From: Phycisphaeraceae bacterium | GTDB taxonomy: Bacteria; Planctomycetota; Phycisphaerae; Phycisphaerales; UBA1924 | Assembly (NCBI GenBank): GCA_021297895.1 | Contig: JAJTHN010000011.1 | Coordinates: 1-42,746 of the forward strand | Reading direction: 5' to 3' | DNA length: 42,746 bases | In this document: one piece after another, positions 1 to 42,746 of the stretch | How positions within the stretch are numbered: position 1 is the first letter of the stretch | Layout of the letters: every line of letters starts with the position of its first letter | Notes under the pieces: model-generated | Seen by the model: only the letters and a program-made list of their open reading frames with translations | Told to the model about the DNA's origin: nothing | Databases searched by the model: none | Made by a program: the position numbers and the translations under genes

Positions 1-1
1 G

Positions 2-148
2 CAGGACTTCACCGGCGTGCCCTGCGTCGTTGACCTTGCAGCCATGCGCGAAGCCATGAAGGCCCTCGGCGGCGACCCCTCGGCCATCAACCCACTGGTT
101 CCCTGCGATCTGGTCATTGATCACAGTGTTCAGGTCGACGCTTTCGGT
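2..148 (+). pseudogene. acnA: Aconitate hydratase fragment, cut at the window edge and broken at its 3' side
   Basis: The frame starting at base 2 reads [18 protein letters not shown] followed by [20 protein letters not shown] and SVQVDAFG. This is the highly conserved N-terminal segment of aconitase A/IRP1-type enzymes, the TCA-cycle isomerase of citrate and isocitrate. Upstream codons lie outside the window. After VDAFG (about base 148) the frame stays open to a stop at 374-376, but the residues no longer resemble aconitase. The other two forward frames do not resume it either. A normal enzyme would run about 750 more residues, including the three cluster-binding cysteines. The gene is therefore truncated here by a deletion, a rearrangement or an assembly join. 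Family identity is secure; the nature of the break is not. Confidence 0.8.
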
Positions 149-230
149 GCCGGCGAGGGCTGCTGCAAGCGATACGTGCTCATCCTCCTTCCGCATGAGC
201 CGCGAAGGCCGAGCACTGGCGAGGCCTCGC

Positions 231-473
231 TCACGCCTGAGACGACACGATCCGGGTTACTTGCCCCATTAGGAACTCGATCGTCACCACCAAGCCGACC
301 TGGGGGCGCATGCCCGCGCACGCATGCACCGGAGCCCGCACCCGCGACGCCTCATTGTTCGTATTCTGATCGGTAGTTTGGATGAGCAGATCGACATACA
401 CATCGCCGTGAATGGAAGTGTGCTCAACCGCGAGCACCTTCGCTCGAACGCTGCCCGTGATCGGTCCGGCCAT
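231..473 (-). CDS. Small hypothetical protein (80 aa)
   Basis: I do not recognise this protein. The start is placed at an ATG with GGGAG six bases upstream, giving [18 protein letters not shown] at the N terminus. An in-frame ATG at 533 would add 20 residues but has no ribosome binding site. The sequence alternates short hydrophobic beta-like stretches ([25 protein letters not shown]) with turns, as in a small beta-barrel, and has no signal peptide or membrane segment. It is divergent from the small gene at 560. Its downstream side runs straight into the aconitase fragment junction. Coding status is supported by the ribosome binding site and plausible composition only. Confidence 0.5.
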
Positions 474-559
474 CATCAACTCCCAATCGTCACACTTCCA
501 ATTTGGCAGCACTGGCGTCGGTTGCCCGACCATGAAACCCGCGGGCCTAAACTTCTGGT

Positions 560-823
560 ATGAGCGAAGTTCTTCAACAGTATCGCCCAGGCAGCAAGGT
601 CCGCGTCATTCAGCAGATGCCACGCCAGGAGCGTGGCGGCGGCACGTTGACGACCGAAGTCGTCGGCACCGTTGTGCGCGCTGAGCAGATGAAGACCGGC
701 TCGTGGTACGCCCACGGCAAGAACGACAAGCTGTGGCTCGATCGCCTCGTGCTCAAGAAGGCCGATGGGGAGATGGTGTTCCTGAACCTTGATCAGTACA
801 CGAAGGTCGACTTCGTCGACTGA
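560..823 (+). CDS. Small conserved-looking hypothetical protein (87 aa)
   Basis: The protein begins MSEVLQQYRPGSKVRVIQQM and ends DQYTKVDFVD. It is small and soluble. It has beta-rich stretches: GSKVRVIQQMP, then TEVVGTVVRAEQMKTGSW, then KLWLDRLVLKKADGEMVFLNLD. This pattern suggests a compact SH3- or OB-like barrel, but I cannot name a family. An aromatic and Lys-rich patch (SWYAHGKNDKLWLDR) could be a binding surface. It is divergently arranged with the 231-473 gene, with fewer than 100 bp between the chosen starts, so they may share a promoter region. No clear rho-independent terminator follows on this strand. Confidence 0.65.
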   Translation: MSEVLQQYRPGSKVRVIQQMPRQERGGGTLTTEVVGTVVRAEQMKTGSWYAHGKNDKLWLDRLVLKKADGEMVFLNLDQYTKVDFVD

Positions 824-935
824 TGGGGCGGATGCAGGCTCAGTTCTAAGTCGGGGTGCGGCACGCCGGGATTGCCGCGCTGATCACTCGCCGCCGCGGG
901 CCTGCATGAGCGGCTGGAACTCGCCAATTTGGCTC

Positions 936-970
936 AAAAAGACAACGGGGCCGGCTCTCGCCGGCCCCGT
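936..970 (-). terminator. Rho-independent terminator, minus strand
   Basis: A ten-base-pair GC-rich stem (945-954 with 961-970, loop of six) lies next to a run of A on the plus strand at 936-940. Read on the minus strand this is a strong hairpin followed by a U-rich tract. It sits about 150 bp downstream of the 19-residue Lys/Ala ORF at 1123-1182 and in the same orientation, which supports that ORF being transcribed. Confidence 0.7.
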
Positions 971-1122
971 GTCACGTTCAGTCGTTCACGCCGCGGTACG
1001 ACCGCGAGGTGAGGCCCCGCGACGATTCGGGGGCCGACGCCTGGGTGCCGACGCAAGCTGCGTGGGTGGACCGCTCGGGCGAGAGCGTGAGCCCTTCAGC
1101 CCGGGTCCCGGCACCCCAGAGG

Positions 1123-1182
1123 TCACTTCTTCTTCTTCGCGGCCTTCTTCTTGGCCTTCTTCTTGGCAGCCTTCTTCGCCAT
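1123..1182 (-). CDS. Micro-protein, Lys/Ala-rich (19 aa)
   Basis: The minus strand encodes MAKKAAKKKAKKKAAKKKK and then TGA. Twelve of 19 residues are lysine and six are alanine, the composition of a histone H1-like tail. GGGGAG lies five bases upstream of the ATG, an excellent ribosome binding site, and a same-strand terminator follows at 936-970. The frame is also open upstream for about 24 codons after a TGA, reading LERAAAEEFLEPDEVRGAP before the Met, so a TTG-started longer form is possible. A likely role is nucleic-acid binding or charge neutralisation (inference). It could instead be the surviving tail of a decayed larger gene. Confidence 0.5.
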   Translation of the reverse strand: MAKKAAKKKAKKKAAKKKK

Positions 1183-1936
1183 GGGTGCTCCCCGGACTTC
1201 GTCCGGTTCAAGGAACTCCTCGGCTGCCGCACGCTCCAAGCGCGCGACCGAGGAGATGGATCATGCTCACGTTGGGTCTCTATCGGACACGGCGCGGGCC
1301 ATTCTTGAGACACACAACGGCTCGGAGCGCTCTCCGAGCAGATACACAAGAACGGTTTATGCGCGCTTTGTCAAGCCATCGATCAATGTGGATGAGTTTT
1401 TTTGTCCTCGCGCGAGCGTCGCGCTGCGCTCATGCACGCACCATCTCGAGAGCGCACGGCACGACATCGCTCCGCATCGCGCATCGGCGCATCGCGCTGA
1501 GCGTGCGCGAGTCTGATCCATCGCCGGGCCTGTCCTCTCCGCGCGATCTCGCCGCTGCGCGGGTCGCCGCCGACACAAGCGTGGCGCGAGCCGGCGCGGC
1601 GATGCCCCATCGTCACTCCACACTCGATGCGCGCGAACCGGCGCGACAAATCGGTCCGCCTCTTCCGCTCTGAGCCATGGAGCAAATTGTCGACCATGCA
1701 CGCCCCGTGCGCCCGCCTCCTGCCGACGCGATTCGGCGGCCACCGATCACCGGGCTCCGCCGCATCCGCACCGCGGGCCCCGACCCCAAGATAAACGCGG
1801 GAATTCACGGACAAATCGCGCGTATCGCCGAGTCTCACGCCGGCCACTCATCAACGAATTGATCACACCATTGGATCATGCTGGCCAAGGGTCGATCTGC
1901 GTGTACCTTTAGGCACCCCACCCCCGGAGAATTCCC
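1183..1936. other. Gene-free stretch
   Basis: No convincing gene is seen. Several long frames are open here on both strands, but all are Arg/Ser/Ala-rich with no ribosome binding site or family motif. A small perfect hairpin (CTCGGAG with CTCCGAG, loop CGCT) lies at 1321-1338. A T7 run at about 1398 stands alone. The last 60 bases hold the leader and ribosome binding site of the 1937 gene. Confidence 0.5.
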
Positions 1937-3745
1937 ATGTCCATCCGTAAACGTACCACCATTCTTCGCCGCGCAATGCCGCGCGTGCGCTCGCTTCTGA
2001 CTGCCGTTCCCGTGCTGGCCACGATCGCCGTCGGCTCGCTCGCCATGTGCCCGCACATCGGTGTGAGCAGCGCCTTGGCGCAGGGCGGAACGGCCTTCCT
2101 CTATACCGGCTCGTTGCGCACGCCCACCGGGCCGTACTCCGGTCTGGCTGAGTTCCGCTTCTCGCTGTTCAATAGGCCCTTCGGCGGCGAACTGGTCGGC
2201 TCGCCGAGCACGCTGCTGTTCTCAGAGATCAACGTCATCGACGGCGTCTTCAACATCTCGCTGGACTTCGGTGCCAACGCTTTCAACGGCGACGCGCGGT
2301 TTTTGCAGATCGATGTCCGCACGCCGCAGAGTGGCCCCGAGTTCATCACCCTCTCGCCACGCTCCCCCGTAGGCGCATCGCCCGTTGCCATCTTCGCCCT
2401 TCGCAGCGCCTCGAGCACCCCCGGGCCCGTCGGCCCACCCGGTCCGGCCGGCCCCGCTGGCCCGGAAGGCGCCGCTGGCGCCTCACCCTTTACCCTGGTT
2501 GGCGGCAACGCGTCCTTCGGGAGCGGCGCGCTGCTCTTGGGAGCAACCTCCGCGGCTGCCAACACACGGATGCGTCTGGTCCCCGCGCTCCCCTCCGCCG
2601 GCGGTAGCACCCTTGTCAGCGAGAGCCCGTCCATCACCGATGGCACCGCCAGCGCGTTCGGCGTCGTCGGCACCACGAGCGCCACCGCGCCATTTGCCAC
2701 GTCCGCCGGCGTGTTCGGCCAGTCCACTGCCGCCTTCGGCCCTGCGCACGGTGTTCTGGGCCGCGTTTCGTCCGCAGCGGGCAACGCCGTTCGCGGCGAG
2801 AGCAGCGCCACCTCCGGCGTGGCGATCGCCATCGCCGGATCGGCCTCCAGCAACGCGCTCGGCGCGTTTGCCATCTCAGGCCGAAACACCGTCACCGGCG
2901 TCAACGGCGCCGCCGGCGGCTACGGCGACCTGTTCACCCCGAATTCCGCCGGCGTCAGCCCGCTGCTGACCGGCCCGGTCGGCATCGCCGGCTCCACCGC
3001 GAACACCACATTCGGCGCAGGCGTCCTCGGCGTCGCGGAGATCAACGGCTCGTCCTCGTCCAGCACGATCGACCGCCCGACCTTCGGCGTCGTCGGCCTC
3101 TCACGCGGCAATGACCGGACCATCGCTGTCGCCGGGTACGACAGTTCATCCACCGGTTCCCTGAACTTCCGCGCCGCGGTGTACGGCGAGACCCGCGCGG
3201 ACCCCGTCAGCAGCCCGAATGTCTACGCCGGCTACTTCAAGGGCAAGACCGCCGTGGTCGGATCCCTGAGCAAGTCCGGCGGATCGTTCAAGATCGACCA
3301 CCCGCTCGACCCCGCCAACAAGTATCTCTATCACTCGTTCGTCGAATCCCCGGACATGCTCAACATCTACAGCGGCGTCGTTCGCACCGACGACCGCGGC
3401 TTCGCCACCGTCACGCTGCCCTCGTACTTTGAGGCCCTCAACACCGACTACCGCTACCAACTCACCATCATCGATGAGTCCGGAAGCGACGAGTTCATCC
3501 AGGCGAAAGTCGTCTCCAAGGTCAAGAACGGACAGTTCGTCCTTCGCACCAGCAGCCCGAGCACCGAGGTCTCATGGCAGGTCACGGGCATCCGCAACGA
3601 CGCCTGGGCTCGCGCCAACCGCATTGTTCCCGAAGTGGACAAGGTCGGCTCGGCCAAGGGCACCTACCTGCACCCGGAACTCTTCGGCGCCGCGGTAACG
3701 CCGCCCGATCAGCGAGCCGGACTGGGCGAAGAGGTCAAGCCCTGA
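1937..3745 (+). CDS. Secreted collagen-like repeat protein with a conserved C-terminal surface-protein domain
   Basis: GGAGA lies just upstream of the ATG. Residues 1-48 form a long Sec signal peptide (Arg-rich start, hydrophobic core, SSALAQ cleavage site). Residues about 160-185 contain Gly-Pro-Xaa triplets (PGPVGPPGPAGPAGPEG), a short collagen-like stretch. Residues 190-445 are Gly/Ser/Ala/Thr-rich with many 'FGVVG' and 'AGVFG'-type short repeats, as in beta-helical fibres. From about 449 the C terminus carries a recognisable block: SFKIDHPLDPANKYLYHSFV, then SPDMLNIYSGVV, ending in SWQVTGIRNDAWARA. I know this block from large surface and fibre-like proteins of environmental bacteria, often after collagen-like or repeat regions. 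Probable role: trimeric surface fibre or matrix protein (inference). It is convergent with cysS, with only 20 bp between the stops. Confidence 0.8.
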   Translation: MSIRKRTTILRRAMPRVRSLLTAVPVLATIAVGSLAMCPHIGVSSALAQGGTAFLYTGSLRTPTGPYSGLAEFRFSLFNRPFGGELVGSPSTLLFSEINVIDGVFNISLDFGANAFNGDARFLQIDVRTPQSGPEFITLSPRSPVGASPVAIFALRSASSTPGPVGPPGPAGPAGPEGAAGASPFTLVGGNASFGSGALLLGATSAAANTRMRLVPALPSAGGSTLVSESPSITDGTASAFGVVGTTSATAPFATSAGVFGQSTAAFGPAHGVLGRVSSAAGNAVRGESSATSGVAIAIAGSASSNALGAFAISGRNTVTGVNGAAGGYGDLFTPNSAGVSPLLTGPVGIAGSTANTTFGAGVLGVAEINGSSSSSTIDRPTFGVVGLSRGNDRTIAVAGYDSSSTGSLNFRAAVYGETRADPVSSPNVYAGYFKGKTAVVGSLSKSGGSFKIDHPLDPANKYLYHSFVESPDMLNIYSGVVRTDDRGFATVTLPSYFEALNTDYRYQLTIIDESGSDEFIQAKVVSKVKNGQFVLRTSSPSTEVSWQVTGIRNDAWARANRIVPEVDKVGSAKGTYLHPELFGAAVTPPDQRAGLGEEVKP

Positions 3746-3765
3746 CGCTGCCCGCCGTCCCGCGG

Positions 3766-5349
3766 CTACTTGATGCGTGAGACCTCGACCTTGCCCCCGG
3801 CGATGTCCTTGATCGCCAGCCCCATCGCGCTGAGTTCTCCGCGGATCGCGTCCGAGCGTGCGAAGTCCTTCGCCTTTTTGGCGGCGGCTCGCTCGTGGAG
3901 TTTGGCGATCACGCCGGGGTCGGGGCTCAGCCCGTCGATGAACACGCCGATATCCGTCGTCGATGTCGCCGCGCGCTCCAGCGACAGCACGCCCAGCACG
4001 CGGTCGATCGCCCGCATCGCCCGCGCGTCGGCGGGCGTCGGCGTGCCGATGCCGGACACGAAGGTGTTGATCGCCCCGAGTGAACCGGCGATGTTCAGAT
4101 CCTCGCTCAGGCACGCCGCGACATCGCGCAGCACCGGCATGTCGGGCAGTGGCGACGCATCCGCCGCATCGGCCGGCGCTGCATCGGCGACTTTGCGCCA
4201 GCGATCGATCATGCGCTGCGCATCGCGAACCCCCTGCTCGGTGAAGTCGGCGTTGGTGCGATAGTGGGTGTTGATCAGCGCCAGCCGGATCGCCCCGGCC
4301 TGATGGCCCTTCTCCAGCAGATCACGGATGGTGTAGAAGTTGCCCTTGCTCTTGGACATCTTCTGGCCGTTGATGAACAGATGCCGCGCGTGGAACCACA
4401 CCCGCGCGAACACGGGTGATCCGCTGGCGGAGCATGACTGGGCGACCTCGCACTCGTGGTGCGGAAAGATGTTGTCCTCCCCGCCGGAGTGCAGATCGAT
4501 CGTCCCATCGGCCCCGGCCAGGCGATTCGCGGCCATGACCGAGCACTCGATGTGCCAGCCGGGATAGCCCTCGCCGTACGGGCTCGGCCACTTCATGATG
4601 TGGCTGCGGTCTTCCTTCCAGAGCAGAAAGTCCGCGGGGTGCTCTTTGCCCGACTGGTTCTCATCGCTCACGCGCCCGCCTGCGCCGGCTCGCAACTGGT
4701 CGAGCGTGTTGCCGCTGAGCGTGCCGTACGGCGGGAACGACTGCACCCGGAAGTACACCGCCCGCTGTCCGCTCTTTCCGGCGACATACGCGTGGCCCTT
4801 GTCGATGAGCTTCGCGATCATCTCGAGCATCTGCGGGATCATCTTTGTGGGCCGGGGCATGAGCGTCGGATCGGCCTGCGCGTCGATCGCCACGCCCAGC
4901 CCGAGCGTGCGAGCGTCCTGCAGAAATCGCTGCGCGTAGAACTCCGCGATCGCGTACGGATCGCGCGGATCGATCGATGCTCCGGGCGGCAGCTTTCCCG
5001 CCTTCTTGGCCTCCTCAAGCCGGCGACCCGCGACCGCCATGCGGTCCTCGCCGTTCTCGCCGCCCTCGGCATCGTCGGTCATGTGCCCGACGTCCGTGAT
5101 GTTCATCACGTGAACCACACGCCGCCCCGCCGCGCGTTCGGACGCGGGCCGGGCGTCGTTCTCCAGTTCGCACATCGGCGATTGGATGAACCGCCGCAGC
5201 AGATCCGCGGCCAGGAATGATCGGAAGTTCCCGACGTGCGCATCGTCGTACACCGTCGGCCCGCAGGAATAGAACGTCACGCGACCGGGATCCGCGGGGC
5301 GGAATGGCTCGACTCGTCGGCTCAGCGTGTTGTACAAGCGCAGCGGCAC
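3766..5349 (-). CDS. cysS: Cysteinyl-tRNA synthetase
   Basis: Class I aminoacyl-tRNA synthetase charging tRNA-Cys. Diagnostic parts are present in order: FYSCGPTVYD with the first zinc cysteine, the HIGH-type signature as HVGNF, VMNITDVGHMTDDA, GWHIECS and HSGGEDNIFPHHECE with further zinc ligands, and KMSKSKGNFYTIRDLL as the KMSKS loop. The C-terminal helical domain ends with the typical AKDFARSDAIRGEL segment. I place the start at a GTG (5349) with GGAG seven bases upstream, giving the usual N terminus LRLYNTLSRRVEPF. A TTG at 5385 would add 12 residues but lacks a ribosome binding site. Length (about 527 aa) is slightly above the usual 460-500, mainly from a longer catalytic insertion. Confidence 0.96.
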   Translation of the reverse strand: MPLRLYNTLSRRVEPFRPADPGRVTFYSCGPTVYDDAHVGNFRSFLAADLLRRFIQSPMCELENDARPASERAAGRRVVHVMNITDVGHMTDDAEGGENGEDRMAVAGRRLEEAKKAGKLPPGASIDPRDPYAIAEFYAQRFLQDARTLGLGVAIDAQADPTLMPRPTKMIPQMLEMIAKLIDKGHAYVAGKSGQRAVYFRVQSFPPYGTLSGNTLDQLRAGAGGRVSDENQSGKEHPADFLLWKEDRSHIMKWPSPYGEGYPGWHIECSVMAANRLAGADGTIDLHSGGEDNIFPHHECEVAQSCSASGSPVFARVWFHARHLFINGQKMSKSKGNFYTIRDLLEKGHQAGAIRLALINTHYRTNADFTEQGVRDAQRMIDRWRKVADAAPADAADASPLPDMPVLRDVAACLSEDLNIAGSLGAINTFVSGIGTPTPADARAMRAIDRVLGVLSLERAATSTTDIGVFIDGLSPDPGVIAKLHERAAAKKAKDFARSDAIRGELSAMGLAIKDIAGGKVEVSRIK

Positions 5350-5519
5350 CGGTTGCTCCAGGTGGAAAGGGGTGATCTTTGGCAAGAAAAAGCGCCGAGG
5401 CCCGGGGTGCCATCCGAGCGATGCTCGGCTGACACGCGGGGCGATCGGCGCTGGGTCGATCGTCGGATTGTTGCCCGTCCCGTGCCGCCGCGGGGCGGTG
5501 CGGGCGGAGCCCCGGCGGA

Positions 5520-6902
5520 TCAGTTCCCCGCCCGGCCCGTGAGGGTGTACAGACGGTTCTGGTTCAGGATCGGCACGTTCGTCGCCGCGGCCTGGGTCAC
5601 CAGCCGGTCATACTCGCGCTGGATCTGCTGAAGCCGCAGGAAGTCCTGGATCTGCCCGATCGGCGCATCGGTCGGCGGCTGGGGCGGCAGCACCGGTCGC
5701 GAGCCAAGGATCAGGAAGTCGACATCGCCCGTGAGCTGATCGCTCAGGCGGCCACCCCACGCCGAAATCATCGCCTTGATCTCGCCGGCGCCCTCGGGTG
5801 TCGAGGTGCCCGTGAGATTCGGGTCGAAGTTGCCGAAGACCACGAAGGTGTAGACCTTGTTCGGGTCGTACACCGGGTTGGCGATGACATCACCCTTGAC
5901 GATGCCGTGGCCGCGACGCGGGCGGATGACCCGGGCGGTGGACCCGTTCTCCTCAACACGCGTCACCTCGATCGTCGCCTTGCCAGCGCTGTACTCGCCG
6001 GTGCTGCTCGGGCGGATCGCCGCGGCACTGGTGTAGACCTCGAAGGTCATCCCGACAAACGCCTTCTGATTCCTGCCGAGGTTCAGGTAAACCAGCGACG
6101 GGTCGATCGAGTCAAGACCGGCGATAAGTCCGTCAACCAGCGCAGCCTCATCGGCCGGACGCAGGCCCTGGTTGCCGCGGCCGCGGGAGAGCTCGCTGAG
6201 CTTGTCCTGCAGGATCCTGTTCTCGTCCTCGAGCTTCTTCTTCTGGTCCATGAGCCGGGCGCGCTCGTCGTTGGCCTCGGCGCGGATCCGGTCGATCTGG
6301 GCCTTCATGTCGCTCGTGGCGCTCTCGATCTGCGTCCGGAACGTGTTCGCGTTGGCGCCGAACTGGTTCACCTCGTCCGTGGCCTTGCCCAAGGCCGCGG
6401 CGGTGCTGGCCGACATCGCATCCACGCGGTCGCGCAGCTCCTTCATCGTGCTCTCGGCGGCCAGACGAGCATCGTCTGCCTCTTTCGCAGCTCGGCGGGC
6501 TGCGTCCCGCTCCGTCCGCAGGCGGCTGATCGCGCTGGCCAGGCTCGTCGCGTTGTCGTTCTCCTTGAGGATCGTGTTGATGTTCGACACGAGATTCGAG
6601 AGCCGTCCGGTACCCGTGCCGGTCACCTTCTCGCCGAAGGATCGGGACAGATCGCTCAGGTGCCCGACCAGGCTCTTGCGTGAGCCGCGAGCCTCCTCGA
6701 TGAGTTCACGCGTGGCGGGCTGGTTCCGCTCGCTATCGCGGACGATGTCCGTCGTCTCCGTCCGCAGGCTCGCCAGAGTCTGGCGCTCGGTGTTGCGCTG
6801 GTTGTACATCACCAGTGTGAGCACGAAGAACGTGATCGTGGTGATCACCAGAACCACCACGGTAACGACCAGGCCGGTCGACGAACTGGAGCGGGCTGCC
6901 AT
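5520..6902 (-). CDS. Membrane-anchored coiled-coil protein with a BRCT-like C-terminal domain
   Basis: The start is an ATG preceded by AAAGGTGAT, giving 460 aa; the longer frame to 7097 has no such site. Residues about 8-33 are one transmembrane helix (GLVVTVVVLVITTITFFVLT). Residues 40-270 are mostly charged heptad-like helix, with long runs such as RLRTERDAARRAAKEADDAR and KAQIDRIRAEANDERARLMD, a coiled coil. A beta-rich middle domain of about 80 residues follows (AFVGMTFEVYTSAA, ATIEVTRVEENGSTARVIRP). From about 348 the sequence YTFVVFGNFDP, then GAGEIKAMISAWGGRLSDQL and TGDVDFLILGSRP, fits the BRCT fold pattern (beta, helix, 'GG', hydrophobic DFLILG). Function unknown; an envelope scaffold is one option. 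BRCT assignment is by pattern only. Confidence 0.75.
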   Translation of the reverse strand: MAARSSSSTGLVVTVVVLVITTITFFVLTLVMYNQRNTERQTLASLRTETTDIVRDSERNQPATRELIEEARGSRKSLVGHLSDLSRSFGEKVTGTGTGRLSNLVSNINTILKENDNATSLASAISRLRTERDAARRAAKEADDARLAAESTMKELRDRVDAMSASTAAALGKATDEVNQFGANANTFRTQIESATSDMKAQIDRIRAEANDERARLMDQKKKLEDENRILQDKLSELSRGRGNQGLRPADEAALVDGLIAGLDSIDPSLVYLNLGRNQKAFVGMTFEVYTSAAAIRPSSTGEYSAGKATIEVTRVEENGSTARVIRPRRGHGIVKGDVIANPVYDPNKVYTFVVFGNFDPNLTGTSTPEGAGEIKAMISAWGGRLSDQLTGDVDFLILGSRPVLPPQPPTDAPIGQIQDFLRLQQIQREYDRLVTQAAATNVPILNQNRLYTLTGRAGN

Positions 6903-7180
6903 GCAATCACCTTTCAGAGCGCCTCGCGGCGCAGACGCGGACCCTGTGCGCCGACATCCGTCGACGCCGCCAAGACGATAAGTGTCGCGTCTCCGAGCCC
7001 CGGGGTCAAGATGCCCGAAGAGAACCCGACCAGACCGACAACTTTCCCCAGCCACTGGACACACGCGGCACCCGGGCCTATGCCGTAGCCCATTCACCTA
7101 CACTCCGGTACGGGGAGCCCACCGTTCCCGGGCGGCATCCGCTATCGTCAGTCCGCTCCAACGGCCGATCCTGAGACTCC

Positions 7181-8074
7181 ATGTCCACGCCGCGACAAAC
7201 CGACCGTGGCCCCGACCATCCCGAAACCGCCGGGCCGGTCCCCCTCGTGCTCGTCGGCGGCGGGGGTCACGCGATGGTCGTCGCCGAGGCCGCGCTGCTC
7301 TCGCGCTATCCGGTCGCCGGCTTCCTTGATGACGACCCCGCCGCGCCGCTTTCGGCGATCCTCATCGACCTGCCCCATCCATTCTCTACGCCGGCGCACC
7401 TGGGCGGTCTGGTGGAGTTCGAGCGGCTGGTCGACCGCCACTGGATCATCGCTGTTGGCGACCTGCGCACCCGCCGCAGCATCCTGCGTCAGCTCGCCTC
7501 CCGCGCCGGAGTCCTCGGTCTGTCCGACCACCCTGCGGTCACGCCGTCGAACGCGGCCCCCGGGCCCGAGACCGCCGGCTCCGCCGACTCGGGCAGCGAG
7601 TCGAAGTGGCCCGCAACTGGTGGGACCAACCCGATCGGCGCATCCCTTGCGCACCCGCGACTGGTGTCGACCAGCCGCATGCCCGAGCCCTCGCCCACAT
7701 CGACCACCGCCGGCGCGCGGTCGGTCGTTCATCCCGCGGCGTTCATCTCACCCTCGGCGCTGGTCGGTCCGGGTGTGTACGTCGGCCCGCGCGCTCTGAT
7801 CCACGCGCGGGCGCGCATCGGGGCGCACGCCATCATCAACTCGGGGGCGATCGTCGAGCATGACTGTGTGGTCGAGGAGAACGCGCACATCGCCCCGGGT
7901 GTCGTGCTCGGCGGCGCTGTACACGTGCACCACGACGCGATGGTGGGGCTCGGCGCACGGGTTCTGCCCGGTGTCCATATCGGCGCCGGTGCGACGGTGG
8001 GCGCCGGCGCGGTGGTCACGGCCCCGGTTGCTCCGGGCCGGACCGTCGTGGGCGTGCCGGCGCACGAGCCCTGA
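7181..8074 (+). CDS. NeuD/PglD-family sugar O- or N-acyltransferase
   Basis: The N terminus has the Rossmann-like sugar-binding start of NeuD/PglD proteins (VPLVLVGGGGHAMVVAEAAL, then VAGFLDDD). The C terminus from about residue 185 is a left-handed beta-helix of hexapeptide repeats (FISPSALVGPGVYVGPRALI, ARIGAHAIINSGAI, VVLGGAVHVHHDAMVG). The catalytic His is expected in VEHDCVV. Such enzymes acetylate a nucleotide-linked amino sugar for surface glycans. A Pro/Ser/Thr-rich stretch of about 60 residues (about 120-180) separates the two domains and is longer than usual, apparently a disordered insertion. The gene is convergent with the PYP operon and close to the terminator at 8083-8119. The exact substrate cannot be read from sequence. 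Confidence 0.85.
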   Translation: MSTPRQTDRGPDHPETAGPVPLVLVGGGGHAMVVAEAALLSRYPVAGFLDDDPAAPLSAILIDLPHPFSTPAHLGGLVEFERLVDRHWIIAVGDLRTRRSILRQLASRAGVLGLSDHPAVTPSNAAPGPETAGSADSGSESKWPATGGTNPIGASLAHPRLVSTSRMPEPSPTSTTAGARSVVHPAAFISPSALVGPGVYVGPRALIHARARIGAHAIINSGAIVEHDCVVEENAHIAPGVVLGGAVHVHHDAMVGLGARVLPGVHIGAGATVGAGAVVTAPVAPGRTVVGVPAHEP

Positions 8075-8082
8075 CCCCCGCG

Positions 8083-8119
8083 GCAAAACGACAACCGGCT
8101 CATCCAGAGGATGAGCCGG
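8083..8119 (-). terminator. Rho-independent terminator of the PYP operon
   Basis: An 11-bp perfect stem (8095-8105 with 8109-8119, loop AGA) has an A-rich tract on its left side on the plus strand (CAAAACGACAA). On the minus strand this is a hairpin followed by a U-rich run. It lies 41 bp after the stop of the PYP-like gene and would end its transcript. It may also slow the converging acyltransferase transcript. Confidence 0.7.
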
Positions 8120-8159
8120 CTGCGACGAACGGGTCAAACGCTTTGGGGTGGGTCGAGAC

Positions 8160-8588
8160 TCAGGCCCGCTGGCAGAACACCCAGTTGGTCCGGGTGGCCG
8201 GGTCGCGGTACATGTGGATCTTGACGTTGGTGGGCTTCATCTTGAAGTTGAAGGTGTAGGGGAACGCGAGGTTCAGGTTGTTCGCGGCGACGCCCTTGCG
8301 GAACGAGCCGTAGAACAGCCCGTTGTTGGTGCAGGGGGCGATTTGCGTGAAGTAGTGACGGCCCTCGAAGTTCGGGATCGCCACGCCGCCCAGCTCGGAC
8401 TGGTAGCGGTTGACCATCACGACCTTGCCCGAGTCGTCGATCTTGACGCAGCCGAAGTCGAACGAGTCGATGTCGGCGCGGGTCAGGTTCGCGAGGTTCG
8501 CGAAGACCTCCGGCGGAACGAAAGAGCCGGGGGTGCTCGGGGCGTTGCGGTTCATCATCCGGTCACGAAGCATTGAAGCGCTGCTCAC
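8160..8588 (-). CDS. Photoactive yellow protein (PYP)-like PAS photoreceptor
   Basis: From residue about 36 the protein follows PYP end to end: IDSFDFGCVKIDDSGKVVMV, HYFTQIAPCTNN, LFYGSFRKGVAANNLN, FPYTFNFKMKPTNVKIHMYR and WVFCQRA at the end. The cysteine that carries p-coumarate in PYP (C69) is present as C86 in APCTNN. Spacing from the GK/GN turn to this Cys is the same as in Halorhodospira PYP. Chromophore-pocket positions differ: Y42 is V59, E46 is Q63, T50 is G67 and R52 is V69, while Y94, F96 and M100 equivalents are kept. A disordered N-terminal arm of about 30 residues replaces the PYP N-cap. The start is a GTG overlapping the upstream TGA (GTGA) with AAGGAGAC before it, so translation is coupled to the 8585-8929 gene. 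PYP homology is clear; photoactivity is inferred. Confidence 0.88.
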   Translation of the reverse strand: MSSASMLRDRMMNRNAPSTPGSFVPPEVFANLANLTRADIDSFDFGCVKIDDSGKVVMVNRYQSELGGVAIPNFEGRHYFTQIAPCTNNGLFYGSFRKGVAANNLNLAFPYTFNFKMKPTNVKIHMYRDPATRTNWVFCQRA

Positions 8589-8929
8589 TGGTTGTCTCCT
8601 TGCGTGTTCTGGGTGCTGGCCTTCCATTCGGCCTTGATGACGGGCTTGTCACCATCGAGCTCGAATGTGACGGTCTTGGTGGGATACTGGCTTTCCAGGT
8701 GCTGGCTCAGCTCCTGCACGGTCTGGAGCAGCTGGAAAGTCGCGGGGTTCCCGGTCGCCGGGAGGTTGCCGTAGGTCTGGTACAGGTCGTTGAGCTGGGA
8801 TTCGAGACTCCGCACCATGTCGACGATGCTCTCCGCGTCCGACGCGCCGATTTCCTGCTGCAGCCAGTCGCGCTCGGCGTACAGCGCTTCGAGCTGGTCC
8901 TCCATCGTTCCGTTTGTCACTTCGTTCAT
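8585..8929 (-). CDS. Hypothetical helical protein of the PYP operon (114 aa)
   Basis: The ATG at 8929 has AAAGGAT upstream and gives MNEVTNGTMEDQLEALYAER. The longer frame to 8986 lacks a site. Residues 8-85 are predicted helical with coiled-coil spacing (QLEALYAERDWLQQEIG, then SIVDMVRSLESQLNDLYQTY and LLQTVQELSQHLESQY). The last 30 residues turn beta-like (KTVTFELDGDKPVIKAEWKA), ending in a polar tail. It overlaps the PYP start by four bases, which implies stoichiometric co-production and perhaps a direct complex with the photoreceptor. I do not recognise a family. No membrane segment or DNA-binding motif is visible. Confidence 0.75.
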   Translation of the reverse strand: MNEVTNGTMEDQLEALYAERDWLQQEIGASDAESIVDMVRSLESQLNDLYQTYGNLPATGNPATFQLLQTVQELSQHLESQYPTKTVTFELDGDKPVIKAEWKASTQNTQGDNQ

Positions 8930-9024
8930 CGCGGGATCCTTTCTGAGAGAGCGTGCTTGACCCGTCTCGACGCCCGCCCGACGCACTTCAGGGCCGACGC
9001 CGCTTCGTGTTTCTTTGCTCCGAG

Positions 9025-9564
9025 TCAGGCCGCGCGACGGATCGGCTGGGCCAGGAACTCGGTGATGGTCGTGATATCGGTCGGCGTCAGCAGGCCCTCG
9101 ACCTCGCCGAGGAGCATGCTGATCGATGTGCCGCGGAAGGCCGACTCGGCATCCGCGACGCCCGTCCGGAAGATGCAGTAGTTCGCCTTGGTGTTCAGCG
9201 CGATCCAGCGGCTCTTGAGCTCGATGTAATTAATCGCAAGAGTCTCGGCGATCTGCTCATCGTCCTCGATCGTCCGCAGAAGATTGCAGAGATCATCGCG
9301 CAGCGCTGTGATCCACGCGAGCGTCCGCGCGACCATCGCCGGGTCCGCGTCCGGCCAGGTCTCCAGCGCTTCGCGGATCTTCGTTTCGATCTGAGGGTTG
9401 GTGAGGGTCTCGATTGCGCGCTGGAGCGTCGACGGTTCTCCGCGGAACTTTGTGGTTTGCCGGTCGGATGGAACTCGGTGAGTCGCCTCTCCGTCCGGCA
9501 CCCTTGCATCGGACGGTTGTGCGCCGCGGACAAGGTCTGACTTCTCACACTTTCGCTCATCCAC
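9025..9564 (-). CDS. Hypothetical helical protein, first gene of the PYP operon
   Basis: The frame opens with a GTG at 9564, but the first 45 residues are polar and the true start is uncertain. The ordered part begins near STLQRAIETLTNPQIETKIR and is all-helical: DPAMVARTLAWITALRDDLC, EQIAETLAINYIELKSRWIA, SISMLLGEVEGL, TDITTITEFLAQPIRRAA. No signal peptide or transmembrane helix. It is 95 bp upstream of the coiled-coil gene in the same orientation and faces away from the CheA-like gene. I do not recognise the family. A partner or output protein of the photoreceptor is one reading of the context, not supported by any motif. Confidence 0.7.
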   Translation of the reverse strand: MDERKCEKSDLVRGAQPSDARVPDGEATHRVPSDRQTTKFRGEPSTLQRAIETLTNPQIETKIREALETWPDADPAMVARTLAWITALRDDLCNLLRTIEDDEQIAETLAINYIELKSRWIALNTKANYCIFRTGVADAESAFRGTSISMLLGEVEGLLTPTDITTITEFLAQPIRRAA

Positions 9565-9982
9565 CTTCGCGGGCGGGAGTCCGGCTCGTCACAGCCCGCA
9601 CAGTCCGCACAGGCCTACCGCCGGAACCCAGCCATCACTCCCGAGCCCCCGGCCCGCGGGCAACCGCAAGCCATCCATCGGCTCACGCGCACTTGCCGCG
9701 CGTTGCCCCGATCGCCTCCTCTCCCTGCCCGGCGTAACCGCCGCCGTCGATCCGGGAATCACCCCATCGGATCACATCCACAGGGTGGCTGTCACCGGGA
9801 CACCATCTTTGGGTGGCATCTTCGATCCGGCGGCGTCCTTACCAGAAGGACGCCCGCGTTTGGTTCGATAAGACGAGGGGAAGTCATGCGGGCAACCAAG
9901 TGCCTCGCACGCCAGCCGACGTTGTGAATAGTCCCGCAGCGCCAACCCCAGACGAGCGATCGAAACGCAGGAGCGACCGGAC
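9565..9982. promoter_or_regulatory. Divergent intergenic region between the PYP operon and the CheA-like/TAL pair
   Basis: This 418-bp gap must carry promoters for both sides if both are transcribed. No clear -35/-10 pair or long inverted repeat stands out to the eye. The plus-strand side ends with AGGAG nine bases before the GTG of the 9983 gene. The open frames within it are Arg/Pro-rich and unsupported. Confidence 0.35.
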
Positions 9983-12900
9983 GTGAGCCCTCAACCCTCG
10001 CAGCCCATGCAGCCAAGCCGACCGCCTGCGTCACCCGTGGGCGGGCACGATGAACTCCTCAGCGCGCTCGATGAACAGGCCCGCCTGGCGCAGACACTGC
10101 GCGAACTCGTCCGCGAAACGCTCGAACCATCCACCGCGAGCGGGGACTCCGCCTCCGCTTCCGATGCCACGCCGGCCGACGCGAGCGACACCGCCGCTCC
10201 GACGACCAGCGATCCTGACAAACCCGCCGACCCGTCCGCACGCGAGGCCCTCGCCGGTGAGGCGTGCGCGTGGCTCGATAAACTCCGCGCTCTGCCCATG
10301 TCCGAAGGCGCGCAGCCGATCGCGGAGCTCGCCGACGTTTCCTCGCGGGCGTTGCGGAAGGCACTTGAGACCGTCGGCGCGCATGACGATGCGACGATGG
10401 CCCTGCTTGATGAGCTCGCGGCGACCGTCGAGAGCATGATCGGCGAGTTCCGTACCGCTGGAGGCGCTCGCGCGCCGGAACGGTTGCTCGCAGAGCTCCG
10501 CGATATCGCCGGCCCTCAGCAGGACCAGCCGACCCCTGACGCAACGACGGCATCGGCGGGCGAAGTCATCACCGATGCTGCCGAGTCGGTCGCCGATGCA
10601 CCCGCGAGCCCGCCGCAAACGCTCCAGCCGCAGCAGCCGCCGGAACCACCGGTCGCCGAAACACAGCCCCTGGCACTGCCGAATGCCGAGCCGGAGCCCG
10701 ATGGGGTCATCGAGCCGATCGCCTCGTCCGAGCCACTGAACACCGAGCCCTCAGCGAACATCGAAGCTCTGCCGGAGGCAACGCTTTCCGACGCGCAGCC
10801 CCCCGAGACCGTCGACGCGGTGCTCCCGGCGAGCGATCCTGATCCCGCCGCGGCGTTGTCGGAGCTCTCCGCCCAGCTCGCCGCACTGGCCGATCGCATC
10901 GACCTGACCGAGCCACCCGCCCCCGCCACCTCTGCGGAGCCCGCCACGCCCGTCGGGTTCGACACGCTCGCATCGCCGACATCCGATCCCGCGGCCGAAG
11001 CGGAACTTCAGCTCCCTTCCGAAGCCACACCCACCGACGAAACCCCGTCCGAGCCCGAGGCGGTCCAGCCCGCGGCCGAGCAGTCCTTCGACTCGCCTTC
11101 ACCTGGTGAGTCTGATCCGGCCTCTGAAGCGCCGATCGCCGCGGCACAGCCTGCCGTCGCTGCGACGGACTTCGATCTGTCGATCGATCCGCAGTTCACG
11201 ATGCCGCACCCGCCCGAGCCGCCGGTCGCCCTGGTCGTCGCGCCGCCCGCGATCGACTTCAACGCGATCAATACGGACACGGCCGAGACTTCCGCATTCT
11301 CCGAACCGGAGCCGGAGCCCATTGCCGAGGTTCCCGCGGACGCGACCGAGGCCCTCGCCGACGCCAACACGGAGAACCCGGTCTCGTTCGAAGTCCCCGC
11401 TGAGCCGTCTGTCGAGCCCGCGGCCGATTTCCCAGTCGAGATCGCGACCGATCCGGTCGCCAGCTTGCCCGAGGCAACCCCAGACCAGCCCGTCGAGCCC
11501 GTCGAGCCCGCCGCGCTATTCGTACCGCCTGTCGCCGACGCTCCGGCGGTCGACGCCGTCTCGGCGGACGCGCCGTTGCCGTCGGGCGAACTGACCGCCG
11601 AGCAGATGGCCGCGCTGATGTCCGGCGGACTCGACCCGACCCCGGGCGACGCGATGGCCATCCCCGCGGCACAGTGGGGGTCCTTCCCGCTGTCGCTCGA
11701 GGCCAGCCGGGTCGAGCAGTTGCAGTTCATGGTCGCCGCGGCGAAGGTGCACCTTGAGAACCTGAACGTCGGCTTGGCCCAAGCGGCGGAGTTCAGCACG
11801 CGAGCCGACGGCTGCCAGACGCTCCGCGAACTGGCCAACGCGGTCGACGTCATCGCGGAAGCCTTCAACTTCGACTGCCTCGGTACGCTCTCACGCCTGT
11901 ATCGCGAGGCCCTCAACGCGTTGCCGACGGTCAACGACGAGGTGCTCCCGGAACTTCTTGTCCGCGTTGTCGCCATCGCGGGCCTGTTCGAGCAGTACCT
12001 GCTCGGGCTGGAAGTCGGCATGGAGATGCGCTGGCAGACCGAACTGATTTCAAGACGCGTCGGCCGACTTTGCTCGGGTCGCACGCTCGCTGAGAACATC
12101 ACCGGCTGGCACAAGGGCGAGGTCGCGCGCCTGCTGGAACTCGACGGAGTGAACGAGCCGATTAGCCCCGTACCGGTCGAGGGCGGACCGAGCGTTGAGA
12201 TTGCTCCGGGCTGGTTCTGTCACCCGGTGCTCGCCAAGTGGTTCGATCCCGAGGCGGCCGCCGCCGCCGCGGCCGCGGCCGCCGCGAACACCGCTGCGCA
12301 GAAGCAGGCCGAGGGCAACACCTCTCTGGTCCGTGTTCCGGCGGTTGTGCTCGACAAGCTCCTGGACACGGTCTCGCAGCTCGTGCTGAGCAAGAACCGC
12401 GTCGTAAGCCTCTCCCGCGCGCTGCACACCGAAGAGGGGCGTCAGCATCGCATGGAGGAACTGGCGACGACCGCCGACGATCTGACCCAGCTCTGCTCGG
12501 ACCTGCAGTTGATCATGATGCAGGCCCGCATGCAGCCGGTGGGCAAGCTCTTTGAGCGCTACCCGCGCGTCATCCGTGATGTCGCTAGCGTCGCCGACAA
12601 GACCGTCGAACTGAAGCTCGAAGGCGGCGCGACGCTCGTGGACAAGCACGTGTTCGAGGGTCTGGGCGAGCCGCTGGCCAACCTCCTTCGTGCCGTGGTG
12701 CAGGGCTCGATCGAAAAGTCCGATGCCCGTACCGCGCTGGGCAAGCCCGCGACCGCCGTGCTCGTGCTGCGGGCGGAGAACCAGGGCTCGCAGGTCTTCA
12801 TCACCCTCTCTCACGACGGCACCCCGCCCGACCGCGTCGCCATCTTGCAGAAGGCCGTCGAAAGCGGGATGCTCACCGAGGCCGAGATGGACTCCATCGC

Positions 12901-13630
12901 CGAGAACGACATTCCCTCGCTGCTCTTCCGCGATGGCAGCGGCGATGCGGCTCTGGCCAAGGTCGGTGCGCAGGTCCGCTCCATCGGCGGCACGATCGGT
13001 TTCCGTCCTGAGAAAGACGGCATCACGCAACTGCTCATCACCGTGCCGCTGAGCGTCGCCATCATCCCCGCGGTCATGGTGCAGGTCTCCAGCGAGATCT
13101 ACGCCGTCCCGCTCCAGAGCGTCGCCGAGATCGTGCGCCTCGCCGATCATCCCGTCCAGACCATCCGCTCGCACTGGGTCATGCGCCTGCGCGAGCGTGT
13201 CGTGCCCATGGTCGACATCGCACGCACCATCGGCCTGGCCCCGAGCCTCTGCGCGGCCGGCACCCCCGGCACCGAAACCGCCGCCGCGAGCCCGACCTCC
13301 AAGCCCCAGACCCTCGTCGGCGACCGCTTCGCCATCGTCGTCAACGCCGGCGATCATCACGCCGCGCTCGTCGTCGACCGCGTGGTCGGCAAGCAGGACG
13401 TGGTCATCAAGCAACTCGAGGGCCACACCGGCGACGCCGGGAAGGGCACGGGAGATGCCGGGTTCTTCAGCGGCGCGACCATCCGCGACGACGGCCGGGT
13501 CAGCCTCATCTTCGAGACGCAGCGACTCATCGCGGCCGCTCAGAACGACGCCAGCGAAAAACTCGCGTCGATCTCCAAGGGCGAGCTTGAGTCCACCCCC
13601 GTCACGACCGATGTCACCTCCGCCGCGTGA
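9983..13630 (+). CDS. CheA-like pseudokinase: disordered arm, degenerate HPt, dimerisation, degenerate ATPase and CheW domains
   Basis: GTG start with AGGAG upstream; 1215 aa, nearly twice a normal CheA. Residues 50-530 are an acidic Pro/Ala/Glu/Thr-rich disordered arm. At about 537, LTAEQMAALMSGG resembles the FliM N-terminal CheY-binding peptide. Residues 570-690 follow the HPt (P1) helices, but the H-box reads ANAVDVIAEAFNFDCL where active CheA has AHTLKGSAG: the phosphoacceptor His is Asn. Residues 757-772 are poly-Ala. From about 781, VPAVVLDKLLDTVSQLVLSK and the RMQPVGKLFERYPRVIRDVA segment match the P3/P4 boundary. In P4 the N-box reads LLRAVVQGSIE (normally RNAIDHGIE), the DxGxG box reads HDGTPPD, and no GxGMDVV box exists. 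From about 1026 a CheW-like P5 domain is intact (YAVPLQSVAEIVRL, HHAALVVDRVVGKQDVVIKQ). Autokinase activity is unlikely; a scaffold role is inferred. The TAL-like gene follows after 42 bp. Confidence 0.85.
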   Translation: MSPQPSQPMQPSRPPASPVGGHDELLSALDEQARLAQTLRELVRETLEPSTASGDSASASDATPADASDTAAPTTSDPDKPADPSAREALAGEACAWLDKLRALPMSEGAQPIAELADVSSRALRKALETVGAHDDATMALLDELAATVESMIGEFRTAGGARAPERLLAELRDIAGPQQDQPTPDATTASAGEVITDAAESVADAPASPPQTLQPQQPPEPPVAETQPLALPNAEPEPDGVIEPIASSEPLNTEPSANIEALPEATLSDAQPPETVDAVLPASDPDPAAALSELSAQLAALADRIDLTEPPAPATSAEPATPVGFDTLASPTSDPAAEAELQLPSEATPTDETPSEPEAVQPAAEQSFDSPSPGESDPASEAPIAAAQPAVAATDFDLSIDPQFTMPHPPEPPVALVVAPPAIDFNAINTDTAETSAFSEPEPEPIAEVPADATEALADANTENPVSFEVPAEPSVEPAADFPVEIATDPVASLPEATPDQPVEPVEPAALFVPPVADAPAVDAVSADAPLPSGELTAEQMAALMSGGLDPTPGDAMAIPAAQWGSFPLSLEASRVEQLQFMVAAAKVHLENLNVGLAQAAEFSTRADGCQTLRELANAVDVIAEAFNFDCLGTLSRLYREALNALPTVNDEVLPELLVRVVAIAGLFEQYLLGLEVGMEMRWQTELISRRVGRLCSGRTLAENITGWHKGEVARLLELDGVNEPISPVPVEGGPSVEIAPGWFCHPVLAKWFDPEAAAAAAAAAAANTAAQKQAEGNTSLVRVPAVVLDKLLDTVSQLVLSKNRVVSLSRALHTEEGRQHRMEELATTADDLTQLCSDLQLIMMQARMQPVGKLFERYPRVIRDVASVADKTVELKLEGGATLVDKHVFEGLGEPLANLLRAVVQGSIEKSDARTALGKPATAVLVLRAENQGSQVFITLSHDGTPPDRVAILQKAVESGMLTEAEMDSIAENDIPSLLFRDGSGDAALAKVGAQVRSIGGTIGFRPEKDGITQLLITVPLSVAIIPAVMVQVSSEIYAVPLQSVAEIVRLADHPVQTIRSHWVMRLRERVVPMVDIARTIGLAPSLCAAGTPGTETAAASPTSKPQTLVGDRFAIVVNAGDHHAALVVDRVVGKQDVVIKQLEGHTGDAGKGTGDAGFFSGATIRDDGRVSLIFETQRLIAAAQNDASEKLASISKGELESTPVTTDVTSAA

Positions 13631-13672
13631 CGCACCGCCCGCCTTGCACACCTCCCAGACCCGCATCGCACC

Positions 13673-15355
13673 ATGCCCTCAACAACCCCGACGATCAACA
13701 CGCGACCGGATGATGCCGACCTTCCCGCGGTCCCCGCCGCGCCGGACGCCCAGCTCTCGCGCAACCATCTCGCCGATGCGCTCAGCGGCCGCCCGATCGG
13801 CCAGCCGGATGCCGAACGCGTGGCGAATAGCAGCCACATCTCGCTCATCGATCACGTCGGCCAGCCGCCGCAGCTGCTCGGCCGCAATGCCGAGTTGTCA
13901 CCCGAGCGACTGGCGAAGCTCGCACGCTCGGGAATGTCCGTCGACTTCACCGCCGACACCTGGGCGCAGATCGAGCGCTCCGCCGGCCTCCTTCGCGCCG
14001 CCCACGAACGCGGCACCAAGATCTACGGCCTGACCACCGGCTTCGGCCCCCTCGTCACGTTCTCCGCCGACGAGTGCGTCCGCATGCAGGGCACCGGCCT
14101 GATCTCGCACCTCGGCGCGGGCTTCGGTGATCTCGCCCCCCCGGTCGTCGTCCGCGCCACGCTCCTGGCCCGTGCGCACACCATCGGCCAGGGCCACTCG
14201 GGCATCGCGCCGCGCGCCGCCCGCGCGTTCCTCGACCTGATCAACTCGGGCCTCTGCCCCGCCGTCCCCGCCGTCGGCTCTGTCGGCGCATCCGGCGACC
14301 TGATCCCTCTCGCTCACGTGGCTCGCGTTCTGACTGGCGAGGGCACCGTCGTGCTGCAGGGCAGGCGCGTGCCCGCTCGCGAAGCGCTCCAGGGTCACGG
14401 TCTGTCACCCATCGAACTTTCCGGCCGCGATGCGCTGGCGCTGGTCAACGGCACCGCGTTCATGACCGCCTATGCCGCCCTCGCGCTCGACGATGCCGAG
14501 CGACTCATCGCCCGCGCCGAGGCCATCACCGGTTGGATCTTCTGCCTGCTCGGCGGCCGCACGCAGGCCCTCGATCCGCGCCTGCACACCGCCCGCGGCC
14601 ACCCGGCGCAGGTCGCCAGCGCCGCCGGCATCCGCGAAGAGGCCCTCCGCTTCGGCGATTGCGACGACCCCTCGCGCCCCCTGCAGAATGTCTACTCGCT
14701 CCGCTGCGCACCGCAGTTCCTCGGCGCGTGCCGCGATCAGCTCGCTCACGCCCGCGCGATCATCACCCGCGAGCTCAACGGCATCAACGACAACCCGCTG
14801 GTCTGCGATGACGGAACCGGCGACATCCTCCACGGCGGGAACTTCCAGGGCCAGCAGATCTCCTTCGCCGCCGATGCGATCAACAGCGCGATCGTGCAGA
14901 TCGCCGTGCTGGTCGAGCGTCAACTCGATGTCCTGCTCAACCCGGAACTCAACGGCAACGCGCCGCTCCTGCTCGCCTGGAACCCCGGCGCGACCAGCGG
15001 CATGGCCGGAGCGCAGATCACCGCCACCGCCCTGGTCGCCGAGATGCGCCACCACGTCGGCCCCTGCGCCGTCACCAGCATCCCCACCAACGGCCGAAAC
15101 CAGGACGTCGTCTCCATGGGCACCATGAGCGCACGCCAGGCCTTCGATCAGTCGCGCAGGCTCTCCGGTGTGCTGGCCATCTGCGCGCTCGGGGCCCATC
15201 AGCTCAACTTCCTCCGCGCCAGCGGCAAGGCCCCCGGCCGCACCACCCCCGCGCCGGACTGGATGCCCCGCGTCGATGGCATCCGTCACGACCGCGCCTT
15301 GTACGACGACATCGAGCGCATCAGCCAGTCGTTCCTCCAACCGCTCGCCGGCTGA
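13673..15355 (+). CDS. Aromatic amino acid ammonia-lyase, tyrosine ammonia-lyase-like (HAL/PAL/TAL family)
   Basis: Non-oxidative deamination of His, Phe or Tyr through the MIO cofactor, formed from A206-S207-G208 in SVGASGDLIPLAHV. The catalytic Tyr loop reads IYGLTTGFGPLVTF (Y118), the substrate-selecting segment reads GLISHLGAGFG (H146), and later blocks are YSLRCAPQFLGA, ELNGINDNPLV, HGGNFQGQQ, ITATALVAEMR and TNGRNQDVVSMGT. From memory, GLTTGFGPL, TATALxAEMR and TNGxNQDVVSMGT are the forms in Rhodobacter tyrosine ammonia-lyase, whereas classical HutH has YGINTGFG and a different ending (SxNQEDHVSM). H146 fits Tyr or His and argues against Phe. Length is 560 aa with an 85-residue N-terminal extension. 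No hut genes are nearby; a PYP gene is 5 kb away. Family certain; Tyr preference is inference. Confidence 0.9.
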   Translation: MPSTTPTINTRPDDADLPAVPAAPDAQLSRNHLADALSGRPIGQPDAERVANSSHISLIDHVGQPPQLLGRNAELSPERLAKLARSGMSVDFTADTWAQIERSAGLLRAAHERGTKIYGLTTGFGPLVTFSADECVRMQGTGLISHLGAGFGDLAPPVVVRATLLARAHTIGQGHSGIAPRAARAFLDLINSGLCPAVPAVGSVGASGDLIPLAHVARVLTGEGTVVLQGRRVPAREALQGHGLSPIELSGRDALALVNGTAFMTAYAALALDDAERLIARAEAITGWIFCLLGGRTQALDPRLHTARGHPAQVASAAGIREEALRFGDCDDPSRPLQNVYSLRCAPQFLGACRDQLAHARAIITRELNGINDNPLVCDDGTGDILHGGNFQGQQISFAADAINSAIVQIAVLVERQLDVLLNPELNGNAPLLLAWNPGATSGMAGAQITATALVAEMRHHVGPCAVTSIPTNGRNQDVVSMGTMSARQAFDQSRRLSGVLAICALGAHQLNFLRASGKAPGRTTPAPDWMPRVDGIRHDRALYDDIERISQSFLQPLAG

Positions 15356-15605
15356 TCCTCCACGCGAAGCCGTCCATCCGCTCGCGGCCGCCATCCCCCG
15401 GGACCGATCCCTGCTCGACCGCAGGATTTCCCGAACTCTTTGCGCTTCGGCGGCCTCCGATGGGCCTGAACCACCAGCCCCCGTCGCCTAGACTCCCGCC
15501 CGTTTTTGTCCGGTCTGGAACAAACCCCGCAGGCGGCCCTCGTTCCGCCCGATTCTCCCGCTTTACACCGCTGCCCCGCGCAGCACGACTCTCAGGACCG
15601 ACCCA

Positions 15606-16727
15606 ATGAAGAAGAGCGCCGCAAAGTCCTCCCCCGCCAAGGCCAAACCCGCCGCCGCGAAGAACCTCCCGGGCAAGGGCCGCAAGGCCCTGATCACCGG
15701 CATCACCGGGCAGGACGGCTCGTACCTGGCCGAGTTCCTGATCGCCAAGGGCTACGACGTGCACGGCATCATCCGCCGCTCGTCCAGCTTCAACACCGGC
15801 CGCATCGACCACATCTACCTCGACCCGCACGTCAAGGGCGGTCGTCTCAAGCTCCACTACGGCGACCTCTGCGACGCCAACAACCTCGCCAAGCTCGTCC
15901 GCGAGACGCAGCCCGATGAGGTCTACAACCTCGGCGCTCAGAGCCACGTGCGTGTGTCGTTCGACATGCCCGTGTACACCGCCGAAACGGTCGCCATGGG
16001 CGCGCTCAAGCTTCTCGAGGCCGTCCGCGTCTTCCAGGCCGAGTCCGGCAAGCAGGTCCGCTACTACCAGGCCTCATCGAGCGAGCAGTACGGAAAGGTG
16101 CTCGAAGTTCCGCAGACCGAGAAGACGCCGTTCTACCCGCGCTCTCCTTACGCCTGCGCGAAGCTCATGGCCCACTGGGCCACCGTCAACTACCGCGAGT
16201 CCTACGGCATGCACGCGTCCTGCGGCATTCTGTTCAACCACGAGTCCCCCCGCCGCGGCGAGACCTTCGTCACCCGCAAGATCACCCGCGCGGTCGGCCG
16301 CATCAAGGTCGGCCTCCAAGACAAGGTCTTCCTGGGCAACCTCGACTCCAAGCGCGACTGGGGCTTTGCCGGCGACTACGTCAAGATGATGTGGATGATG
16401 CTCCAGCAGGAGAAGCCCGACGATTACGTCGTCGCCACCGGCCGCACCATCACCGTCCGCGAGTTCGCCCAGATGGCCTTCGACTACGCCGGGCTCTCAT
16501 GGAAGAAGCACGTCGCCTTCGACCCGCGATACCTCCGCCCGGCCGAGGTTGATCTGCTCCTGGGCGACCCGGCCAAGGCTAAGCGCAAACTCGGCTGGAA
16601 GCCCGAGACCAGCGTCGAGCAGCTCGCGGCCATGATGGTCGAGCACGACCTTGAGCTGGCCCGCCGCGAGAAGACCCTCCGCGACGCCGGCCACTCCATG
16701 CCCGACTTCGCCGGTCACGACCAGTAA
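15606..16727 (+). CDS. gmd: GDP-mannose 4,6-dehydratase
   Basis: Extended short-chain dehydrogenase converting GDP-mannose to GDP-4-keto-6-deoxymannose, the precursor of GDP-fucose and GDP-rhamnose-type sugars. Family hallmarks: [20 protein letters not shown] (NADP-binding), [42 protein letters not shown], the catalytic YACAK, and [20 protein letters not shown]. Length beyond the core is normal. The first 26 residues ([20 protein letters not shown]...) are an extra Lys/Ala/Pro tail not found in ordinary Gmd. No alternative start near the core has a better ribosome site. A terminator follows at 16789-16820, so the gene is probably transcribed alone. Confidence 0.95.
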
Positions 16728-16788
16728 TTGCCCGGGGAGCGTGGCGGCCCAGCCCCGTCGGCCACTCCATGCCAACTCTGATGCTCCG

Positions 16789-16820
16789 AACGCCCGGCGC
16801 GACTCGCGCCGGGCGTTTTT
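16789..16820 (+). terminator. Rho-independent terminator of gmd
   Basis: A ten-base-pair GC-rich stem (16791-16800 with 16806-16815, loop GACTC) is extended by AA/TT pairing and followed by TTTTT at 16816-16820. It lies 62 bp after the gmd stop. Confidence 0.88.
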
Positions 16821-17009
16821 CATTCCGCACGGGCAAGCTCTGCCGAACCGCCTGAGCGATTCCCCCTGTCTCGGGGCGATCTGGTCACGCCGTGGTTCCG
16901 CGCGAGATTTTCTGGCCGCGTGACCTCTTGATGTCGCATTGGACCTGCCGGTACTCGGACCAACGTCCGAGCGCCGGGGACAAAGCCCACATTCGAGAAA
17001 GAGGACCCA

Positions 17010-19430
17010 ATGAAGAACGCTCGTCACTGTTCGATGAACCCCTTGACCCTCCTGATGGTCGCCGGCACCTTCGCGGCCATGTCCGCTGCCGCCAGCGCGC
17101 AGACCATCCAGCGCGAAAGCACCGGCGGTTCCGGCGAGCAGGGCGACGGCTCGAGCACCCAGGCGGTGCTCTCGCCCGATGCCTCGCGCATTCTGTTCCG
17201 AACCGCCGTCACCAACTGGGCCGACGGCTCCAGCGGTCAGGGTGGAACGCGAGTCATCCTCAAGAATCGTTTCACCGGCGCCATTCAACTCCTCAACGGC
17301 TACGGCACCGCCAGCCCGCCCCTCTCCGGCAGCACGCTCAATCAGGGCACGCCCTCTCAGCTCGCCTTCGCGGGCGGCACCAAGTACGCCTGGGTCGTCT
17401 CGAACGACTTCGGCATCTCTTTCGAGCCCTGCCCGGACACCAACGGCTTTGCCGACATCTTCAACTCGGGCAATCCGACGCCCTGCTGGACACGCCTGAC
17501 CACGCCCAACCCCTGCGGCACGCAGTCCAACGGCTCCAGCGGCAACCCGTCGTTCCACCGCAACGCCGATGCGCTGATCTTCGACTCGGTCTCCACGACC
17601 TTTACGAGTGGCGACACCGCCACGCGGGATGTCTTCAGCGTCACCACGACGGGAGCCCGGTCGTACTCCAAGAAGTCCGTCACCGGCTCGATCCTCACCG
17701 GCATCACCACGGGCAACGGCGACTCATCCAACGGCAGCGCCGGGTCGGGCGCTTCGGAGAATGTCACCGCTTTCGAGTCCGCCGCGATCAACCTCGTCGC
17801 CAGTGACACGAACAACGTCACGGACATCTTCGCCCGCGTCGAGCCCACGGGCTTCGGCTTCCCCTTCACCGAGCGGCTGAGCGTCTCCACCGCGGGCGTG
17901 CAGGGCAACGCCGCGAGCACCAACGCGGCGATCTCCGCCGACGGCCGCTACGTCGCCTTCGAGTCGTTCGCCAGCAATCTCGTTTCCGGCGACAACAACG
18001 GCCAGAAGGACATCTTCCTTCGTGATCGCCAGACGGACACGACCCGTCGCCTGAGCATCGCGATGAACGGCGTCGAGGCCAACGGTGCCAGCATCAACCC
18101 CGTCATCAGCGACGATGGGAACTGGGTCGCGTTCGTCAGCAACGCCACCAACCTCATCCCGAGTGTCACCGCCCCCGCCGTCAACAACGTCTATCTCGCC
18201 CATGTTCCCTCCGGCGCGATCTTCGCCGTTTCCTACAACTACGTGACCAACACGTTCGCGACCGGTGGTGCATCCAATCCGAGCCTGGCTCTGTCCTTCG
18301 GTGAGATCGTCGTTTCCTTCGATACTTCCGCCAGCAACCTCGGGGGCACCGATACCAACAACGCTCCCGACGTCAACTCCTATTCGCGCGGTGCCGGTAT
18401 CTCCTTCGACGAGTGCGGCGACAACGTCTCGGCCATCGCCGACAGCGCCGGCTCGATCTTCTTCAATACCTCCGGCGCCATCCCCACCACCGGCGGCGTC
18501 ATCGGCGCGTGCGGATCATCCGCGTACTCGCCGGACGTCTACTTCCGCTTCATCCCACCCTGCACCGGCACTTACACTTTCGATACCGTCGGCAGCAACT
18601 TCGACACCGTTCTGACGGTCCTGTCGTCCTGCGGCGGAACCATCATCACATGCAATGATGACACCTCTGGCCTCACGAGCCAGGTCTCCTTCGCCGCCAA
18701 CGCCAACCAAAGCTACATCATCCGCGTCTCGGGCTTTGCCAACCGCTCCGGATCGGGTCCTCTGAACTGGAGCAACAGCATCGCCGCACCCGCCAACGAC
18801 GACTTCTGCTCGGCTACGCCTGTCGGCGAGGGTGCATTCCCGTTCTCCAACTGCGGCGCAACCACGGACGGCCCCGTCGCATCCTGCGTTGGCGATAACG
18901 GCTTCGGCAAAGATGTCTGGTTCCGCTACACGCCCACCGTCAGCGGTATCGTCGAAATCTCCAACTGCGGCAGCAACTTCGACACCATGCTCGGCGTCTA
19001 CTCCGGCACGTGCCCGTCAGGCTTCGGAACTCTGATCACCTGCAACGACGACGCCTGTGGGCTCTCCTCCCGTGTTTCCTTCTCCGCTATCGCGGGCCAG
19101 CCCGTCTCCATCCGCGTCGCGGGCCTCGGGTTGTCCCGCGGCGGCTCGGGCACGCTCGTCATCCGCCCGCGCCAGTGCTCCCCCGCCGACATCACCAATA
19201 CCGACGGCGATAACCCCGGCTTCCCGGACAGCGCGGTCGATAACGGCGACTTCTCCGCCTTCTTCTCCGCCTTCTTCCTCCCCGCGTCCGATCCGCTCCG
19301 CCTCATGGCCGACATCGCCAACACTGACGGCGACACCTACCTCCAAGGCGCCGGCGCTGACGGCGTGGTCGACAACGGCGACTTCTCCGCCTTCTTCACC
19401 TACTTCTTCCTGGGTTGCCCCCTCCCGTAA
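17010..19430 (+). CDS. Secreted beta-propeller protein with two PPC-like domains and a GC-type dockerin-like tail
   Basis: GAAAGAGGA precedes the ATG. Residues 1-31 are a signal peptide ending ASAQ. Residues 35-460 carry TolB/WD40-like propeller blades, for example AAISADGRYVAFESFASNLV followed by KDIFLRDRQTDTTRRLS, and PVISDDGNWVAFVSNATNLI. Two homologous beta-sandwich domains (about 464-593 and 594-722) share the core GSNFDTVLTVLSSC / CNDDTSGLTSQVSF and GSNFDTMLGVYSGTC / CNDDACGLSSRVSF, like pre-peptidase C-terminal domains with paired cysteines. The last 85 residues are the double CSPADITNTDGD ... VDNGDFSAFFSAFF module with Asp/Asn loops suited to calcium binding. Presumed secreted and anchored by the dockerin-like tail to an unknown receptor. 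Confidence 0.87.
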   Translation: MKNARHCSMNPLTLLMVAGTFAAMSAAASAQTIQRESTGGSGEQGDGSSTQAVLSPDASRILFRTAVTNWADGSSGQGGTRVILKNRFTGAIQLLNGYGTASPPLSGSTLNQGTPSQLAFAGGTKYAWVVSNDFGISFEPCPDTNGFADIFNSGNPTPCWTRLTTPNPCGTQSNGSSGNPSFHRNADALIFDSVSTTFTSGDTATRDVFSVTTTGARSYSKKSVTGSILTGITTGNGDSSNGSAGSGASENVTAFESAAINLVASDTNNVTDIFARVEPTGFGFPFTERLSVSTAGVQGNAASTNAAISADGRYVAFESFASNLVSGDNNGQKDIFLRDRQTDTTRRLSIAMNGVEANGASINPVISDDGNWVAFVSNATNLIPSVTAPAVNNVYLAHVPSGAIFAVSYNYVTNTFATGGASNPSLALSFGEIVVSFDTSASNLGGTDTNNAPDVNSYSRGAGISFDECGDNVSAIADSAGSIFFNTSGAIPTTGGVIGACGSSAYSPDVYFRFIPPCTGTYTFDTVGSNFDTVLTVLSSCGGTIITCNDDTSGLTSQVSFAANANQSYIIRVSGFANRSGSGPLNWSNSIAAPANDDFCSATPVGEGAFPFSNCGATTDGPVASCVGDNGFGKDVWFRYTPTVSGIVEISNCGSNFDTMLGVYSGTCPSGFGTLITCNDDACGLSSRVSFSAIAGQPVSIRVAGLGLSRGGSGTLVIRPRQCSPADITNTDGDNPGFPDSAVDNGDFSAFFSAFFLPASDPLRLMADIANTDGDTYLQGAGADGVVDNGDFSAFFTYFFLGCPLP

Positions 19431-19659
19431 CGCCCCCGTCCGCCTTGTCCACGCTGACCAAACACCTCAGCGTGACCTTCACAACCTTCGCCGTCCTCTT
19501 TCGCAGCGGCACGCTCCAGTCCAGGGGCGTGCCGTTGCTCTTTTATCGGACTACCAACCCGCCACAAATGTCCACCCGCGGCCTGTCGCTCCGCTCGCCA
19601 AGCCCCAACGGCTCCTCTATCATCTTTCAACTTTCTCTGAAACTTCCGCCGAGGTCCAC

Positions 19660-21141
19660 ATGGCCGCTCATACATCCCTCCCGACCTTCGACCATCTCCC
19701 GGGCACCGATGAGGGCCTCCTGCACGCCGTCGCCAGCGGCCAGGCCCGCCTCACCTCGGCCCAGGCCATCGACATCTACCACCGCCTCCCGCTCAACACC
19801 CTCGCCCGCTTCGCCGATGCGCGCTGCCGCCTGACCCACGGCGACGACCTTCGCACCTACATCATCGACCGCAACATCAACTACACCAACGTCTGCTCGG
19901 CCAAGTGCACCTTCTGCGCCTTCCGCCGCGATGGCGATGAGGCCGATGCGTACACGCTCGAGCCCGCCGCGATCTACGACAAGATCGCCGAACTGGTCGC
20001 CATCGGCGGCACCCAGATCCTTATGCAGGGCGGCATGAACCCCGCTCTTCCGCTGACGTGGTACACCGACCTGCTCTCGGGCATCAAGTCCCGATTCCCC
20101 AAGGTCCACGTGCACGCCTTCAGCCCGCCGGAGTTCATCGAGTTCGTCCGCTTCTTCGACCCGCCGGGCAGCACCCTGGCCGACAAGATCCGCTGGGTCA
20201 TGGTCCGCCTCCGTGCTGCAGGTTTGGACAGCCTTCCCGGCGGCGGCGGCGAGATTTTCGCCGACCCTGTGCGCCGGAAGATCGGTCTGGGCAAGTGCGA
20301 CGCCGAGGCCTGGCTCACGACCATGAACGTCGCCCACTCGCTCGGTATGTTCACCAGCGCGACGATGATGTTCGGCCACATCGAGGGCCCCGCCGACCGC
20401 GTGCACCACATGCATCTGGTCCGCCAGTGGCAGGATCGCGCGCTAGCCGCCGGTGCCGGAGACGCGGCACGCGAGGCGATGGGCCATTACGTCAGCTTCA
20501 TCTCGTGGCCGTTCCAGCGCGAAAACACGCCGCTGGGCCGCGTGCCGGACTGGGGCGCCGACGAGCGCGAACTCTCGCAGGAGTTCCCGGGCGACGCCAT
20601 CGCCCGCGCGTGGGACTTCGGCGTCGGCTTGGACAAGCACCCCGCCGGCACGCGCGCCGCCGATGTCTTCAACTTCGACGCGATGGACAAGTCGCAGTAC
20701 CCGACCGCCCCGCTCTTTGGCAAGCGCGTCCGCATGAGCGGTGCGAGCGATTATCTCCGGACGCAGGCCCTCTCGCGCCTGTACCTGGACAACATCTTCT
20801 CCATCGGCGCCTCGTGGGTCACCATGGGCCCGCACATCGGCCAGGTCGCCCTCCGCTACGGCGCCAACGACATGGGCAGCGTGATGATGGAGGAGAACGT
20901 CGTCAGCAGCGCCGGCACCACGTACTGCCTCGATGAGGCCGTGCTCTGCCGCCTTATCCGCGGCGCGGGCTTCACCCCCGCCCAGCGCAACAACACGTAC
21001 GACATCATCCGTGTCCACGACGGCGCAAACGGACACGCCCCGGACCTGGATGTCACCGACTGGAGCCAGCACCGCGCCCGCAAGATGCATCAGCAGGCCC
21101 CAAAGCAGGCCAAGGTCGCGGTGACCATCGGCTCGAAGTAA
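19660..21141 (+). CDS. mqnC: Cyclic dehypoxanthinyl futalosine synthase (radical SAM)
   Basis: Radical SAM enzyme of the futalosine menaquinone pathway, closing the carbocycle of dehypoxanthinyl futalosine. The radical SAM cysteines are in NINYTNVCSAKCTFCAFRR (CxxxCxxC). Further family blocks: IGGTQILMQGGMNP, FSPPEFIEF, LPGGGGEIFADPVR, VSFISWPFQRENTPLG, IGASWVTMGPHIGQVALRYG and NDMGSVMMEENVVSSAGTTY. These separate MqnC from the related MqnE. The ATG at 19660 has GAGG about seven bases upstream; the frame is open further upstream inside the previous gene, but that part is a shadow. Length is 493 aa, about 100 more than many MqnC, mostly in the N-terminal part and a segment before SGASDYLRTQA. 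No other mqn gene is adjacent. Confidence 0.9.
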   Translation: MAAHTSLPTFDHLPGTDEGLLHAVASGQARLTSAQAIDIYHRLPLNTLARFADARCRLTHGDDLRTYIIDRNINYTNVCSAKCTFCAFRRDGDEADAYTLEPAAIYDKIAELVAIGGTQILMQGGMNPALPLTWYTDLLSGIKSRFPKVHVHAFSPPEFIEFVRFFDPPGSTLADKIRWVMVRLRAAGLDSLPGGGGEIFADPVRRKIGLGKCDAEAWLTTMNVAHSLGMFTSATMMFGHIEGPADRVHHMHLVRQWQDRALAAGAGDAAREAMGHYVSFISWPFQRENTPLGRVPDWGADERELSQEFPGDAIARAWDFGVGLDKHPAGTRAADVFNFDAMDKSQYPTAPLFGKRVRMSGASDYLRTQALSRLYLDNIFSIGASWVTMGPHIGQVALRYGANDMGSVMMEENVVSSAGTTYCLDEAVLCRLIRGAGFTPAQRNNTYDIIRVHDGANGHAPDLDVTDWSQHRARKMHQQAPKQAKVAVTIGSK

Positions 21142-21152
21142 AGCCGCGGCGA

Positions 21153-22004
21153 TCAGCGGCCCGCGCCGCCGCTTGCGCTCCCGTTCTTGCCCGCGTCCTT
21201 GCCCGCGTTCTTGCCCGCGTCACCGGCCCGTGGCCGGAGTTCGGCCAGCGTCTCGACACGCTGGCGACCGGTCAGATCCGGCTTCCACTCCGCCGGGTCG
21301 CCGGGCTCGATCGGTGTCATCTTCAGGTCCACGATCGTCCCCGGCGCGATCGTCACGCTCAGCGATACGAACCGCCCCGTCGGCATCAGGATCATCTGCG
21401 CCGCCATGTCGCCGGCGCGGCCGTCGACGCGCACGCGCGCCTCATCATCCAGCCCCGTGATCGCCGCCGCGGTCCACGCCGCATCCGGCGCGAACATCGT
21501 CACAACGCCGACATCCTCCCCGCCGCGCAGCGCCGTCAACTGCGGCAGCGACACCGGCGGAATCAGCCGCGACAGCGTGACCACGTCCAGTTCACCCTCG
21601 TACGTCGCGCGCCAATAGGTCGTCCGCACACCATCGAGCCACGCCAGCACCTGCCCCTGGCTCGCGAACACGCGCAGGGAACCGAGCTCCAGCAGCATCG
21701 ACTCCGGGCGCTCGCCCTCCGCCGGGCTCAGCCGCACGGTGTACTCGTCGCGTCGCGTGCCGCGCGACTCATCGCGAACACTCACGCTGATGCGATCAGC
21801 CGTGGGCTTTGCGCGATACGCGGCGACCGCGCTGGCCCAGGCGGTGCGCACATCGATCACCACGCGCTCGACCGCTCCCGGGCTCTGCGCAGCGATTTCC
21901 ACGTGCGCCAGCAGTGTCGAAGCCGCAAGCATCACGGCCACCGTCGCCATCGCCGCACGGGGCCTCAGCCCCCGTGTCACACATCTCCAGCGCCCGCGCC
22001 TCAC
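21153..22004 (-). CDS. Secreted LolA-like / DUF2092-type protein
   Basis: Starts with a GTG overlapping the folK stop (GTGA), preceded by GGAGGG. The N terminus has an Arg-rich region and a hydrophobic signal core (MATVAVMLAASTLLAHVEIA) ending near AAQ. The body alternates beta strands as in LolA-fold outer-membrane lipoprotein carriers and DUF2092 proteins: ISVSVRDESRGTRRDEYTVR, SMLLELGSLRVFASQGQVLA, TYWRATYEGEL, MILMPTGRFVSLSVTIAPGT. The C terminus is a Gly/Lys/Asn/Asp tail encoded by a 12-bp tandem repeat. Likely periplasmic; a lipid- or polymer-binding role is inference from the fold pattern. It is translationally coupled to folK, probably only an arrangement of convenience. Confidence 0.7.
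   Translation of the reverse strand: MRRGRWRCVTRGLRPRAAMATVAVMLAASTLLAHVEIAAQSPGAVERVVIDVRTAWASAVAAYRAKPTADRISVSVRDESRGTRRDEYTVRLSPAEGERPESMLLELGSLRVFASQGQVLAWLDGVRTTYWRATYEGELDVVTLSRLIPPVSLPQLTALRGGEDVGVVTMFAPDAAWTAAAITGLDDEARVRVDGRAGDMAAQMILMPTGRFVSLSVTIAPGTIVDLKMTPIEPGDPAEWKPDLTGRQRVETLAELRPRAGDAGKNAGKDAGKNGSASGGAGR
21184..21219. repeat. 12-bp tandem repeat, three copies
   Basis: Three near-identical units TTCTTGCCCGCG / TCCTTGCCCGCG / TTCTTGCCCGCG lie inside the 3' end of the 21153-22004 gene. They encode an AGKN/AGKD repeat at the protein C terminus. Confidence 0.8.
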
Positions 22005-22642
22005 GAGGCCTGCCCTCCCTCGGCGCGCCCCGCCCCCGGCCCGCCCGTCGCCCGCTCGTCGCTCGGCACGTACTGCAACTCACCCGCGCGATACATCGCC
22101 AGCACCAGCAACTCCTCCACGCTGAGCTTCTTCACCGGGTGCATCATCTTCGGCGCGATCCGCACCAGCGGCTTGAGCACGAACAGCCGCTCGTGCATCC
22201 TCGGGTGCGGCACCTCGAGGCTCGGCGTCCGCACACGCTTGTTGCCGTAGATCAGCAGATCCAGGTCCAGCGTTCTGGCCGCACCCTTGCCCCACGAGCC
22301 CGGCTCGCGCCCGAGTTCCTTCTGGATTCTCTGCAAGCGCCTGAGCAACTGAACGGGCGTCAGCGAGGTCCGCAGCACCGCCGCGGCGTTCAGGTATGCC
22401 CCTCCCGGCTCGCTCGGCCCGGTCCGCACCGCCTCGAACTCCATCGTCGGCGACACATCGATCAGCAGCGACCGGTCCAGATTCGCCAGTTCCCGCACGG
22501 CTTGCGCGATGTTCCCCGCCCGATCACCCAGGTTCGAGCCGATCGCGATCGCCACCTCCGTCGACAGGGGTTTGACCGCGGGCGGCTTGGCTCGTCGGCG
22601 GGACATCCTCAGGAGTCTATCGGACCGTTGCCCCGCGCTCAT
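22001..22642 (-). CDS. folK: 2-amino-4-hydroxy-6-hydroxymethyldihydropteridine pyrophosphokinase
   Basis: Transfers pyrophosphate from ATP to hydroxymethyl-dihydropterin in folate synthesis. HPPK signatures are clear: VAIAIGSNLGDRAGNI, SPTMEFEAVRTGP, YLNAAAVLRTSLTPVQLLRR, then RTLDLDLLIYGN and VPHPRMHERLFVLKPL. Start uncertain: ATG at 22642, or ATG at 22606 (MSRRRAKPP). The C-terminal 30 residues (DERATGGPGAGRAEGGQAS) are an extra low-complexity tail. The gene overlaps the following LolA-like gene by four bases. Confidence 0.93.
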   Translation of the reverse strand: MSAGQRSDRLLRMSRRRAKPPAVKPLSTEVAIAIGSNLGDRAGNIAQAVRELANLDRSLLIDVSPTMEFEAVRTGPSEPGGAYLNAAAVLRTSLTPVQLLRRLQRIQKELGREPGSWGKGAARTLDLDLLIYGNKRVRTPSLEVPHPRMHERLFVLKPLVRIAPKMMHPVKKLSVEELLVLAMYRAGELQYVPSDERATGGPGAGRAEGGQAS

Positions 22643-22826
22643 CGTTCACCCGCTGGTTTGTCCGTGACTTGTTCGGATTCGTTCATCTTCGGGGCGAATA
22701 ACGCCGATACGCCTAAACTCGCCGCCCGAGCCGCTGCCGGTCGCGGTGCGTATGAGCGCCCTTCGCCCCGGCTTTGCCGGCGCTTCGCTTCCTTCTTTCC
22801 CGTCCGTCTCTCCGGAGCCAGTCAAC

Positions 22827-23789
<963 letters not shown>

Positions 23790-23831
23790 GCCCGCGTTCG
23801 AACGATCGATTCCTCCGGGAGATATCCGCCG

Positions 23832-25085
23832 GTGACCAGCCCGACGCCCGCCAACTCGAACGCCGCCGCGACCGCCTCGACCGCGGGACCGACGCCGGTC
23901 ATGCCGCCCCCGCCCGGCCCGCAGCCCCCGTCGCCGCCGCCGCCGCGTGATCCTTCCGCGCCCGAGGGCACGCCCGCCAATCCGTTCTACGAGGTGAACC
24001 TCGCCGGCCCCGCGCCGACCGATGCCGATTACGCGCCGGGCAAGCGCCCCTGCAGCGTTCTGGTGCTGACCAAGAACGAGGAAGTGAACATCGAGCAGTG
24101 TCTCAGCACGCTAACCTTCAGCGACGACATCGTCGTGCTCGACAGCTTCAGCACCGACCGCACCTGCGAGCTCAGCCGCAAGTTCCCCAACGTCCGCCTG
24201 GTCCAGCGCAAGTTCGACACCTGGAGCCGGCACAGCAACTGGGCGCTGGACAACATCCAGTTCAAGCACCCGTGGGTCTACTACTCCGACGCCGACGAGC
24301 GCATCACGCCCGAGCTCCGCGAGGAGCTCTTCCGCCGCGTGAACAACCCGGACGAGCCGCACGTCGCGTTCCGTCTGAAGTACAAGAACATGTTTCTGGG
24401 CCAGTGGATCCGCCGCGGCGGGCTGTACCCGGTCTGGATCATCCGCCTCTACCGCCCCGACAAGATCCGCTACGAGGATCGCGAGGTCAACGCCCACCCC
24501 GTGGTGCAGGGCTCGCTGGGCGACCTTGACAGCGACTTCATCCATTACTCGTTCAACAAGGGCCTCAACCCCTGGTTCACCAAGCACAACAGCTACTCGG
24601 ACATGGAAAGCAAGGAGGCCGTCCGCGTCATCGACGCGGGCAGCTTCTGGGATCGCATCCGCAAGCTCTTCAACCGTGAGCCCGGCATCGCCCGTCGAGC
24701 GCTGAAGGATCTGAGCTTCTACATCCCGCTCCGCGCGTTCGCACGCTTCATGTACATGTACTTTGCGCGACTGGCCGTCCTTGATGGCCGCGCCGGCTTC
24801 CACTACGCCTGCATGATCAGCGTGTACGAGTACTGGATCGAACTGAAGATCCGCGAGCGCCGCCGCGCCTGGAAGAAGCGAACCGAGGACACCGTGCTCC
24901 GCATGCTCGGCAACCCTTCCGCCGATCACCGCATCGCCGCCGAAGAGGTCATCGCGCGTCACGCGGCGATGGCCATCGGTGCCGTCCCGGCCGTCTCGCC
25001 GACAACTCATCACGCCAATCCCGCGCCCACAGCCTCCGGCGTCTTCAGCCGCTCGGGCGACGCGGCCGCAGGAGGTGGACGATGA
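23832..25085 (+). CDS. Family 2 glycosyltransferase (WaaE/LgtF-like) with a Pro-rich N terminus
   Basis: GTG start with GGGAG upstream. The first 70 residues are Pro/Ala/Thr-rich and disordered. The GT-A fold begins at PCSVLVLTKNEEVNIEQCLS and continues DIVVLDSFSTDRTCELSRKF, SRHSNWALDN and VYYSDADERITPEL, where DAD is the metal-binding DxD. IRLYRPDKIRYEDREVNAHP and an aromatic/basic C-terminal region (AFARFMYMYFARLAVLDGRA) follow, as in WaaE/LgtF inner-core transferases that sit at the membrane face. It is coupled to the next glycosyltransferase, which shares its architecture, and lies after the epimerase gene. Donor and acceptor cannot be read from sequence. Confidence 0.9.
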   Translation: MTSPTPANSNAAATASTAGPTPVMPPPPGPQPPSPPPPRDPSAPEGTPANPFYEVNLAGPAPTDADYAPGKRPCSVLVLTKNEEVNIEQCLSTLTFSDDIVVLDSFSTDRTCELSRKFPNVRLVQRKFDTWSRHSNWALDNIQFKHPWVYYSDADERITPELREELFRRVNNPDEPHVAFRLKYKNMFLGQWIRRGGLYPVWIIRLYRPDKIRYEDREVNAHPVVQGSLGDLDSDFIHYSFNKGLNPWFTKHNSYSDMESKEAVRVIDAGSFWDRIRKLFNREPGIARRALKDLSFYIPLRAFARFMYMYFARLAVLDGRAGFHYACMISVYEYWIELKIRERRRAWKKRTEDTVLRMLGNPSADHRIAAEEVIARHAAMAIGAVPAVSPTTHHANPAPTASGVFSRSGDAAAGGGR

Positions 25086-26002
25086 GCGCACCTCTCGGCG
25101 CAATCCCCGGCAGCGTTCACGGCACCATCGCCGTGATGATTCCGACGCTCAACGAAGCCGCGCACATCCGCGAAACCGTCATCAACGCGCTGGCCATCGG
25201 ACCCGTGTTCGTCCTCGACAGTTTCTCGACCGACGGCACGCAGCGCATCGCCCGCGAGGCCGGCGCTACGGTCATCGAGCACAAGTTCGAGAACTACTCC
25301 CGCCAGAAGAACTGGGGCCTTGAAAACCTCCCGTTCAACACCGAGTGGGTCTTCATCCTCGACGCCGACGAGCGCATCACGCCGGAACTGGCCGCCGAGC
25401 TCCGCAGCACCGCCACCAGTTCCGCCAGCGCCGATGGCTACTACGTCAACCGCATCGTCATCATGATGGGCCGCGCCATCCGCTTCGGCGGGATGCTCCC
25501 CAGTTACAACCTCCGCTTCTTCCGCCGCGGCCGCTGCCGCTACGAGGACCGCTCCGTCCACGAGCACATGATCTGCGACGGCCCCACGGCGTACCTCCGC
25601 GAGAAGATGCTCCACATCCGTCGCGAGAGCATCAGCGAGTACCTGACCAAGCACATCCGCTACGCGGACATGGAAAGCGACGAGTGGCTCAAGATCCGCC
25701 TGGGCCGCGATAAGTCCGCCCGCGCCGGCAAACTCTTCCGCGACTGGGCCAAGTTCCGCCTGTACCTCCGCCGCGATGTCTGGCCCTACCTGCCGTGGAA
25801 GCCGGCCGTCCGCTTCATCTACATGTACTTCATCCGCCTTGGCTTTCTCGATGGCTCCGCGGGCTGGCACCTGGCCAGCCTCATGGCCAGCTACGAGTAC
25901 ATGATCAAACTCATGTACGAAGAGAAGCTCCAACGCGTCAAAGAGGGCACCCTCAAACTCCCCTCGGGCGACACCTCGGGCAGAACCTTCAGCGTGAACT
26001 GA
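25082..26002 (+). CDS. Family 2 glycosyltransferase, paralogue of the upstream gene
   Basis: The ATG overlaps the previous TGA (ATGA) and is preceded by AGGAGGTGG, a strong ribosome site. The GT-A core reads IAVMIPTLNEAAHIRETVIN, VFVLDSFSTDGTQRIAREAG, YSRQKNWGLENL and VFILDADERITPEL. Later blocks match the upstream protein (YEDRSVHEHMI, YLTKHIRYADMESDEWLKIR, RFIYMYFIRLGFLDGSAGWH). The pair probably arose by tandem duplication and would add successive sugars to one glycan (inference). A bidirectional terminator follows at 26064-26105. Confidence 0.9.
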   Translation: MSAPLGAIPGSVHGTIAVMIPTLNEAAHIRETVINALAIGPVFVLDSFSTDGTQRIAREAGATVIEHKFENYSRQKNWGLENLPFNTEWVFILDADERITPELAAELRSTATSSASADGYYVNRIVIMMGRAIRFGGMLPSYNLRFFRRGRCRYEDRSVHEHMICDGPTAYLREKMLHIRRESISEYLTKHIRYADMESDEWLKIRLGRDKSARAGKLFRDWAKFRLYLRRDVWPYLPWKPAVRFIYMYFIRLGFLDGSAGWHLASLMASYEYMIKLMYEEKLQRVKEGTLKLPSGDTSGRTFSVN

Positions 26003-26063
26003 TCGTCTCTTCACTCGATGCCCCGATGCCCCGATGCCTCCTGCCTCATGCCCTCTTGAATCC

Positions 26064-26105
26064 AAAATCAACCGACCCGCGGCGATCCGCGGGTCGGTTG
26101 ATTTT
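26064..26105. terminator. Bidirectional rho-independent terminator
   Basis: A perfect 19-bp stem (26064-26082 with 26087-26105, loop CGAT) has AAAA on its left and TTTTT on its right. It lies between the convergent glycosyltransferase operon and the OmpA-family gene and would end transcripts from both directions. Confidence 0.92.
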
Positions 26106-26128
26106 TGCGTTCCTGTCCGGCTACCGAA

Positions 26129-27073
26129 TCACTTCATGATGTCCGGCTCGGCCCGCGACGGCGTGCCCGCCGGTGCCGCGGGGGTGGTCGTGCGAGCGGG
26201 CGTCGCCGCACGTGCCGGGGTCGTCGGCATGCCCGGAGCGCTCGCGCTGAGCGTGGACTTGGTCAGGTACAGCTCCACGCGGCGGTTGGCCGGCGTGTTG
26301 CCACTGGGGGTGTTCTCAACCTGCGGGCGGCTCTCGCCGTATCCGCCGAAGAGGATCCTGTTCTTGCCGATGCCGTTGGAGGTCAGCGCACGCTGCACGC
26401 TGATCGAGCGGAACGCCGACAACTCGTCGTTATCAACGAACCGGCGACCGGCAACCTGCCGCACGCGCTGCGAGTCGGTGTGGCCGACGACGACGAAGTC
26501 GTACTGCGCCGCGCTGGGCAGATCGCGCAGCACGCGAGCCGCCGCGCCGATCGCCTGCTGCGCCTCGCTGGTCAGCTCGAACGAGCCGCTGGCGAAGGTC
26601 ACGTCGCTGTTGAACCGCAGCATGCCCTTGGCCGGGTCGTAACTGAACACATCGGGGAACTGCCGCGCGAGTTGCTCCAGCGCCTCGTTCGTCGCCGCGT
26701 CCAGCGGGCCGCCCAGCGTCAGGCCGCCGAACTTCCTCTCAAAGTCCGCCAACTGCGAATCGCGGGCCGCAATGTCCGCACGCAACTGCGCGATGAGGCG
26801 GTTGGCCTCATCCAGCATCAGGTCGCCGCGCCCGGCGCGGGCCATGAGTTCGTCGATCGCCTTCTGGTTCGCCGTCACCTGGTCCAGCAACTGCTGGTTC
26901 CGGGCCGTCAGCACCTCGTTCTGCTTGCGCAGCTCGTCATAACTGTCCTGATTCACGCACCCGCCCGCCAGTGCCGCAAAGGCGCTCAGCCCCAGCAGGC
27001 AGGCCTTCATCCGTCGAGCCCCGACAACATTCCCAATCCGCGGCGTGCCCATCAGCGTGCTCCAGGTCATCAT
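26129..27073 (-). CDS. OmpA-family lipoprotein (Pal-like)
   Basis: The start is an ATG at 27073 preceded by GGAGAACGAC, giving 314 aa. A lipoprotein signal follows, with lipobox LAGGC (MKACLLGLSAFAALAGGC). Then comes a helical coiled-coil spacer (YDELRKQNEVLTARNQQLLD, ANRLIAQLRADIAARDSQLA). The OmpA domain is at about 160-275: FNSDVTFASGSFELTSEAQQ, VVVGHTDSQRV, ELSAFRSISVQRALTSNGI, FGGYGESRP, ANRRVELYL. Asp in GHTD and Arg in NRRVEL are the usual diaminopimelate contacts, so it should tether the outer membrane to peptidoglycan. The C-terminal tail is Thr/Ala/Pro-rich and disordered. Confidence 0.92.
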   Translation of the reverse strand: MMTWSTLMGTPRIGNVVGARRMKACLLGLSAFAALAGGCVNQDSYDELRKQNEVLTARNQQLLDQVTANQKAIDELMARAGRGDLMLDEANRLIAQLRADIAARDSQLADFERKFGGLTLGGPLDAATNEALEQLARQFPDVFSYDPAKGMLRFNSDVTFASGSFELTSEAQQAIGAAARVLRDLPSAAQYDFVVVGHTDSQRVRQVAGRRFVDNDELSAFRSISVQRALTSNGIGKNRILFGGYGESRPQVENTPSGNTPANRRVELYLTKSTLSASAPGMPTTPARAATPARTTTPAAPAGTPSRAEPDIMK

Positions 27074-27351
27074 GTCGTTCTCCGTGTCCCGGCTTCCCGG
27101 GTTGTGTGGTCGTCTTGGCCGGGTTCGCCCGCCGAGTCCGTTCGGCCGGTGCCCCGACTTCAGAGGATACGCTCGCACAGCCTCGCCCGCGCGAACAGAA
27201 TCCCCTCCCGCCCGTGAACGGGCACTACGAACCGTCGTAGTCCCCGCCTCGAACAATTCCGGCTCGCATAGCGGCCTCTGTCAAGAACTCTTCAAAATCG
27301 GTGCTTTCTCCGTCCCGCCTCGAATATTCGTAGTCCCCTCCGCCCCGTCTC

Positions 27352-29007
27352 ATGCCCAGCGACCGGTCCACCATCGTGCGAATCGACGCCGCCGCCGCGT
27401 GCGACGGACTGGGGCTGTCGCTCGCGCCCGCATCCATGCTCCTGCGCGTTCGCGGCAAGGCCCGCTACGGGGCGTGGTCCGGCCTCGCCGGCGCTCGCCT
27501 GATCGCGCTCGGCACCTCCACCGCCATCGATCGCCACCCTGATGCACGAAACGCCCAGCGCATCACGCGGCTGGACTGTGTGCTGTTGCCGGGGATGGTC
27601 AACGCTCACACCCACCTGGACCTGACCCATCTCGGCCCGCGGCCTTTCAGCCCCGAGGGCGGGTTTGTCGCCTGGGCCGACATCATCCGCTCGGGCCGAC
27701 GGACCGATGAGCACGGTATCAAGTCGTCGGTGCGGATGGGCATCGAGCGATCGCTACTGGCCGGCGTCGTGGCGGTTGCCGACATCGCCGGCGGTGTCGG
27801 CCGGCGCACGAGCACGTGGCCGCTGGAGGCCATGGAGGCGTCGCCGCTGGTGGGCGTTTCGTACTGCGAGTACTTCTGCATCGGCGCGCAGAGCGAATCA
27901 CAGATTGCCGACACACTCGCCGCGTTTGCGCGCCGACTCCGGCAGGAGGGCTCGACGCCGCCCGGCGCGTCGCTGATGCAGTGGACGGGTCGGCGCGCGG
28001 TGCGGGTGGGCTTGCAGCCGCACGCGCCGTACAGCGTTGGTCCTGCCGGGTACGCCGCGGCGATGGGCTACGCGCGATTCGCGGGCGTGCCGGTGTCGAC
28101 CCATCTCGCCGAGTCGCCTGAGGAAGCGCGGCTGCTTGCCTCGGCCGACGGCCCGTTTCGGGACTTGCTGGCCGCGGTGGGCGTGTGGGACGCAAAGGCG
28201 CAGAGCGAGTTCGGCGGCGAGCGGCCGATACCGCGATGGATCCGCATGATGGGCGCCTCGGCGGGCGAGCGTTCGGGGCTGGTCGCGGCCGACATTCGGT
28301 CGGCGGCCTTCGGTGGTCCAAGAATCGCGGAGATCCGGGAAGCCGACCTTTTTGAGGAAGAATCGGCCGCGATTGCTACAGAATCGGCGCAGTTGTCGAG
28401 GTTGATCGTGGCCCATTGCAACGATGTGGCCCCCGGCGAAGCCCACCAGCTGGCCGATGTTGGCGCAACCGTGGCGTACTGCCCTCGCTCCAGCGCGTAC
28501 TTCGGCCACGAGCGGTCCTTCGGTGTGCACCCGTACCGCGGCCTTTTGGCGGAAGGTGTCGAGGTCGCGATCGGGACCGATTCTGTGGTGAATTTGCCGG
28601 CATCTGGCGGGAAATCGGGCAAATCCGGGCCATTGCTGAGCGTGCTGGATGAGATCCGCTTCCTCCATCAGCGGGATGCCGCGGACCCGGTTGCCTTGCT
28701 GCATATGGCCACGATCGCCGGTGCGCGGGCGTTGGGATTGCCGACCGAGGCGTTCGCGTTCGGCCAGCGGCTTGAGGGCGACATGGTCGTACCGCGGGCG
28801 GGCGGGGAGTCCGATGCTTCATCGGCCGAGGTTGGCGAGGGCCTGCCGATCGCGGGCGTGGTGGCGGTGCCGATGTCGGCGCCGACCAAGGATGAGCGGT
28901 CCCGCACGCCTTTGGAAGTGGTGCTCGAGGGAACCGCCGCGGCGGAGTTGCTCGCGGTCGGGACCGAATCGAGGGAGGGCGGTCGGGCGTGGTCGGTGGA
29001 TCCCTGA
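27352..29007 (+). CDS. Amidohydrolase-family metal-dependent hydrolase/deaminase
   Basis: Amidohydrolase-superfamily protein with LPGMVNAHTHLDLTHLG (HxH metal ligands near residue 86), VGLQPHAPYSVGP, VSTHLAESPEEARL, VAHCNDV and AIGTDSVVNLP (catalytic Asp near 408). The pattern is that of the cytosine deaminase/chlorohydrolase group (MtaD/MqnX-like), acting on N-heterocycles. Because mqnC lies in the same window, aminofutalosine deaminase is one candidate, but the genes are 6 kb apart and no specific residue proves it. The region 215-330 is longer than usual and includes a segment (GERPIPRWIRMMGASAGERS) I do not recognise. No good ribosome site precedes the ATG. C terminus is low-complexity. 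Confidence 0.8.
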   Translation: MPSDRSTIVRIDAAAACDGLGLSLAPASMLLRVRGKARYGAWSGLAGARLIALGTSTAIDRHPDARNAQRITRLDCVLLPGMVNAHTHLDLTHLGPRPFSPEGGFVAWADIIRSGRRTDEHGIKSSVRMGIERSLLAGVVAVADIAGGVGRRTSTWPLEAMEASPLVGVSYCEYFCIGAQSESQIADTLAAFARRLRQEGSTPPGASLMQWTGRRAVRVGLQPHAPYSVGPAGYAAAMGYARFAGVPVSTHLAESPEEARLLASADGPFRDLLAAVGVWDAKAQSEFGGERPIPRWIRMMGASAGERSGLVAADIRSAAFGGPRIAEIREADLFEEESAAIATESAQLSRLIVAHCNDVAPGEAHQLADVGATVAYCPRSSAYFGHERSFGVHPYRGLLAEGVEVAIGTDSVVNLPASGGKSGKSGPLLSVLDEIRFLHQRDAADPVALLHMATIAGARALGLPTEAFAFGQRLEGDMVVPRAGGESDASSAEVGEGLPIAGVVAVPMSAPTKDERSRTPLEVVLEGTAAAELLAVGTESREGGRAWSVDP

Positions 29008-29191
29008 TTTGGTGAGGCGAGCGGCGATGAACCCCAAGATTGCGTGGGAAAGATGCCACCGGGTTGCTGTCAGACCGTATAGAGTTGACGTGGACAGGAA
29101 TCGCGATCGGCCAGGACGCCGAAGCGCGGCTGGGTGTTGACCATGTTCGCAGGCGGCAGGAGTTGTCGTCGGCGCTGCGAGGAGCGGCAGG

Positions 29192-31930
29192 TTGAGCGTC
29201 AAGTGGGTCCGGAGCAAGCGGTGGGACGAAGAGCATCTGACGGGCTGGCTCACGCCGGCCAAGTGGGTGCTGCGCGTGCTCAGTTCGATCACGCTGGCGG
29301 TGGTGCTGCTGGTGTTGTTGTCGCTCTTTGGTGTGATGGCGAGCATTCCCGTGGGGATGCTCGCGCTGGTACCGACGCTGCTGGTGTACGCGGCGACGCT
29401 TATCGTGCCGTGGCTGGTGGTGGGGGTGGTGCCGGCGGTGGTGATGTGGTACCGGCTGGGACGCGAGCGGCCCATGGCGCGGATGCTGGTGGGTGCTGGG
29501 CTTGTGGTGGGAATGGGTGTGGGTGTGACCTGGGCGTGGTCGCAGTATCTCTGGCCGGTGATGCAGTACAACTCGCTGACCGGCGAGGGGTTGCGCTTCT
29601 TCGCGGACTTTGTACAGAAGTACGCGGGCGTGCCGCTGCGTCGGTTGCCCGGGCTTGAGATGAGCGAGCTTGAGTTCTACGCGTGGTGGCCGCTGAACCT
29701 GCTGCTGTACCTGTTTGTCGTGAACATGGTGGTGGCGACGCTCCGGCGCATCGAGTTCAAGTTCGAGAATCTCGGCGTGCTGACGGTGCACACGGGGATC
29801 GTCACGATCGCGCTGGGCAGCGCGTACTACAGCGTGGCCAAGCAGGAGGGCGACACGCTGCTGCAGGCGGGCGGGATGGATGAGCGCGGCGTGATGCAGG
29901 CCGGGCCTTTGCAGCCCGGGTTTTACGACAACACGCGGACGGTGCTGAGGCTGGATCAGGGGCGCGGCTGGGAGCAGCGACTGCTCAATGGGGTGCCCAG
30001 GTACAACAGCTACAACCTCAATGTGCTCGGCGACGCGATCACGGCATCGCAAACGGGCGATGAGGGGCGCGTGCTGGATATTGAGGTGCCGCCGCCGCCG
30101 GCGTGGTCGCTGCCGGCGGGGATCCCCGCGCCGGTGGACCCGGACATCCACGTGCGTCTTGTGGGTTATGCGCCGTACGCGGAACTGGTGCAGGCGTGGC
30201 AGGAAGTGCCGCCGGGCGAGCGTTCGGCGGCGCTGGCCGGAAGCGAGGAGGTCGGCTCCCTGCGACGTGTCGATCTGGTCGACACACGTCCGGCGGGGAG
30301 CGGCCCCGGTGCGTCGGCTGGACTTGAGCAGCGCGCGATGACGTTCGAACTGCTGCCCGAGCGTCCGGCCGACCGCGTGGCGATGCTCACCGAGGCGCTG
30401 GCGCTCGAGCACACCATCGGCATGAACGATGTGCGCTGGAACGAACTGCGCACGTTCCACTCGCAGCTCCGCGGGCAGGAGCGGCACGGGCTGATCGTCG
30501 ATGTTCCGGGGGCCGATGGTCGCGCGGCGATCTCGCGCTTCTACCCGATCAGCAAGGGGCAGGTCATCGAGCTGCGGGAGAGCGCCGGGCCCATGGCGGC
30601 CAGCGAGGCGGGCGGTCGGCTGCGGTTTGTGATGACGGTGCTGGACATCACGGGCGAGCCGCCGTTTCCTATCGTGACCAAGGGGTACGAGAACGCGACC
30701 AGCGCGGTGGCGCAAGTGCGTGTGGTGCCGGTGGGCGACGATGGTCAGCCCCGGCCGGAGGAGTCCTACACACGGTGGATCTACGACCGGTTCCCGGCCA
30801 TTGCGCAGGATCTTCTCGATACGCCGTCGGCGGACGGAAGGCCCAGCAGGCGGCCGGCGGATCCGTCGATCTCGCTCCGGCTGATCGATGCGTCGCGCGT
30901 GCAGGTGTACCTTGATGAGCGTCCGGCACCCAGCGGCGCGGGGCCGATGGTCCGGGCCGAGACGGTGCTGCGGGCGATGGTGCTCGTGCCCGGGCTGCCG
31001 GCGCGGGTGTTCGACGATCTGCGCGAGGGCTCGCTGTTCATGATGGACCAGCGGCTTGGTTGGCGGATCGGCTCGCGACAGGATGCGGTTCGCCGGGTCG
31101 CGGTGCCCAAATTCGTGCCGGAGACCGAGCAGGACCGGGACAACGTCGGCAATCATCGGCGTGCGGCGCTGGCGGTGGAGGTGTCGCTGCGTGATGCGCA
31201 GGGCAAGCGCACGTGGGCGCGGACGGTGTGGCTGGATCATCGCCAGTACGCGGAGATCAGCCAGGACAACGGCACGCCCGTGACGCTGCCGGACGGGCGC
31301 GAGGTGCGGCTGATGTTCGCGCGGCTGTGGCGGCCGCTGCCCAACATGGCCCTGCGGCTGCGCGAGTTTGAGATGATCCCGTATCCGCACAGCACGCAGC
31401 CGCGCGACTTCCGCTCGGATGTGGAGGTCATCCGCGGGCCGGGCGTGCGCGAGGTGCTGTCGATGGGCAGGTTCATGGGCCCCGACCGCGCGGTCGAGGA
31501 AGCGCTCAAGGCGGGGACGGTGGATGTGGGCGTGCGGTCGACGAGCCTGAACGATCCGCTGCTGCAGAGCCCGCACTACTGGAGCGATCAGCAGTCGGTC
31601 GTCGCGAACGTGTACTGGTCGATCATGGACACCCTCGGGCCTTCGCGGTTCAAGTTCAGCCAGAACGGATGGGACGCGCAGGGGTGGGCGCGGACGCGCG
31701 AGCAGGCCGAGGCGGGGCAGTTGCCGCGGCCATTTGCGCAGTTCACGATTCTGGGCGTCGGCAACAACCCCGGCATTCACATCATCGCGCTCGGCGGGAT
31801 CCTGATGGTGCTGGGCATTCCGTGGGCGTTCTATGTCAAGCCGGCGCTACTGCGCCGGCGGAAGTTGGCGATCCAGCGTGAGTTGATGGCGGCGGGCAAG
31901 ATGCCCAAGGTCGAGCCGCGGATGGCGTGA
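29192..31930 (+). CDS. resB: ResB-like system II cytochrome c biogenesis protein
   Basis: TTG start with GAGGAG eight bases upstream. The N-terminal third has transmembrane helices (VLRVLSSITLAVVLLVLLSL, MLALVPTLLVYAATLIVPWL, MLVGAGLVVGMGVGVTWAWS, LNLLLYLFVVNMVVATLRRI, LGVLTVHTGIVTIALGSAYY). A large extracytoplasmic region follows, then one last helix near the C terminus (IIALGGILMVLGIPWAFYVK). This is the ResB/CcsB arrangement, which with ResC/CcsA delivers heme to apocytochrome c. It is longer (912 aa) than typical ResB because of the big soluble domain. CcsA follows 22 bp downstream, so the pair forms an operon. ResB identity rests on topology, 'LGVLTVHTG' and partner gene. Confidence 0.83.
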   Translation: MSVKWVRSKRWDEEHLTGWLTPAKWVLRVLSSITLAVVLLVLLSLFGVMASIPVGMLALVPTLLVYAATLIVPWLVVGVVPAVVMWYRLGRERPMARMLVGAGLVVGMGVGVTWAWSQYLWPVMQYNSLTGEGLRFFADFVQKYAGVPLRRLPGLEMSELEFYAWWPLNLLLYLFVVNMVVATLRRIEFKFENLGVLTVHTGIVTIALGSAYYSVAKQEGDTLLQAGGMDERGVMQAGPLQPGFYDNTRTVLRLDQGRGWEQRLLNGVPRYNSYNLNVLGDAITASQTGDEGRVLDIEVPPPPAWSLPAGIPAPVDPDIHVRLVGYAPYAELVQAWQEVPPGERSAALAGSEEVGSLRRVDLVDTRPAGSGPGASAGLEQRAMTFELLPERPADRVAMLTEALALEHTIGMNDVRWNELRTFHSQLRGQERHGLIVDVPGADGRAAISRFYPISKGQVIELRESAGPMAASEAGGRLRFVMTVLDITGEPPFPIVTKGYENATSAVAQVRVVPVGDDGQPRPEESYTRWIYDRFPAIAQDLLDTPSADGRPSRRPADPSISLRLIDASRVQVYLDERPAPSGAGPMVRAETVLRAMVLVPGLPARVFDDLREGSLFMMDQRLGWRIGSRQDAVRRVAVPKFVPETEQDRDNVGNHRRAALAVEVSLRDAQGKRTWARTVWLDHRQYAEISQDNGTPVTLPDGREVRLMFARLWRPLPNMALRLREFEMIPYPHSTQPRDFRSDVEVIRGPGVREVLSMGRFMGPDRAVEEALKAGTVDVGVRSTSLNDPLLQSPHYWSDQQSVVANVYWSIMDTLGPSRFKFSQNGWDAQGWARTREQAEAGQLPRPFAQFTILGVGNNPGIHIIALGGILMVLGIPWAFYVKPALLRRRKLAIQRELMAAGKMPKVEPRMA

Positions 31931-31952
31931 ACGAGTGTTCGGGAGCCTGGTC

Positions 31953-33755
31953 ATGCGTGACAGCGTTTCAGCCGGTCGGCAAGGGTTCATGCGGAGCGTG
32001 CGTGCGCACGCGGCGGTCGCGATGGCGATCGCGCTCACGCTGATGCTGGGCGTGCTGCCGGCGCGGGCGCTTGCGCGGCAGTACGCGCCGGCGGGGAACA
32101 GCCACCCGCAGTCGGAGATGCTCAACGCGCGCGGGCAGAGCAACCCGTTCGGCGAGCCCGCGGCCATGGGCGACCACAGCGCGCCGGTCACCGATCCGCA
32201 GCGCAAGCACGAGTTCTCGCGAAAGGTCAATGTCGCCGCCCTGCGCGATGTGGCGGTGTATCACAGCGGCCGGGTGAAGATCCTCGATTCTCTGGCGCGC
32301 GAGACGGTGAGCGAACTGCTGCACCGCAAGGACTACCGCGACATCGTGTACCGCGATGGTTCATCGCGGCCGACGAAGTACACCTACGACCCGCTGTTTA
32401 CGTTCCTGGATCTGGCGATCGACCCCGCGTACTACCAGGACAAGGCGGTCATCGGCGTGACGTATCTGCCGCTGAGAGATGAGATCCTCGAGCGCGTGTT
32501 CCCGATGCCGGCCAACGCGCCGGCCACCGAGCGTGCGGCGATCGAGGAGCAGCGCGAGAGTTGGAAGCGGGTCGGCAGGCTGACACCAAAGTGGATCGCG
32601 CGATGGCTGGATGAAGTCCAGCAGAAGCACGATCTGGGCGGTCCGTTCCAGCGGAGCGTGAATGATGCCCACCAGGCGATCGCGCTCTACCTCGGGCTGG
32701 CGGGGACGCTGGCGGTGGTGCCGCCGGCGCCGGAGACGCCCGGGCAGGCCTGGCGGATGGTGGGAGAGTTGCCCGAGGGTTCGGCGGTGCGTGCGGCGTT
32801 CTTTGAGATGGGGCGTGCGTGGCGCGCGATGGATGCGGATGCGGTCAACAGCCAGATCGAGATCATCCGCTCGGAACTGCCGCGGATCCGGCCGGAGGTG
32901 TACCCGGGCATTCGGCGTGATGTCGAGCGTGTGTACAACGCCTCGAGCCCGTTCGAGTACGGCGCGTGGGCGTACGCGGTGAGTTTCCTGCTCCTGACGC
33001 TCGCGATGACCACGGGCCGCAAGTGGCTGAGCCGCTCGGGGCTGACGGTGCTGGGCATCGCGGTGCTGATCCACGCGCTGGGCTTTGCGGCGCGGTGCTA
33101 CATCGCCGAGCGCTACAGCATCCAGAATCAGTTCGAGAGCATGACGGGTGTGAGCCTGTTCGCGGCGGCGGTGGGGATCTGGCTCATGGCGTGGAAGCGG
33201 AACGCGGTGTTCGCCGCGGCGGCGGCGGGCGCGGGGTTCCTGGTGCTGATCTTCGCGACGCAGACGGCGATCCCGGGCAAGGAGATCAACCGCGAGGCGG
33301 CGATCCTCAACACCAGCGTGCTGCTGAAGTATCACGTGACGATCGTGCTGGTCAGTTACGGCCTGATCACGCTGGGCATGATCATGAGCCTGTTCTACCT
33401 CGCACGCTACTACGGCGCATCGCGCGTGGGCAGTGAGAACGAGGCGGCGCTGAAGGAGCTCGACAGTGCGCACAACGTCGTGCTGCAACTGGCGTTCTGG
33501 ACGCTGGGCGTGGGCATCCTGCTCGGCGCGTGGTGGGCGGATCACTCCTGGGGCCGGTGGTGGGCGTTCGACCCCAAGGAGCTCTGGGCGCTGGTCACGT
33601 GGATCGTGTACCTGATCGTGGTGCACGTGCGCGTCGCGGGCGTGAAGAACCGCGGGCTGGTCACGGCATGGCTGAGCGTGCTGGGCTTTGTCGCGATGGT
33701 GTGGTGCTACTTCGGCGTGAACCTGCTGCTGCCGGGTCTGCACGCGTACGCGTGA
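31953..33755 (+). CDS. ccsA: Cytochrome c biogenesis protein CcsA/ResC
   Basis: I choose the ATG at 31953 with GGGAG eight bases before it; a GTG at 31935 would add six residues. The N terminus has a signal-like helix (AVAMAIALTLMLGVLPARAL) and about 300 residues of extracytoplasmic domain. From about 335 there are multiple transmembrane helices. The hallmark tryptophan-rich heme-handling loop reads GAWWADHSWGRWWAFDPKE near the C terminus, followed by LWALVTWIVYLIVVHVR. It works with the upstream ResB. The large N-terminal soluble domain before the CcsA core is unusual compared with roughly 300-residue CcsA proteins and may be a lineage-specific fusion. Confidence 0.92.
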   Translation: MRDSVSAGRQGFMRSVRAHAAVAMAIALTLMLGVLPARALARQYAPAGNSHPQSEMLNARGQSNPFGEPAAMGDHSAPVTDPQRKHEFSRKVNVAALRDVAVYHSGRVKILDSLARETVSELLHRKDYRDIVYRDGSSRPTKYTYDPLFTFLDLAIDPAYYQDKAVIGVTYLPLRDEILERVFPMPANAPATERAAIEEQRESWKRVGRLTPKWIARWLDEVQQKHDLGGPFQRSVNDAHQAIALYLGLAGTLAVVPPAPETPGQAWRMVGELPEGSAVRAAFFEMGRAWRAMDADAVNSQIEIIRSELPRIRPEVYPGIRRDVERVYNASSPFEYGAWAYAVSFLLLTLAMTTGRKWLSRSGLTVLGIAVLIHALGFAARCYIAERYSIQNQFESMTGVSLFAAAVGIWLMAWKRNAVFAAAAAGAGFLVLIFATQTAIPGKEINREAAILNTSVLLKYHVTIVLVSYGLITLGMIMSLFYLARYYGASRVGSENEAALKELDSAHNVVLQLAFWTLGVGILLGAWWADHSWGRWWAFDPKELWALVTWIVYLIVVHVRVAGVKNRGLVTAWLSVLGFVAMVWCYFGVNLLLPGLHAYA

Positions 33756-33831
33756 GTGAGCGGCACGCTGATGCAGTGGTGCAGTGGCAGAGTGGCAGAG
33801 TGAAGAGGCCAGCGTGCTCGCGTGAGGGTGT

Positions 33832-34485
33832 ATGGGCTTTGAGCGAGCGAGAGGGCGTTTCTTTGCGCTCACGGCCGAGCGGCTGGCGCAGCGGCTCATC
33901 GGCTGCCGCTTGGTTCGGGTGCTGGCGGATGGCACGCGGCTGTCCGGCGTGATCGTCGAGACCGAGGCGTACATCGGGCCGGAGGATGCGTGCAGCCACG
34001 CCGCGGGCGGCCGGCGGACGGCGCGGACGGAGACGATGTTCATGCGTCCGGGCACGGCGTACGTGTACTTCACGTACGGCATGCATCATTGCGTGAATGT
34101 CGTGTGCGATCGCGAGGGCCACCCGGCGGCGGTGCTGCTCCGGGCGCTGGAGCCGCATGATGGCGTCGAGGCCATGCGGGCCGTGAGCACGCCGGGGTTG
34201 AAGGAGCATGTGCTCTGCTCCGGCCCCGGGCGGTTGTGCAAGGCCATGGCGATCGACCGCACGCTTGACGCGACCGACCTGACGAGCAGTTCGGCGATGT
34301 GGATCGAGCGGCCGCAGAGGCGGTCGGTGGTGACGCTGATCAACACGCCGCGGATCGGCGTGTCCGGGGGCGGGCGCGATGCCGACCCGGTGGCATCGGT
34401 GTGGGTGCGGCGGGCGCTGCGCTGGGCGGCGGCGGATTCGCGGAGCGTCAGCGGTGGCGGGGGCCTGAATCCGGGTCGGCGGTGA
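33832..34485 (+). CDS. 3-methyladenine DNA glycosylase (AAG/MPG family)
   Basis: Removes alkylated purines in base-excision repair. The family core is present: LAQRLIGCRLVRVLADG, GVIVETEAYIGPEDACSHAA (the Glu of ETEAY is the catalytic residue), FMRPGTAYVYFTYGMHHCVN, AAVLLRALEP and CSGPGRLCKAMAID. Length (217 aa) is normal for bacterial members. The ATG has only a weak GAGGG upstream. The C terminus has a short Gly/Ser tail. It follows ccsA by 76 bp and may be read from the same transcript. Confidence 0.93.
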   Translation: MGFERARGRFFALTAERLAQRLIGCRLVRVLADGTRLSGVIVETEAYIGPEDACSHAAGGRRTARTETMFMRPGTAYVYFTYGMHHCVNVVCDREGHPAAVLLRALEPHDGVEAMRAVSTPGLKEHVLCSGPGRLCKAMAIDRTLDATDLTSSSAMWIERPQRRSVVTLINTPRIGVSGGGRDADPVASVWVRRALRWAAADSRSVSGGGGLNPGRR

Positions 34486-34610
34486 TGAGGATGGGTTTGG
34501 GTGGGGGCGCGGCACACACTTTCGGGCAGTGAGCGGTTGCGCTTGGGAACAAGTCGCTGCGCGGCGGTGGCCGCTTGGTGTATCGAGGCCTGGATCCGGG
34601 ACTTTGGGCG

Positions 34611-34622
34611 CTTTGTACAAAG
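34611..34622. promoter_or_regulatory. Perfect 12-bp palindrome CTTTGTACAAAG
   Basis: An AT-rich perfect palindrome in an otherwise GC-rich gap, 97 bp upstream of the Minf_1886-family gene. It is followed closely by a TTGACG hexamer. It could be an operator, but no regulator is known here. Confidence 0.35.
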
Positions 34623-34670
34623 TTGACGGACGACACCCCAAGGGGGGGTCTATGATTCGGTAACGGATGC

Positions 34671-34688
34671 GACAATGTCGCAATTGTC
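34671..34688. promoter_or_regulatory. Inverted repeat GACAAT-N6-ATTGTC
   Basis: Six-base arms separated by six bases, 30 bp upstream of the GTG start of the 34719 gene. TATGAT at 34651 could be a -10, although the nearest TTGACG is 22 bp upstream of it, longer than the usual spacing. Position and symmetry fit a repressor site; this is inference. Confidence 0.35.
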
Positions 34689-34718
34689 TCCGAAAGAGGC
34701 AGAGATCAAGGAGCGATC

Positions 34719-35144
34719 GTGGGCCGATCGAGAGCACCAGACTGGGAAGCGGTTCGTCAGCGGGCGGCGCAGTTTCCGCCGACGGCTTTCCAGTTTGTTC
34801 GCGATGGTCTGGGGTACACGGTTCGACGGATCCACGGAGAGGGTGGCGTGAGCGGAACGCGGGTGCCGGCGGGTGCCGCGACTGGGCAGACCGAGACCGA
34901 GCCTCGCACGAGGCACGTCACGGGCACGCAACTGTGCCTGGGGCTGCGCGAGTTCGCGTACGCCCAGTACGGGGCGCTCGCGGGGACGGTGCTGCGGCGG
35001 TGGGGGATCGAGAGCACCGAAGACTTCGGCGCGATCGTGTACGCGATGATCGAACAGGGCGAGATGCGCGCCGGGCCGGAGGATTCGTTCGACGACTTCT
35101 GCGGCGTGTACGAGTTCGATGAGGCGTTCGGGATTCAGGTCTGA
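34719..35144 (+). CDS. Minf_1886 family protein
   Basis: GTG start with AAGGAG upstream. The protein fits the small Minf_1886 family found in Verrucomicrobia, Planctomycetes and relatives: FPPTAFQFVRDGLGYTVRRI at the N terminus, then RHVTGTQLCLGLREFAYAQY, LRRWGIESTEDFGAIVYAMI and DSFDDFCGVYEFDEAFGI. A variable Gly/Thr-rich stretch (about 38-62) sits between. Function of the family is not known to me; members are small, soluble and single-copy. The GC-poor upstream region with two palindromes suggests its own control. Confidence 0.85.
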   Translation: MGRSRAPDWEAVRQRAAQFPPTAFQFVRDGLGYTVRRIHGEGGVSGTRVPAGAATGQTETEPRTRHVTGTQLCLGLREFAYAQYGALAGTVLRRWGIESTEDFGAIVYAMIEQGEMRAGPEDSFDDFCGVYEFDEAFGIQV

Positions 35145-35207
35145 GCGGGCGCGCGGGGCTGGGCGCGGGGGGCGGGAGCAGGGGCGGTGGGGCCGGATGA
35201 TCGGGCA

Positions 35208-35243
35208 TGTCTGGCGTGTCTGGCGTGTCTGGCGTGTCTGGCG
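35208..35243. repeat. 9-bp tandem repeat, four exact copies
   Basis: TGTCTGGCG is repeated four times without mismatch just upstream of the AI-2E transporter gene. It is in frame with it and would encode SGV/GVS repeats if an upstream ATG at 35207 were used. Confidence 0.85.
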
Positions 35244-35281
35244 CGCGGCGCATGTCGGCGCTTGCGTGTACGCTCCTGATC

Positions 35282-36844
35282 ATGGCGAACGAGCAATCCG
35301 ATAGAAGCCTGACCGACTGGCGGACACTGCATGTCTGGCAGATCCAGCCGGTGCGAGATGTGCTGTTGCTGGCGCTGGTGGCGTGGCTGGTGTACCTGGG
35401 GTACGTGTTGAGCGTGGTGACGGTGCCGCTGCTGCTGGCGATGGCGCTGGCGTATCTGTTCGAGCCGGTGGTGGCGTACCTGACGCGGCGCGGGCTTCGG
35501 CGAGAGGTGGCGGTGGGTGGGCTGATCGTGGGGGTGGTGGTGGGCATCGGCGCGCCGGTGCTGGTGGGGCTGGGCTTCGGCGTGCTGCAGGGGGTGGGGT
35601 TCGCGACGGAGAAGGCCCAGCGCATCGGCGAGGTCTGGCGGAGCGTGCAGGACCCGGACAATCCGGAGTTGCGTGCGGCGTTGCCGGGGGCCGGGTGGCG
35701 GACGCTGCGGGACCAGTTGGTGGAACTCAAGCGCGAGAGCGAGCGTGCCGAGGCGCAGGCGAAGCTGCTGGCGGGGGCGATGGATGATGCCGCGGCGGCG
35801 GGCCAGCCGCCGACGGATGGCGTGCCGACATCGCCGACCGGGGGGCCGACCGGGGGGCCGACCGGGGGGCCGACTGGCGGGCCGACTGGGGGGCCGACTC
35901 AGACTCGTGCACCGGAGCCGGCTGAGCCCAAGGCCGCGGCGGAGCCCGTTGCGCCTGTCGTGCCTGTCGCCCCCAGCGGGCCGAGCGCACCGGACGGACC
36001 GACCGCGACCGATGCGCCCGCGCAGGATCAGGAGCCGCCGGATGCGACGGCGGTGATTCTCTTCCGCGGCGTGACGTGGCTGGTCGAGCGCGTGCAGGAG
36101 AACGCGGGGCTGCTCGGCCGGCAGGCGATCCAGACCGGCGCGGGGGCGGTGCAGGCGGCGCTGGGCGTGCTGACGAGCGTGGGGTTCTTCTTCTTCGGGG
36201 CGTTCATCACGGGGTTCTTTTTCTTCTTCATCAGCGTGCGGTACGCGCGGGTGGTGGAGTTTCTCGATTCGCTGGTGCCGGTGCAGAACCGTCCGCTGGT
36301 GCGTGAACTCGCGGGGCAGATGGACCGTGTGATCGCGGGGTTCATCCGCGGCCGCGTGACGATCTGCGCGATCTTCATTGTGTACTTCACGATCGCGTAC
36401 TGGCTCATCGGCGTGCCCGCGCCGCTGGCGCTGGGGCCGATCGTGGGGCTGTTGTGTCTTGTGCCGTACGCGGCGACGGCGGGGATGATCATCGCGATCG
36501 CGCTGATGTGGCTGGAGCCGAGCACGGCGCTGTTCGGGCTCTTTGGAGGGGGCGGTGGAGCGTGGTGGTGGATCATCGGCGCGCCGGCGCTGATCCACGG
36601 CGCGGGGCAGATCTTGGATGACTACATCCTCACGCCGCGGATCCAGGGGCAGAGCACGGGGATGGACACGCCGACGATTCTGTTCGCATCGCTGGCGGGC
36701 GCGGTGCTGGCGGGGTTCTACGGCGTGCTGCTGGCGATCCCTGTGGCGGCGTGCGTGAAGATCGCGCTGCAGCGGCTGTTCTGGCCGCGGTTCAAGGCGT
36801 GGGCCGCGGGGCGAGCGAGCGACCCGCTGCCGCTGAAGGAGTAG
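35282..36844 (+). CDS. AI-2E family (PerM-like) transporter
   Basis: Multi-pass membrane protein of the AI-2E/UPF0118 family, exporters of varied small substrates. N-terminal helices (VRDVLLLALVAWLVYLGYVL, VPLLLAMALAYLFEPVVAYL, VAVGGLIVGVVVGIGAPVLV) and the conserved C-terminal block are clear (FIRGRVTICAIFIVYFTIAY, GPIVGLLCLVPYAATAGMII, GAPALIHGAGQILDDYILTP and PTILFASLAGAVLAGFYGVL). The start is taken as the ATG at 35282 (MANEQSD); the frame is open upstream through the 9-bp repeat. Between the helices and the C-terminal block a linker of about 80 residues is disordered and carries five GGPT repeats, absent from typical members. Substrate unknown. Confidence 0.88.
   Translation: MANEQSDRSLTDWRTLHVWQIQPVRDVLLLALVAWLVYLGYVLSVVTVPLLLAMALAYLFEPVVAYLTRRGLRREVAVGGLIVGVVVGIGAPVLVGLGFGVLQGVGFATEKAQRIGEVWRSVQDPDNPELRAALPGAGWRTLRDQLVELKRESERAEAQAKLLAGAMDDAAAAGQPPTDGVPTSPTGGPTGGPTGGPTGGPTGGPTQTRAPEPAEPKAAAEPVAPVVPVAPSGPSAPDGPTATDAPAQDQEPPDATAVILFRGVTWLVERVQENAGLLGRQAIQTGAGAVQAALGVLTSVGFFFFGAFITGFFFFFISVRYARVVEFLDSLVPVQNRPLVRELAGQMDRVIAGFIRGRVTICAIFIVYFTIAYWLIGVPAPLALGPIVGLLCLVPYAATAGMIIAIALMWLEPSTALFGLFGGGGGAWWWIIGAPALIHGAGQILDDYILTPRIQGQSTGMDTPTILFASLAGAVLAGFYGVLLAIPVAACVKIALQRLFWPRFKAWAAGRASDPLPLKE
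35834..35893. repeat. 12-bp minisatellite, five copies, inside the AI-2E transporter gene
   Basis: Five units of the form CCGAC[C/T]GG[G/C]GGG encode successive TGGP/GGPT tetrapeptides in the disordered linker of the transporter. The near-identity of units suggests recent slippage. Confidence 0.85.
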
Positions 36845-36853
36845 GGGGCTGCG

Positions 36854-36885
36854 CAAATGGCCAAATGACCAAATGGTCAAATGAC
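36854..36885. repeat. 8-bp tandem repeat CAAATG(R)(Y), four copies
   Basis: Units CAAATGGC, CAAATGAC, CAAATGGT and CAAATGAC follow the AI-2E transporter stop directly. Two units form a small imperfect inverted repeat (GACCA-AA-TGGTC). Confidence 0.75.
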
Positions 36886-37132
36886 CAAGTCAGAAAGATC
36901 CTCCCCCGTTTCCCAACGAGGGAGGTGGTGGGGGGGCGAGTCTTCGCGGCGGAGGGGGTCCGGCCCCAGATCCTGCCAAACCCCCAACCCCCCGCCACCC
37001 CCTCCGCTATGAACTTTTCCCCGTTTGAACTTTGAACTTTCGCGGCGTTTCGCCGCGCGTTCCCCGCATATCGCCGCCACATCCAGCCACGTTCGCCGAA
37101 CATCCGCTTTTCCGGGAGCCGCGTACGGCGCC

Positions 37133-37321
37133 GTCTGCTGCCCTGCAGACGACGTCTGCTGCCTCGCAGACGACGTCTGCTGCCGTGCAGACGACATCTG
37201 CTGCCGTGCAGACGACGTCTGCTGCCGTGCAGACGACATCTGCTGCCGTGCAGACGGCGTCTGCTGCCGTGCAGATGACATCCGCTGCCGTGCAGATGAC
37301 GTCTGCGGCGGTGCCGGAGCC
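37133..37321. repeat. 21-bp tandem array with internal dyad symmetry, eight units plus one degenerate
   Basis: Units start at 37133, 37154, 37175, 37196, 37217, 37238, 37259 and 37280, each close to GTCTGCTGCCGTGCAGACGAC. A ninth at 37301 is degraded. Across each unit border the sequence GCAGACG-A-CGTCTGC is a perfect inverted repeat, and GTCTGC-N6-GCAGAC forms a second within the unit. Several units alternate G and A at the first base. A 21-bp period is two helical turns, so all dyads would face the same side of the helix. It is not a CRISPR: there are no unique spacers. Confidence 0.9.
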
Positions 37322-37686
37322 GCCGTTCGGCCATCGAGCGAGCCCCTACCGTCAAAGTGTTACCCATGTGGTCGGAACGATCTGTTCCCCATGTGCCCGG
37401 TCCAACACCCCCCGCCCCCCGGCCCCCGCCCCCCCGCCGCCGCCATTTCCATTTCCACGCGCGATCGCCGGGCGGGGATCGCGGACATGCCTTGACGTGC
37501 GCCCCCGGAGAGGGGGTTCGTGCGCCGTCGCGGTGGACGGTTGGGGGATTGTTGGGCCTGGCGCGTGCCGTGAACCCCGATTCTGCGATGATTGCAACGC
37601 GGACGATGCAACACCAGCGGGAAAACGCTCGTATCGTTTGCCGCGTCGGGGGAGGTTCTGGGGCGTTGGTCCGGCGGCGGGGGCTT

Positions 37687-37728
37687 ATGGCCCATGGCCC
37701 ATGGCCGATGGCCGATGGCCGATGGCCG
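37687..37728. repeat. 7-bp tandem repeat ATGGCC(C/G), six copies
   Basis: Two ATGGCCC units followed by four ATGGCCG units, 54 bp upstream of the 37782 gene. It contains overlapping CCATGG and GGCC palindromes. Likely slippage repeat; no function visible. Confidence 0.85.
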
Positions 37729-37781
37729 AAGGGTGGTTCGGGGTGGTGTCTTCTCGGATGTCATTCTGCGGGAGGTGAGCC

Positions 37782-40088
37782 GTGAATCAGGTGCGCGATC
37801 GTCGATGCGACATGGGTGTGCGGGGTGGTGCGATGTGCGGGCGGGTTTCCGTTCGTGCGGTGTCGGTGAGCGTGCTGGCCGCGGCGGGCGGGTCGATGGC
37901 ATTCGGCACGACCACCCGGCGCACGCCGCTCTTTGCGTCCGTCCTCCTGGTGCTGATCGCGACGCTGGCGTCCGTCTTCGTCCCCGCCCACGCCGCACGC
38001 GGGCAGGGATGTGGATGGCTGCCCGGCGCGAGTGTGCCGGGGACGAACGGCCTCGTCCGCGCTCTGGCCGTGCTGCCGGGCGGGGACGTGATCGTGGGCG
38101 GGGACTTTACCGCCGCGGTTGGCGTGCTGGCAAATTATGTCGCCCGCTACAACCCGTCCACCAGCACATGGTCGGCGCTGGGGTCGGGGACGAGCGGCAG
38201 CGTCCATGCCCTTGCCGTGCTGCCGGGTGGGGGGGGCGAGCACGTGATCGTGGGCGGGTGGTTTACCACCGCCGGAGGCGTGGCGGCAAACAAGACCGCC
38301 CGCTACAGCCCGACCACCAACACCTGGTCGGCGCTGGGGTCGGGGACACGGGGCACTGTCTCCGCTCTGGCCGTGCTGCCGGACGGGGACGTGATCATGG
38401 GCGGGTACTTCAACTTCGCCGGGGGCGTAGTGGCGAGCTACATCGCCCGCTACAGCCCGACCACGAACACCTGGTCGGCTCTGGGGTCGGGGACGAACAG
38501 CTTTGTCCGCGCCTTGGCCGTGCTGCCGGGTGGGGGGGGCGGGGACGTGATCGTTGGCGGGGCATTTACCACCATCGGCGGGGTGGCGGCAAGCCACATC
38601 GCCCGCTTTACCCCATCCACCAACTCCTGGTCGGCGCTGGGCTCGGGGACGAACAGCATGGTCTCCGCGTTGGCCGTGCTGCCGGGCGGGGATGTGATCG
38701 TGGGTGGGATCTTCAACAGCGCCGGCGGCGTGCTGGCGAACCGGATTGCCCGCTACAGCCCGACTACGAACACCTGGTCGGTGCCGAGACCGGGGCCGAT
38801 CGGCTCTGTCAGTGCCCTGGCCGCGCTGCCGGGCGGGGATGTAATCGCGGGCGAGAACTTTACCACCGGGGGCGGGGCGGTGGGCCGCATCACCCGCTAC
38901 AACCCGACGACCAACACCTGGGCTGTGCTGGGGTCCGTGTCCGGCGATGTCGGTGACCTGGCCGTGCTGCCGGACGGAGACGTAATCGTAGGGGGGTTCT
39001 TCAACACCGCCGGGGGCGTGGCGGCCAGCAACATCGCCCGCTACAACCCGTCCACCGGTACTTGGTCGGCGCTGGGGTTGGGCACGGGCGCCCCCGTTTC
39101 CGCTCTGGCCGTACTGCCGGGCGGGGACGTGATCGTGGGCGGGCAATTCACCACCGCCGGGGGTCTGAGGGCGAACTCAATTGCCCGCTACAACCCAAGC
39201 ACCAACACATGGTCGGCGCTGGGGTCGGGGACAAACGGCATCGTCGTTGCCCTGGCCGTGCTGCCGGGCGGGGACGTGATCGCGGGCGGAATCTTCACCA
39301 CCTCCGGGGCCGTGGCGGCGAAGAACATCGCCCGCTACAACCCGACCACGAACACCTGGTCGGCTCTGGCGGCGGGGCTGAACGACTTCGTTCTAGCCCT
39401 CGCCGTGTTGCCGGGCGGGGACTTGATCGCGGGTGGGAGCTTCACGATCGCGGGCGACAACGTGTCGGCGTACTTCGCCCGCTACACCTTCGGCTCACCC
39501 GGGCCGAGCATCGCGACGAACCCAGCGCCGGTTTCGAGCTGCCTCAACGGCAACGCGAGTCTTTCCGTGGTCGCCAGCGGCACCGGCCCCTTGACCTATC
39601 AGTGGCAATGGCAGCCCGCCGGCCCCGGCACGGCGTGGGCCGCGCTCGAGAGCGGAATCAACCTCAACAGCCAGGGCCAGCCCGCGTTCGATGTCTCCGG
39701 CGCGGGCACGGCGACCGCGAGCATCAGGTCGCTCTCGGGCGCGACCGGGAGCGTCGGCAGCTTCCGCTGCGTCGTCAGCAACGCCTGCGGCACCGTTACC
39801 AGCGAGCCCGCCACGCTCACGATCATCGTCTGCGCGTGCAGCCCCGCCGACATCACGAACACCGACGGCGACCTGCCCGGCGTGCCCGATGGGACGGTTG
39901 ACAACGGCGACTTCCAGGCGTTCTTCGCGGCGTTCTTCCTGACCGAGTCCGACCCGCTGCGGCTGGCGGCCGATATCGCCAACACCGACGGCGAGACCGT
40001 CCTGACCGGCGGCGGGCCGGACGGGGCAATCGACAACGGCGACTTCAACGCGTTCTTCGCGGCGTTCTTCGGCGGGTGCGGCGTGTGA
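37782..40088 (+). CDS. Secreted ten-repeat beta-propeller protein with Ig-like and GC-type dockerin-like domains
   Basis: GTG start with GGGAGG upstream. The N terminus has two hydrophobic stretches: VSVRAVSVSVLAAAGGSMAF, matching the signal of the next gene, and a second full signal (TPLFASVLLVLIATLASVF) ending AARGQ. Ten repeats of about 47-50 residues follow from about 85, consensus VxALAVLPGGDVIVGGxFTT and RYNPTTNTWSALGSGT, a Kelch/delta-60-like propeller unit. Residues about 570-680 form an Ig-like domain with a cysteine pair (SCLNGNASLSV ... FRCVVSNACG). The end is CSPADITNTDGD ... VDNGDFQAFFAAFF ... IDNGDFNAFFAAFF, the dockerin-like tail. Repeats are very similar in DNA, suggesting recent expansion; units two and four carry extra G-run codons. 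Role: secreted binding or surface protein (inference). Confidence 0.87.
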   Translation: MNQVRDRRCDMGVRGGAMCGRVSVRAVSVSVLAAAGGSMAFGTTTRRTPLFASVLLVLIATLASVFVPAHAARGQGCGWLPGASVPGTNGLVRALAVLPGGDVIVGGDFTAAVGVLANYVARYNPSTSTWSALGSGTSGSVHALAVLPGGGGEHVIVGGWFTTAGGVAANKTARYSPTTNTWSALGSGTRGTVSALAVLPDGDVIMGGYFNFAGGVVASYIARYSPTTNTWSALGSGTNSFVRALAVLPGGGGGDVIVGGAFTTIGGVAASHIARFTPSTNSWSALGSGTNSMVSALAVLPGGDVIVGGIFNSAGGVLANRIARYSPTTNTWSVPRPGPIGSVSALAALPGGDVIAGENFTTGGGAVGRITRYNPTTNTWAVLGSVSGDVGDLAVLPDGDVIVGGFFNTAGGVAASNIARYNPSTGTWSALGLGTGAPVSALAVLPGGDVIVGGQFTTAGGLRANSIARYNPSTNTWSALGSGTNGIVVALAVLPGGDVIAGGIFTTSGAVAAKNIARYNPTTNTWSALAAGLNDFVLALAVLPGGDLIAGGSFTIAGDNVSAYFARYTFGSPGPSIATNPAPVSSCLNGNASLSVVASGTGPLTYQWQWQPAGPGTAWAALESGINLNSQGQPAFDVSGAGTATASIRSLSGATGSVGSFRCVVSNACGTVTSEPATLTIIVCACSPADITNTDGDLPGVPDGTVDNGDFQAFFAAFFLTESDPLRLAADIANTDGETVLTGGGPDGAIDNGDFNAFFAAFFGGCGV

Positions 40089-40167
40089 GTCCGCGCGTGC
40101 GCGCCGGGGTGGGTTTGGGCGGAGTGATCGGGTGTGTCAACCGGGCCGAGTGCCCAGGGGAGCAAGC

Positions 40168-42741
40168 ATGAAGACGGTGATGATGGGCAAGCATGGGCGG
40201 GTGTTGGCGGGAGTGTTGGCGGTGAGCGTGCTGGCCGCGGCGGGCGGGGCGGTGGCGATCGCGCAGCCGACGGGGTGCGGGCCGGGGCTCGAGCGGTCGG
40301 CGGCGGTGTCGAGCCCGCCCTCGGGGTTGACGGTGATCGAGACGATGGCCGACGGCTCGGTGGTCCTCGCGGGCGGCGCGAGAATCGCGGCGTACTTGCC
40401 GCTGGCGATGGATCTTGATCTCCCGGTCTCGCCTCCGGTGGCGCGGAAAGATGTCCGCATTGCGCGGTGGGACAACGGTTGGCGGTTCTTCGCGCAGGAG
40501 CCGGGCGGGACGATCAACGCCCTTGCGCGGCTGGCCGATGGGACGCTCGTGGCGGGCGGCGCGTTCACGACCGAGCAGCCCAGCGGTCGGAGCCTGCAGC
40601 AGGTCGCGACGTGGAACGGGCAGCAGTGGGAGACGCTTGGCGGCGGCGTGACCGCGATCCCGACGCAGGGCACGGCGAGCGTCAATGCGCTGCTGCGCAT
40701 GCCCAATGGAGATCTGATTGTCGCGGGGCGGTTCTCCGCGGCGGGCGGGGTCGCCGCGGCGAACATCGCGCGGTGGGACGGTCAGGCGTGGCAGGCGATG
40801 GGGCTCGGAGTCAACGGCGCGGTGTCGCGGCTGACGCTGACGCCCGCGGGCGAGGTGCTCGCGAGCGGTGAGTTCACGACGGCCGATGGCCTGCCGGCTC
40901 GGAGCATCGCGCGCTGGAACGGCTCGTCGTGGAGCGCGCTGGGCGACAGCAGCAACATCTTTCCAAACCCGCGAAGCGTGGTCGCGACCGCGAACGGAGA
41001 TGTGCACGTGCTCGAATCAGGAGGCTGGCTGAGTCGGTTCGCCGGCGGGGCATGGACGCTGATTGCCAGCGGCATGGGCGGTACTTTCAACCCGGCGGCG
41101 CTGATCTCGTTCGACGGGCGGCCGCTGGTGCTTGGCGTCCTGGACTCGGCGCGGGTGGGCTCGCCACCGCTGAACCCGATCGGCGTTGTCAATGGCGCGG
41201 CGGTCCTTGCGGAGCAGGGCTGGACGGGATTGCCGTCGAGCAACGGGCGCGGGCTCATGACACGGGTGCCCGACGTTCTGAGTGGCTCGGTCTCGAGCGC
41301 GGCGGTGCTGCCCGACGGGCGGATCCTGGCGACAGGGTTCTTCAACGCGAGGGGTGATGTGGCGGCCGGTCGCCTGGCGGTCTATGACGGGCAGAAGTGG
41401 GCGGGATTGTCGGCAACGCCGAGGGGCCAGATCTTCTCTCTGACCACGCTTGCCGATGGGCGGCTGGTTGCGGGCACAGCGAGCGGCATTGATGTGCGGA
41501 ACGCCGCGGGCTGGACGGGCCTGGGAAGCACTCCGACGTCAATCCCGTTAGCCAACGTGGTCGCGACGCTTCCCGATGGTCGGCTGCTGGTGGGCGGGTC
41601 GTTTCTCGAGATCGAGGGTGTGCAGGCGCGGCGGCTGGCGGTGTGGAACGGTTCGGCGTGGGCACAATTCGCCGGGGGCGCTGGCCCCGTGACCAGCGGG
41701 GGCTCCGTGACGCGGATTCATGTCGCCAGCGATGGCGCGGTGGTCGTTCTCGGCAATATCACGACGGTTGGCGGGAGCGACGGCATTCCTGAGACGACGG
41801 TCAACGGCGTCGCGCGGTGGTTCAACGGCGCGTGGTCGGACATGAGCTCGGGAACGACGGAGATCCGGAATCTGACCAACGCTCCGAACGGAGATCTTCT
41901 GGCCTTCGGCACGTTCACGCCCGGACCGTCGCTGCCAGCGGGCACGACCACCGCGAGCGTCGCACGATGGGACGTGAGCGCGTGGGTCGGCATCGCCGGG
42001 GCACTGCCGCTTCCGAGCGATGGGCTCGCCGGCACGGCTTTCGGTGTTGCGCCGGACGGCTCGATCATCGCTTCCGCGAGGAACTCGGGATCCACGGCGT
42101 TCGTGCATCGCTGGGATGGATCGGTGTGGCGTCCCGTTGGCGACACGCTCGCGGGCGAGCTTGATCCCGCGGCATCCCCGCAGCAGTTCGGTCCGCTGGT
42201 GCGGGCGATGGCGATCTCACCCGCTGGCAATCTGTACATCGCCGGGAACTTTCGCACATCAACCGCGAACGGCCAGACCCGCCGAACGCTCAACGGCGTC
42301 GCACGCCTGGTCGGCGATCGCTGGGAGCCGGTCGGACCGGGTCTGGGCACGAACGGGGCCGCGACCATGCGCACGCTGCCGGACGGCACGATCGCGGTGG
42401 CGGGGGCGTTCCAGTTGGTGGGCAACGAGCCCAGCTCGTTCATCGCGTACATCACCAATCCCGACGGCATCTGCCCGTGCTCGGCGGCGGATATCGCCAA
42501 TGCGGACGGCGAGGCCGCGCCGACCGGCGGTGCGGATGGCCAGGTGACCAACGGTGACTTCATCGCGTTCTTCAGCGCGTTCTTCGCGGACGAAGGCGAC
42601 CCGGCGCGGCTTGCGGCGGACATCGCCGATGCGGACGGACGCACGCTCTTCGACACGCCCGCGGGCGGGCCGGACGGCGCGGTGACCAACGCGGACTTCA
42701 CGGCGTTCTTCGCGGCGTTCTTTGATGGGTGCGGCGGATGA
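40168..42741 (+). CDS. Secreted delta-60-like beta-propeller protein with GC-type dockerin-like tail
   Basis: The ATG at 40168 is preceded by GGGGAG; an upstream ATG-like start at 40132 is less likely. Signal peptide about residues 1-33 (VLAGVLAVSVLAAAGGAVAI). The body (about 50-770) consists of divergent propeller blades with the pattern 'IARWDGQAWQAMG' then 'LPDGRLLVGGSF', for example RLPARSIARWNGSSWSALG-like and ADGTLVAGGAFTT-like strands. Unlike the upstream gene the blades are diverged, so this is an older array. The tail is CSAADIANADGE ... VTNGDFIAFFSAFF ... VTNADFTAFFAAFFDGCGG. It lies 79 bp after the related gene in the same direction, so the two form a tandem pair. Presumed secreted; ligand unknown. 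Confidence 0.87.
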   Translation: MKTVMMGKHGRVLAGVLAVSVLAAAGGAVAIAQPTGCGPGLERSAAVSSPPSGLTVIETMADGSVVLAGGARIAAYLPLAMDLDLPVSPPVARKDVRIARWDNGWRFFAQEPGGTINALARLADGTLVAGGAFTTEQPSGRSLQQVATWNGQQWETLGGGVTAIPTQGTASVNALLRMPNGDLIVAGRFSAAGGVAAANIARWDGQAWQAMGLGVNGAVSRLTLTPAGEVLASGEFTTADGLPARSIARWNGSSWSALGDSSNIFPNPRSVVATANGDVHVLESGGWLSRFAGGAWTLIASGMGGTFNPAALISFDGRPLVLGVLDSARVGSPPLNPIGVVNGAAVLAEQGWTGLPSSNGRGLMTRVPDVLSGSVSSAAVLPDGRILATGFFNARGDVAAGRLAVYDGQKWAGLSATPRGQIFSLTTLADGRLVAGTASGIDVRNAAGWTGLGSTPTSIPLANVVATLPDGRLLVGGSFLEIEGVQARRLAVWNGSAWAQFAGGAGPVTSGGSVTRIHVASDGAVVVLGNITTVGGSDGIPETTVNGVARWFNGAWSDMSSGTTEIRNLTNAPNGDLLAFGTFTPGPSLPAGTTTASVARWDVSAWVGIAGALPLPSDGLAGTAFGVAPDGSIIASARNSGSTAFVHRWDGSVWRPVGDTLAGELDPAASPQQFGPLVRAMAISPAGNLYIAGNFRTSTANGQTRRTLNGVARLVGDRWEPVGPGLGTNGAATMRTLPDGTIAVAGAFQLVGNEPSSFIAYITNPDGICPCSAADIANADGEAAPTGGADGQVTNGDFIAFFSAFFADEGDPARLAADIADADGRTLFDTPAGGPDGAVTNADFTAFFAAFFDGCGG

Positions 42742-42746
42742 GCGCC

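Follow-up and report, generated by a model that had tools for sequence, protein, structure and literature searches.

Organization of the locus

The window, i.e., the whole stretch of DNA that was analysed, comprises 42,746 nucleotides of a contig from a Phycisphaeraceae bacterium (Planctomycetota), and at 8160-15355 it contains five genes arranged as a minus-strand operon and two plus-strand genes that point away from it. The three genes of the operon are ORF179 (9025..9564), whose product is a predicted all-helical partner domain, hereafter OA, with relatives fused to CheA-like proteins elsewhere; CC114 (8585..8929), which encodes a helical, coiled-coil-like partner, hereafter CC, with profile matches at other PYP loci; and a gene for a PYP homologue (8160..8588), recognized by TIGR02373 (102 bits) and by its matches to PYPs in the PDB. 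The true start of ORF179 is uncertain and lies somewhere in 9489-9564, while the GTG start of pyp overlaps the stop codon of CC114 as GTGA and is preceded, 6 nt upstream, by AGGAGA. On the plus strand, the gene of a predicted CheA-like pseudokinase (9983..13630) is followed, after 42 bp, by that of a putative aromatic amino-acid ammonia-lyase of the tyrosine-ammonia-lyase (TAL) type (13673..15355). A scan of the locus for promoters and terminators returned no promoter- or terminator-like site.

A preliminary description of this DNA had placed a PYP homologue with the chromophore-binding cysteine in a three-gene minus-strand operon, next to a CheA-like gene with an intact CheW domain and a lyase gene with TAL motifs 42 bp beyond it, and all these parts were recovered (Cys69; a CheW match of 83 bits; a PF00221 match of 462 bits together with a His-Leu pair). 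The same description had put the locus forward as a candidate self-contained one, a view that is not supported: the five genes do not include a ligase, and a 4-coumarate-CoA-ligase-like gene of this genome sits on another contig.

A lyase of the tyrosine-ammonia-lyase type

The lyase possesses the Ala-Ser-Gly triad, a His-Leu pair that aligns with His89-Leu90 of PDB entry 2o6y and an NQD motif with Gln where HutH has Glu, and in the 30 lyases from relatives or second lyases, Ser-His and xED are found in all 30. Among 150 genomes searched, lyases with at least 60% identity to it were restricted to the 3 that bear PYP, the other matches showing 31-41% identity and at most 262 bits. In the tree, for which 4 of 76 rows were dropped (2 duplicates and 2 fragments) and then 18 of 75, it is placed among the lyases of PYP loci (support 98), whose position as sister to the group of 2o6y has a joint branch support of only 88, and the HutH group is separate (99). 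The entry 2o6y, with the PDB title "Putative histidine ammonia-lyase", is the TAL of R. sphaeroides, with His89 as the selectivity residue, and 1gkm is the HutH of P. putida.

The family models speak against this type, as the lyase exceeded no NCBIfam cut-off: its best models were those of HutH (404 vs 524 bits), and it scored 376 bits against TIGR01225 (HutH; cut-off 539) and 324 bits against TIGR03832 (tyrosine 2,3-aminomutase; cut-off 501). Its best PDB match was the tyrosine aminomutase 2qve, that of S. globisporus, with 272 bits, followed by 2o6y with 257. An identity as HutH was nonetheless rejected on the identity pattern, the residues and the separate tree group. The earlier assignment to the TAL rather than the HutH type is supported by sequence, and activity on tyrosine is putative.

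A CheA-like protein without kinase motifs

The CheA-like protein consists of a long Pro/Ala/Glu-rich N-terminal part, a dimerisation domain (H-kinase_dim, 35 bits), a degenerate ATPase domain and an intact CheW domain. The kinase-dead character attributed to it in the preliminary description was borne out: neither Hpt (PF01627) nor HATPase_c was matched up to E 0.1, no His occupies the Hpt position in a weak alignment, and the nucleotide-binding motifs (the N, G1, F and G2 boxes) are lost when the protein is aligned with CheA proteins that keep them. An AF2 model of it matched the CheA ATPase domain 1i58 (Z 24.0, 2.0 A over 175) and the CheW-like domain 4jpb (Z 18.3), with the proviso that the alignment given to AF2 also held motif-keeping CheA proteins, which may pull the model to the CheA fold. 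The protein is thus predicted to be a pseudokinase in which the motifs are gone and the fold is kept.

The motifs are missing from the CheA-like proteins of four planctomycetes, i.e., those of the window and of L069, G054 and G061, none of which gave a HATPase_c match above the cut-off; the G054 protein scores barely over an ordinary CheA (285.5 vs 282.8 bits). Above-cut-off HATPase_c matches were obtained at L093, L095, L097, L100 and L103, and the OA-fused CheA proteins of four Bdellovibrionota loci retain both the Hpt and the ATPase domains, with CheW absent or below the cut-off and H-kinase_dim unmatched. If a motif-less CheA has indeed been kept in four planctomycetes, it would exemplify the scaffolding of an array by a dead kinase.

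Partner proteins that may connect PYP and CheA

No Pfam family above the cut-off was found for CC114, and the fold of OA gave no PDB match at E<=0.001, which is not proof of a new fold. Both recur near PYP genes in several phyla: among the named PYP loci (the best 80 of 223 confirmed), CC profiles matched 39 and OA profiles 25, and a CheA core lay within 5 kb of PYP in no more than 11. These counts have to be read with the construction of the profiles in mind. Those of OA and CC were iterated on the very loci counted, which makes their control (0 matches in 281,192 bases of control DNA) one-sided; the CheA-core profile was built including L093, L095, L097 and L103, where it matches by construction, and its matches in L081 (which gave no Pfam CheW match) and L089 are weak. 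The loci also share ancestry, and in 24 of the 80 less than 2.5 kb is available on one side of PYP, so absences there make the counts lower bounds.

Fusions occur as well. CC is fused to PYP at L097 and L100, as detected by profile, and at L093, L095 and L103, as judged by reading. The fusions of OA with CheA-like proteins come in two arrangements, OA forming the C-terminal part of CheA at L093, L095, L100 and L103 and the N-terminal part of proteins with an above-cut-off CheW domain at L088, L104 and L136; L079 and L099 count as OA-CheA fusions by joint alignment only (hhalign 99.0). The fusion of CC to PYP and of OA to CheA-like proteins suggests a wiring from PYP through CC and OA to CheA, which strengthens the PYP-to-CheA link proposed previously and offers a concrete and testable candidate signalling chain. 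The proposed signal flow through a CheW-type scaffold is plausible. A helical protein encoded before the canonical PYP (OB) was also considered as a relative of OA and rejected (hhalign probability 0.1).

A changed PYP pocket and a second PYP

The PYP homologue lies below the cut-off of TIGR02373 (102 bits, E 2.4e-29; cut-off 143.05) and matches PDB PYPs at E about 1e-24. It has the Cys69 by which the family is defined in the main text of PMC9664959, together with Val42, Gln46 and Tyr62 (H. halophila numbering), so that neither of the phenolate hydrogen-bonding residues, Tyr42 and Glu46, is kept, and ordinary blue-light photochemistry is therefore not to be assumed. The Val42 and Gln46 pair occurs in 3 of the 88 Cys69 rows of our residue table (from which the duplicates L008 and L011 were left out, and in which L134 is gapped at 42/46). 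According to the figures of PMC12826048, residue 42 is neither Tyr nor Phe in 0.3% of 984 PYPs, a set to which a Val42 protein may belong. On plasmids, PYP matches were found in 7 of 72,556 records, all 7 with identity below 60%.

A second PYP, encoded on another contig of the same genome, is canonical (Tyr42, Glu46, Thr50, Arg52, Cys69; 173 bits against TIGR02373, above the cut-off), and the 4-coumarate-CoA-ligase-like gene adjoins it, on a different contig from the lyase gene. This raises the question of whether the window PYP might have ceased to sense light and persist, Cys69 included, as a PAS scaffold or as a sensor of something else, the lyase serving the canonical protein only. The change of both residue 42 and residue 46 speaks for it, and so does the 2022 family survey, whose main text reports that a pair of this type was never found in Cys69 PYPs and is harmful in S. 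ruber PYP, the cited Y42F/E46Q mutant favouring the protonated state of p-coumarate (PMC9664959). However, in G054 (88% complete) a window-type PYP (Tyr42/Gln46) is the only one found, and it belongs to a one-strand OA-CC-PYP-ligase-lyase series; in G061, a ligase adjoins the Val42/Gln46 PYP; and Cys69 and the Val42, Gln46 and Tyr62 set are common to three genomes. The ligase in G054 and G061, two close relatives, is of a different type that carries no substrate assignment, and found no match in the window's genome at E<=1e-20. On balance, we consider the non-light explanation unlikely. The PYPs with Val42, Gln46 and Cys69 represent a natural instance of the combination missing from the 2022 survey: does Tyr62 substitute in them for a lost hydrogen bond?

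A candidate route from light to behaviour

The explanation towards which we lean, with some reserve, is that of a PYP-based light input into a chemosensory array through CC, OA and a dead CheA acting as scaffold. The gene order, lyase type, motif loss with a fold predicted to persist, co-occurrence, fusions and the flagellin and che genes are read from the sequences; that a chromophore is present and loaded, that the proteins assemble and dock in the array, and that motility is affected are steps that we infer. The lyase would convert tyrosine into p-coumarate, the 4-coumarate-CoA-ligase-like enzyme encoded beside the second PYP would activate it, and the product would be loaded onto Cys69 of the window PYP. 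Light would alter PYP, and the change would be relayed by PYP-bound CC114 and CheA-bound ORF179. The CheA-like protein, devoid of autophosphorylation, would be recruited through its dimerisation and CheW domains into the array of chemoreceptors, CheW and classical CheA that this genome encodes; once docked, it would bias the classical CheA and hence the flagella.

Would the output have to be motility? The CheA-like protein could also stay outside the motility array and scaffold gas-vesicle buoyancy, gene regulation or some other response, in accordance with its missing kinase motifs and Hpt match. In G054 it is encoded 16.3 kb from PYP, beyond a gas-vesicle cluster that separates it from the PYP operon, and three GvpA-family matches occur on two other contigs of the window's genome; the latter make such an output more likely and the array less so. 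Against it, the window's own contig gave no GvpA-family match, and the pseudokinase has an intact CheW domain in a genome that encodes just two other proteins with this domain (3 CheW domains in total) and has 5 flagellin matches. The genome also gave 4 MCP matches and has a classical CheA and CheW and, as judged by reading, putative CheB, CheR and CheY in the C76 cluster. We regard a different output as distinctly unlikely.

That an unrelated lyase and CheA-like gene happen to lie next to a PYP operon, from which both point away with no shared promoter found in the scan, is very improbable, since PYP, OA and this lyase type are confined to one shared set of 3 among the 150 genomes, which includes the window's own, the divergent CheA gene is repeated in G061 and L069 (gaps to the OA-CC-PYP operon of 262 and 154 bp, and of 418 bp in the window), and OA-CheA fusions are present in other phyla. 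The shared confinement indicates, at the sequence level, that the parts of the locus are associated by more than chance, and the conservation of the neighbourhood, posed as a check in the preliminary description, was found in three further planctomycete genomes.

The array reading could be extended to a device spanning several phyla. PYP would control CheA-type proteins via two undescribed partners, CC and OA; in planctomycetes, CheA would have turned into a dead scaffold and the pocket would have been rebuilt as Val42, Gln46 and Tyr62, in which the chromophore may remain protonated, so that the window PYP would sense near-UV, the canonical second PYP would sense blue, and both would feed one behavioural output. 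Taken jointly, these propositions are fairly unlikely. The narrower array reading suggests, with PYP partners apparently tied to a CheA that has lost its catalytic motifs, an undescribed route of light into bacterial behaviour.

Comparison with known systems

The lyase shares with the TAL of 2o6y the His-Leu pair, the MIO site and NQD, and differs in belonging to the separate PYP-locus group (the joint branch having support 88). At the level of the operon, the closest parallel is the pyp-pCL-TAL operon of H. halophila (PMC12826048), which likewise unites PYP with the enzymes that supply its chromophore in activated form, and whose PYP-ligase-lyase order is matched by G054. As described there, it lacks CC, OA and CheA-like partners, whereas the window's five genes lack the ligase and its PYP is changed at 42, 46 and 62. 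The transmission of the PYP signal is termed in that source an important gap in knowledge, and the words "CheW", "coiled" and "gas vesicle" are absent from the main texts of PMC12826048 and PMC9664959.

Links between PYP and chemosensory components have been described in other bacteria. The clade-B PYPs of Leptospira are paired with one, in their case a chemoreceptor without sensory domain (PMC9664959); in the window, a CheA-like protein takes this place, together with CC and OA. A non-functional histidine-kinase domain is also known from CheA3 of Rhodobacter sphaeroides, which, unlike the window protein with its missing Hpt match, keeps a phosphorylatable Hpt His and a phosphatase domain (PMC10542144, PMC6829392). 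Finally, Ppr from Rhodocista centenaria, a PYP-bilin-kinase fusion that binds CheW, ties PYP input to CheW/CheA as well; it does so with a fused kinase domain and ATP-dependent binding (PMC2993699), whereas in the window PYP is a protein of its own, accompanied by two partners and by a CheA-like protein from which the kinase motifs are missing.

Architecture of the locus and the PYP pocket

The five-gene locus occupies positions 8160-15355 of the window. On the minus strand, OA (ORF179), CC114 (a coiled-coil-like partner, CC) and the PYP homologue are consecutive, the CC114 stop and the PYP start sharing a GTGA overlap with AGGAGA 6 nt upstream, while on the plus strand a CheA-like ORF of 1215 aa is followed, 42 bp later, by the lyase. 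The PYP homologue scores 102 bits against the PYP model TIGR02373, under the 143-bit cut-off; solved PYPs are alignable with it, and over positions 31 to 100 it shows no gap relative to the PYP of H. halophila. Among 88 aligned PYPs with Cys69, 66 carry Tyr42/Glu46/Phe62 and 15 Phe42/Glu46/Phe62; Val42/Gln46/Tyr62 is confined to the window and the planctomycete loci L068 (genome G061) and L069, and Glu46 appears in none of the five rows with Tyr62. According to PMC9664959, a joint change of Tyr42 and Glu46 was never found in Cys69 PYPs, and in a S. ruber Y42F/E46Q mutant cited there p-coumarate favours the protonated state. In the window protein, Tyr62 may take over a hydrogen bond, and absorption may lie in the near-UV.

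Partner genes of PYP

Partners were counted in 80 named loci, the best 80 of 223 confirmed PYP loci. The distance to PYP is at most 2.5 kb for OA in 25 of these loci and for CC in 39 (38 of them within 0.65 kb), and 281,192 bases of control loci lacking PYP gave a match to neither. Of the 25 OA loci, 11 have a CheA-core profile match no more than 5 kb from PYP, and a twelfth match, weak and of histidine-kinase type, is at L101; the 55 loci of this best-80 set lacking OA yield a single match (L132), likewise weak and of histidine-kinase type. Fusions join the same components: the profile detects CC-PYP fusions at L097 and L100, reading adds those at L093, L095 and L103, and the CheA-like proteins at L093, L095, L100 and L103 carry a C-terminal OA. 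N-terminal OA is found in proteins of L088, L104 and L136 whose CheW domains exceed the Pfam cut-off; L081 and L089 are weaker OA-CheA cases, and those of L079 and L099 are taken from a joint alignment. A tree of 87 PYP rows, with few columns and many open forks, has a branch supported at 98 that separates 52 rows, including all 26 OA-linked PYPs, from 35 with no OA-linked PYP, among them the H. halophila PYP and the second PYP of the window's own genome. OA is predicted as all-helical (pLDDT 92.6), with no clear structural match in the PDB.

Long proteins with multiple CC-like segments lie upstream of PYP at Rhodothermota/Bacteroidota loci (L102, L107, L111, L114, L119, L120, L131); some of these proteins, in L102, L111, L120 and L131, also carry a PYP-like domain without Cys69.

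Conservation in relatives

Window-type PYP was found in 3 of 150 genomes (the window's own, G061 and G054), and OA in the identical set; in a sample of the class, the window PYP has matches at E<=1e-4 in 3 of 397 genomes, in one case with 31% identity. Some lyase match exists in 112 of the 150, at 31-41% identity except in G061 and G054, whose window-type lyases reach 61%. The CheA-like protein has matches in 97 of the 150, G061 being clearly closest (44%, 493 bits), and the G054 match (285.5 bits) is about that of an ordinary CheA (282.8 bits). In G054 a single strand reads OA-CC-PYP-ligase-lyase, the CheA-like gene lying 16.3 kb off, beyond gas-vesicle genes; in G061, OA-CC-PYP-ligase is followed by two plus-strand genes (HpaB-like and HemN-like) and the lyase. 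L069, from a further planctomycete, has OA, CC, PYP and the CheA-like gene in one place, the last divergent from OA as in G061 and the window. Elsewhere in that genome, a lyase (58%) immediately follows an AMP-binding gene with just 22-29% identity to the G054 and G061 ligases, which are AMP-binding proteins 45% identical to each other and without NCBIfam assignment.

Between ligase and lyase of G061 (L008:10252-13250), the HpaB-like 4-hydroxyphenylacetate 3-monooxygenase (732 bits, cut-off 885), accompanied by the HemN-like radical SAM gene, might hydroxylate p-coumarate. On contig C22 of G054 (Phycisphaerales UBA7812; L011:1341-13445, L062:3784-4761), two GvpA-family genes and one GvpL/F gene stand between the CheA-like gene and the PYP operon, and a CheW-receiver (CheV-like) gene shares the contig.

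A CheA-like protein without kinase motifs

Compared with the CheA of the own genome, the proteins of the window, G061, L069 and G054 are without four elements: the N box (NSCDHG), the latter half of G1, the F-box GFST and the entire G2 stretch (SGRGVGMD). CheW is matched in all four and HATPase_c exceeds the Pfam cut-off in none (G061, 17.1 bits vs 26.4); in G054, H-kinase_dim is also under its cut-off. The window core is nonetheless predicted as a CheA fold (mean pLDDT 79.7), resembling 3ja6 (Z 24.7), the CheA ATPase domain 1i58 (Z 24.0, 2.0 A over 175) and the CheW-like domain 4jpb (Z 18.3). The CheA-like proteins of Bdellovibrionota L093, L095, L100 and L103 and planctomycete L097 have HATPase_c over the cut-off, and Hpt too except in L095 (17.6 vs 24.6); in these five, CheW is absent or under its Pfam cut-off and H-kinase_dim gives no match.

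Lyase type

The preliminary description had the lyase as TAL-like. At the positions of residues 89/90 of 2o6y, a tyrosine ammonia-lyase (TAL) of R. sphaeroides, the PDB alignment gives His-Leu, and Phe-Leu in its mutant chain 2o78. In an alignment of 75 rows, 42 of them from PYP loci, His-Leu with NQD is found in 2o6y, the window and 23 further PYP-locus lyases; the remaining 18 PYP-locus rows have Tyr-Leu (8), Tyr-His (6), Phe-His (2) or Gln-Leu (2). Ser-His with xED is carried by 30 of 30 others, made up of 27 that were read in other relatives plus the second lyases of G061, G054 and the own genome. A quick tree of 57 rows groups the window lyase with PYP-locus lyases (98), sets the HutH group apart from them (99) and joins them to the 2o6y group with a support of 88. 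Against the TAL type, the window lyase falls under every NCBIfam cut-off, its top-scoring models are HutH, and its highest-scoring PDB entry is a tyrosine aminomutase (272 bits vs 257 for 2o6y), an enzyme with Ser-His placed beside the HutH group in the tree.

Tyr-Leu replaces His-Leu in the lyases at L079, L081, L089, L095, L100, L101, L103 and L136.

The own genome beyond the window

The window is one of the 84 contigs of its genome (3.48 Mb, 97% complete), and contig C23 carries a second PYP. This protein has Tyr42, Glu46, Thr50, Arg52 and Cys69 and scores 173 bits against TIGR02373, over the cut-off; it is adjoined by a 4-coumarate-CoA-ligase-like gene (TIGR02372, 309.8 bits; cut-off 334.7) and by a helical protein without Pfam match. 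The second PYP of the L069 genome is 61% identical to it, with Asp at the Glu46 position. The classical CheA encoded on contig C76 has Hpt, dimerisation, HATPase_c and CheW domains. The genome has a total of three CheW-domain proteins (the window's included), five flagellin matches, four MCP matches, of which one sits where a contig ends, and three GvpA-family matches on C17 and C10.

The second PYPs of three planctomycete genomes (L006:15503-15937, L010 frame 6297-7502, L170:5514-5996) are preceded by a helical protein, OB, for which no alignment with OA was found.

Proposed signalling and comparison with known systems

Light perceived by the PYP homologue would pass through CC and OA to the CheA-like protein, which would act as a scaffold in a chemosensory array. 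In the literature covered, neither a PYP-CC-OA-CheA set with fusions nor a CheA without kinase motifs at the position of a PYP partner was met. HATPase_c is reported as present in all CheA of one survey, which also describes a non-functional HATPase_c in R. sphaeroides CheA3 (PMC10542144), and links of PYP to CheW (PMC2993699) and to chemoreceptors (PMC9664959) are already known.
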